This document shows positions 1 to 39,771 of a DNA stretch of 39,771 nt, in pieces. The position numbers and the translations under genes are program-made. Below the pieces are notes generated by a model. That model was not told the origin of the DNA. It saw only the letters and a list, made by a program, of their open reading frames with translations, and did no database searches. Source of the DNA: Candidatus Kaiserbacteria bacterium (lineage in GTDB: Bacteria > Patescibacteriota > Minisyncoccia > Phycocordibacterales > UBA2100); contig JACRFH010000054.1 of the NCBI GenBank assembly GCA_016217975.1, positions 1 through 39,771 of the forward strand, given 5' to 3'. Position 1 is the first letter of the stretch, and each line of letters starts with the position of its first letter.

Positions 1-111
1 GATCTCGATGGCTCATTCTCTGCGCTCAAGAAGAAACTGTCGGTGCATCATGGGCTACGACGTGACCGACGCTTCAAAGTGATTTCGCAATTGTTGCTTC
101 GCGCGCGTTAA
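1..111 (+). CDS. 3' end of an unidentified gene (partial)
   Basis: From the first base the frame is open for 36 codons and closes with TAA. The visible tail is basic (KKK, RRDRR) and ends QLLLRAR. It cannot be assigned to a family from so little sequence. It would converge on rpoC and could share the bidirectional terminator about 95 bases downstream. An open frame this short can occur by chance, so the call is weak. Bases 112-206 show nothing else. Confidence 0.25.
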   Translation, partial: DLDGSFSALKKKLSVHHGLRRDRRFKVISQLLLRAR

Positions 112-206
112 TTTCAGCCTCCCATTTGTTCCTTTAAACCGGATGTTCCGCAGGCTAGCAGCGGATAGTGTCACTCGGCACGATCCACAGCTACAGGCCG
201 GTATTA

Positions 207-238
207 ACCAAAAATCCACCTTTCGGTGGATTTTTGGT
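207..238. terminator. Bidirectional intrinsic terminator after rpoC
   Basis: A perfect 14-base-pair stem (ACCAAAAATCCACC at 207-220 with its complement at 225-238) encloses the tetraloop TTTC. A-rich and T-rich tracts within the stem give a T-run on either strand. It lies 9 bases past the rpoC stop and can also end transcription coming from the left edge. Confidence 0.85.
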
Positions 239-246
239 GTTCCTCC

Positions 247-3200
247 CTACTTCTGAATCGGTGTCTCTATCGGCGCCATTGCAGCGACCGCTGCGTCTTT
301 GGCAGCAAGCTCGGCTTGAAGACCCTTGATCATCGCGTGCTTCTTGCTCCCGGCAAATCCGGTTCCAGCCGGAATGAGGCGACCGATGATGACATTTTCC
401 TTGAGACCGACCAATCGGTCCACTGCGCCAGAGACAGCAGCTTCGGCGAGCTTGCGTGGAGTATTTTGGAAGGAGATCGCCGAGAGGAAGGATGCGCGCG
501 TGAGCGAAACTTCGGTGATGCCGAGAAGTAAGCCCTTGCCCTTCGCCGGCTCTTTCCCTGCTTCTTTCATTTCATTGTTGACACGCTCAAACTCAAAGTC
601 TGCAACAATGTCGCCCGCGGAGAATCCGGTGTCTCCCGCGGAAACGACAGAAACGCGGCTAAACATCTGCTTCACGATAATCTCGAGGTGTTTGCGGCCC
701 GTCGAGACTCCCTGAAGCTCGTAGATGCGCATGATTTCCGCGATGATGTATTCTTGTGCGCGCTCCTTACCGGCAAGCACGAAGAGCTCATCGAGATCGG
801 CGGAACCATCGGTGAGGAAATCGCCTTTGACGACAGTAGCACCTTGCTTCACCACAATCTGGCGTGTTGCCGGAACACGGTATTCCGTATCGCGCTTGGC
901 GGCCTTACCACCTTCGGGAAGAATATGAATGACGGTCTCCGACCCGTCGCGCTCAATGGATTGCACGACGCCATTCACGTGCGCGATCGACGCAGGACTC
1001 TTTGGCATGCGGCACTCGAAGACTTCTTCAACACGCGGGAGTCCCATGGTAATGTCGCCGCCTGCTGTTGCGACACCTCCGGTGTGGAAGGTACGCATCG
1101 TAAGCTGGGTGCCTGGTTCGCCGATCGCCTGTGCAGCCACTACACCTACTGCTTCGCCGATATCGATAAGATCGCCGTTTGAAAGATCAACTCCATAACA
1201 CTTCTGGCATACGCCGCGCGCAACCTTGCAGGTCATGGGCGAGCGTACGGTCACACTTGCTGCAGTAGATGATTCCACTGCCTTCGCGTCATCGCGACTC
1301 AAGAGGGCACCGCGCTTCCAGCCAGAGGCTGGTCCGCCTTCGGCGGAGAAGTTTCCTTCGACACTCTCCGCCACAACGCGGCCCAAGAGACGGTCCGCAA
1401 AACTCCCACCGATATTTTCTTTACCCGGTCGCTGAATCACAATGCCATCTTTGGTGCCGCAATCGTCTTCGAGTATCACGACATCGTGCGACACGTCAAA
1501 GAGACGGCGCGTGAGGTAGCCGGCACGCGCGGTATTGAGCGCGGTATCGGCCAAGCCTTTCCTGGCACCGTGTGTTGAGATGAAATACTCGATCGGGGTC
1601 AGTCCCTCTTTGTATGACGCAACAACCGGAAATTCGATAATCTCGCCGCGAGGGTTTGTGATGAGCCCCTTCATGCCTGCCATTTGGTGAAGTTGCACTG
1701 CACTCCCGCGCGCGCCCGAGGTAATCATATCGTGGACAGGTCCGTTTTTATCGAGCGACTCAAGCACGTGTTTCCTTAGTTCACCGGAGACCTTGCCCCA
1801 AATCTCGATAATGGCCCGCTTGCGCTCATCTTCGGTCAAAAGTCCGTTCTCGAAATTTTCCTGTTCTTTAGCGGCAGCTTGGCGGCCATTTTTGACCATC
1901 TCGGACTTGATGCCTGGCACCATTACATCAGATATAGACCACGTGATGCCTGCGTGTGTTGCGTAGCGAAAACCGAACGCCTTGATCTTGTCGAGAATCG
2001 CAGGAATGCCATCGAGTTTGTAATGAGTTACGAGATCATGAACCAACGCACCCATACGTTTATTGGTTATCTCTTCATTTACATACGCATAATCGCTCGG
2101 AAGTACTGAATTGAAGAGCAGCCGTCCGACGGTTGTCTCAAAAACCTTGCCCTCGAATTTCTCGTACTTCTTGCTGTCTCCCGGAAGAATCTTCACCTTG
2201 GCGCGCAAATCGATCGCCCCAAAATCGTGTGCGGTTATTGCGGCGTTTGTGGAGGGGAATGCACTTCCCTCGCCTTTTAGACCACCCACGGCCTTCGTCA
2301 TCCAGTAACAACCGAGGACAATATCGAGAAGCTTTGATGCAACGACAACGTCGCCAGATCCGGGTTTCAAGACATTTTTGTTGGACGACATGATGAGCGC
2401 GGCTTCCATCTGTGCAGCCTCCGAAAGTGGCACATGCACGGCCATTGCGTCGCCATCGAAGTCGGCGTTATACGCTGGGCAGACAAGCGGATGCACTTGA
2501 ATCGCGTTTCCTTCGATAAGCACAGGCCGGAATGCCTGGATCGACTGGCGGTGCAAGGTCGGTGCGCGGTTCAAGAGTACGTATTTATTCTGAATCGCTT
2601 CTTCAAGAATCGGCCAGACTTCCGGAGCCTCATCTTCGATCAAGCGGCCTGCGCCACGGATGTTGTATGCGAGCTCACGCGCGAGAAGGCCTGCGATCAC
2701 AAACGGTCGGAAAAGTTCGAGCGCCATATGCTTTGGCAAGCCGCATTCATCAAGCGCGAGGTCAGGCCCCACGACGATAACCGAGCGACCCGAATAGTCG
2801 ACGCGTTTTCCCAGAAGATTTTGGCGCAAGTAGCCGTGTTTCCCCTTAAGATAATCGGCAAGCGACTTTAAAGCACGGCGGCGGCCTCCCAAGATTCCAA
2901 GCACGCCTGCGCCGCGGCGCATTGAATTGTCGAGGAGCGCGTCAACTGCTTCCTGCAAAATACGTTTTTCGTTGCGGAGAATGACTTCCGGCGCGTGAAT
3001 TGCCATGAGGCGTTTCAAGCGGTTATTACGATTGATGACGCGGCGATAGAGATCATTCAAGTCCGATGAGGCGTGACGGCCGCCTTCGAGGGCGACCATT
3101 GGGCGGAGCGCCGGCGGGACAACCGGAAGGCGCGTGAGGAACATCCACTCGGGGCGCACGCGCGCGCGCAACATTGATTCGGCAAGTGCGAGACGCTTCC

Positions 3201-3957
3201 GCAGACGGTCTTTGTCGGCCGCACCGGATTTCTCGTACTCGACTTTTAGTTTCTTCACCACGTCGGTGAGATCGATCTTTTTGAGAATAGCATAGAGCGC
3301 TTCGGCACCGATCGCGGCACGAAACATCGCGCCATATTTTACCGCAAAGAGGTGGTACGCAGCCTCATCCAAGACAGCGCCGATTTGGATAGATTCAATC
3401 TCCTTCTTCGCTTTGGTTGCGAGTTCTTTGAGACGTGTCTTTTCTTCTGCATTATTTGCAGCCTTGGTCTTTTGCTCGAATTCCTGTTGGAGATCTTTGA
3501 GAAGTCGTGTACGTTCCATCTCGTCGGCTGATGTAACGATGTAGCCAGCAAAGTAGACGACTTTTTCCACTTCTGCGGCAGAGAGACCAAGCATCAAAGC
3601 GATTCGACTGGGGATGCCGCGGAGAAACCAGATGTGTGCAAGCGGTGTGGCAAGATCGATGTGGCCCATGCGCTCCCTTCTCACGATCGCGCGCGTGATT
3701 TCTACCCCGCATTTCTCACAGACGATGCCGCGGAAACGGATGCCGCGATACTTACCGCAGTAACATTCATAATCTTTTTCCGGCCCGAAGACGCGCTCAT
3801 CAAAGAGTCCATTCTTTTCGGGGCGCTGCGTGCGGTAGTTGATGGTCTCCGGCTTCGTTATCTCTCCTTGCGACCACTCCAAAATGCGATCGGGGCTTGC
3901 GAGGCGCATCTCGACTGCATCAAAATCCTGGGGAATTATGTCTTTCTTTTTCTGCAT
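247..3957 (-). CDS. rpoC: DNA-directed RNA polymerase subunit beta'
   Basis: This is the largest core subunit of RNA polymerase. The catalytic NADFDGD loop, whose three aspartates hold the active-site Mg2+, is near residue 497. The N-terminal zinc site (CYC then CEKC) lies near residues 65-85, and the second zinc cluster (CKVARGVCQKC) is in the C-terminal third. At about 1236 residues it is shorter than the enterobacterial protein and close to the B. subtilis one. ATG 3957 (MQKKKDII) is preferred to a TTG four codons upstream. It follows rpoB after about 43 bases, in a spacer made of imperfect ATTG/CAAT words (AATTTTCAAT, AATTGATCATTG). A 30-base double palindrome at 1318-1347 adds about ten residues (SAEGGPASGW) near residue 870, at a place where homologues have none. 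It is transcribed with rpoB and ends at a strong hairpin. Confidence 0.98.
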   Translation of the reverse strand: MQKKKDIIPQDFDAVEMRLASPDRILEWSQGEITKPETINYRTQRPEKNGLFDERVFGPEKDYECYCGKYRGIRFRGIVCEKCGVEITRAIVRRERMGHIDLATPLAHIWFLRGIPSRIALMLGLSAAEVEKVVYFAGYIVTSADEMERTRLLKDLQQEFEQKTKAANNAEEKTRLKELATKAKKEIESIQIGAVLDEAAYHLFAVKYGAMFRAAIGAEALYAILKKIDLTDVVKKLKVEYEKSGAADKDRLRKRLALAESMLRARVRPEWMFLTRLPVVPPALRPMVALEGGRHASSDLNDLYRRVINRNNRLKRLMAIHAPEVILRNEKRILQEAVDALLDNSMRRGAGVLGILGGRRRALKSLADYLKGKHGYLRQNLLGKRVDYSGRSVIVVGPDLALDECGLPKHMALELFRPFVIAGLLARELAYNIRGAGRLIEDEAPEVWPILEEAIQNKYVLLNRAPTLHRQSIQAFRPVLIEGNAIQVHPLVCPAYNADFDGDAMAVHVPLSEAAQMEAALIMSSNKNVLKPGSGDVVVASKLLDIVLGCYWMTKAVGGLKGEGSAFPSTNAAITAHDFGAIDLRAKVKILPGDSKKYEKFEGKVFETTVGRLLFNSVLPSDYAYVNEEITNKRMGALVHDLVTHYKLDGIPAILDKIKAFGFRYATHAGITWSISDVMVPGIKSEMVKNGRQAAAKEQENFENGLLTEDERKRAIIEIWGKVSGELRKHVLESLDKNGPVHDMITSGARGSAVQLHQMAGMKGLITNPRGEIIEFPVVASYKEGLTPIEYFISTHGARKGLADTALNTARAGYLTRRLFDVSHDVVILEDDCGTKDGIVIQRPGKENIGGSFADRLLGRVVAESVEGNFSAEGGPASGWKRGALLSRDDAKAVESSTAASVTVRSPMTCKVARGVCQKCYGVDLSNGDLIDIGEAVGVVAAQAIGEPGTQLTMRTFHTGGVATAGGDITMGLPRVEEVFECRMPKSPASIAHVNGVVQSIERDGSETVIHILPEGGKAAKRDTEYRVPATRQIVVKQGATVVKGDFLTDGSADLDELFVLAGKERAQEYIIAEIMRIYELQGVSTGRKHLEIIVKQMFSRVSVVSAGDTGFSAGDIVADFEFERVNNEMKEAGKEPAKGKGLLLGITEVSLTRASFLSAISFQNTPRKLAEAAVSGAVDRLVGLKENVIIGRLIPAGTGFAGSKKHAMIKGLQAELAAKDAAVAAMAPIETPIQK
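1318..1347. repeat. In-frame double palindrome in rpoC
   Basis: Two 15-base hairpins lie head to tail: CCAGCC-aga-GGCTGG (1318-1332) and TCCGCC-ttc-GGCGGA (1333-1347). They are read in frame as part of RpoC (peptide SAEGGPASGW). The same two-unit design occurs in gyrB, in pheS and between gyrB and pheT. Confidence 0.8.
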
Positions 3958-4000
3958 AATAATTTTCAATCTTTAATTTGCAATTTTCATTGAGAATTGA

Positions 4001-7000
4001 TCATTGATAATTCCTTGTTCGCGGCTGCTGTTCCGTACCGCCTTTGAATTCGATATCAATACCAAGACCTCGAAGATGGCGCACCAAGACATTAAACGTT
4101 GCCGGCGTGTTTGTCTCTTCGATGCGCTTGCCAGAAACAATCGCGTCGAACGCCGCCGAGCGGCCGAGGATGTCGTCGGATTTGATAGTGAGAATCTCGC
4201 GAAGTGAGTAGGCAGCACCATAGCCCAAGAATGCCCACACTTCCATCTCTCCCACGCGCTGGCCGCCGTTTTGCGCCTTGCCGCCGAGCGGCTGCTGGGT
4301 CGTAAGCGAGTATGGACCAATGGAGCGCATGTGGATCTTGTCTTCCACCATGTGATGCAGCTTGAGCATGTACATAATGCCGACCGACACTGGCTGAGCA
4401 AAAGGTTCGCCTGTGCGTCCGTCGAAGAGTTCGCGCTTGCCGCTTTCGTGCACGCCCGCTTTTTCGAGCTCCGTCTTGATTTCGCTTTCCGAGGCACCAG
4501 CAAAAGACGGCACGACTGCCTGGTAGCCCAGCGTCTCAGCCGCGAGTCCAAGATGGAGCTCGAGAATCTGGCCGAGGTTCATACGCGACGGCACGCCAAG
4601 CGGCGTCAATATGATGTCGACGGGATTGCCGTCCTTGTCAAACGGCATATCTTCTTCCGGAAGTACGCGCGAGATGACGCCTTTGTTGCCGTGGCGGCCT
4701 GCAAGCTTGTCACCCACCGAGATCGTGCGAAGCTGCGCAACTTCGACGTGCACGCGCTTGATGACACCACTCTCGAGCTGATCGCCCGATTCGCGCGAGA
4801 AGACTTTGATTCCCACAATACGACCCCGCTTACCACCCTCCATGCGCATCGAGGTGTCTTTTACGTCTTTTGCTTTCTCACCGAAAATTGCGTGCAACAG
4901 TCTTTCCTCGGGAGTAAGCTGTGTCTCACCTTTCGGCGTTACCTTGCCGACCAAGATGTCTCCGGGGCGGACTTCTGCGCCGATACGAACCACGCCTTCT
5001 TCGTCGAGATTGCGGAGTTTGAATTCAGACACGTTTGGAATATCGTGGGTAGTCACCTCGGGCCCGAGCTTGGTATCGCGAACGACACAGATAAATTCCT
5101 CCATGTGAATCGAGGTAAAACGCGCTTCCTTGGCAAGACGCTCAGATATCACGATCGCATCTTCGTAGTTGTTGCCAAACCATGGCAAGAATGCGACGCG
5201 GACGTTCTGGCCGATCGCCATCTGACCGCCGACAGACGTGGAGGTATCAGCGAGCACACTTCCCTTTTTGACATGATCGCCTACCGAGACGTTGGGTCGC
5301 TGATGAAAACAAGTAAAGCCATTGGTGCGGGAGAAATTCACGAGTCTGTACTCCTTGGTCTTTCCATCATTATTCTTGACCTTGATCAACTGGGCGTCCG
5401 CATGAGTAACTTCGCCTGCCTCTTCTGCAATCACGAGTCTTCCTGAATCGCGTGCAGCAGCGGCTTCAACTCCCGTCGCCACATACGGAGCATCAGGCAC
5501 CGCGAGAGGCACTGCCTGTTTCTGCATGTTGGAGCCCATGAGCGCGCGGTTGGCGTCGTCGTTCTCAACGAATGGAATGAGAGAAGTGGCGACGGAAAAT
5601 GGCTGATTGGTTGCCACCTCGATGAGGTCGACTTTCTCTCGGGCGACTACCGTGGGCTTTCCGTTTTTGCGAACGTCGACAAAGACACTCGAAATTTTGC
5701 CATTGTCATCGCGAGGCACCGCCGCATGCGCGATTGCATATTCCTCTTCCTCATGCGCATTGAGATACACGATCTCATCGCTCACTTTGCCCTTTATCAC
5801 TTTTGCGTACGGCGTCTCGATGATACCGAATTCGTTGGGTCGCGCATAGAGACTCATGTGAAGGACAAGCCCGATGTTCTTGCCTTCCGGTGTGTGAATA
5901 GGACACACACGACCGTAATGCGAAGGGTGTACGTCGCGTACTTCTAGTCCGGCGCGCTCGCTGGTGAGGCCGCCGCGGCCGAGCGTTGAGAGTATACGAA
6001 GATGCTCTATCTCATCCAAAATGTTGTACTGCTGCATCAATTGCGAGAGCTGATCAGTGGTGAAAAATTCGCGGACCGCTGCCTGAAACGGTCGCGGATT
6101 TACGAATGATACCGGTGTCGAAGTCTCAGCATCTACCATAGCCATCCTATCCTGGATATTGCGCTTCATGCGAGAGAGTCCCACACGCATGCGGCTCTCC
6201 AAAAGCTCTCCTACAAACCGCACGCGACGAAATCCAAGATGGTCGATGTCGTCGGCACCTGCCTCGGGATTCGCATTCAATTCTGAGATATGAACAATAA
6301 TGCGCGCAATATCATCCACGGTCAGCGTGGCGCCCGAAAGATCACTTTCCTTGGTGGGAAGGTCGAAGCGACGGTTGAAATGAAAACGGCCAACCTTGGA
6401 GAGATCGTAGCGCTCCGCGGAGAGTGTCGAATTGACGTGATCGGTGGAGCTATCAACATTGGCAATGTCGCCATCGCGCAGGCGTCGATAGATTTCCACG
6501 TATGCTTCGTCGACCGTTTTTGCACTATCTCCCGCGAGTGTCGTCTGTATGGCATCCTTGGCGGCGGTCTTATCAAACTTGGCGAGTATCTCTTTATCAG
6601 TCTTCAGTCCCAAGACACGCAAAAGCGCCGTCACGGGGAATTGCCTCTTGCGATCGATCTTCACATAGATTGCTCCATCAGAATCTGACTCGATCTCGAT
6701 CCATACACCGCGCGCAGGAATGATCTTCGCAGCGAAATAATTTTTGCCCTTGTATGGAATGCCTTCAAAGAAAACACCGTAGCTGCGCGCAAGCTGCGCA
6801 ACAACGATTCTTTCGACGCCGTTGATTATGAACGTGCCGTGCGCGGTCATCCATGGGAAATCCGCGAGAAATATTTCCTGCTCTTTTTCCTCACCGGTTG
6901 TCTTGTTCTTGAGCTTTGCGACCATCGAGAGCGGCGCCTCGTAGGTTTTCATGTGGCTTTTGGCGTACTGCTCGTCCCAACGAAGATCGCCAAATTTAAA

Positions 7001-7198
7001 TTTCACGAGTTTGAGATCAAATTTCTTTTTGGAATGATCGCTTATTTCCGAAAATTCTTTGAAGACTTTCTCCGCTCCACCTTCCACGAAATCGCGAAAC
7101 GATTTTATCTGGCTTTCAACGAGAGAAGGAAGCTTCACGAGTGGCTCGCGAAACTTCCCGAAAAACTTCTGTGGACGCACATTGCTCGTCTTTGCCAT
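4001..7198 (-). CDS. rpoB: DNA-directed RNA polymerase subunit beta
   Basis: The beta subunit forms one side of the RNA polymerase cleft and contributes to initiation and rifampicin binding. The family fingerprints are all present: FFTTDQLSQLMQQYN and LGRGGLTSERAGLEVRDVHPSHYGR in the rifampicin region, HTPEGKNIGL, GQNVRVAF, the KLAGRHGNKGV lysine region, and the GGKAQNGGQRVGEMEVWA C-terminal signature. At 1065 residues it is near the short end for bacteria. The ATG start has no Shine-Dalgarno sequence. It is preceded by a leader of about 160 bases from the promoter at 7366-7393. It is first in an rpoB-rpoC transcript. The rplJ/rplL genes usually found upstream are not here. Confidence 0.98.
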   Translation of the reverse strand: MAKTSNVRPQKFFGKFREPLVKLPSLVESQIKSFRDFVEGGAEKVFKEFSEISDHSKKKFDLKLVKFKFGDLRWDEQYAKSHMKTYEAPLSMVAKLKNKTTGEEKEQEIFLADFPWMTAHGTFIINGVERIVVAQLARSYGVFFEGIPYKGKNYFAAKIIPARGVWIEIESDSDGAIYVKIDRKRQFPVTALLRVLGLKTDKEILAKFDKTAAKDAIQTTLAGDSAKTVDEAYVEIYRRLRDGDIANVDSSTDHVNSTLSAERYDLSKVGRFHFNRRFDLPTKESDLSGATLTVDDIARIIVHISELNANPEAGADDIDHLGFRRVRFVGELLESRMRVGLSRMKRNIQDRMAMVDAETSTPVSFVNPRPFQAAVREFFTTDQLSQLMQQYNILDEIEHLRILSTLGRGGLTSERAGLEVRDVHPSHYGRVCPIHTPEGKNIGLVLHMSLYARPNEFGIIETPYAKVIKGKVSDEIVYLNAHEEEEYAIAHAAVPRDDNGKISSVFVDVRKNGKPTVVAREKVDLIEVATNQPFSVATSLIPFVENDDANRALMGSNMQKQAVPLAVPDAPYVATGVEAAAARDSGRLVIAEEAGEVTHADAQLIKVKNNDGKTKEYRLVNFSRTNGFTCFHQRPNVSVGDHVKKGSVLADTSTSVGGQMAIGQNVRVAFLPWFGNNYEDAIVISERLAKEARFTSIHMEEFICVVRDTKLGPEVTTHDIPNVSEFKLRNLDEEGVVRIGAEVRPGDILVGKVTPKGETQLTPEERLLHAIFGEKAKDVKDTSMRMEGGKRGRIVGIKVFSRESGDQLESGVIKRVHVEVAQLRTISVGDKLAGRHGNKGVISRVLPEEDMPFDKDGNPVDIILTPLGVPSRMNLGQILELHLGLAAETLGYQAVVPSFAGASESEIKTELEKAGVHESGKRELFDGRTGEPFAQPVSVGIMYMLKLHHMVEDKIHMRSIGPYSLTTQQPLGGKAQNGGQRVGEMEVWAFLGYGAAYSLREILTIKSDDILGRSAAFDAIVSGKRIEETNTPATFNVLVRHLRGLGIDIEFKGGTEQQPRTRNYQ

Positions 7199-7365
7199 GT
7201 CGCAATCGCTGGACGCTAAACACTATTCGTGCCGCGCCAAACGCACTAGCTTTTATAAAAGAGAACGGATTCGATTTCTCTCACCGCTCGTGTTTCCCTC
7301 TAACACTCTCTTTTACGTAAAAGCGCAACAATGACTCAATCGGAGCTATACGCAAATGTGTCGGG

Positions 7366-7393
7366 ATTGTATCAGAGTCCTTTCTCTTGTCAA
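7366..7393 (-). promoter_or_regulatory. Strong sigma-70-type promoter for rpoBC
   Basis: On the minus strand a perfect -35 TTGACA (7388-7393) is followed after 16 bases by the -10 TACAAT (7366-7371). Unlike most genes here, rpoB then has a long leader of about 160 bases. Its -35 overlaps a TTGTCA that faces the other way. Confidence 0.8.
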
Positions 7394-7416
7394 CTTGCAG
7401 GCCCTGCCCCTACATG
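7387..7416 (+). promoter_or_regulatory. Possible divergent promoter sharing the rpoB -35 bases
   Basis: TTGTCA (7387-7392) is followed after 18 bases by TACATG (7411-7416) and would serve the small gene at 7473. The -35 hexamer overlaps the rpoB -35 on the other strand almost completely (TTGTCAA). The -10 is a weak match, so this is tentative. Confidence 0.35.
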
Positions 7417-7472
7417 GTCTAAATGTGCGACGAACCACAGACAGGTTCGAACCTTAACCGTAGGAGGTCGCC

Positions 7473-7646
7473 GTGGCAACACAGCGGAAAAGCAAGAAAA
7501 GAAAATCTCTCGTGCTTCGTATAAGGAAATCCCGTGACTGGCTCTGCTATCTCGTCGATACGTCGGACAAGGTAACGAGCTACATGGGCGAGGGCGAAAT
7601 CCCCCGAATCCTGAAGGAGGTCGAGTCTTGGCTCAAAGAAAGATGA
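7473..7646 (+). CDS. Small basic protein of unknown function (57 aa)
   Basis: A GTG start lies 6 bases after a textbook Shine-Dalgarno sequence (TAGGAGG), which is exceptional in this window. The product opens with a very basic stretch (QRKSKKRKS) followed by LVLRIRKSRDWLCYLV and ends KEVESWLKER, which could be a helix. No family was recognised. It stands alone between rpoB and trmD, is divergent from rpoB, and is closed by a hairpin at 7673-7696, so it looks like a self-contained unit. A 12-base palindrome, AGGTTCGAACCT, lies in its leader at 7443-7454 and might be an operator. The ribosome binding site and the terminator support a real gene; the function is unknown. Confidence 0.6.
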   Translation: MATQRKSKKRKSLVLRIRKSRDWLCYLVDTSDKVTSYMGEGEIPRILKEVESWLKER

Positions 7647-7672
7647 GCCACTTGCTTACGGAACAGACTTTG

Positions 7673-7696
7673 GAGGGCTCGCTTCAGCGGGCCTTC
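7673..7696 (+). terminator. Intrinsic terminator after the small gene
   Basis: A stem of about 10 base pairs (GAGGGCTCGC with GCGGGCCTTC, two G-T pairs) is followed by a pyrimidine-rich tail ending in GATATTTTAGTTTT. It lies 26 bases past the 57-aa gene. Confidence 0.65.
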
Positions 7697-7772
7697 TTCT
7701 TTGATATTTTAGTTTTGGAAACCCAAATATCGGTGTCCTTATTATTATGCTATAGCATCAAAATAAGAATAT

Positions 7773-8414
7773 TCAGCCGCGCTTCTTTTTCTTCCACTCT
7801 TCAATCTTGGCGTGATTGCCAGTAAGGAGAACTGGCGGGACTTTGTATTTCTTGCCCTTCCACACGAGGACTTCCGGGCGCGTGTAGACCTCGGGAGAAG
7901 AAACGCGAGAGGCTTCGAGGGATTCGGCTTTGCCGAGGACTCCTGGAATGAAGCGAGAAATTGCGTCGATAAGAGTTGCCGCTGGAAGCTCGCCTCCGGT
8001 GAGAACGTACGGCCCGACGGAAACTAATTTGGCTTTGAGAATCTTTTGCACGCGCGCATCCACGCCCTCATAACGCCCGCAGATCATGATGATGTGTTTT
8101 TTATTTGAGAGCTTCTTTGCCGATGCTTCGTCGAATACTTTTCCATCGGTCGAAAAGAAAATAACTTCCGCTTTTTTGGCCTTCTTCATCGCCGCAACAA
8201 CCGCACGAAGCATGCCATCGGGCTCGAGGACCATCCCCGGTCCACCGCCGTATGGCCTTCGATCCACGCGTCCGTATTTGTCTTTGGTGTAATTCTTTGG
8301 ATCGTAATACGACACCTTCACGAGACCTTTCTCGCGCGCCTTGCCGAGAATCGAGCTCATGAGATACGGCTCGATCGCATCGGGGAAAAGGGAGACTATG
8401 TGGAAGTGCAGCAT
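7773..8414 (-). CDS. trmD: tRNA (guanine-37-N1)-methyltransferase
   Basis: TrmD methylates G37 next to the anticodon of tRNAs reading CNN codons, using S-adenosylmethionine bound in a trefoil knot, and so prevents +1 frameshifting. The protein starts MLHFHIVSLFPDAIEPYL. It carries the RRPYGGGPGMV segment, the knot motifs ICGRYEGVDARV and GPYVLTGGELPA, and the RPEVLVWKGKKYKVPPVLLTGNH region that ends the core. At 213 residues it lacks part of the usual C-terminal helix. Upstream on the same strand are the KH-domain gene and rpsP, the order known from rpsP-ylqC-rimM-trmD operons. No rimM is present here. An inverted repeat fills the gap to the KH gene and touches the start codon region. Confidence 0.96.
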   Translation of the reverse strand: MLHFHIVSLFPDAIEPYLMSSILGKAREKGLVKVSYYDPKNYTKDKYGRVDRRPYGGGPGMVLEPDGMLRAVVAAMKKAKKAEVIFFSTDGKVFDEASAKKLSNKKHIIMICGRYEGVDARVQKILKAKLVSVGPYVLTGGELPAATLIDAISRFIPGVLGKAESLEASRVSSPEVYTRPEVLVWKGKKYKVPPVLLTGNHAKIEEWKKKKRG

Positions 8415-8426
8415 ACGTTAGCTTTT

Positions 8427-8505
8427 AGCTTCTAGGTGCTAGCTTCTAGTAAATACCAAACACCGACGCATTTTCCTAAAAGCTAGAAGCTAGTGACTAG
8501 AAGCT
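8427..8505. repeat. CTAG-rich inverted repeat between the KH gene and trmD
   Basis: Two 23-base arms (8427-8449 and 8483-8505) are inverted copies matching at 20 of 23 positions. Each has the form AGCTTCTAG-nnn-CTAGCTTCTAG, and they are separated by 33 bases. Related CTAG/TAGC-rich repeats lie at 13427-13470, 14383-14407 and 38324-38379. Confidence 0.8.
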
Positions 8506-8507
8506 CT

Positions 8508-8906
8508 TTATTTGAGCGAGTCGAGAACGTCGTCGAGACTCTTCTCTTGCCTGATGTGCGCGGTGCGCTCTTTTGGCTCGACATCGGCCATCGTGCCCAC
8601 GTCTTCGGGATCGCCCATGTCGATTGGTCCTCCTTGCTGACTTCGCATGCCACCTTCCGGCTCATCTATTTTGAGATTGACGCGCGCATCGTTTTTCATA
8701 CCCACGACGCGAAGAATCGTGCGGATCGCTTTTGCAGTCGCTCCCGAGCGACCAATCACTTTGCCCATGTCATCCTTGTCGACCGAGAGGCGAAGAAGAA
8801 CGCCCATTTCATCGACGGTACGCTCGATCTTCACTCCTTCCGGCTTGTCTACCAATGCCTTGATAACGTACTCCAAAAACTGCTGATCTCTTTCTGTGTC
8901 TGCCAT
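8508..8906 (-). CDS. khpA: KH-domain RNA-binding protein, KhpA/YlqC family
   Basis: This is a single type-II-like KH domain protein. KhpA-type proteins bind RNA, often with KhpB, and influence cell division and translation. The signature is GKVIGRSGATAKAIRTIL, with the GxxG loop (IGRSG) near residue 50, preceded by VRLSVDKDDM-like strands. It is longer (132 aa) than the usual 75-80 residues. The extra C-terminal tail is Gly/Asp-rich, then charged, and ends EKSLDDVLDSLK; no domain was recognised in the tail. It sits between rpsP and trmD, as ylqC does in Firmicutes. A GGAAG sequence about 8 bases before the ATG may serve as a ribosome binding site. Confidence 0.85.
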   Translation of the reverse strand: MADTERDQQFLEYVIKALVDKPEGVKIERTVDEMGVLLRLSVDKDDMGKVIGRSGATAKAIRTILRVVGMKNDARVNLKIDEPEGGMRSQQGGPIDMGDPEDVGTMADVEPKERTAHIRQEKSLDDVLDSLK

Positions 8907-8987
8907 ATCTGTCTTCCTATCGTTCTGGTAATGAAAGCAGAATACAAGAAAAGACGCTCGCCGTCAAAGAGCGCTTTGTTCTTTGGT

Positions 8988-9374
8988 TTACGCCTGAACC
9001 TCTACCGGTTTCTCTTCTACCGCTTGAGCTTCTTGAACCTCTTTAGCCTCTTCTTTAACTTCTGGTGCCGGAGCTTCTACTGCAACCTCCTCTTTCTTAG
9101 GCGGGCTCTTTTTCGGAAGCACATTTATCTTCTTGCCCGAAATGATGCCCAGTGAGACGAGCATATTGTGCATCGTCCCAGAAGCTTGAGCGCCTACGGA
9201 GAGCCAGTATTTGACGCGCTCAATCTTGAGCGTCCGGGCCTTGGTCGCAGGATTGTAGGTGCCAAGCTGCTCGACAATCGAGCCAGTCTTAGCAGCGCGA
9301 GCGTGCTCGGTGACGATTATGCGGTATGAGGGCTGATTGATGCGCCCCGTCCTCTGCAATCTGATCTTCAACAT
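8988..9374 (-). CDS. rpsP: 30S ribosomal protein S16
   Basis: S16 is an assembly protein of the 30S subunit body. The conserved start MLKIRLQRTGRINQPSYRI is visible, followed by LGTYNP and VKYWLSVGAQAS. The core (about 80 residues) is followed by a 45-residue tail rich in Glu, Lys, Ala and Pro (VAVEAPAPEVKEEAKE and similar), which is probably disordered. An in-frame ATG lies 27 codons further upstream, but ATG 9374 matches the family start and has a TACAGT -10 box (9383-9388) exactly 8 bases before it, which suggests a leaderless message. It is first in the rpsP-khpA-trmD group. Confidence 0.96.
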   Translation of the reverse strand: MLKIRLQRTGRINQPSYRIIVTEHARAAKTGSIVEQLGTYNPATKARTLKIERVKYWLSVGAQASGTMHNMLVSLGIISGKKINVLPKKSPPKKEEVAVEAPAPEVKEEAKEVQEAQAVEEKPVEVQA

Positions 9375-9406
9375 GTCGCGGTACTGTACCAGAAGAAACG
9401 GAAAAA

Positions 9407-9673
9407 TCAATCTTTTAGAGCGACTTTGGTTTTCTTCGCGATCGTATGGATCCAACTGTCATGCCGCGAGAATTGGGTATCGCGTACTGCGTTCCCGAAA
9501 TTCTGTTTCTCAACCGCAGTTGCAAGCTTGTCGAGAGCACTTAAAGCCTCTCGTTGAAACGGAGCTATTTTCTCTTCAAATTTCTCCTCAAACACTTTTT
9601 CGACGATCATCTTGACTTCTGGCCTCGTCGGGAAGATCTCCGTCAGTTTATCAATGTCTTTATCCGTAAGCAT
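9407..9673 (-). CDS. Small coiled-coil hypothetical protein (88 aa)
   Basis: The product is short, charged and largely helical (EKVFEEKFEEKIAPFQ, then ALSALDKLATAVEKQ). It has no signal peptide or membrane segment, and the pattern suggests a coiled coil. No named family was recognised. It lies between smc and rpsP on the same strand. The promoter TTGCAA-16-TACAAT at 9681-9708 falls inside the 3' end of smc and puts the transcription start at or next to the ATG. A promoter of its own plus a full-length open frame with no overlapping competitor supports a real gene. Confidence 0.72.
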   Translation of the reverse strand: MLTDKDIDKLTEIFPTRPEVKMIVEKVFEEKFEEKIAPFQREALSALDKLATAVEKQNFGNAVRDTQFSRHDSWIHTIAKKTKVALKD

Positions 9674-9680
9674 ACAAAGA

Positions 9681-9708
9681 ATTGTAATCTCAAAAGACTA
9701 TTTTGCAA
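9681..9708 (-). promoter_or_regulatory. Promoter for the 88-aa gene, overlapping the smc stop
   Basis: The -35 TTGCAA (9703-9708), a 16-base spacer and the -10 TACAAT (9681-9686) lie 7 bases before the ATG. The predicted start of transcription coincides with the start codon. Confidence 0.6.
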
Positions 9709-11917
9709 CGCGCTCGGCTTCTTCGAGCTTCACCGAGAGAAGTTTCGAGACGCCGTCTTGGCTCATGGTGACACCATAGAGCTCGCCGGCGGCAGCCATG
9801 GTGGCTCTATTGTGGGTGATGACGATGAGCTGCGATTTGGCACCCAGCTCTTGAATCATGTCGGCGTAACGCTTGGAGTTGGCTTCGTCGAGCGCCGCAT
9901 CGGTCTCGTCAAGAATCAGAAACGGCGGCGGATTGACCTGTGTCATCGAGAAAATAAGCGCGATGGAGGTAAGTGCACGCTCGCCGCCGGAGAGGACTTC
10001 GAGACCGCGGATCTTTTTGCGCGGAAGTGATACATCTATGGAAAGGCCCGCATAGATCTCTTCCTCCTCTTCAAAATCACTTTCTTCATCATCACCGTTT
10101 GGGCCTGCCTCATCGAAAGCGGTCTGCGCTTTTCTGCGGGGTTTTTCCACCGCAAGCTTCGCGTGTCCACCACCAAAAAGCTTATTGAAAAATCCACCGA
10201 GCGCCTCGTTGATACTCTTGAGGCCCTCGTGGAAACGCTCATCGATCGTCTCCTCCAATTCTGCGATGATGTTCTTGAGCGAAATCGCGGACGCTTCCAA
10301 ATCCATAAGCTCCTTCCCGAGAAACTCGTCGCGCTCCTTGGTCTGCCTGAATTCTTTGACCACGGCATCGCCGTTCCCGAGCCCCGATTCCTCGATCTTG
10401 ATCTTGAGGCGCTCAATATCGCGACGTCGTTTCTCTTGCAAAGAGCGATCCTCCGAAAGTGCTCCTTGCGGAATCTCGCCCTTGTCCCAGCCCTGAATCG
10501 CGCTTCCGATGAGGGCCACTCCTTCTCGTACTTCATCCTGAAAACGAGTTTTTTGCGTCGCGACGTTTTCTCTGGCAATACGCACGCTCGTCATCTTTGA
10601 CTGCATCTCACGCAAGCGGCTCTGTAATTCCACCGACTCGCGTTCTGCAGTAAACGACTCCTCCCTCGTCCTCGCGATGTCTGATTGAATAGACTCGAGA
10701 GCGGATGCAAGCCGCGCTTCTTCGCGTTCTGCCTCGGTGAGTGTTGCGCAGAGGCGCTCGACATGTCTGCGTGCCTCCTCACTCGTCACCGGAGCATTGC
10801 CAGATAAGCCTTCTACGAACGCCTTGATACGGCCGCGTATGTCGGAAAGTATGCGTTTGAGATCACTGATGTCGTCCACGCTCTGCGCATTTGCGAGCGT
10901 TTCATCCACCGCATGCGCAAATTCACGCACGTGTGGGACTGCCACAATCTGCTCGACGGTCACATTGTTGGCTTCCAAAGCGCCCTCGGCTCGCCCAAGT
11001 TCGCGCGCCACGTCCTCGCGCCTGCGACGCACGCCGGCAAGAGCGGTCTCGGTACTCTTTAATTTCGCCTGATGCTCCGCAATCGAACCCTCACGCGTGG
11101 CACCTTTTTTTGAATGCGTATCTCGCAATTTATTTTCAATTGTGCGAACCTCTGATTCATACTCATCCAGCTCCTGCCCGAGCCGCGCATTCTCCTGTGT
11201 AATCCATGCATTTTCTCGCGCGAGATAGTCATGCAATTTCGCGGCAAGATCGTCCTTGAGCTCGCGCGCTTTCTCTATTTTCTCCACTTGTACGCGCAAG
11301 AAATTAAGATGCGGTGCGATCTCCCTTCGAAGCGATTTGGTCTTATCGACATTTACCGCAGTTTCGTCAAGCTTGCGCTCGCCTTCTGCTTTCTTGTGCT
11401 GGAAAAGTTTGAGCCCGAGTGCATCTTCCACCATCTCACGCCTTTCTTTGGGCGAAGCATTCAAAATGCGGTCGGCTTCGCCTTGCGAGATGATCTGATA
11501 CCCCGAGCCGCCGATATTGGCCCCAGCGAGCAAGCGAATGACGTCTTTCAAACGCACTTGCGTACCATTCAAAAGATATTCATTTTGCCCATCGCGATGT
11601 ACCACGCGCTCGACCGTTACCTCTTTGAAATCGATATCGAGCAGTCGCTTGGAATTATCAAATACCACTTTTACGCCGGCCCTGTTCATCCTCGGAAGCG
11701 AAGGCGAGCCGCCCCAAATCAAATCCTCGCCTCTTTTCGACCGCAGCGATTTCATCGACTGCTCGCCGAGAACAAAACGAAATCCTTCCGCAACGTTGCT
11801 CTTTCCGCTTCCATTGGGCCCCACGATCGACGATATCGACGACCCAAAAACAAGTTCAGTCTTTCTCCCAAAAGATTTAAACCCTTGCAGCTCGATGGAT
11901 TTCAGGCTTAGGAACAT
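9698..11917 (-). CDS. smc: Short SMC-family chromosome condensation ATPase
   Basis: This is an ABC-type ATPase head split by long coiled coils, as in condensin. Visible motifs are Walker A GPNGSGKSN (near residue 34), a Q-loop region, LSGGERALTSIALI as the ABC signature at residue 642, Walker B FLILDETDAALDE near 666, and the H-loop VITHNRATM. The length is only 739 residues against about 1150-1200 for bacterial SMC. Between the two coils (about residues 318-390) there is no recognisable hinge with its Gly-rich dimer motif. An acidic insert (DDEESDFEEEEE) precedes the C-terminal head. The start is ATG 11917, with TATAAT at 11926-11931 eight bases upstream (leaderless). It could be a true minimal SMC or a RecN/Rad50-like relative, but the head sequence is SMC-like. 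Confidence 0.92.
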   Translation of the reverse strand: MFLSLKSIELQGFKSFGRKTELVFGSSISSIVGPNGSGKSNVAEGFRFVLGEQSMKSLRSKRGEDLIWGGSPSLPRMNRAGVKVVFDNSKRLLDIDFKEVTVERVVHRDGQNEYLLNGTQVRLKDVIRLLAGANIGGSGYQIISQGEADRILNASPKERREMVEDALGLKLFQHKKAEGERKLDETAVNVDKTKSLRREIAPHLNFLRVQVEKIEKARELKDDLAAKLHDYLARENAWITQENARLGQELDEYESEVRTIENKLRDTHSKKGATREGSIAEHQAKLKSTETALAGVRRRREDVARELGRAEGALEANNVTVEQIVAVPHVREFAHAVDETLANAQSVDDISDLKRILSDIRGRIKAFVEGLSGNAPVTSEEARRHVERLCATLTEAEREEARLASALESIQSDIARTREESFTAERESVELQSRLREMQSKMTSVRIARENVATQKTRFQDEVREGVALIGSAIQGWDKGEIPQGALSEDRSLQEKRRRDIERLKIKIEESGLGNGDAVVKEFRQTKERDEFLGKELMDLEASAISLKNIIAELEETIDERFHEGLKSINEALGGFFNKLFGGGHAKLAVEKPRRKAQTAFDEAGPNGDDEESDFEEEEEIYAGLSIDVSLPRKKIRGLEVLSGGERALTSIALIFSMTQVNPPPFLILDETDAALDEANSKRYADMIQELGAKSQLIVITHNRATMAAAGELYGVTMSQDGVSKLLSVKLEEAERVAK

Positions 11918-11984
11918 CGTTCAACATTATACCCTGTCACAAAGCTCAATTCAGGTCCCGATTGAACCATGATAAAGTTGAGCG

Positions 11985-12689
11985 ATGGCAGAAAGAATAT
12001 GGCATCCACCTTCGTTTGGAAAACCCCTTGAGAGAAGCCCTTTCGACAAGGGAATCCCTTTGAGAACAAATATATTTCAATTTCAAGATGATCCTCGATT
12101 TACCGTAAGAGAATTTAAATACGATTACGATCAATTCGCAGGTATACGAACAGGAAAGAATTTCCCAAAGAAAATAAAGGGATTCTTCGATGAACTTCGA
12201 GATACATATTCTATCAATGTCCCAGTACATTTCGTTGTTGCTAACAACCCGAAGGGGCGAAAGTGCATATATGTCATTACTGATGTTGTTAAACCGCAGA
12301 ATCTCTCAACTCTTTCAGTTGATGAAAAACAGAAATTCCAGAAGCAGTATGGAAAACTCTTGAATGGGCTTTTAAAATATCTAATTCATAAATTCGAGAA
12401 AAAAGAGAGATTCCTAGAGGAGATAATGCCCGTATTGCACGACAAAGACATCTGGCAATATGTGTACGGTAAGAAAGAAGGCGACACCGATGATCGTATC
12501 TATTTGGTTGATACCGATCTGTTTATCGCGAGACCAGGAAAATGGGCTCTAGAAGATGCGGCTGCGCAGCTCAATGGATCCATACAGCAGGCCAAGGACG
12601 ATTACAATATCGTGGGTCTTGAACCATTATTAAAGGAGTGTCTCGCACTCCAAAGCCGTATCGAGGGAACGATGACAAAAAAGAAATAA
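11985..12689 (+). CDS. Hypothetical protein, possibly a degenerate kinase fold
   Basis: The family was not recognised. The 234-residue product has no signal peptide or membrane segment. Several segments recall the C-lobe of protein or aminoglycoside kinases: a hinge-like strand CIYVITDVV, a long helix KLLNGLLKYLIHKF, then VLHDKDIWQYVYG where a catalytic loop would be, and IYLVDTDLF where a DFG-type motif would be. Key residues are not all convincing, so this is inference only. The gene is visibly more AT-rich than its neighbours and stands alone, divergent from smc and convergent on rnc, which would suit recent acquisition. A TAAAGT sequence 6 bases before the ATG may be the -10 box. Confidence 0.75.
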   Translation: MAERIWHPPSFGKPLERSPFDKGIPLRTNIFQFQDDPRFTVREFKYDYDQFAGIRTGKNFPKKIKGFFDELRDTYSINVPVHFVVANNPKGRKCIYVITDVVKPQNLSTLSVDEKQKFQKQYGKLLNGLLKYLIHKFEKKERFLEEIMPVLHDKDIWQYVYGKKEGDTDDRIYLVDTDLFIARPGKWALEDAAAQLNGSIQQAKDDYNIVGLEPLLKECLALQSRIEGTMTKKK

Positions 12690-12722
12690 AGTGCCTATCC
12701 AGATTGAGGTTAAACCCCAATC

Positions 12723-13412
12723 TCACCACCCCTTGGCGGCAAGGGCTTTTTGCGCGGCGTCTTGTTCGGCTTCTTGTTTGGACTTGCCTTCGCCGACGGC
12801 GATCTTTTCCTTGCCGATATAGGCACCCACAGTGAAATGACGATCGTGGTCGGGGCCGGACTGTGAGACCAACTGATAGTTGGGCGTCGTGCCGAGAAGC
12901 TCTTGTGCCATTTCTTGGAATTTGCTTTTGGCATCTTGCCAGAGTTTCTTCTCGACGATTTCGTCGGCCTTGTCAAAAAGCTGCTTGGCAATAAAATCTT
13001 TGGCCGCATCGTAGCCTTGGTCAAGATAAATTGCGCCAAGCAAAGCCTCAAAGGCATTGGCAAGAATTATCTGCCTTGCACGCCCGGTGTCGCGCGCTTC
13101 ACCTCGCGAGAGCAAGAGATAATCGTTCATTCCGAGCTTCGTCCCTGCATCCGAGATGGAGATGGTGTTCACGAGCGCCGCGCGATATGCGGTGAGATCT
13201 CCTTCGGGCTTCTCCGGATATTTTGCATAGAAAAATTCAGTAACGGCAAGTTCCAAAACCGCATCGCCCAAGAACTCCAATCGCTCGTTGTGTTCTCTCC
13301 CCGGCGCGCGATTTTCATTCAAATACGAGCGATGTGTAAAGGCTTGCTCCAAAAGACGCTGGTCTTTAAAAGTCACGCCGATTTTGGTTTCAAATGTTTG
13401 GAAGTTGGGCAT
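12723..13412 (-). CDS. rnc: Ribonuclease III
   Basis: RNase III cleaves double-stranded RNA in rRNA maturation and mRNA decay. The signature NERLEFLGDAVLEL, which carries the catalytic acidic residues, is near residue 42. The second acidic site is in LANAFEALLGAIYLDQGY. A C-terminal double-stranded RNA-binding domain follows (KSKFQEMAQE ... GEGKSKQEAEQDAAQKAL). The length of 229 residues is normal. It follows the nusB-Nudix gene by 56 bases that are filled with a TAGCG-rich repeat. Pairing with NusB fits a role in rRNA synthesis and processing. It converges with the 11985 gene. Confidence 0.96.
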   Translation of the reverse strand: MPNFQTFETKIGVTFKDQRLLEQAFTHRSYLNENRAPGREHNERLEFLGDAVLELAVTEFFYAKYPEKPEGDLTAYRAALVNTISISDAGTKLGMNDYLLLSRGEARDTGRARQIILANAFEALLGAIYLDQGYDAAKDFIAKQLFDKADEIVEKKLWQDAKSKFQEMAQELLGTTPNYQLVSQSGPDHDRHFTVGAYIGKEKIAVGEGKSKQEAEQDAAQKALAAKGW

Positions 13413-13426
13413 ATAGCGAAGCGTAT

Positions 13427-13470
13427 AGCGTTTAGCGTGTAGCGTCTAGAGAAGTGAGTGTCTAAACGCT
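13427..13470. repeat. TAGCG-rich inverted repeat between nusB-Nudix and rnc
   Basis: AGCGTTTAG (13427-13435) and CTAAACGCT (13462-13470) form a perfect 9-base inverted repeat. The sequence between is built from the words TAGCGT and CTAGA. The right arm overlaps the stop codon of the nusB-Nudix gene. The design resembles the repeats at 8427-8505 and 38324-38379. Confidence 0.65.
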
Positions 13471-14377
13471 AGCCGCTGTTTTTCTGCGCAAGCGCATTGA
13501 TGGCAGGCACGATTATTTTGAGTGTGTCATCATAAAAATTGAGTGCGCCGACGGCAGAGAGCGGAAACCATTGCGCATCATCGAGCCCGCCAGATGAGCC
13601 GAGACGAAGCTCCGTGAAAGGCGATTCCGCGAGAAAATAGGTAACGCGCTTCTTTTTTTTGCCTCCGTCCACGTGGCTGTCGTTGGCCACGTATTCATTT
13701 ACGCCGAGCTCTTTGACGATCATGATATCGAGTCCCATTTCTTCTTTTATCTCGCGCGTGGCGCCCTGCCGCACGTCTTCGCCCGCTTCCACCTTGCCCT
13801 TCGATATCGTCCAGTGGCCAAAAATGTCGTGCACAAACGCCAGATAGATCTCTCCTTCGTTTTTGGCATACACGACCGCGCCTGCAAGATGCTCTGTGGG
13901 CATTTTTGATGGATCGCTTTGCTTCTTGCGACCGGCACCTTCGTCTTTGCCCGGCTCGCCGAGCTCGACGTACACCGCACCGAGTACGCCGTTTACAAAT
14001 TTGCTCGACGAATTACCGCCGAAGGTCTTGGCAAGCTCTATTGCCTCGTTGATGGCAACTTTGGCGGGGACCTGCGCGCGATCCGCATACAAGAGCTCGG
14101 TGAGACCAAGCCGCAAGATATTACGGTCGATCGCGGCTATTCTTTCGAGCGGCCACTCGGGGGCAGCTTTGACGATAACTTCGTCAATTTCTTTTTGCTT
14201 CGCGATCGCGGTCTTCAAAAGCGCCTGCATGAATGGCACGTCAGACTCGCGAGCCTCGAATTCTTTAGCGTAATCGGAAAGCCTCCCGAGCGCGTCATCT
14301 TGGCTCATTTTGCCTGAAGCATCCCGTTCAAAAAGCACCTGGAGGACGACCGAGCGAGCCAAGTGCCTGTTTGCCAT
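13469..14377 (-). CDS. nusB: NusB antitermination domain fused to a Nudix hydrolase domain
   Basis: Residues 1 to about 140 are NusB, the all-helical partner of NusE/S10 in rRNA antitermination. The protein starts MANRHLARSVVLQVLFE and continues ERIAAIDRNILRLGLTELL and VAINEAIELAKTFGG with SSKFVNGVLGAV. A Lys/Ser-rich linker follows. Residues 160-302 are a Nudix domain with a complete box, starting at G194 (GKVEAGED) and running through REIKEEMGL (Gx5Ex7REUxEExGU). Such Nudix enzymes hydrolyse nucleoside diphosphates linked to another group, often dinucleoside tetraphosphates; the substrate here is unknown. Both halves are complete and in one frame. It lies directly upstream of rnc. No ribosome binding site is visible, and the start abuts a CTTCTAG tandem repeat. 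Confidence 0.93.
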   Translation of the reverse strand: MANRHLARSVVLQVLFERDASGKMSQDDALGRLSDYAKEFEARESDVPFMQALLKTAIAKQKEIDEVIVKAAPEWPLERIAAIDRNILRLGLTELLYADRAQVPAKVAINEAIELAKTFGGNSSSKFVNGVLGAVYVELGEPGKDEGAGRKKQSDPSKMPTEHLAGAVVYAKNEGEIYLAFVHDIFGHWTISKGKVEAGEDVRQGATREIKEEMGLDIMIVKELGVNEYVANDSHVDGGKKKKRVTYFLAESPFTELRLGSSGGLDDAQWFPLSAVGALNFYDDTLKIIVPAINALAQKNSG

Positions 14378-14382
14378 ATAGC

Positions 14383-14407
14383 AGCTTCTAGCTTCTAGCT
14401 TCTAGCT
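14383..14407. repeat. Tandem AGCTTCT repeat upstream of nusB-Nudix
   Basis: The 7-base unit AGCTTCT is repeated about 3.6 times, 5 bases from the nusB start codon. It uses the same words as the inverted repeat at 8427-8505. Confidence 0.8.
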
Positions 14408-14455
14408 GATAGGAGATTCTGATGGCCATAAAGAGCAAGGGAAAACGAGTTGAAA

Positions 14456-14743
14456 TTAGGTAGTGGATTTTTCCTTATCAGTATCTGCAACTTTATCTAA
14501 TGCGCTCACTTGTCCGCTTTCGCGCATCGCTTTCTCACGGCGCTTGGCGCGGGCGGCATCACGCTGTGCGCGTGCTACAACATCGACCGTGACGCGGCCA
14601 TTGTACTTGCCGCACGAAGGACATGCGCGGTGATTCTGGCGTTTTGCGCCACATTCGCATGTAATGAGACGCCCCGCCACAAGCGCGTGATGAGAGCGGC
14701 GCTTGCCGGTCTTGGATCGATTGACGCGCATTCGGACTACCAT
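14456..14743 (-). CDS. rpmF: 50S ribosomal protein L32
   Basis: L32 is a zinc-ribbon protein of the large subunit. Visible are the conserved N-terminal RSKTGKRRSHHAL and a four-cysteine zinc site, CECG and CPSCG, at about residues 29-44. Family members are about 60 residues long. This one carries an extra 40-residue charged tail (RAKRREKAMRESGQ and onward) typical of extensions in reduced genomes. ATG 14743 is chosen because a TATAGT -10 box ends 8 bases upstream; a second ATG four codons in is possible. The gene has its own promoter and follows rnhB and the structured RNA candidate. Confidence 0.95.
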   Translation of the reverse strand: MVVRMRVNRSKTGKRRSHHALVAGRLITCECGAKRQNHRACPSCGKYNGRVTVDVVARAQRDAARAKRREKAMRESGQVSALDKVADTDKEKSTT

Positions 14744-14751
14744 AAGGCGAG

Positions 14752-14780
14752 ACTATAGCTGAAATTTGGCGTATTTGCAA
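14752..14780 (-). promoter_or_regulatory. Promoter for rpmF
   Basis: The -35 TTGCAA (14775-14780), a 17-base spacer and the -10 TATAGT (14752-14757) lie 8 bases before the ATG. This implies a leaderless rpmF message, so the hairpins at 14792-14918 lie upstream of the rpmF transcript rather than in its leader. Confidence 0.65.
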
Positions 14781-14823
14781 CAATGCGACGAGCGCGCCTC
14801 TCGGCGCGCCGTCTAAATTGAAT

Positions 14824-14918
14824 TGGTGGCGCCCCTAGTCTTGAGGACTCTAGGGCCACCTTCTCGAAACCACTCTTCGAGGTTTCGACAAGGTATGTGG
14901 ATGTCCAACCCACGCGCC
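14824..14918 (-). ncRNA. Candidate structured RNA with a tRNA-like outline
   Basis: Read on the minus strand, the ends pair as GGCGC (14918-14914) with GCGCC (14832-14828), followed by A and CCA (14827-14824). Inside are three hairpins: GTGGGT/ATCCAC with loop TGGAC (14913-14897), TCGAAACC/GGTTTCGA (14888-14864), and CCTAG/CTAGG with an 11-base loop (14854-14834). The order and the ACCA end recall a cloverleaf. However, the T loop is not of the TTCRANNC type, and the closing stem competes with an alternative GGTGGC/GCCACC pairing. A promoter-like TTGCAG-17-CAGAAT places a start exactly at the first G. A GC-rich 7-bp hairpin at 14792-14809 lies just downstream. It matches no RNA family I know. 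Alternatives are a degenerate tRNA or tandem terminators of rnhB. Confidence 0.35.
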
Positions 14919-14925
14919 TAAATTC

Positions 14926-14954
14926 ATTCTGCCTTCACACTAGCTTGACTGCAA
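14926..14954 (-). promoter_or_regulatory. Promoter-like sequence for the structured RNA candidate
   Basis: TTGCAG (14949-14954), a 17-base spacer and CAGAAT (14926-14931) lie 7 bases before the first paired G at 14918. Each hexamer matches consensus at four of six positions. The sequence overlaps the 3' end of rnhB. Confidence 0.35.
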
Positions 14955-15548
14955 GCCCAAAAATGTGCGCCTGTGGATTCCGCATATCCCGTGGCTCTGT
15001 AGAGCCTTAAAATGCGCATTTGTGCCGTATCCTTTGTTTTGAGCGAATCCATAGGCGGTATAATCGCCGGATATTTCCTCCATATAGCGGTCCCGCGTCA
15101 CTTTGGCGACGATCGACGCAAAGGCGATCGCCGGAATATTCTCATCACCCCGGACTAACGATTCTTGACTCCATCTGCTAGGCACACGAAGCCCGGCGTC
15201 GAGTAGCACCGAAACGCGTGATGAACTGATGCCGATATCTGCTATCGCCTTGGACGCAGCTTCATGGCAAGCATTTACAATTCCGATCGTATCTATAATG
15301 GAAGCCTCAACGAGTGCGGCGGCATGTTTGAGTCGGCCATGCGCCATGATGTATTCATATAATATATCGCGCTGCTGCGCGGAGAGCTGTTTGGAATCAC
15401 GAAGCCTTGGCTTCCCATTTTTCGTCACAAGCGCAAATCCTTCCCTCCAATCAAAATCTGTCGGATACAAAACCGCACCTACGCACACGGGCCCTGCAAG
15501 CGCCCCGCGCCCCGCTTCGTCGATGCCAATCACATATGCTGAACCCAC
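14940..15548 (-). CDS. rnhB: Ribonuclease HII
   Basis: RNase HII removes ribonucleotides from DNA and RNA primers from RNA-DNA hybrids. The active-site motifs are all present: GIDEAGRGALAGPV at the N-terminus (Asp, Glu), DSKQLS, the Asp in VLLDAGLR, and FASIVAKVTRDRYM, followed by NKGYGT and HRRTF. The length of 202 residues is normal. The start is a GTG (GSAYVIGIDEAG); a consensus TATAAT at 15555-15560 ends 6 bases before it, so the message is probably leaderless. It precedes rpmF on the same strand, separated by about 196 bases that hold four hairpins. Confidence 0.96.
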   Translation of the reverse strand: MGSAYVIGIDEAGRGALAGPVCVGAVLYPTDFDWREGFALVTKNGKPRLRDSKQLSAQQRDILYEYIMAHGRLKHAAALVEASIIDTIGIVNACHEAASKAIADIGISSSRVSVLLDAGLRVPSRWSQESLVRGDENIPAIAFASIVAKVTRDRYMEEISGDYTAYGFAQNKGYGTNAHFKALQSHGICGIHRRTFLGLQSS

Positions 15549-15581
15549 CTATTCATTATATGACATCGCCACAAGGCCGCC

Positions 15582-16016
15582 TCATGTGAAAAAGCTTTCT
15601 CGATGTTTGTCGATATCGCTCACGATGCGTTTTATCACTTTTTCTACCCCATCTTTTGTCGTGTATTCCGGATTCGAGGAGGAAACGAGCGGCGGAGTCA
15701 TGGCATATTCACTCGCGGTCATCGGCTCCGCTACTGGAACCTTATTTTTTCCGGGCTCATAATCCAAGAAGGCATCTTTATTTGGGAATCTATAGATTGA
15801 AAACGGAAATCCGTCCGGATGTCCCTTCTCGCCAAAAACTATCCTGATATACGGGCCCTTGTCCTTCAGCATTATTTTGAGCATCTGATTGTCAGGCGAA
15901 GCGGAAATATCTGCCTCATCTGGGAGTTTCTCTTTCAATTCCTTTTCACAATCGGCAAGAAATGCCTTCTCCGCATCGCCCGGTTTTTCAAAGTCTCCAA
16001 GTTCCATTCCGCTCAT
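15582..16016 (-). CDS. Hypothetical protein (144 aa)
   Basis: The family was not recognised. It is a soluble, acidic protein with no signal peptide. The first third is helical and charged (EKAFLADCEKELKEKL), followed by alternating strands (KIMLKDKGPYIRIVFGE, GFPFSIYRFPNKDAFLDYE), and it ends in a helix VEKVIKRIVSDIDKHRESFF. ATG 16016 is preferred to an ATG three codons upstream because the upstream ATG overlaps the -10 box TACTAT; the chosen one lies 7 bases after it. It is upstream of rnhB by 33 bases on the same strand. Confidence 0.72.
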   Translation of the reverse strand: MSGMELGDFEKPGDAEKAFLADCEKELKEKLPDEADISASPDNQMLKIMLKDKGPYIRIVFGEKGHPDGFPFSIYRFPNKDAFLDYEPGKNKVPVAEPMTASEYAMTPPLVSSSNPEYTTKDGVEKVIKRIVSDIDKHRESFFT

Positions 16017-16023
16017 ATGCTCC

Positions 16024-16051
16024 ATAGTACCTCGCGTTTTTAAAACGACAA
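16024..16051 (-). promoter_or_regulatory. Promoter for the 144-aa gene
   Basis: TTGTCG (16046-16051), a 16-base spacer and TACTAT (16024-16029) lie 7 bases before ATG 16016. Confidence 0.55.
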
Positions 16052-16084
16052 ACCGAATCTTTCGGATAATATCCTGATTTTCTA

Positions 16085-16124
16085 CACTTGTTTATCTTCA
16101 GCGGCCGCGGATTGTAAACAAGTG
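16085..16124. repeat. 40-bp palindromic element upstream of the PaaX/Cas2-like gene
   Basis: Arms CACTTGTTTA (16085-16094) and TAAACAAGTG (16115-16124) are perfect inverted copies. The central GCGGCCGC palindrome (16101-16108) has exactly the same centre. The right arm touches the putative -10 box TACAAT (16126-16131), so it could be an operator. A close inverted copy lies at 16786-16821 after the gene. Confidence 0.85.
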
Positions 16125-16139
16125 ATACAATCTCATTCG

Positions 16140-16762
16140 ATGGTGAGTGAAAAAGACAAATCGGAAAATAGACCGCTTGAGACAAGAGTCCGCAAACGTG
16201 CTAGGCGAGATTCAATCAAGAATGCCCTTCTCGGCGTCCTTGGAACGGCTGGAATGCTCACAGTCGCAGAGTTGCAGCGCCAAAAGTCCTTTCCCTTCTC
16301 AGACGCGAACACCTCGACATGTTTCTCCCCGCGGATCCGAAGCAACGACTTTATGAGACAGCGTCGCGCCTAAAGCGGAAAGGATTTATCGAATTTCGTA
16401 TCGAAAACGGGCGCAAACGGATGTATCTCACTGAAGAGGGATCAAGAGAAATCCGACGTGTCCAAAATCAAAGTATGCCCTTGCCGCGACCGCGAAGGTG
16501 GGATCGCAGGTGGCGCATAATTATTTTTGATATTCCCGAGAAAAAGAAAAATGTGCGCGACCGAGTGCGGGCCCTTGTACAAAGACTCGGATTCTTTCGA
16601 TTGCAGCATAGCGTGTGGGTATATCCATATGACTGCGAGGAAATAATCACACTTCTTAAGTCTGACTTGAAACTTGGGAGCCAATTACTCTATATGATCG
16701 TAGATGCAATTGAATATGACAAGCCTATCCGCGAGCATTTCGATCTTCCACTTGATCGTTGA
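16140..16762 (+). pseudogene. PaaX/Cas2-like winged-helix regulator, split by a frameshift
   Basis: The C-terminal part (from about 16319) has the PaaX/Cas2-like ferredoxin-fold signature common in CPR genomes: KRWD-like RRWDRRWRIIIFDIPEKK, then LQHSVWVYPYDCEE and a LLYMIVDAIE strand. Before it is a winged-helix part (QRLYETASRLKRKGFIEFR, then RMYLTEEG). The N-terminal helix (RDSIKNALLGVLGTAGMLTV) is in a different frame. The frames join sensibly near 16266-16283, where the second frame reads VAAPKVLSLLRREHLDMF, so a single-base deletion would explain the break. No slippery heptamer is obvious. It may be a real pseudogene, a sequencing error, or a shorter gene starting at ATG 16319. Palindromes flank it on both sides, which suits autoregulation. 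Confidence 0.7.
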
Positions 16763-16785
16763 ATACAGATTGACGGGCACGGGTA

Positions 16786-16821
16786 CTTGTTTATTTCCCG
16801 CGGCCGCGAAAGATAAGCAAG
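16786..16821. repeat. 36-bp palindromic element between the PaaX/Cas2-like gene and dnaE
   Basis: CTTGTTTATTT (16786-16796) pairs with AGATAAGCAAG (16811-16821) with two G-T pairs, around the central palindrome CGCGGCCGCG (16799-16808). Its reverse complement matches the element at 16085-16124 closely (CTTGyTTATCTT, GCGGCCGCGG, TAAACAAGT). The two therefore flank the gene in opposite orientation. Confidence 0.85.
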
Positions 16822-16861
16822 AGAGTTAGAAGACGGATACAGAAGCTAGTATACTGCCTTG

Positions 16862-19800
16862 ATGGAACAATCGAGATTTGTTCATTTGCATACGCACTCG
16901 CACTATTCGCTGCTCGAGGCCCTGCCGAAAATACCGGAATTGGTAAAGGCAGCCAAAGACGATGGAGAGACGGCCCTCGCACTTACCGACAACGGCAACA
17001 TGTATGGAGCGATCGAGTTTTACAAAGAGTGCAAGGAACAGGGCATTAAGCCGATTCTTGGCGTCGATTTCTTTGTCGCACCGCGCACAAGACATGACAA
17101 AGAATATCGGACCGACGATCATCCATCGCGACTTGTGCTGCTAGCAAAAAATGAAGCTGGCTATCACAACCTCATCTATTTGGTGACCAAAAGCTACCTC
17201 GAAGGCTTTTACCTGCGCCCGCGCATTGATCGCGAGCTGATCGAGACATATCGCGAAGGATTGATCTGCATCTTGCCGACCGATGCCGATTCTTCGCGCG
17301 ATTCATTTTCGTGGCACAAGAAGATCTTCGCAGACGATTGCTATGCGGAGATCACTTGCCATCCCGAGATAGAGGGTCACGAGGAGAAAATAAAAAAGAT
17401 CCTCAAGCTGTCTCATGCTGAGCATATCGAGACGGTTGCCACGCAGAATGTCTATTATATGAAGCAAGATGATGCGACCGCGCGCGAGCTCGTGGTCAAG
17501 ATTAAAAATGGCAGCGCTCTCTCTCGCGAGGGCGATGAGAATCTCCCTGACTTCTCCTTCAAAACGCAAACGGAGATGAAAAAGGTTTTTGCCGATATGC
17601 CTCAAGCATATAAAAACGCTGCAAAAATCGCCGACGCATGTACGCTCGAACTCGCACTCGGGAAAGCGATCTTCCCCTCGTTTCCCATTCCCGCCGGATC
17701 CAGCGATGACGCAGAATTGCGAAAACTAGCGCAAGCCGGAATTCCGGAGCGAGGTCTTGCGGATACTTCTGAATTGCGAACACGCATGGACTACGAGCTG
17801 GGGATTATTCAGACAAAAGGCTACGCTTCCTATTTTTTGATCGTCGCTGATCTCCTGCGTCATGCGCGCGAGGTGGGGATCATCACCAATACCAGAGGCT
17901 CGGCCGCGGGATCCTTGGTGTCATATCTTTGCGGAATCACGACAGTTGACCCCATCGCCTTCCAAATGCCGTTTGAACGGTTCCTCAATCCCGAGCGGCC
18001 AAGCGCGCCCGATATCGATATGGATATCGCGGATAACCGCCGTGACGAGCTCATCGAATACGCACGCACAAAGTACGGCTCGGATACAGTTGTGCAAATC
18101 GGCACTTTCGGAACAATGCTGGCACGCGCCGCCGTGCGCGACGTCTCGCGCGCGCTCGGTCACAGCTACGGTACCGGAGATGCGATCGCAAAAATGATTC
18201 CCTTCGGCAAACAAGGGTTTCCCGTCACGATCGAAAGTGCAATGGAGTCTACGCCGGAATTGGAGACGGCCTACAAAAAAGATCCGGTTGCACGCGAGAT
18301 CCTAGACACGGCACGTAAAGTCGAGGGCAACGCCAGGCACGTCGGCGTGCATGCCGCTGGAGTAGTGATGGCACCGCGTCCTGTTGTCGAGTACGCCCCA
18401 ATTCAGCTCGATCCAAAAGGCGGAAAGACGATCACGCAGTATGATATGTACTCGATTGCCGACGAATACGGCGGTGTCGGCCTTCTCAAATTCGACTTCC
18501 TCGGCCTCACCAACCTATCTATTTTGGCCGACGCGCGTGATCGCGTAAAAGCGCGACTCGGCATCGAGGTTGATCTCGACCGCCTCCCGATGGACGACAC
18601 AAAAGTCTACGCGATGCTCACCCGCGGCGAGACTTTGGGCGTTTTCCAAATGGCCGGAAGCGGCATGACTGCGTATCTCAAAGATCTCCAGCCGACCGTC
18701 ATTCACGATCTAAACGCTATGGTCGCACTCTACAGACCGGGCCCGATGGCATTCATTCCTGAATACATTGAACGCAAGAAAAATCCTGCCCGCGTCAAGT
18801 ATCTCGATCCCAGAATGGAACATATCTTGAAGCCGACCTACGGCATTCTCATCTACCAAGACGATCTTCTGCTCATAGCAGTCCAACTCGCCGGCTATTC
18901 GTGGGGTGAGGCCGATAAATTGCGCAAAGCAGTCGGCAAGAAATTGCCGGAGGAAATGAAAAAACAAAAAGATCGCTTCACATCGGGCTGCATTGAGCAC
19001 GGCATGAAGCCCGCTGTGGCCAAAGAATTGTGGGATCAGATCGAGACATTCGCCGCATACGGATTCAACAAGGCACATGCCGCGAGCTACGGCAATCTCG
19101 CATATAAGACCGCCTATATGAAGGCGAATTTTCCCGTGGATTACATGGCGGCGGTCCTTACGGCAGACGCGGGTGACGTTGAGAAAATTGCTGAAGTTGT
19201 GCAGGAATGTGCGCGAATGAAAATAAAAATATTGCCGCCGTCAGTGAATGAGAGTTTTGGGACGTTCACGGTCATCGACAATTCAACCATAAGGTTCGGT
19301 TTGTATTCAATAAAGAACTTTGGAACTGGAGTAGCCGACTCGATCATAGAAGCCCGCGGCACGCTATCGTTCAAAGACATGGCTGATTTCCTCTCGCGCG
19401 GTGCGGACCCCGCAAGAGGCAATGCCTCTAACGGGGCGGGCAAGAATCTCAACAAAAAACAACTCGAATCGCTCATTGAATGCGGCGCACTCGATGCTCT
19501 TGGCGAGCGTGGCGCGCTTCTTGCGAGCATTGATGCACTACTCGAATTTCATCGCGAAAGCGGAATTCCGCAGAATCAGAATTCGCTCTTTGGCGCAAGC
19601 GCGCCCCAAGCGGTTTTGAAAATCCTCGCCTCACCTGCCGCGCCGCTTGCACAAAAACTCATTTGGGAAAAAGAATTGCTCGGGCTCTACGTTTCGGGCC
19701 ATCCGCTGGACGCTCACCGCGAGAAACTAGCCAAACAAAAACCCCTGCACGAGACGCGTGAAAAATTCCCTCGCGGCGTCGAGACCGTGATCGCGGGCTT

Positions 19801-20020
19801 CTTGGAAACTATCTCTGCTATACAAACCAAAAACGGCGAACGCATGCTCTTTGGCTCGCTCACCGACGCCACAGGAGCGGTCGAGATAGTCGCCTTCCCG
19901 CGCGTCCTCAAGGAATATCCGGCGCTTTTTGAGCCAGGCGCATGCCTCATGCTCAAGGGCAAGTTTTCTGACCGAAACGGCCAACCTAGTTTTGTCGTTG
20001 ATCGCGCCAAAGCGCTATAA
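16862..20020 (+). CDS. dnaE: DNA polymerase III subunit alpha
   Basis: This is the replicative polymerase of the C family. The order is an N-terminal PHP domain (FVHLHTHSHYSLLEAL), then the palm with PDIDMDIADNRRDELIEY and LKFDFLGLTNLSIL holding catalytic aspartates. Fingers and tower follow (YGFNKAHAASYGNLAYKTAY), and a C-terminal OB fold is last (TVIAGFLETISAIQTKNG). About 1053 residues is somewhat short. Several PHP metal-ligand positions differ from active family members: TDNGN instead of TDHGN, GVDFF instead of GCEF, and NVYY where DVHY is usual. The PHP site is therefore probably inactive. A nested palindrome at 19408-19436 adds residues ADPARGNASNGAGK near residue 850. A TATACT -10 box ends 6 bases before ATG 16862, so a TTG one codon earlier is unlikely. 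Confidence 0.97.
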   Translation: MEQSRFVHLHTHSHYSLLEALPKIPELVKAAKDDGETALALTDNGNMYGAIEFYKECKEQGIKPILGVDFFVAPRTRHDKEYRTDDHPSRLVLLAKNEAGYHNLIYLVTKSYLEGFYLRPRIDRELIETYREGLICILPTDADSSRDSFSWHKKIFADDCYAEITCHPEIEGHEEKIKKILKLSHAEHIETVATQNVYYMKQDDATARELVVKIKNGSALSREGDENLPDFSFKTQTEMKKVFADMPQAYKNAAKIADACTLELALGKAIFPSFPIPAGSSDDAELRKLAQAGIPERGLADTSELRTRMDYELGIIQTKGYASYFLIVADLLRHAREVGIITNTRGSAAGSLVSYLCGITTVDPIAFQMPFERFLNPERPSAPDIDMDIADNRRDELIEYARTKYGSDTVVQIGTFGTMLARAAVRDVSRALGHSYGTGDAIAKMIPFGKQGFPVTIESAMESTPELETAYKKDPVAREILDTARKVEGNARHVGVHAAGVVMAPRPVVEYAPIQLDPKGGKTITQYDMYSIADEYGGVGLLKFDFLGLTNLSILADARDRVKARLGIEVDLDRLPMDDTKVYAMLTRGETLGVFQMAGSGMTAYLKDLQPTVIHDLNAMVALYRPGPMAFIPEYIERKKNPARVKYLDPRMEHILKPTYGILIYQDDLLLIAVQLAGYSWGEADKLRKAVGKKLPEEMKKQKDRFTSGCIEHGMKPAVAKELWDQIETFAAYGFNKAHAASYGNLAYKTAYMKANFPVDYMAAVLTADAGDVEKIAEVVQECARMKIKILPPSVNESFGTFTVIDNSTIRFGLYSIKNFGTGVADSIIEARGTLSFKDMADFLSRGADPARGNASNGAGKNLNKKQLESLIECGALDALGERGALLASIDALLEFHRESGIPQNQNSLFGASAPQAVLKILASPAAPLAQKLIWEKELLGLYVSGHPLDAHREKLAKQKPLHETREKFPRGVETVIAGFLETISAIQTKNGERMLFGSLTDATGAVEIVAFPRVLKEYPALFEPGACLMLKGKFSDRNGQPSFVVDRAKAL
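19408..19436. repeat. In-frame nested palindrome in dnaE
   Basis: An outer stem CCCCG (19408-19412) with CGGGG (19432-19436) and an inner stem AGAGGC with GCCTCT enclose the loop AAT. It is read as part of DnaE (peptide PARGNASNGAG), where homologues go straight into the NkkxLExLixxGALD region. The thrS element at 22380-22408 has the same plan. Confidence 0.75.
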
Positions 20021-20066
20021 ACAACTGCCCACTGGCATTATCCGAAGAAGTGATAAACTGATGAGT

Positions 20067-21158
20067 ATGAAGAGGGGCTTGGTTTTCGCTGCTGCATTTC
20101 TTGCTGCGCCGCTCGTCGCATTTGCCACCACAACCCCATCCTCGATACCCATGTGCGGCATCTCGACGCCTCCGGCTATTCACTATGCCGGAGGGCCCGC
20201 CGAGCTTGTCTGGTATTCGCAAAACGCAACGAGCGCCTCGATTGCTGGGATAGGTGCAGTACCACTGCAGGGTTCGCGCACTGTCTACCCAACCCGAACA
20301 ACCACCTACACCATGACAGTCGCGAACAGCGCAGCGAGCCGCACCTGCAGCGTGATAGTCACTATTTCCTCGCCGCCTGCACCTGCCCCTATTCTCTATT
20401 ACGACTCCCCCGCAAATGCCTCCGTGCTATCCAATTTGATGCGTCCGGTCATGCTCCCATACATCACGCGGGCAACGAGCTACCCATACTCCAATCAGAA
20501 TCAGTATGGCAACCGCTACTACGACACCTATGACGAATACACCATTCCCGATCGCGGTTCATTTATCTACACAGAAGATACGTATTATCCTGATTCCAAT
20601 TTCATCTTCAGCAATTCATATCGCTGCGTCGGCGGCGGATGGAACGGCGAGAGTCTCTGCTATGGCGACAACAGCCCGACCACTTTCAACAATCTCTTCC
20701 TCACCTCCAACAACTATTACACCTCCGCTGCGCCGACATCCAACGGCGAGGCACCTTGGTCATGGCAACCACCTGTCTATGGACCGACCGACTCGGGAGA
20801 ACTCATGAAAGAACCTCCGTCATCATATCCGGGATATATTGGTGCTGGCACTATGCCCGCTGGCGGCTCTGCAAGCGACTATGGCTGGGACTCATTTATG
20901 AATTATCCGTCACCTTCTCTAAAGGATTCGTGGGGTGACTGCGGATATTGGGACTGTAGCGGCACGCAATCTTCGGACTCAATCACGATACCCCAAAGTT
21001 GGGCAACACCTACATATCCGCCACCGCTACCGAATTTCGAGTCCGCAAATCAAAGTCCCCAAGGTGATTGTGGGTACTGGGATTGTAGTGGCGCAAGCCA
21101 ATCATCAAACTCTGATTCACAAGTAATTCTCGTCGGGGGGCAAGACGGCAGCTTCTAA
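20067..21158 (+). CDS. Secreted Tyr/Ser/Pro-rich protein with an Ig-like domain
   Basis: A signal peptide (MKRGLVFAAAFLAAPLVAFA) is followed by an Ig-like domain with the pattern PAELVWYSQNATSASI, then VYPTRTTTYTMTVAN. The same domain occurs in the proteins encoded at 22745-24214 and, more weakly, at 26330-27505. The rest is low complexity, rich in Tyr, Ser, Pro, Asn and Gly. A decapeptide GDCGYWDCSG is present twice near the C-terminus, giving paired cysteines that could form disulfides outside the cell. There is no membrane anchor or sorting signal at the C-terminus. ATG 20067 is chosen because a TAAACT -10 lies 7 bases upstream; ATG 20061 and a much longer frame starting at 19929 inside dnaE are less likely. 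A surface or secreted role is inferred. Confidence 0.78.
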   Translation: MKRGLVFAAAFLAAPLVAFATTTPSSIPMCGISTPPAIHYAGGPAELVWYSQNATSASIAGIGAVPLQGSRTVYPTRTTTYTMTVANSAASRTCSVIVTISSPPAPAPILYYDSPANASVLSNLMRPVMLPYITRATSYPYSNQNQYGNRYYDTYDEYTIPDRGSFIYTEDTYYPDSNFIFSNSYRCVGGGWNGESLCYGDNSPTTFNNLFLTSNNYYTSAAPTSNGEAPWSWQPPVYGPTDSGELMKEPPSSYPGYIGAGTMPAGGSASDYGWDSFMNYPSPSLKDSWGDCGYWDCSGTQSSDSITIPQSWATPTYPPPLPNFESANQSPQGDCGYWDCSGASQSSNSDSQVILVGGQDGSF

Positions 21159-21177
21159 CGAGGATTACAATTCTCAT

Positions 21178-21205
21178 TTGCGCCATGTTCTTCTTCTGCT
21201 AGGAT
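21178..21205 (+). promoter_or_regulatory. Promoter for thrS
   Basis: TTGCGC (21178-21183), a 16-base spacer and TAGGAT (21200-21205) lie 8 bases before the ATG. The spacing matches the other leaderless starts in the window. Confidence 0.45.
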
Positions 21206-21213
21206 AGCTCGAT

Positions 21214-22503
21214 ATGGCAGATGAGCATGAGATGAGCGATCGGGACCATAAGAAATTGGGGCGTGAGCTTGATCTCTTTACCTTTTCCGACAGCGTCGGC
21301 AAGGGTCTTCCCCTTTTCACCCCCAAGGGCGCGACGATCCGCCGCGAGCTCGAGAGGTTTATCGTTGACGAAGAGATCAAGCGCGGCTACCTGCACGTAA
21401 AGACTCCCGACATCGCCAAGCTCGATCTATATAGAAAGAGCGGCCACTATCCGCACTACAAGGATTCGATGTACGCGCCGATTGTAATCGACGACGAGGA
21501 ATTCATGCTTCGCCCGATGACGTGTCCGCACCATTTCGAGCTCTATCTCTCTCGCCCTCACAGCTACCGCGAGCTTCCGATGAGGATCGCCGAGCTCGCA
21601 CAGCTCTACCGATATGAACAATCCGGTGAACTCATGGGACTGCAGCGCGTGCGCACCTTCTGCCTCGCTGACGCGCACATCATCTGTGCGTCAGAGGAAC
21701 AAGCGGTTGAGGAAGTCGGGAAAGCACTCGATCTTATCGAATACGTGGCCGGAATATTTGGCCTCGCTCTCGGCGACGACTATCACTATCGCCTCTCGCT
21801 CGGTGACCGTGCCAATACCGAAAAGTATTACAAAAATGACGCCGCGTGGGAAAAGAGCGAAGACCTGCTTCGCAAACACTTGGTAAAACGCGGAAGTAAA
21901 TTTGCCGAAGCAAAAGATGAGGCGGCATTCTATGGCCCCAAAATCGACGTGCAGATGAAAAATGTAAACGGCAAGGAAGACACCGCTTTCACCGTGCAAT
22001 ACGACTTCTGCATGCCCGATAGATTTGATCTCACCTATACAGGCGAAGATGGCACGCAAAAACGCGCGTTTGTGATCCATCGTTCATCCATAGGCGCGAT
22101 CGAGCGCATCATGGCCTTCCTCATCGAAAAATACGCAGGCGCTTTCCCGCTGTGGCTTTCTCCCGTGCAAGTGAAAATCTTGCCGGTCTCCGACAAGCAT
22201 GCGAACTATGCAGCCGATATTCTCAAGTCACTTAGCGAAGCAGGAATTCGCGCCGAAATCTCCGACGGCGACTCGCTGGGTAAGCGCATCCGTGCCACCA
22301 AGCTTGAGAAAGTCCCCTACACGATCGTCGTTGGCGACCAGGAAGTCGCAGACTCGACCGCAACCCTCGAAGGTCGCGACCCCGTAAAAGGCTCAGGGCC
22401 TCACGGGGCAGGAGGCAATCCGCCGGCTGGCGGACGGAAAGCACTTTCCGTGGCCGATATCATCGCTCGTTTGCAAGAAGAAATTCGCACCAAGAAAGCG
22501 TGA
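21214..22503 (+). CDS. thrS: Threonine-tRNA ligase lacking TGS and editing domains
   Basis: This class II synthetase charges tRNA-Thr. The protein opens directly with the start of the catalytic core (RDHKKLGRELDLF). It lacks the N-terminal TGS and N2 editing domains, about 240 residues in E. coli. The three zinc ligands that select threonine are visible: C104 in RPMTCPHH, H155 in LADAHI and H289 in FVIHRSSIGAIERIMAF. The anticodon-binding domain follows (WLSPVQVKILPVSDKH). Near its end two palindromic elements (22380-22434) encode an insert, DPVKGSGPHGAGGNPPAGGR, absent from homologues. Without the N2 domain, serine mischarging would need another corrector; none is seen in the window. Confidence 0.96.
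   Translation: MADEHEMSDRDHKKLGRELDLFTFSDSVGKGLPLFTPKGATIRRELERFIVDEEIKRGYLHVKTPDIAKLDLYRKSGHYPHYKDSMYAPIVIDDEEFMLRPMTCPHHFELYLSRPHSYRELPMRIAELAQLYRYEQSGELMGLQRVRTFCLADAHIICASEEQAVEEVGKALDLIEYVAGIFGLALGDDYHYRLSLGDRANTEKYYKNDAAWEKSEDLLRKHLVKRGSKFAEAKDEAAFYGPKIDVQMKNVNGKEDTAFTVQYDFCMPDRFDLTYTGEDGTQKRAFVIHRSSIGAIERIMAFLIEKYAGAFPLWLSPVQVKILPVSDKHANYAADILKSLSEAGIRAEISDGDSLGKRIRATKLEKVPYTIVVGDQEVADSTATLEGRDPVKGSGPHGAGGNPPAGGRKALSVADIIARLQEEIRTKKA
22380..22434. repeat. Two adjacent in-frame palindromes in thrS
   Basis: The first has an outer stem CCCCGT (22380-22385) with ACGGGG (22403-22408) and an inner AGGC/GCCT stem, the same plan as in dnaE. The second, 10 bases on, is TCCGCC-ggct-GGCGGA (22419-22434), matching the family seen in rpoC, gyrB, pheS and pheT. 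Together they encode a Gly/Pro-rich insert. Confidence 0.8.
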
Positions 22504-22543
22504 TACGATGATTAAATTAGAATGTAGAACTAATATATAAAAT

Positions 22544-22684
22544 ATGCCAGAGGACGTTTTTACATTGAAACAAAAGGAGTGGATCCGTAAGGAAATTCAG
22601 GTTCAATTGGAGCAATCAGGGCTTCCAACTAAGCAATGGGTAGAAAAGGAGGTTGAAATACAAGTAGGAAAGATTTCCCGATAG
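22544..22684 (+). CDS. Small hypothetical protein (46 aa)
   Basis: This is a short helical, amphipathic product (TLKQKEWIRKEIQVQLEQ, then TKQWVEKEVEIQVGKISR) with no signal peptide. No family was recognised. It follows thrS by 40 AT-rich bases and is closed 13 bases later by a perfect terminator. A TAATAT hexamer (22531-22536) ends 7 bases before the ATG, the usual leaderless spacing here. Position and terminator support a gene, but the short length keeps the call modest. Confidence 0.55.
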   Translation: MPEDVFTLKQKEWIRKEIQVQLEQSGLPTKQWVEKEVEIQVGKISR

Positions 22685-22697
22685 TTGCTAGAAAATC

Positions 22698-22723
22698 AAA
22701 AACCGCCCTCTCGGGCGGTTTTT
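22698..22723. terminator. Bidirectional intrinsic terminator
   Basis: An 11-base-pair perfect stem, AAAAACCGCCC (22698-22708) with GGGCGGTTTTT (22713-22723), encloses the loop TCTC. T-runs follow on the plus strand (TTTTTGTTTTTT) and the A-tract serves the minus strand. It separates the thrS group from the convergent surface-protein gene at 22745. Confidence 0.9.
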
Positions 22724-22744
22724 GTTTTTTCAGATCAGTTCGAA

Positions 22745-24214
22745 TTAGGAACGAACGATCGTGATGCGAGGAGCCTCGCCTGCCTTCGACTGATGAATGT
22801 TCATCGAGTCAGTTGTTGCGTTGAAGTTGGCGGGAGTCGGAAGCTCAACTTGTGCTGGCTGGATCGGGCTCAAGATTGGCGTCGGCGCAACCGGAACCGA
22901 TGCTTGCGGTGCAAGTATTACAGCCTTAGGCCCTACTTCGCTAAAGCTACGAAGGGCAGGCATCGCTATCTTCGGAGCTACATAGGCTACCTTTGTCTTT
23001 TTCGAACGGAAGGACGCACCTGCGAGCGCGAGTGCGCCTCCATTGAAGTAGAAGAGAAGGTACGCAGCGGCTCCCGCAAAGGTGATGAGAGCCATCCAGT
23101 AGAGCGCGTTACCGAATGTACCGAAGTCGAAGCCCGTGTACGGAATTTGCGAGAGCGAGACGTACGGCGTGTGAGGCTGAACGTAGGTGGGCGGGACGTA
23201 GGTCGGTGGTGTGTAGTAATTATTCGTTACGCACGTAGCCGTGCCACCCTGGCCATACACTGTCATTGTGTAGATCTGGCCGCTCACCGGATATACCGTC
23301 ATCGAGCCGTATGCCGAGACCGAGCCAACATTCGGGCTGATGTAGCCGCTGGTCGCATTCGTCGAGGTCCACGTAAGAGTCGCAGGGCCACTGTTGTAGC
23401 CGTAGTTGTATCCGTTGTTGTAATTGCCGTAATTGTTGTAATTGGAGAGCGTGATTGTGCAGTACGGGCGCTGTTGGTAGTACGTCGGCTGATCGTAGAT
23501 GTACTGGACCGGATGATAATTCTGATTTTGATGCACCGGATACACCGTCGCTGTGTTGAAGCTGCCGTTAATACTGTTGTCGGTGTAATTAGTATTGCAG
23601 CTACCGCCCGTGCAGGTGTTGTTGGTCGTTGTGTTGCTTGTCGTGTGCTGCTGCTGTTGCTGCTGTTGCTGTTGCTGTTGGTACACGATCGGCTGCGAGT
23701 ACGAAGGAGGAGCAAAGGTGTAGCGAGGAGTCGAAGGGAACGAGAACCCACCGCCACCTCCGTAGCTAGAACCTCCGCCATACGAGCCACCGCCACATCC
23801 GCTGCCGCAACCATAGGAAGGCTGACTCGAAGAGTAGTAATCCGTTATCTCATCAGTTGTGGTATATCCATCGCCGTTGTAGTCACATCCCCCGCCGCAT
23901 GCGTCGCTGTAGCCACTATTATCGCCACATCCGTAATCGCAACTACCGAAGTCGCCGTAGTCAGTTACATCGCCAAATGTTCCGTAGTCTGCTACATCTC
24001 CGAATCCTCCATAGTCAGTCACATCGCCAAACCCACCGTAGTCTGTTAGGTCGCCGAATCCGCCGTAGTCAATTGAGTCGCCGAATCCGCCGAAATCAAT
24101 TACATCGTCTCCCAAACCATCTGCATGTGCGGTCATGGAACCAATCAGACCAACAGAAATGATGGTGCAAAAAAAGATTGCGACCAGTGCGAACGTGTAG
24201 GTGCGAAAACTCAT
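22745..24214 (-). CDS. Repeat-rich surface protein with Ig-like domain, IPYTG motif and membrane anchor
   Basis: A signal peptide (about residues 1-31, ending MTAHA) is followed by six copies of a nine-residue repeat of the form DYGGFGDVT (residues 36-92). Next come Cys/Gly-rich and Ser/Gly-rich stretches and a run of 11 glutamines. An Asn/Tyr-rich part precedes an Ig-like domain (GPATLTWTSTNATSGYISPNVG). Near residue 355 is SLSQIPYTGFDFG, which resembles a sortase LPxTG signal, directly before a membrane helix (ALYWMALITFAGAAAYLLFYF). Unlike classic substrates, about 100 residues follow the helix, beginning with a basic patch (RSKKTK) and rich in Pro/Ala. A sortase is encoded at 29294. An adhesin or surface-layer role is inferred, not shown. 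Its promoter is at 24254-24282. Confidence 0.8.
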   Translation of the reverse strand: MSFRTYTFALVAIFFCTIISVGLIGSMTAHADGLGDDVIDFGGFGDSIDYGGFGDLTDYGGFGDVTDYGGFGDVADYGTFGDVTDYGDFGSCDYGCGDNSGYSDACGGGCDYNGDGYTTTDEITDYYSSSQPSYGCGSGCGGGSYGGGSSYGGGGGFSFPSTPRYTFAPPSYSQPIVYQQQQQQQQQQQHTTSNTTTNNTCTGGSCNTNYTDNSINGSFNTATVYPVHQNQNYHPVQYIYDQPTYYQQRPYCTITLSNYNNYGNYNNGYNYGYNSGPATLTWTSTNATSGYISPNVGSVSAYGSMTVYPVSGQIYTMTVYGQGGTATCVTNNYYTPPTYVPPTYVQPHTPYVSLSQIPYTGFDFGTFGNALYWMALITFAGAAAYLLFYFNGGALALAGASFRSKKTKVAYVAPKIAMPALRSFSEVGPKAVILAPQASVPVAPTPILSPIQPAQVELPTPANFNATTDSMNIHQSKAGEAPRITIVRS

Positions 24215-24253
24215 AAGTTATTCACTGAATATTAATATTTCTAAAGCCCAGAC

Positions 24254-24282
24254 TTTCTAGCACAAATTAACTTGACTGTCAA
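24254..24282 (-). promoter_or_regulatory. Promoter for the repeat-rich surface protein
   Basis: A perfect -35 TTGACA (24277-24282) is followed after 17 bases by TAGAAA (24254-24259), preceded by TGTGC as an extended -10. The leader is about 33 bases long and has no Shine-Dalgarno sequence. Confidence 0.65.
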
Positions 24283-24354
24283 TACCTTTCTATGTCGTAG
24301 TCCGGGAGGGGAAGCGACGCAAGCCACTCCCCCATCCCTGTCGCCCGGAAGCTG

Positions 24355-24642
24355 TTACCAACCCCGGATGGGCCTTCCCGCCAGCGACGTGACGGCTTCG
24401 GCCATGCACGCTTTCACGTCATGGCTATATTTGCCCTGCGTACCTACACACACAGGATGCATCGCGGCATTTACGAAACACCGCGGCCCGGGCCCCTCGG
24501 TGGGAACCCCGCAACGCACAAGGCAAGCCTTGAACTTTGCGACCATTTCCATCTGAGCAGGAGTCGGCTGCTCGGCGAAGGCTGAAAATGGATTTGTCGC
24601 TACGATTACGCAAGTAGCAATTGCGGTGATGGTGCGCCTCAT
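24355..24642 (-). CDS. Small cysteine-rich secreted protein (95 aa)
   Basis: A signal peptide (MRRTITAIATCVIVATNPFSAFA) precedes a 70-residue mature part with five cysteines (KACLVRCGV, PRCFV, HPVCVG, KACMAEA), suggesting a disulfide-bonded extracytoplasmic peptide. No family was recognised. ATG 24642 is chosen over an in-frame ATG 25 codons upstream because GGAGGG lies 6 bases before it and the signal peptide then begins properly. A strong Shine-Dalgarno sequence is rare in this window and is shared only with the small genes at 7473 and 27591. It lies between the surface-protein promoter and the L,D-transpeptidase gene. Confidence 0.68.
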   Translation of the reverse strand: MRRTITAIATCVIVATNPFSAFAEQPTPAQMEMVAKFKACLVRCGVPTEGPGPRCFVNAAMHPVCVGTQGKYSHDVKACMAEAVTSLAGRPIRGW

Positions 24643-24831
24643 GGGCTGCCCTCCACGTAGCGGTGCACTACCCCGTGTATACACAGCCGACCTCAAAGAC
24701 GGGGTTTCTACGCGCACGATAATGCACGCAGAAATCCTGTCTTTATTTGGCTATTCTGGAGGAGAGTAATGTGATTTAATGGCTCAAGACATCACTCTTA
24801 TTCAGACACCATTATACACAGAGATAACGAT

Positions 24832-24860
24832 TTGTCAAGTCGTCGCATGTCCCCTACAAT
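24832..24860 (+). promoter_or_regulatory. Promoter for the L,D-transpeptidase gene
   Basis: TTGTCA (24832-24837), a 17-base spacer and TACAAT (24855-24860) end 7 bases before ATG 24868. The start of transcription should coincide with the start codon. Confidence 0.75.
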
Positions 24861-24867
24861 TTCTACC

Positions 24868-25902
24868 ATGAGTATGGATCGACGTACATTTCTCGCTGGC
24901 TCGGCCGCAGCGGGCGCCGAAATACTCTCTGGTAAAAAGGCCGGCGCGGCAGAAAGCACTAGAAGAAATAACCTGGACAGTACCGGGCGACTTACGTTAT
25001 ATCAGGGCGACTTCACCAACGATGATATAAAAGTAATGGATGCCGCAACGATGAAAAGACTTCGCGGCAACGTTGCAGAAACTGCGGCCAAGATTCCTGA
25101 TCGAATCGAGCGAAAAGAATTTGAGGTTTTGCAAGGGCAGCTTTTACGCGATCTCGAGGCGTCACCGTATGGCGCGTATCCGACACCCAAGAGCGCAATC
25201 GAAAATCTCGCAAAAGTTGCGCATGAGGACCTCAAAACTATGCTCGCAAATATTCCTCCGGGACAATATGGACTCTTCATCGATGCTGACACGCAGCAAT
25301 TGCATCTGGTGCAAAAAACCGGCAACGCACTCTTGTTCATGCTCTCGGCTCGCACAACCACAGGCAAAGACGGTCTTTCACCCAATCCACCACCAGAAAG
25401 CAACGCAACAAAAAGCGGACTTTCACTCGTTCAATCAGTTGCAAAAGGTTCAGTCGTTCCCAACGAAGACGTGTCGTATCGGAAAGACCTGGCATTCCAA
25501 GAGGAAGAATTCACGATACGAGGACGCGACGAAAAGAAATCCATCTATATCGCGCGTCATGGCAATGCAACCGTAGGGTTGATTGGATTTTACTTCTACA
25601 AAGGACAGGCCTTACACGAAGGCCCGATCATGAGCCAGGAGTCTTCGCATGGATGTGTACGCGCAAACGGGCGGGTAATAGCAATGCTTGATGGATATAT
25701 CAAAGTTGGCACACCGTTTATGATCTACGGAAGCAAGAGATCAATGACAACAAATAGGCCGGGCCCGTCATTGTCTGACGAACTGCCGGGATGGAGAGAT
25801 ATGGGCCAAACTCCTTCTGGGGAATCTCCATCGCGCAAGAATTCTGAGAGGTCCCCTCGCAAAAAACCTTGGAATCCTTTCGACGACCGGAATTCTAATT
25901 AA
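24868..25902 (+). CDS. L,D-transpeptidase (YkuD domain) with a Tat-type signal
   Basis: The N-terminus MSMDRRTFLAGSAAAGA has the twin-arginine motif (RRxFL) followed by a small-residue hydrophobic stretch. The middle contains a YkuD-type fold (QYGLFIDADTQQLHLVQK, FMLSARTTTG). The catalytic SHGC motif has its cysteine at residue 263 (SSHGCVRANGRVI), followed by GYIKVGTPFMIYG. Such enzymes crosslink peptidoglycan 3-3 or attach proteins to it, acting outside the membrane. A Pro/Ser/Arg-rich tail ends the protein. ATG 24868 fits the promoter; an ATG two codons on is also possible. It lies among secreted-protein genes and may help anchor them, which is inference. Confidence 0.85.
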   Translation: MSMDRRTFLAGSAAAGAEILSGKKAGAAESTRRNNLDSTGRLTLYQGDFTNDDIKVMDAATMKRLRGNVAETAAKIPDRIERKEFEVLQGQLLRDLEASPYGAYPTPKSAIENLAKVAHEDLKTMLANIPPGQYGLFIDADTQQLHLVQKTGNALLFMLSARTTTGKDGLSPNPPPESNATKSGLSLVQSVAKGSVVPNEDVSYRKDLAFQEEEFTIRGRDEKKSIYIARHGNATVGLIGFYFYKGQALHEGPIMSQESSHGCVRANGRVIAMLDGYIKVGTPFMIYGSKRSMTTNRPGPSLSDELPGWRDMGQTPSGESPSRKNSERSPRKKPWNPFDDRNSN

Positions 25903-25955
25903 CGCGTGCGGCAGGAGAAGGTTTGACCAGCGGAGCGTTCTGGACATGATATAGT

Positions 25956-26315
25956 ATGGCAATGAAAAAGAAGGTGCGGGGGAAGAAAGTCACTACGATT
26001 GAGGGCTTGGCCGAGCTCATGGTCGGGGAGTTTGGACGAGTAGATGGACGTCTTGATAAAATCGATGGACGTCTCGACAAGGTTGAAGGACGGCTCGACA
26101 AGATTGAGGGCCGTCTCGATTCGATCGATGAACGCACGTTGAGCATGGCACAAGAGTTACGGAGCATTAAGATGGATCTCAATGCCATCAATAAACGACT
26201 GGACGCTCTTGAAGAAGCCGTGCGCGATATCCGTGGCTACGCAAAAGAGATAGATGAGCTCCGAGCAATTGTCAGATCGCTCGAAGCGCGGGTCGCACAG
26301 TGCGAAGCAAAATAA
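25956..26315 (+). CDS. Coiled-coil protein with heptad-like tandem repeats
   Basis: After a basic start (MAMKKKVRGKKV) and a short helix come four consecutive seven-residue units of the form GRLDKIE (about residues 30-60), continuing into a longer helix (SMAQELRSIKMDLNAINKRLDALEE). It is a predicted long parallel coiled coil with no signal peptide or membrane segment. Proteins of this pattern are frequent in CPR genomes, with no assigned function. ATG 25962 rather than 25956 is possible, because a TATAGT box directly abuts the first ATG. The preceding 50 bases resemble the 3' end of the neighbouring gene at 26330. Confidence 0.72.
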   Translation: MAMKKKVRGKKVTTIEGLAELMVGEFGRVDGRLDKIDGRLDKVEGRLDKIEGRLDSIDERTLSMAQELRSIKMDLNAINKRLDALEEAVRDIRGYAKEIDELRAIVRSLEARVAQCEAK

Positions 26316-26329
26316 TTTCGAGAAAATAT

Positions 26330-27505
26330 CTAGCGTGTGCGGCAGGAGCGGCTTTCCCCGGCGGCGTTCCAGACGGTGAGAATGTATTGCGTACCATTGG
26401 CGACAACGTCGATATAGCCGTACGAAGTCACTTGGCCGATGTTTGGCGAGATGCTTGCGCGCATCGCATTGTCGGCATTCCAGCCTAGCCCGCGCTTTCC
26501 AACGTAACCAGAATCCTCAAACCAGATGGAACACGAAAGTTGATCGTAGCCAATAGAGCCAGCGCCGTACGTAACAGGCGCATATGGAGGAACCGGTGCG
26601 GGAGGATATGCGTAGCCTCGGGGTTTGTACGATGATTGCGGGATCATATTGCCGAAGGTCTGATACTTGAGAGGAATATTTCCGAACGGTGCGGCGTAGC
26701 CAGATGGGTACGATGGTGCGTACGAATTGCCATAGAGCGGCATTGCGGCATAGAGAGGACCATACCCATATGAACTCGAAGGCGTGTAATTTCGCGAAGG
26801 TGCGTACATCTGCGCATAACCGTAGCTCGATGAAGGACCGTAGGATGAGCCATACGAATTGCAGCAAGGATTTGAATATCCGCCGTAATTCACCCCCGAG
26901 CCGCAACAATCACCGTATCCATTTCGCGAGCTGTATCCATACACATTGCTCGGGCTTCCACCGCACAAAAATCCGCATCCCGGATCGTAGGCACCAGTCA
27001 GCGAGCCGCCGCTGTAGTTGTTATACGGGTCGTCCGGATTGTAGGTGGGAGAACCAGAATAGATTGGAGATCCGTATCCTGTGGGATCATTAGTGAAAGT
27101 TCCACCGTAACGTGTAGGATCGTCCCTAAAAGTTCCGTAGGGATTTGTCGGGTCGTCTGTAAATATTCCGGGATTGTATACGGTTGGATCATCCGTAAAG
27201 GATCCAGGATAATAAACGGTCGGATCGTTAGTGAAAGTTCCGGGATAATACGCACTCGGATCATCAGTGAAAGAGCCCGGATAATACACTGTCGGGTCAT
27301 TGACGAACATACCACCAGATCCACTAGAATCATCTACAAAAACTCCCGGCATACCGCTATACGTCGGGTCATCAGTAAAGTAGGTAGTCGGATCAGAAGT
27401 GTACGTCGGATCATCAGTGAACTGCGCATACGCAAAATGCGGCACGGTCATAAGTCCCGCAAATGCGAGCACCGTGACCAGTAAAATTGAAAATGTGTAT
27501 TTCAT
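26330..27505 (-). CDS. Secreted DDPT-repeat, Tyr/Ser/Gly-rich protein with an Ig-like C-terminus
   Basis: A signal peptide (MKYTFSILLVTVLAFAGLM, cleaved after FAYA) precedes about ten imperfect repeats of roughly 11 residues built on FTDDPTVYYPGS (residues 29-135). A long Tyr/Gly/Ser/Pro-rich low-complexity part with scattered cysteine pairs (CGFLCGG, DCCGSG, NPCCNS) follows. The C-terminal 70 residues resemble the Ig-like domain of the 20067 and 22745 genes (ASISPNIGQVTSYGYIDV, QYILTVWNAAGESRSC). There is no anchor, so it is secreted or held by disulfides. A TATAAA box lies 5 bases before the ATG. The function is unknown; a surface role is inferred from composition and neighbours. Confidence 0.78.
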   Translation of the reverse strand: MKYTFSILLVTVLAFAGLMTVPHFAYAQFTDDPTYTSDPTTYFTDDPTYSGMPGVFVDDSSGSGGMFVNDPTVYYPGSFTDDPSAYYPGTFTNDPTVYYPGSFTDDPTVYNPGIFTDDPTNPYGTFRDDPTRYGGTFTNDPTGYGSPIYSGSPTYNPDDPYNNYSGGSLTGAYDPGCGFLCGGSPSNVYGYSSRNGYGDCCGSGVNYGGYSNPCCNSYGSSYGPSSSYGYAQMYAPSRNYTPSSSYGYGPLYAAMPLYGNSYAPSYPSGYAAPFGNIPLKYQTFGNMIPQSSYKPRGYAYPPAPVPPYAPVTYGAGSIGYDQLSCSIWFEDSGYVGKRGLGWNADNAMRASISPNIGQVTSYGYIDVVANGTQYILTVWNAAGESRSCRTR

Positions 27506-27544
27506 ACTTTTTTATACTTTCTGTCGCGATTTCTTAAGAGAAGC

Positions 27545-27574
27545 GGAGACGACGGATGGGAATCCATCGCCTCC
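27545..27574 (-). terminator. Intrinsic terminator after the 92-aa membrane protein gene
   Basis: A 13-base-pair stem (27545-27557 with 27562-27574, two G-T pairs) encloses a 4-base loop. On the minus strand it is followed by GCTTCTCTT. It lies 17 bases past the stop of the gene at 27591 and upstream of the 26330 gene. Confidence 0.65.
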
Positions 27575-27590
27575 AAGCTTGCAGCACTAC

Positions 27591-27869
27591 TTAAGGGGAC
27601 TTGTAGCACTGGGCTTTCCCGTCTGAAAGACGAGTGACGCTCTTCTCATCCCGCTGCGAGCAAAACGCAGTCTGGGTTGCCCACTTGTAACCTGGCGGCG
27701 GGGGCGGCACGAAGGCCTCTCCCGTCGACAAGCGTTTGTAGACTGCCCGACTGCTATCGCAGAAGTAACCGGTAGACGTGCATATACCGGCTAGCGTCAA
27801 TGGCACTCCGAAGATAAGCACGCCTAGGAGCACCGCCACAACTGTCAAAAACCCCGTAACGTAGGCCAT
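27591..27869 (-). CDS. Small membrane protein (92 aa)
   Basis: One N-terminal membrane helix (VTGFLTVVAVLLGVLIFGV) is followed by a short extracytoplasmic part with four cysteines (GICTSTGYFCD, FCSQ, QCYK) and a PPPPPGYKW stretch. It may be a signal anchor. The family was not recognised. ATG 27869 is chosen because GGAGGG lies 8 bases upstream; an in-frame ATG 12 codons earlier has no such site. It has its own near-consensus promoter and terminator, so it is a monocistronic unit like the small genes at 7473 and 24355. Confidence 0.65.
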   Translation of the reverse strand: MAYVTGFLTVVAVLLGVLIFGVPLTLAGICTSTGYFCDSSRAVYKRLSTGEAFVPPPPPGYKWATQTAFCSQRDEKSVTRLSDGKAQCYKSP

Positions 27870-27904
27870 TTCAAGGCCCTCCCATTGCTGTTGCGACAGC
27901 TTCA

Positions 27905-27933
27905 ACTATAAACACTAAAAGCCGGTTTGTCAA
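27905..27933 (-). promoter_or_regulatory. Near-consensus promoter for the 92-aa membrane protein
   Basis: A perfect -35 TTGACA (27928-27933), a 17-base spacer and TATAGT (27905-27910) are present. The leader of about 29 bases carries the Shine-Dalgarno sequence GGAGGG. Confidence 0.8.
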
Positions 27934-27949
27934 GCCCTTATTCGACACA

Positions 27950-28037
27950 ACGCCGACGAAATACGCGGTAAGAACGTAGCGGGCGCTTTTGCCCTTGAGG
28001 GTGTCGCACGTGACGAGCATGATCTTCGTAGCATCGG
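27950..28037 (-). pseudogene. 3' fragment of a sortase gene
   Basis: The first 59 bases are identical to 29301-29359, the 3' end of the intact sortase gene, and similarity continues to about 28037 with scattered changes. The translation keeps the active-site cysteine and arginine (LVTCDTLKGKSARYVLTAYFVG), but nothing of the rest of the sortase is present upstream. It lies in the same orientation as the intact gene, and the two copies bracket the toxin-antitoxin island. It is probably left by a duplication or an insertion event. Confidence 0.75.
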
Positions 28038-28066
28038 TCATTCTACGGAACATTCGTGTTCAACGA

Positions 28067-28085
28067 ATTGAGATGACATCTCAAT
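28067..28085. repeat. 19-bp palindrome between the sortase fragment and the hicA remnant
   Basis: ATTGAGATG (28067-28075) and CATCTCAAT (28077-28085) are perfect inverted copies around a single A. It lies 15 bases past the hicA remnant. It could be a hairpin or a protein-binding site. Confidence 0.6.
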
Positions 28086-28100
28086 ATTCAATTCAATCGA

Positions 28101-28187
28101 TTACAGAAGTTTCAGAAATTCATGCTCGTTCAAGCCCGCTTGTCGAATGATTTCTTTCAAATGGCCCGACAAGGTTTTCTTTTTCTT
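28101..28187 (-). pseudogene. hicA: Out-of-frame remnant of a hicA toxin gene
   Basis: In the +1 frame relative to hicB, the DNA at the 3' end of hicB and beyond reads KKTLSGHLKEIIRQAG, then LNEHEFLKLL and stop. This is the usual C-terminal end of HicA toxins (a Gly-x-Leu helix followed by an AGL..EEFL-type helix). The rest of hicA, including the catalytic histidine region, is missing, and the frame is joined directly to the HicB coding sequence. This suggests a deletion that removed the toxin's N-terminal part. Confidence 0.5.
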
Positions 28188-28374
28188 CAATGGGGATCTG
28201 CTGACCGTGTTTGACGAGGGATGCAAGATATCCTTCGATGGTGTCTTTTGCCATCTTGGTTATCTCATCCAAGGTTTCCCCTTGCGTAAGGCAGCCCGGT
28301 AGCGCCGGAACTTCAGCCCAATAGCCGCCTTCTTCAGCCGCATGAACTTTTACCGAATAGTTAAGGACTTTCAT
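28120..28374 (-). CDS. hicB: HicB-type antitoxin without an intact toxin
   Basis: The first 65 residues form the HicB partial RNase-H-like fold: KVLNYSVKVHAAEEGGYWAE, then VPALPGCLTQGETLDE and a helix DTIEGYLASLVKHGQQIP. HicB normally neutralises the mRNA-cleaving HicA by covering its active site. Here the C-terminal DNA-binding part is absent. The last 15 residues (VGPFERNHSTSGLERA) are read out of frame from what looks like the hicA 3' end. The gene may persist as an orphan antitoxin. It follows the AbiEii-type gene by 13 bases on the same strand, and a TACAAC box ends 7 bases before the ATG. Confidence 0.85.
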   Translation of the reverse strand: MKVLNYSVKVHAAEEGGYWAEVPALPGCLTQGETLDEITKMAKDTIEGYLASLVKHGQQIPIEEKENLVGPFERNHSTSGLERA

Positions 28375-28387
28375 ACTGGAGGTTGTA

Positions 28388-29083
28388 TCATAATTCCAGC
28401 CCGAGCACTTCCTCAGTCACCCGCGGGACTTCGCGCTTGAAATACGCCTTGATTTCGTTCCAGTCCGCTTTGAAATGCAGTTTTGGCATCGGGTCATCTT
28501 CGGCGTCTTCAAAGTACACGAGACTCTTGAAAAAATGCGGAATATTGTGATTGCGCTCAGGAAATTGCGTGACGGCGCGGAGAATTGCATCACGAAGCGA
28601 ACCTCCGTGGACGGCACAGTACCAGTACATGTCCACAAAGTCGCGCTTTTTGCCGCGCTGACTGATTGCGATGATTTTCATCCCCATTATGTCGTCGGGA
28701 ACAAGCAACTGGATCGCACCGCACTGCACTCGCGTCTCCGACGGACGAAAAAAAGGATACGCAATGAAACTAACTTTCGCGCCTTCGAAAATTCCATAGA
28801 GCGTACCGGCAGAGGTTCGCGACGTCTCCCATGTGCCATGTAGCGAGAGCGTCTGTTCCAATTCTGCGATATCGAAGTCCTTTCTGCTAGTGAAAAAATC
28901 CAGATCTTCTGAACTTCGATGCCCGACTTGAAGCGCAAGCGCTGTACCGCCCGCAAGAAACCAATCCGAGCGCACCATGTCGGAATTAACGAACGCAAAA
29001 AATGCCTTACTCGTCTCCGGAGGAAGGGCCTCGGTATGAAGGTCGCTGGGAGCGATAGAGATTATTTTAGGATCAGATCCCAT
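28388..29083 (-). CDS. AbiEii/MenT-type nucleotidyltransferase toxin
   Basis: The nucleotidyltransferase signature is clear: FLAGGTALALQVGHRSSEDLDFF has the GG(T/S)AL segment and the metal-binding DLD (about residues 44-63). Further on are LLVPDDIMGMKIIAISQRGKKRDFVDMYW-type elements, with KxRDFxD as expected for this family. Such proteins (formerly DUF1814) are the toxins of AbiE-like systems; studied members modify tRNA or other substrates and block translation. The length of 231 residues is typical for the compact type. The start overlaps the end of the partner gene at 29062 by 22 bases, which implies translational coupling. Confidence 0.85.
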   Translation of the reverse strand: MGSDPKIISIAPSDLHTEALPPETSKAFFAFVNSDMVRSDWFLAGGTALALQVGHRSSEDLDFFTSRKDFDIAELEQTLSLHGTWETSRTSAGTLYGIFEGAKVSFIAYPFFRPSETRVQCGAIQLLVPDDIMGMKIIAISQRGKKRDFVDMYWYCAVHGGSLRDAILRAVTQFPERNHNIPHFFKSLVYFEDAEDDPMPKLHFKADWNEIKAYFKREVPRVTEEVLGLEL

Positions 29084-29286
29084 AGAGCGCGTGATTTTTG
29101 ATCAACCTGGCTCCGCGGCAATTGAAGGACCTCCGCGATTTTTCTCCGGGGATACCGACCGAACATCCATCGCACCTCTTCGCCTCTTCCGAGCGCAAGG
29201 ATGCGCTCGATAATATATCGCTCGTGTTTCTCGGGGTCTATGGTTTTCGGATCCGTGTCCCAAAAGAGTGCAGGGCGGAATTCCAT
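29062..29286 (-). CDS. DUF6922-like antitoxin partner of the AbiEii-type toxin
   Basis: This 74-residue protein has the pattern typical of partners of AbiEii-like toxins: ALFWDTDPKTIDPEKHERYIIERILALG, then a WMFGRY helix and a winged-helix-like end (EVLQLPRSQVDQKSRALW). It probably binds DNA and regulates or neutralises the toxin; this rests on family knowledge. A consensus TATAAT (29293-29298) ends 6 bases before the ATG and contains the TAA stop of the sortase gene. Confidence 0.75.
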   Translation of the reverse strand: MEFRPALFWDTDPKTIDPEKHERYIIERILALGRGEEVRWMFGRYPRRKIAEVLQLPRSQVDQKSRALWDLILK

Positions 29287-29293
29287 GTGTCCA

Positions 29294-29941
29294 TTATAAC
29301 ACGCCGACGAAATACGCGGTAAGAACGTAGCGGGCGCTTTTGCCCTTGAGGGTGTCGCATGTCACGAGCGTGAGCTTGGTGGTATCGATCGAAAGATCGA
29401 TTGAGGTGTCGCTCACATCAGCTTTCACCAAGCTCTCGACACTATACAGATACGACTTACCATCATATCCTACGAGTGTAATCGTGTCGCCCGATTTCAA
29501 TTCGGGAATGCGATTAAATGCCTTGTACATTTGATTGTGCACGATCGGCAAATGCGATGAGTGCGCAAAGAGGATGATGTTCCCCGATTCTCCAAGCTTG
29601 GCAGAATCCGCATAGCGCGCAGGGCCATTCACCAAAAGTGCGTCGAGTTTGTCGATATCGATCGTAGAAGGATTCTGCACCGCGAGATCAAGATTGATCG
29701 CAGGAATCTTGAGACGCACAGGAAGCGTGGCTTCCATGGCTGCAGGCTGCTGGCTACTGGCTTCATCTCCGAGCATTGGCAAATCGGAGAGTGCGACCTG
29801 TTCGGACGTGGCGAGAACACTGGCGGGCGATGATCCGTCGACGTAGTACGGCACGAAGCCGATAGAATCGGCCGCCGAGAGCGAGAGAAAGAATATGACT
29901 ATAGTCGATGCCACGAAGACTGCCGCGGGAGGACGATTCAT
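29294..29941 (-). CDS. Sortase family transpeptidase
   Basis: Sortases cut a C-terminal sorting signal on secreted proteins and join the protein to a cell-surface acceptor. An N-terminal membrane anchor (AAVFVASTIVIFFLSLSAA) precedes a linker and the beta-barrel domain. The catalytic triad is His127 (LFAHSSHLP), Cys195 (LVTCDTL) and Arg204 (KGKSARYVLTAYF). At 215 residues it is a small class D/E/F-like sortase. ATG 29941 is chosen because the -10 box TACTAT lies 9 bases upstream; an ATG three codons earlier overlaps the promoter. A possible substrate with an IPYTG signal is encoded at 22745. A copy of its 3' end is found at 27950. Confidence 0.9.
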   Translation of the reverse strand: MNRPPAAVFVASTIVIFFLSLSAADSIGFVPYYVDGSSPASVLATSEQVALSDLPMLGDEASSQQPAAMEATLPVRLKIPAINLDLAVQNPSTIDIDKLDALLVNGPARYADSAKLGESGNIILFAHSSHLPIVHNQMYKAFNRIPELKSGDTITLVGYDGKSYLYSVESLVKADVSDTSIDLSIDTTKLTLVTCDTLKGKSARYVLTAYFVGVL

Positions 29942-29950
29942 AAGCGTCAT

Positions 29951-29979
29951 ATAGTACGCCGAAAATGGACATATGTCAA
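29951..29979 (-). promoter_or_regulatory. Promoter for the sortase gene
   Basis: A perfect -35 TTGACA (29974-29979), a 17-base spacer and TACTAT (29951-29956) are present. It is back to back with the promoter for the 30030 gene; the two -35 boxes are 10 bases apart. Confidence 0.75.
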
Positions 29980-29989
29980 TATCCGACGC

Positions 29990-30018
29990 TTGACAAACGA
30001 CCATTTATCATGTAATAA
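29990..30018 (+). promoter_or_regulatory. Promoter for the membrane-anchored CARDB-like protein
   Basis: A perfect -35 TTGACA (29990-29995), a 17-base spacer and TAATAA (30013-30018) leave a leader of only a few bases before ATG 30030. It is divergent from the sortase promoter, so the two genes may be co-regulated. Confidence 0.75.
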
Positions 30019-30029
30019 TCTCGGCTCAT

Positions 30030-31001
30030 ATGGCAGACGCCAATCCGCAGCACGTCGTGGTCGAAGAACCGCGCGCAGGCCTCTTCTCCAACATCGTCGC
30101 GGTCGTCGGCCTCATCATCCTTATCGTTATTGTGATCTGGGGCCTCTTGCACCTCGCATCACTCTCGCGTGGCTGGCTCTCTTTCCTCTTCAATCGCGCT
30201 GTGGCAAAAGTTGAAGTAACCGCTCCAGCGAATGCTACGTCTTCGATTCCTTTCAGCATCTCGTGGAAATATTCGACATCCGAAAAAGGCAACTACGCCT
30301 TCCTCTATCAGTGCCGCGCAGGCCTCTCGCTCAAGGCAGGGAGTGGGGCTTCGATTCCTTGTGGCGCCGCATACACGGTGGGCGGCACGACATCGCTTTC
30401 AATGACACCGACATTTGCGGGTGCCACCTCGACATCGCTCCCGATCACGGTCATCTTCCTCCCAAGCGCGACAACCTCGCCGCAAGCGCAGGGCTCTGCA
30501 ACCATCGCGGTACACGCCGCGAGTGTTTCCACGCCCACCCCGACAGCTCCAGAAACGCCGACGACACCTTCGACTCCCGTAAAACCTGCCGTCTCCGCTC
30601 CGGTCTATCGCGGACCAGCAGATCTCTCGGTGCGCATCCTGAACATAGGCGTGATCGATCCGTACTCGGGTCAATTCGTGAACCGCGTCCCAGGCCCAAA
30701 TGACGTCGCCGCCGCGCAGTTTGATATCGCAAACGAGGGTGGTAGCGCTTCAGGCACGTACTACTTCACTGCGACTCTTCCGACGATGAGTGGCTATGTC
30801 TACTCGTCGCCCGCGCAAGCGCCACTCGGTGTCGGCAGTCACGTGCTTAGCACACTTCGATGGAGCGACGGGAATCCCGGAGGCGGCACGTTCTCCGTCT
30901 CAATCACTGGATCGGATTCCAACAGCTCAAATAATTACGCCTCACGCTGGATCAGCGGTGGCTATTATGTTCCGCAGCCGTACTATCCGTATCAGTATTG
31001 A
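30030..31001 (+). CDS. Membrane-anchored protein with a CARDB-like domain
   Basis: A short cytoplasmic N-terminus precedes one membrane helix (IVAVVGLIILIVIVIWGLLHL, about residues 22-42). An extracytoplasmic beta-rich domain with two cysteines comes next (SISWKYST, YQCRAGLS, IPCGAAYT). A Pro/Thr-rich linker (TPTPTAPETPTTPSTPV) leads to a C-terminal domain. That domain resembles CARDB (ADLSVRILNIGVIDP, AAQFDIANEGGSASGTYYF, ADGNPGG-type turns, SDSNSSNNYASRW). CARDB domains serve in cell-surface adhesion. It is divergent from the sortase gene and convergent with the Tat-type protease gene, whose stop it overlaps by 10 bases. The C-terminus ends in YYVPQPYYPYQY. Confidence 0.75.
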   Translation: MADANPQHVVVEEPRAGLFSNIVAVVGLIILIVIVIWGLLHLASLSRGWLSFLFNRAVAKVEVTAPANATSSIPFSISWKYSTSEKGNYAFLYQCRAGLSLKAGSGASIPCGAAYTVGGTTSLSMTPTFAGATSTSLPITVIFLPSATTSPQAQGSATIAVHAASVSTPTPTAPETPTTPSTPVKPAVSAPVYRGPADLSVRILNIGVIDPYSGQFVNRVPGPNDVAAAQFDIANEGGSASGTYYFTATLPTMSGYVYSSPAQAPLGVGSHVLSTLRWSDGNPGGGTFSVSITGSDSNSSNNYASRWISGGYYVPQPYYPYQY

Positions 31002-32029
31002 GAGAGATCTTTAGCGGTAGTGTTCACCGCTTCAGGTCCATGAAAAACAGCGAATGTCCTGAATGTCCCATCCCTAAGGGGAATGCGCAGCACGGAATCG
31101 ACAACGCCACAGAACTCGTATTTGCCATTGCGAAGCACCGAGACCGGCGACGTGGAAGAGCCCTTGAAGGTTGCCCTCTTTATCGGGATCATTTCGCCAT
31201 GGATGCCGAGAGATTCTGAATTGGGTATCTCGACGAGGAACGAATTACGGTACCGCTTCAATTCTGCCGCAGTCGGGATGGACTTCTCCGAAAGTAGCGG
31301 AATGAAACTCTCTGGCGTACGGACCGCAATGCCACCCAGAAGTTTCTTGCCTGTCACACTCGCACCTGTATCATGCGAAGTTCGGTTCGGATTGATGCCA
31401 GAGAAAACGACAAAACCACCATGGACATCTTCGTTCGCGAGCGGAATGGGATACCGGAGCATCTCCTTTTTCGAAAAATTCGCGCCAGGTATCAGTGCAA
31501 ATGCAAGATCATACACGGGGTGTTCGCGCACGGTCATTACGTCTCCGCCCGCTTCGATCAGACCTCTCGTTACATGCTTATTGGCAATAACGAGCGAAGA
31601 AGCAACAGGGATACCCTGGGCGTAAATGGCATTTCCTTGGTTTGCTTCAGCAACGATGCGCATGTCTTCCAATGTCTTCATTCGTGATATCTTCACGCCC
31701 ATCTCGCCCCTGATTACCGCAAGCATGACGGATTTGTTTTCAATAACGATCGGATCGAGACGCGATCCCTTAAGAACGTCCCATGGCGGATCAATGGTGT
31801 GATCTAGGACAGTATTCAAGGCCTTGTCACGCGAATTTCCATCAAGTGCCGCTTCGTGCAAGAGAAGGTCTGCGCCCACAGCACGCACTTCGGCGAGAAA
31901 TTCCTGAAGTTCCGGGGAATCCTCCTCTATTTTTGATTTTGCCGCGCTTGCAATGTTTGGCGTGCCCAACACTGCGCCTGTTGCCGCAAGACCTTTCAAA
32001 ACGGCACGGCGAGTTGGTTCATTCTTCAT
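30992..32029 (-). CDS. Trypsin-like serine peptidase with a Tat-type signal
   Basis: The N-terminus has a twin-arginine motif (TRRAVLKGLAATGAVLG) and a likely cleavage site after NIASAA. A region of about 100 residues without a recognised domain is followed by a pattern of chymotrypsin-fold peptidases. His152 is in VIANKHVTRG, Asp174 in VYDLAFALIPG and Ser224 in DTGASVTGKKLLGGIAV, in the expected order and roughly the expected spacing. The serine context GAS is not the usual GxSGG, so activity is uncertain and the assignment is inference. ATG 32029 is chosen over an ATG 23 codons upstream, because a consensus TATAAT (32036-32041) ends 6 bases before it. That box contains the gyrB stop codon. 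Confidence 0.6.
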   Translation of the reverse strand: MKNEPTRRAVLKGLAATGAVLGTPNIASAAKSKIEEDSPELQEFLAEVRAVGADLLLHEAALDGNSRDKALNTVLDHTIDPPWDVLKGSRLDPIVIENKSVMLAVIRGEMGVKISRMKTLEDMRIVAEANQGNAIYAQGIPVASSLVIANKHVTRGLIEAGGDVMTVREHPVYDLAFALIPGANFSKKEMLRYPIPLANEDVHGGFVVFSGINPNRTSHDTGASVTGKKLLGGIAVRTPESFIPLLSEKSIPTAAELKRYRNSFLVEIPNSESLGIHGEMIPIKRATFKGSSTSPVSVLRNGKYEFCGVVDSVLRIPLRDGTFRTFAVFHGPEAVNTTAKDLSQY

Positions 32030-32036
32030 GCCTGAA

Positions 32037-34124
32037 TTATATATCCAGTGTGGCCTCTTTGGCGTGGGAGGTAATGAAGGATTTCCTGGCCGGGACATCG
32101 GTGCCCATGAGCATGTCGAATACCTGATCGGCGTCTTGTGCGTCTTCGATTGTGACCTGCATAAGCACTCGGCGAGCCGGATCCATGGTCGTTTCCCACA
32201 ATTCTTCGGCGTTCATTTCGCCCAAGCCTTTGTAGCGCTGCACCGAGATCTTTCCTTGCCTTCCTTGGCTCGCCGGAGCCTCGGCGGAGGCGGCTCCTTC
32301 GACTTCTTCCGGCTCGGCGGAGACATCTTCGAGCGGCACATCAGAACCAGCGACTTTTATCTTTTCTTCTTCAGTATATGCATAGAATATCTCTTTTCCT
32401 TTTTTTATCTTATACAAAGGCGGCTGTGCGATGTAAAGATATCCACCATCGATCACCGGTCGGAAATGGCGGAAGAAGAGTGTGAGAAGCAGGGTGCGGA
32501 TGTGCGCCCCATCGACATCGGCATCTGTTGCAATGATGAGCTTATGATAGCGAAGCTTTGAGATGTCAAAGATGTCACCGATTGCGGTCCCGAGTGCGAC
32601 GACTAGATTTTTGATTTGCTCGCTGCCGAGCATTTTGTCGAGGCGCGCGCGCTCGATGTTGAGAATCTTGCCGCGCAAAGGCAGAATTGCCTGTGTACGC
32701 CTGTCGCGGCCGGTCTTGGCCGTGCCACCCGCGGAATCACCCTCGACGATGAAGAGTTCTGCTTCTTCTGCGGATTTTGTCTGGCAATCAGCGAGCTTGC
32801 CCGGGAGCGTCATTCCATCGAGTGCGCCTTTGCGCAAGATAGAATCCTTGGCGGCTTTTGCCGCCTTGCGCGCCTTCATGGCAAGCGTAACTTTGCCAGA
32901 AATCATGCGCGCATCGTCCGGATGTTCTTCAAGAAATCGTGCGAATGCTTCGCCAAATACCGCTTCGGTGGCTCCGCGCGCCTCCACACTCCCAAGTTTC
33001 CCCTTGGTCTGACCTTCAAACTGCACTTCACGCATCTTTACTGATACAACTGCAGTCAAGCCTTCGAGTACATCGTCGCCAGTGAAATTGTCGGCCTCCT
33101 TTCCTCCGGAGGAGGATCCGCCTTTGGCGGAACCATTTCCATTGTGAGAATTGAGCGTACGCGTGAGAGCGGTCTTGAAGCCTGTCACATGCATGCCGCC
33201 TTCGGCGTTGTAAATGTTGTTGGCAAAGGCTGAAATGCGCGACGTGATGTCGTCGACGTATTGGAGTGCCACTTCTACTTGCACGCCATCCTGTTCCTTT
33301 TCTACATAAAAAACATTCTTATGGATTGGCTCTTGATGCTTGTTCTGAAATGCAACGAGTGATTTGAGACCGCCTTCGAAATAGAATGAGAACGACGGCG
33401 CATCTACCGCCAGTTCGCGCATGTAAAAGACCCCGACATCGTCAATATCCTTTTTGTCTCGAAAATCAAATATGCTAATGCGAAGTCCCTTTACAAGATA
33501 TGCCTGTTGACGCAAATGGGCGACGATGGTGTCCCAATTGAAGGTAACATCTGGGAATATCGATTTGTCCGGAATGAATGAGATAATAGTGCCGTGCAAC
33601 TTTGACGTGGCTATTCTTTTTGTCTTCCCCACCGGCTTTCCGCCATTTTTGTACGCTTGCTCGTATTTGCCGCCGTCACGATGTACTTCGGCACGGACTG
33701 ACGAAGAGAGAGCATTCACCACAGAGACCCCAACGCCGTGCAATCCGCCGGAGACCTTGTAGCCATCGCCCCCGAATTTACCTCCCGCGTGGAGCATCGT
33801 CATCACAGTCTCGAGCGACGAGACTTTGGTCTTTGGATGGATCTCTACCGGAATACCGCGACCGTTGTCGGCCACACGCACCGAGCCGTCGGGCATGAGC
33901 GCAACTTCGATGTCGTTTGCAAATCCTCCCATCGCTTCGTCGCGTGAGTTGTCGAAGACTTCCCAGATCAAATGATGCAGGCCTGACGAAGACGTCGTGC
34001 CTATGTACATGCCCGGCCGGCGGCGTACCGCCTCCAATCCTTCGAGGACCGTGATGTCGCTTGCTCCGTATGAACCTTCTTTTCTGATAGGTTTTGATGC
34101 TGTTTTTGCTACCTTTTTTGCCAT
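32037..34124 (-). CDS. gyrB: DNA gyrase subunit B
   Basis: This is the ATPase half of gyrase, which supercoils DNA together with GyrA. The order is a GHKL ATPase domain (DNSRDEAMGG, DNGRGIPVEIH, GGLHGVGVSVVNALS), the transducer, and the TOPRIM domain (EAELFIVEGDSAGGTAKTGRDR, LRGKILNIE, IIATDADVDGAHIRTLLLTL). The C-terminal tail is VQRYKGLGEMNAEELWETTMDP. It is 695 residues long. Two palindromic DNA elements add short inserts: one near residue 335 (SAKGGSSSGGK) and one near residue 613 (EGAASAEAPASQGRQGK, just before the QRYKGLGEM motif). A parE paralogue could share these motifs, but the length and start fit GyrB. A TATAAC box (34135-34140) lies 10 bases before the ATG. Confidence 0.96.
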   Translation of the reverse strand: MAKKVAKTASKPIRKEGSYGASDITVLEGLEAVRRRPGMYIGTTSSSGLHHLIWEVFDNSRDEAMGGFANDIEVALMPDGSVRVADNGRGIPVEIHPKTKVSSLETVMTMLHAGGKFGGDGYKVSGGLHGVGVSVVNALSSSVRAEVHRDGGKYEQAYKNGGKPVGKTKRIATSKLHGTIISFIPDKSIFPDVTFNWDTIVAHLRQQAYLVKGLRISIFDFRDKKDIDDVGVFYMRELAVDAPSFSFYFEGGLKSLVAFQNKHQEPIHKNVFYVEKEQDGVQVEVALQYVDDITSRISAFANNIYNAEGGMHVTGFKTALTRTLNSHNGNGSAKGGSSSGGKEADNFTGDDVLEGLTAVVSVKMREVQFEGQTKGKLGSVEARGATEAVFGEAFARFLEEHPDDARMISGKVTLAMKARKAAKAAKDSILRKGALDGMTLPGKLADCQTKSAEEAELFIVEGDSAGGTAKTGRDRRTQAILPLRGKILNIERARLDKMLGSEQIKNLVVALGTAIGDIFDISKLRYHKLIIATDADVDGAHIRTLLLTLFFRHFRPVIDGGYLYIAQPPLYKIKKGKEIFYAYTEEEKIKVAGSDVPLEDVSAEPEEVEGAASAEAPASQGRQGKISVQRYKGLGEMNAEELWETTMDPARRVLMQVTIEDAQDADQVFDMLMGTDVPARKSFITSHAKEATLDI
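32267..32297. repeat. In-frame palindromic element in the 3' part of gyrB
   Basis: Overlapping stems GGCTC/GAGCC (32267-32271 with 32276-32280) and GGAGCC/GGCTCC (32275-32280 with about 32292-32297) are present. The element encodes the Ala/Glu/Pro-rich insert before the QRYKGLGEM motif. It is GC-rich like the other elements but belongs to a different sequence family. Confidence 0.6.
33102..33131. repeat. In-frame double palindrome in gyrB
   Basis: TCCTCC-gga-GGAGGA (33102-33116) is joined directly to TCCGCC-ttt-GGCGGA (33117-33131), two 15-base hairpins as in rpoC and pheS. It is translated as SAKGGSSSGG in the region before the conserved FTGDDVLEGL motif. Confidence 0.8.
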
Positions 34125-34145
34125 AATTTCGATGGTTATAAAATG

Positions 34146-34175
34146 TCCGCCAAAGGCGGATCCGCCTCCGGCGGA
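34146..34175. repeat. Intergenic double palindrome between gyrB and pheT
   Basis: TCCGCC-aaa-GGCGGA (34146-34160) is joined to TCCGCC-tcc-GGCGGA (34161-34175). This is the cleanest copy of the two-unit element and the only one found outside a gene. It lies 22 bases upstream of the gyrB start. The rest of the 147-base spacer shows no other clear feature. Confidence 0.85.
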
Positions 34176-34271
34176 AAAAAATCCCTCACATGAAGTATAT
34201 CAAATTTCTGCCCATAATGCCACCTGACAAACGCACATTCCGTGGCTCAATCAAGCCTGTTTTCCAAGCTT

Positions 34272-36095
34272 TTATCTAACCTCCCAGCTCTTCTCGTTTA
34301 TAGCAGTGTAAATGCTTTCCATGCGCTCGTTGGCATCGCCATCAAAGAGCGTACGATCGAAGGATTGGAAGACGAGACGGAATGCGTACGAGATTTTGTC
34401 GCCTTTCGCAAATTCGTCGAATTTCCAATGCTTTACAAGCAAGTCACCCGCGTGATGGACCAGAACCGACTCGACTTCGTCGGCACTCGTGCCGGTAGGT
34501 ACCCACAGTGCGATGTCGCGCACAATCGCAGGATATTTTGAGAATGGTTGATAGCGATCAGTGTGCGATGTTGCCAGATCATTGTATGCAACTGCTGTTT
34601 CTGTTTTCAAGGCAATTTCTTTGGCACCCCTCTTGTCGATAGTCCCGAGCAAAATAACTTCCTTGCCACCTTTCCAAATCGTGCCGATCTCAAAGAGTCT
34701 TATTTCATCGAGCCCCAGTAGATCTTTGTTGCGATTATTTCGATCAAACGCTTCTTTCAATCCATCCGTCAGCGTCGCGCGCAAATACGGCTTCACGCCA
34801 TCTACTTTGTTGGCGACAACCCGCTCTCCTTTGTCAGCAAATACGCTTGTGACCACTTCTGAATATCCTTTCGCAACCAATTCTTCTCGCGCATGCTCCG
34901 CGGCACAGAAGTTTGCATTTATCTCTACTTCCCCTTCAAACGGTGGCAACTCAACAGCTGGCACTTTGTCATATCCAACGATGCGACCAACTTCCTCGAC
35001 AAGGTCTTCAGGTCCGCCAGCTGGCGGATTCAGGTCCAAGCGCTCAAATGGGACTTCCAATGTCAAGGTTGAACCTTGCCATCTTGGTGGTGCCCCAAGG
35101 CGCGTGAAAGCGTCTTCGATGTCGGTTTGTGTAAGCTGCGTCCCGAGTACTTTGTTAATCTTTTCAAGCGAGACAGAGACTGTTTTCTTTTGTTGCGGAG
35201 CGGGATACTCATCGACAAATCCAACAAGCTCTCCTCCGGCAAACTCATTGATAAGTTCCGCCGCGGCGCGCATGCCATATCCCGCGAGTTCTGGAGATAT
35301 CTGCTGCTCAAACCTCTGCGATGCATCAGTACGCAATTTGAGCGCCTGCGCAGTCTTACGCACCGAGATTCCATTGAAATTCGCGCTCTCGATGATAATG
35401 TCTTTGGTGGCTTCTGAAATTCCTGCCGGCATGCCACCTTTCACGCCAGCGATGCCGATGGGCTCATCAGAATTCCCGTCGACAATAATGAGCATAGAAT
35501 CCTTGAGGGCAAATTCTTTCTCATCAAGCGCAACGATTTTCTCGCCATTCTTAGCTGTCCTGACAACTATCGAGTATCCATTATTTTCTTTGAGTTTGCC
35601 TGCATCGAATGCATGCAAAGGCTGACCGATATTGAACATCACATAATTGGTTGCATCAACGACATTGTTGATTGAGTGCTGCCCCATCGCCGCGAGCCTA
35701 TCAACTAGCCACTTTGGCGACGGCCCGACCTTCACGCCTTTGATATATCCCGCGACATACCGTGCACAAAGCTCTGGATTTTCGATATGCACACTTACGA
35801 CATTCGTTCTCGGCTCCATGTGGGACTTACGAAGTCCCACATCGTCTTTGAGGGAAATGTTCAAGATCGCAGATACTTCCTTGGCGATACCGCGATAGCT
35901 TAAACAATCGTGGCCTCGATTCGGCGTAACTTTTACATCGAGAATATCGTTTCCTGCCCCGTGGCCATCCTGTGGCTTTACGGACTCGACGCTCTCTATC
36001 TCAAAAGCATGAAATGTAAGCGCATGGCCAATTTCTTCCGCGCTTGGAAGCGGCGTATCGAAGTATGTTTGCAACCATTCGCGTGAAATTTTCAT
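34272..36095 (-). CDS. pheT: Phenylalanine-tRNA ligase beta subunit, short form
   Basis: The beta subunit of the heterotetrameric PheRS positions tRNA and edits Tyr-tRNA-Phe. The N-terminal part (MKISREWLQTYFDTPLP) passes straight to ILDVKVTPNRGHDCLSYRGIAKE without the EMAP-like tRNA-binding domain, which explains 607 instead of about 790 residues. The B3/B4 editing part follows (GQHSINNVVDATNYVMFNIG, IIIESANFNGISVRKTA), then B5, the catalytic-like core, and a C-terminal anticodon-binding FDX-ACB domain (YPAIVRDIALWVP, SYAFRLVFQSFDRTL). Two palindromic DNA elements lie within the gene: 35013-35028 (peptide NPPAGG) and 35818-35842. It is 12 bases downstream of pheS, in one operon. Confidence 0.96.
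   Translation of the reverse strand: MKISREWLQTYFDTPLPSAEEIGHALTFHAFEIESVESVKPQDGHGAGNDILDVKVTPNRGHDCLSYRGIAKEVSAILNISLKDDVGLRKSHMEPRTNVVSVHIENPELCARYVAGYIKGVKVGPSPKWLVDRLAAMGQHSINNVVDATNYVMFNIGQPLHAFDAGKLKENNGYSIVVRTAKNGEKIVALDEKEFALKDSMLIIVDGNSDEPIGIAGVKGGMPAGISEATKDIIIESANFNGISVRKTAQALKLRTDASQRFEQQISPELAGYGMRAAAELINEFAGGELVGFVDEYPAPQQKKTVSVSLEKINKVLGTQLTQTDIEDAFTRLGAPPRWQGSTLTLEVPFERLDLNPPAGGPEDLVEEVGRIVGYDKVPAVELPPFEGEVEINANFCAAEHAREELVAKGYSEVVTSVFADKGERVVANKVDGVKPYLRATLTDGLKEAFDRNNRNKDLLGLDEIRLFEIGTIWKGGKEVILLGTIDKRGAKEIALKTETAVAYNDLATSHTDRYQPFSKYPAIVRDIALWVPTGTSADEVESVLVHHAGDLLVKHWKFDEFAKGDKISYAFRLVFQSFDRTLFDGDANERMESIYTAINEKSWEVR
35013..35028. repeat. Perfect 16-bp palindrome in pheT
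   Basis: TCCGCCAGCTGGCGGA is its own reverse complement and shares TCCGCC/GGCGGA arms with the elements in rpoC, gyrB, pheS and thrS. It is translated as PPAGG just before EDLVEEVGRIVGYDKVP, at a point where homologues have no such residues. Confidence 0.75.
35818..35842. repeat. 25-bp inverted repeat in pheT
   Basis: ATGTGGGACTT (35818-35828) and AAGTCCCACAT (35832-35842) are perfect inverted copies around ACG. On the coding strand the element gives DVGLRKSHM near residue 88. It is a third sequence family, unrelated to the TCCGCC elements. Confidence 0.8.
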
Positions 36096-36107
36096 AGGGC
36101 TATTCCT

Positions 36108-36902
36108 TCAAAATTGATTCACAAACCGCAGATCCGCAGAGTGCATGAGACGGACATCGTCTATACCCCAGCGCAGCATTGCAAGGCGGTCGAGTCCCAT
36201 GCCGAAGGCGAATCCTTGGTATTTTCCTGCGTCCACGCCGGCGTTTTTGAGCACATTGGGATGGACCATGCCCGCCCCCATCATTTCGATCCATCGATCG
36301 CGTAATTTCTCCGGTGCATTTTCTCCCACGACGCGCATATCAACTTCGACCGATGGCTCGGTGAATGGGAAGAAACTCGGGCGGAATCGTATCTCGACAT
36401 TGATATCTTTTTCGCCAGAGGCGGATCCGCCTTTGGCGGAAAACAATTCTTTGAAGAATCTTGCAAGCGTTCCCTTGAGATTTGCGAGCGAGACATCTTC
36501 ACCTACGGCCAACCCTTCAAGCTGGAAAAATTCCGCCTCGTGCGTCATGTCGGTCGCTTCATTCCGGAAGACCTTGCCCGGCACTATGATACGGTACGGT
36601 GGCTGGTTCCCCTTCTTTATTTGCTCTTCCATGTATCGAATCTGGACATTGGACGTATGCGTGCGCAGTACCATCCCCTCCTCATCCTTGATGAAAAAAG
36701 TGTCCTGCATATCGCGAGCAGGATGGTCTTTGGGTACGTTGAGCGCGTCGAAATTGTGCCATTCATCTTCAATGAGAGGCCCCTCGGCGAAAGTAAAACC
36801 CATCTTTGAAAATATCTGATTTGCCTCGCGGATGAGGCTTGAGATCGGATGAATGTGCCCAGTAGGACAATTTGGCATCGCCTTGGTCTTTGTCTTTTCC
36901 AT
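36108..36902 (-). CDS. pheS: Phenylalanine-tRNA ligase alpha subunit, short form
   Basis: This is the catalytic subunit of PheRS. Class II motifs are visible: GPLIEDEWHNFDALNVPKDHPARD, then RIIVPGKVFRNEATDMTHEAEFFQLEG, RPSFFPFTEPSVEVD and GFAFGMGLDRLAMLRWGI. The N-terminal coiled coil that grips tRNA is absent: the protein begins only a few residues before HIHPISSLIREANQIF, giving 264 residues against about 330-345. A double palindrome at 36412-36440 encodes SAKGGSASGEK near residue 160. ATG 36902 is one of several possible starts; an ATG four codons upstream is also open. pheT follows after 12 bases. Confidence 0.95.
   Translation of the reverse strand: MEKTKTKAMPNCPTGHIHPISSLIREANQIFSKMGFTFAEGPLIEDEWHNFDALNVPKDHPARDMQDTFFIKDEEGMVLRTHTSNVQIRYMEEQIKKGNQPPYRIIVPGKVFRNEATDMTHEAEFFQLEGLAVGEDVSLANLKGTLARFFKELFSAKGGSASGEKDINVEIRFRPSFFPFTEPSVEVDMRVVGENAPEKLRDRWIEMMGAGMVHPNVLKNAGVDAGKYQGFAFGMGLDRLAMLRWGIDDVRLMHSADLRFVNQF
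36412..36440. repeat. In-frame double palindrome in pheS
   Basis: TCGCC-aga-GGCGGA (36412-36425, one base short) is joined to TCCGCC-ttt-GGCGGA (36426-36440). The peptide SAKGGSASGE is nearly the same as in GyrB. It sits between the FFKELF helix and the conserved IRFRPSFFPFTEP strand. Confidence 0.8.
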
Positions 36903-37082
36903 ATCAGCGGACATTAACACATGCAACAATCGTGCATCTTGAACTCTGTAAGAGCGCGGCAGGTACTATGCCAAATTGTAGTAACCGGGTGTGTCCTCGC
37001 TCCATAATGAGCAGTATATCGCGCGCCGAGTGAGGAACAAATGGCCATCTTCCGGCATTTTTGTTATACTGCTGTAAAGACA

Positions 37083-38300
37083 ATGATTTTCGAAGGTATT
37101 ACATACGCGTTTCTTTTTATCTCTCTCTTCTTCGAGGTTTTTTTGCTCGTATCATTTCTTGAACGCAGATTCGCAAGAATTGGTGCATCGCGCCAAAACG
37201 GGGTACTCCCGAGTGTAGCGATCGTCGTCCCATGCTTCAACGAGGAAAAGAATCTCGCAACGACTCTGCGCTCTCTCATGTCTCTAGAATACCCAAAGGA
37301 GTTGCTTGATATCATCGTCGTGGACGATGGGTCGAAAGATACAACGCTCGCCGTTGCGCATTCGTTCGCCAATCAGCACATACAAGTCATCCATAAAGAA
37401 AACGGGGGGAAGCACAGTGCAATGAATCTTGCACTCGCGCACACGAATGCAGATCTGATCGGATGTCTTGACGCTGATTCAATCGTCGCACGCGATGGTC
37501 TTATGCGCATCATTCCCGTCTTCGATGATATACGTGTCGCAGCGGTCACTCCGGGGCTGCATGTGCGTGAGCCTTCCACCCTTTTGCAATACATGCAGCA
37601 CGTTGAATATAGACTCTCAATTTTCAACCGCTTTGTACTCTCCGCTCTCGGGAGTGCCTTTGTCGCACCTGGACCCTTCTCGATATTCCGCGCACATGTG
37701 GTACGCGATCTGGGAGGCTGGCGGCACGGCCATTCGACCGAGGACATGGAGATGGCGCTGCGCATCCAGGCACGTGGCTTTCTCATCGCAAATGTGCCTG
37801 GGGTGAGGGTTCACACGACGACTCCGCGGACGATACGCGCGCTTTTCAAACAACGAGTGCGTTGGACATATGGATTCCTGCGCAATGCGGTTGATTACCG
37901 ACACATGTTTGGCAACACGCGCTATGGAAATCTCGGACTCCTGGTGTTACCGACAGCGCTCCTTTCTATCGGTACCGGCATCTATTTCTTTGCACGCACC
38001 GTCTATGGTGCAGGTTCATCGCTCGCCGATGGCTATGCCTGGTATCGGCTCACGGGGGAATTCCCTTACCCGCACATGAGTCTTTTCTATGTGAATACAA
38101 GCGCACTGTGGTTTCTTGTATGGCTCGCGATCGGACTTGTCCTGGTCTTGATATCGACAGGCTCGTGGATCGGCACAGGTTCGAAGAAATTGCCAAAAGG
38201 GACATCGCTTTTCGTCCTTTTCTACTGTTTCCTGGTGCCGACGTGGCTTGCTACCGCCCTCGTGCGTGCAATAGTCGGGCGGGGCGTACAATGGCGATAG
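37083..38300 (+). CDS. Membrane-bound family 2 glycosyltransferase
   Basis: This is a processive-type GT2 enzyme like those making cellulose, chitin or poly-N-acetylglucosamine, acting at the cytoplasmic face of the membrane. The N-terminal membrane helix (residues 5-25) is followed by the GT-A core: VAIVVPCFNEEKNL, VVDDGSKD near residue 80, the DxD motif in CLDADS (D130, D132), and STED with the catalytic base D221. The QxxRW-type motif KQRVRW ends at W261. Three further hydrophobic segments follow. The length of 405 residues suits this family. ATG 37083 is chosen; the frame extends 14 codons upstream, but TATACT (37065-37070) lies 12 bases before this start. The sugar is unknown; a role in envelope polysaccharide is inferred. 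Confidence 0.92.
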   Translation: MIFEGITYAFLFISLFFEVFLLVSFLERRFARIGASRQNGVLPSVAIVVPCFNEEKNLATTLRSLMSLEYPKELLDIIVVDDGSKDTTLAVAHSFANQHIQVIHKENGGKHSAMNLALAHTNADLIGCLDADSIVARDGLMRIIPVFDDIRVAAVTPGLHVREPSTLLQYMQHVEYRLSIFNRFVLSALGSAFVAPGPFSIFRAHVVRDLGGWRHGHSTEDMEMALRIQARGFLIANVPGVRVHTTTPRTIRALFKQRVRWTYGFLRNAVDYRHMFGNTRYGNLGLLVLPTALLSIGTGIYFFARTVYGAGSSLADGYAWYRLTGEFPYPHMSLFYVNTSALWFLVWLAIGLVLVLISTGSWIGTGSKKLPKGTSLFVLFYCFLVPTWLATALVRAIVGRGVQWR

Positions 38301-38323
38301 ATTAGTAATTGGCCACTAGGGTT

Positions 38324-38379
38324 TAGGGTATAGGAAATGCGGATTTCCTTTGCATTTATCCACTATTGGCTATACCCTA
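38324..38379. repeat. CTAG-rich inverted repeat between the glycosyltransferase and thioredoxin-like genes
   Basis: TAGGGTATAG (38324-38333) and CTATACCCTA (38370-38379) are perfect 10-base inverted copies. Between them is a smaller hairpin, GGAAAT-gcg-GATTTCC with one offset. The element fills most of the 93-base spacer, like the repeats at 8427 and 13427. Confidence 0.75.
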
Positions 38380-38393
38380 GTCGCTAACTCCCT

Positions 38394-39089
38394 ATGATTG
38401 AACCTGCAGTCAATGATCGAAAAGCGCGTCTGCGAAGCTATCTCGTGGCGTTTGGCATCACGGCTCTTATGTTCGCAACGGCATTCTACGCAAGCGATTA
38501 TTTCAATGCGAGACGAGTCGCCGATATACGCGCGACGCAAGATGATATCTCGACCGACATTCTTTCGATTGAGACGCAGTTTGATCTCCTTCAGGAACAT
38601 TCCTGCGCGGATATTGCAGAAAATACCATACTGCCACGCGCGGTCACATCGCTCGGAAGTCAGCTCTCGTATCTTGAAAATCAGGGTGGAAATACCCAAG
38701 AAGTGACGCGTCTCAAACGCCTGTATTCTCTCCTGGAGATAAAAGATTATCTTCTCATGAAGCAGCTTACTGCAAAATGCGGGCTGAAACCGATATTCAT
38801 TCTGTATTTCTATTCAAACGCCAGATGCGATGACTGCCGCGACCAAGGGTATGTGCTCACCGGCCTTGCAGACAAATATCCAACTCTCAGAATTTATTCT
38901 TTCGACTATGATCTCGATGTCTCTGCGCTTCAGACACTGATCGACATCGACCATATTCAAAACACCCTTCCTGCGCTCCTTGTCAACGGCACCGCGCATT
39001 ATGGTCTGCAGAAGATACCTGATATTGAAAAGATTCTGCCGCAACTGAAGACAATGAAGACTTCTGCGACTTCAACCAAGGCGCGCTAA
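38394..39089 (+). CDS. Membrane-anchored thioredoxin-like protein
   Basis: One N-terminal membrane helix (SYLVAFGITALMFATAFYA, about residues 15-33) leads to a helical, probably coiled-coil part (residues 40-125). A C-terminal thioredoxin-like fold follows: a strand KPIFILYFYS, the CDDC active-site pair (C145 and C148) and a helix, then a strand RIYSFDYDLDV. The expected cis-proline strand is TLPALLVNG. It probably acts in disulfide exchange or as an oxidoreductase outside the membrane, where several Cys-containing secreted proteins of this region would be substrates; that link is inference. Two more cysteines (C71, C129) flank the helical part. Its stop overlaps the stop of the convergent gene by three to four bases. 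Confidence 0.75.
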   Translation: MIEPAVNDRKARLRSYLVAFGITALMFATAFYASDYFNARRVADIRATQDDISTDILSIETQFDLLQEHSCADIAENTILPRAVTSLGSQLSYLENQGGNTQEVTRLKRLYSLLEIKDYLLMKQLTAKCGLKPIFILYFYSNARCDDCRDQGYVLTGLADKYPTLRIYSFDYDLDVSALQTLIDIDHIQNTLPALLVNGTAHYGLQKIPDIEKILPQLKTMKTSATSTKAR

Positions 39090-39577
39090 GCGGCTTTTTG
39101 CTCGGAATCTTGATGGCTGTCGTTTGCGGGAGCCGAAGGAGACGCACCAGCGAATATTTCGCGCACATACTGAAGTGTAATTCTGCGGAGCATTTTGCGT
39201 GTGTCTCCATCGTCGGGGCGCTCTCCTCGCCCCTCTTCTTTCCCTTTCGCTTTCTGAACCAGATCTTGCAAGAATGGGTCATTTACCAAGCTCGGATCTT
39301 TCTGACAAAGGAATCGGACAAGGTGCAGCCCGAGAAGCGGCTGACTTTCAAGGAGATTTCTTGTGTCTTGCAATTCGGCAAGCGCCCGCGCATCTTGGTT
39401 ACGGTCCATTATCTGAAATGCGCGCTTGAATGCTTCTGCCTCTTTTACATCTTTGAGGGGTTCACGTTCTCTGTCGAGCATCTTGGTGAATCTTTTTAGA
39501 TCGGACGCGCCCGCGCTTGGAGAGAGCTCGGACGTCTTCATGCCAACCATTTCCATCGCACTCTGTATGAATCCCAT
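39086..39577 (-). CDS. Hypothetical protein (163 aa)
   Basis: The family was not recognised. It is a soluble, mostly helical, charged protein (LKRFTKMLDREREPLKDVKEAEAFKRAF, LLESQPLLGLHLVRFLCQ). A Gly/Arg/Asp-rich linker (GKEEGRGERPDDGD) precedes a last helix (RKMLRRITLQYVREIF) and a polar tail. No signal peptide or membrane segment is seen. ATG 39577 is chosen: the promoter TTGCAG-16-TAGGCT ends 6 bases before it, while a TTG two codons upstream is too close. It converges on the thioredoxin-like gene. Confidence 0.7.
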   Translation of the reverse strand: MGFIQSAMEMVGMKTSELSPSAGASDLKRFTKMLDREREPLKDVKEAEAFKRAFQIMDRNQDARALAELQDTRNLLESQPLLGLHLVRFLCQKDPSLVNDPFLQDLVQKAKGKEEGRGERPDDGDTRKMLRRITLQYVREIFAGASPSAPANDSHQDSEQKAA

Positions 39578-39583
39578 AGACAA

Positions 39584-39611
39584 AGCCTATCAAGCATATG
39601 GGTCCCTGCAA
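39584..39611 (-). promoter_or_regulatory. Promoter for the 163-aa gene
   Basis: TTGCAG (39606-39611), a 16-base spacer and TAGGCT (39584-39589) lie 6 bases before ATG 39577. Confidence 0.5.
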
Positions 39612-39708
39612 GAGGGGGTGTGGGTAATCGGGTGAGTATCCCCACACGGCATAACGTTTGACACATTCACGGCTGTAGTCTGCGCCGAATGCGCTAGACT
39701 GGTATCAC

Positions 39709-39771
39709 ATGAAAAAAAGGATACCGTTCATGATTCTCCTCGCGACCGTAGCACGGTATCGAGTAAAGAAA
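39709..39771 (+). CDS. 5' end of a gene cut by the window edge
   Basis: ATG opens a frame that runs for 21 codons to the last base. The product begins MKKRIPFMILLATVA, which resembles the start of a signal peptide, but RYRVKK follows early, so this is uncertain. A TAGACT hexamer ends 8 bases before the ATG, in line with the leaderless spacing of other genes here. Nothing can be said about function. Confidence 0.45.
   Translation, partial: MKKRIPFMILLATVARYRVKK

Follow-up and report, generated by a model that had tools for sequence, protein, structure and literature searches.

Two described systems come closest to the locus analysed here. In REPtrons, the gene of a TnpA-REP/RAYT protein is flanked by REP palindromes, and further REPs are dispersed (PMC8266576). 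In E. coli, PaaX has a 39-bp palindromic site, TGATTC(N27)GAATCA, and represses its own promoter (PMC9493321). The present locus is best explained as a frameshifted, decayed copy of a gene family that occurs throughout the tiny, uncultured Patescibacteria and whose members are bracketed by their own palindromes. We did not find this arrangement described in the literature, nor did we find an open-access paper that names PaaX together with Patescibacteria.

The window, i.e. the whole stretch of 39,771 nucleotides that was analysed, is contig C40 of a 943,729-bp genome (G000; 65 contigs, 90.6% complete). Between rnhB and dnaE it contains a PaaX_M gene with a single frameshift at ~16268-16271, which bears out the frameshifted PaaX/Cas2-like gene recognized in a sequence-only reading of this DNA. 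The Pfam profile PaaX_M (PF20803) matches the C-terminal part of the product with 70.5 bits (cut-off 24), and the Cas2 profile (PF09827/TIGR01573) yields a weak match, 22.0 bits for a cut-off of 23.8. An intact 206-residue relative from genome G015 aligns by tblastn on either side of the frameshift, and the frame changes there and nowhere else. The N-terminal part of the gene, with the start of the winged helix, is in frame on the plus strand from 16122 to 16268. The remainder of the winged helix and the Cas2-like (PaaX_M) domain follow on the same strand at 16271-16762 (listed ORF 16319-16762). The change of frame at 16268-16271 either breaks the gene or is an assembly error of this MAG; unless the latter is the case, this copy is probably inactive. 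An ORF of 147 residues, to which no function is assigned, lies on the minus strand between rnhB and the element (15582-16025), and we noted no counterpart in the rnhB-dnaE gap of relatives that have the two genes close together.

The elements of 40 and 36 bp that had been noted on either side of the gene are indeed present. The 5' palindrome, CACTTGTTTATCTTCAGCGGCCGCGGATTGTAAACAAGTG (16085-16124; arms ACTTGTTTA and TAAACAAGT, core GCGGCCGC), overlaps the probable promoter and the start region of the gene, as had been proposed, and its position relative to the start codon is the same as in homologues. The 3' palindrome (16785-16824, of which the symmetric 36 bp, CTTGTTTATTTCCCGCGGCCGCGAAAGATAAGCAAG, occupy 16786-16821) is located between the gene and dnaE, whose ORF begins at 16859. 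Within the window, the pattern CTTGTTTA-N-TAARCAAG has no match besides these two elements, and shuffled sequences give an expectation of 0.00 occurrences. Both elements had been called perfect or near-perfect palindromes. Their arms and cores are symmetric, but perfect they are not, with 16 of 20 positions paired in the 40-bp palindrome and 14 of 18 in the 36-bp one; the 5-bp spacers are unpaired, which is typical of the whole family. The opposite orientation ascribed to the two elements is meaningless for palindromes, as the second matches the first at 78% of positions directly and at 81% as a reverse complement. A functional link to dnaE had also been envisaged. Most relatives have rnhB next to dnaE, and among the relatives read the element is found between the two genes only in G000 and G023; the gene of the same family in G015 adjoins other genes. 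This link was rejected because the element is missing in nearly all relatives with a readable region upstream of dnaE.

The genome-wide search for the motif that the same reading had proposed was performed in G000 with up to three mismatches allowed and the reversed pattern as a control. The motif occurs exactly seven times, i.e. twice around the gene and five times as solo intergenic copies (contigs C2, C37, C51, C56 and C63), and the reversed pattern has no match across the genome. Three further PaaX_M genes of G000, on contigs C23, C54 and C59, are all bracketed on both sides by palindromes of 30-42 bp, with arms specific to each gene and similar cores (GCTATAGC, GCGGCCGC and ACGGCCGT). With a covariance model built from the palindromes, solos of several families were detected in G000. 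The window itself harbours a solo palindrome of the C23 paralogue's family, GTGTCCTTATTATTATGCTATAGCATCAAAATAAGAATAT (7733-7772), located 1 bp downstream of a trmD-like gene; the 5' palindrome of the paralogue has the same asymmetric spacer (34 of 40 nucleotides identical). Three solos belong to a family, CATACACTAACT..CCTATAGG, whose cognate gene is absent from the assembly (C21:6649, C37:2615 and C13:286; L137, L138 and L140). Palindromes are also found at or near contig ends (G019:C108:3393-3432, G000:C63:136-175 and G000:C13:286-325), so assemblies may break there and copy numbers may be underestimated.

A genome scan gave 518 relatives, of which we used the best 80 for the analysis of homologous loci. 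These relatives are labelled as Kaiser-, Zambryski-, Nomura-, Taylor- or Adlerbacteria (Patescibacteria) or are MAGs without a name. Palindromes are present on both sides of the gene at 66% of the 80 loci, whereas the figure is 3.9% for 204 control ORFs taken from these loci; such palindromes are thus found next to PaaX/Cas2-like genes in relatives, where the sequence-only reading had suggested looking for the motif. Arm identity is 84% when the two palindromes of a gene are compared with each other and 42% when palindromes of different genes are compared. Palindromes are equally frequent on the 3' and 5' sides, and the 5' palindrome abuts or overlaps the start codon in 32 of 60 cases. In a sample of the phylum, 64 of 192 genomes have PaaX_M genes, up to 11 per genome, and 50% of 30 loci have palindromes on both sides. 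The case in the window is one instance of this phylum-wide pattern. Most PaaX_M ORFs longer than 240 residues are devoid of palindromes, which indicates that bracketing is a property of the short two-domain PaaX_M subfamily. A search of 2.9 million viral contigs for a viral origin found a single partial relative (L252, IMGVR_UViG_3300031949_000100), devoid of clear long palindromes, and the idea of a phage-borne element was rejected.

The two-domain architecture was also found at the structural level. The AlphaFold model of an orthologue (pLDDT 78, pTM 0.55) shows a winged helix and a Cas2-like fold. Its best match among solved structures according to Foldseek is E. coli PaaX (8a39), followed by PadR/TubR winged helices and Cas2, and VIA-align matches are mainly PadR/MarR winged helices; the Cas2-like half is thus assigned on the basis of Foldseek and profiles. 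As in E. coli PaaX, a winged helix is combined with a Cas2-like domain, and the two arms of the site span ~39 bp, binding in the present case being predicted from the sequence. In contrast with E. coli PaaX, the C-terminal PaaX domain is absent (about 190 versus about 316 residues), palindromes occur on both sides and as stray copies, a genome may encode many paralogues with a site of its own for each, and a conserved CTATAG or CGxxCG core is coupled to residue 124. The scores obtained with the PaaX equivalog profile TIGR02277, 23.6-36.5 bits, are far under the cut-off of 264.55 (~185-206 residues for a profile of 279 positions), which marks the protein as PaaX-like rather than as PaaX. With Cas2 it shares a C-terminal ferredoxin-like domain and the Cas2 signature with an invariant Asp (FDIPE, residue 118). 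It differs from Cas2 by its fusion to a winged helix, its own bracketing sites and its borderline or sub-threshold scores with Cas2 profiles (26.5 for orthologue L058 and 17.3 for L008, with a cut-off of 24.5). The profile matches comprise PaaX_M, winged-helix and Cas2 domains only, with no transposase domain, including HUH Y1, among them.

The sequences of the palindromes suggest how they are read. In 70 aligned palindromes, 91% of the cells are paired compared with 50% after shuffling, absolute figures that are inflated because palindromes entering the pairing and coupling counts were chosen partly by their symmetry and recognizable core, a selection that leaves the contrast between same-gene and different-gene palindromes uninflated. 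Full Watson-Crick changes keep the symmetry, and G-U pairs are as rare as the other mismatch types. Such compensatory changes, together with G-U pairs being no commoner than other mismatches, argue for double-stranded DNA sites and against RNA hairpins or terminators at gene ends. A perfect 40-bp palindrome could fold as RNA, and the solos of G000 tend to come after stop codons, as terminators would. However, the types of pairs led us to reject this highly improbable reading, against which also stand the absence of a T run, the overlap of 5' copies with the start codon and the covariation of core class and arms with DNA-contact residues.

Arm similarity correlates more strongly with similarity in winged-helix residues 41-75 (r 0.47) than with that in the Cas2-like part (r 0.29), both values being above all 500 permutations. 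The strongest couplings with arm bases, corrected only in part for phylogeny like all our residue couplings, involve residues 53, 56, 57 and 60, which lie on a single side of the predicted recognition helix (H54-67). In all 46 genes whose two palindromes can both be assigned clearly to a core class, the classes upstream and downstream agree. Core class is coupled to residue 124 in a helix of the Cas2-like domain, a Lys being associated with CTATAG and an Arg with CGxxCG. We also compared 26 disjoint nearest pairs that differ in their cores; 13 of them have the K(CTATAG)/R(CGxxCG) combination and none the reverse. Given the matched arms, the shared core class and the covarying residues, each protein very probably reads its own palindromes as double-stranded sites with the same geometry as the operator of E. 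coli PaaX. The earlier suggestion that the palindromes are sites of the winged-helix protein thus gains strong support from the bracketing of paralogues and homologues, the matched arms and the apparent coevolution of arms and helix.

Cognate sites could simply be the operators of an ordinary autorepressor with a small regulon, the bracketing pair closing a repression loop and the solos regulating other genes. The PaaX-type operator geometry, the strong purifying selection on the protein (dN about 0.04-0.08 and dS 0.5-1.5 in syntenic pairs) and the frequent location of the 5' palindrome at or over the start codon agree with this, and the latter makes autorepression of the gene itself likely. 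In contrast, a regulon does not account for 3' palindromes as frequent as the 5' ones, nor for the positions of the solos. Those of G015 lie in 8 convergent, 14 tandem and 4 divergent gaps, near the gap baseline of 42, 87 and 35, i.e. with no promoter enrichment. Same-family solos of G000 and G015 have no neighbour gene in common, seven of the nine solos of G000 follow a stop codon at a distance of no more than 26 bp, and solos appear and vanish among close relatives. These positions speak against operators of a conserved regulon, and we consider the autorepressor reading as a whole rather unlikely, if the most serious competitor.

The distribution of solo palindromes within the genus follows that of the gene. 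Eight of the nine genomes without the gene have no palindrome match and the ninth has one weak match, and gene-bearing genomes have up to 63 strand matches, or about 33 sites, in G015 (Mann-Whitney p = 0.001). At a strict cut-off, palindromes are absent from some gene-bearing genomes, e.g. G003, G005, G008 and G027; either these are members without palindromes or the covariance model misses them. Each family has 2-11 copies. Many distant copies with no link to promoters had been anticipated as the mark of a generic repeat. Distant solos are present, yet each is specific to a family and genus members lacking the gene have virtually none, which argues against a generic repeat. In G015, the solos of the four main families have unrelated flanks, except for six ACTTGTTTA-family copies (L165, L168, L169, L171, L172 and L173) that sit in the middle of a ~115-bp dispersed repeat (ATACCATCTCCAAAATATATTGTCCGG ... 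AGGAACGGGTTTGTTGGGAATGGTAT). The latter would fit passive repeats of the MITE type that are unrelated to the protein. This reading is scarcely credible, since each gene has arms of its own on either side, palindromes co-occur with the gene, and protein and site are coupled. No ~115-bp copy devoid of the palindrome was found in the G015 DNA examined. Eight further solos of G015 belong to the GATATGCTATC family, for which no cognate gene was found.

Direct evidence for turnover comes from two sites in three related genomes. In G019, a solo (C21:773-812) between what we take to be sodA-like and comEC-like genes, judging from their translations, belongs to the family of this genome's only PaaX_M gene. 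At the aligned position of G243 (C24), a palindrome of another family is found instead. It is identical over 35 nucleotides, including the asymmetric spacer and the core, to the 3' palindrome of the G243 element L066, which is located elsewhere and has unrelated flanks. G244 has no palindrome at the aligned position. The second site is a G243 solo between presumed rpsP-like and helicase-like genes, which is absent in both G019 and G244. Thus, solo palindromes have been gained and replaced between close relatives at these two sites, and the exact 35-nucleotide match suggests that they are apparently copied from the resident element.

These data also bear on whether the whole unit moves, the palindromes having been proposed as possible ends of a small mobile unit. 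In a conventional minimal transposon, they would be terminal repeats and the protein a transposase. In line with this, the copy number of the gene is patchy, from 0 to 10 within one genus, and gene pairs with 60-69% protein identity are syntenic in just 20% of cases. Non-syntenic copies resemble each other up to the outer palindrome edge, with a similarity of 0.63-0.79 in the arms and of 0.22-0.37 on their outer side. However, intergenic DNA beyond the palindromes diverges in syntenic pairs too, so this edge is weak evidence for the ends of a unit. Two remnants of the G015 element C5:27555 are found at different places of that genome (C3:15580 and C6:3187; L231, L235), one with the 5' palindrome and the start of the gene, the other with the 3' palindrome and the end of the gene. 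In contrast, no target-site duplication was seen by eye at 33 G015 sites, and the profiles revealed no known transposase domain. No precise empty site or excision was found; at the dnaE locus and in the intergenic region that holds one of the G243 solos, the non-coding DNA has diverged too far to define exact ends. Families within a genome consist of solo palindromes, not of whole-unit copies, and synteny is kept in about 91% of the gene pairs whose proteins are at least 80% identical. The transposon reading is quite improbable on this evidence. Of the mobile-unit proposal, the patchy copies in non-homologous places, the edge at the palindromes and the dispersed, turning-over solos stand, and the target duplication, excision and transposase signature were not found. 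The identity-synteny pattern and the low dN relative to dS indicate that the unit rarely moves and is kept by selection. RAYT genes likewise rarely move and are kept by selection (PMC8266576).

We therefore favour, with moderate confidence, a self-bracketing, REPtron-like unit in which a PaaX-type protein would bind its own palindromes and solo copies would be propagated. The unit comprises one gene for a ~190-residue protein, with a winged helix and a Cas2-like dimerization domain, between two ~40-bp palindromes. A dimer would sit on each palindrome as double-stranded DNA, with the recognition helices reading the arms and the Cas2-like domains reading the core. At the 5' site over the promoter or start codon, the protein would repress its own gene. 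Solo copies would spread as in REPtrons, replacing older ones after being copied from a palindrome of the resident element. The protein may drive this copying, e.g. by nicking the core, or merely bind, making the sites persist. Observations against this explanation include the long stay of older copies at one locus, as the synteny of pairs with at least 80% identity shows, and the 2-11 copies per family, far under those of classical REPs, besides the lack of a target-site duplication or a precise empty site and the gene-bearing genomes devoid of palindromes at the strict cut-off.

As in a REPtron, a single, vertically kept gene has bracketing palindromes that are also dispersed in intergenic DNA, and each protein has its own palindrome class. 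The differences lie in the PaaX/Cas2-like protein, with no match to an HUH Y1 transposase domain, and in the ~40-bp palindromes, which are apparently read as double strands and have an arm-spacer-core structure. Unlike in REP repeats, no base is conserved at the palindrome edge, so a constant GTAG tag is absent, and copies do not number in the hundreds. The unit thus works like a REPtron yet is none, given its lack of an HUH protein and of the GTAG tag and its low copy number. It seems to represent a type of genetic unit, not described before, that spreads repeats or maintains itself.

If the pairing of proteins and sites is right, hundreds of natural pairs would represent a specificity code for the winged-helix/Cas2-like scaffold. 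The family would then also show that the REP/RAYT arrangement, a single gene keeping and spreading its own palindromes, has been reached twice by unrelated means. A more specific idea, which we put forward only tentatively and hold to be doubtful, is that the Cas2-fold protein, aimed by its winged helix, nicks or breaks its own CTATAG or CGxxCG core, and that repair from the bracketing copies spreads the palindrome and overwrites those of other families. Such a repeat system would be selfish and self-bracketing, would need no HUH transposase and might illustrate how a Cas2-like protein acts outside CRISPR. As residue 124 appears to read the core, the family bears on the function of the Cas2 fold outside CRISPR. 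Patescibacteria have reduced genomes, yet many of them harbour 1-11 of these units.
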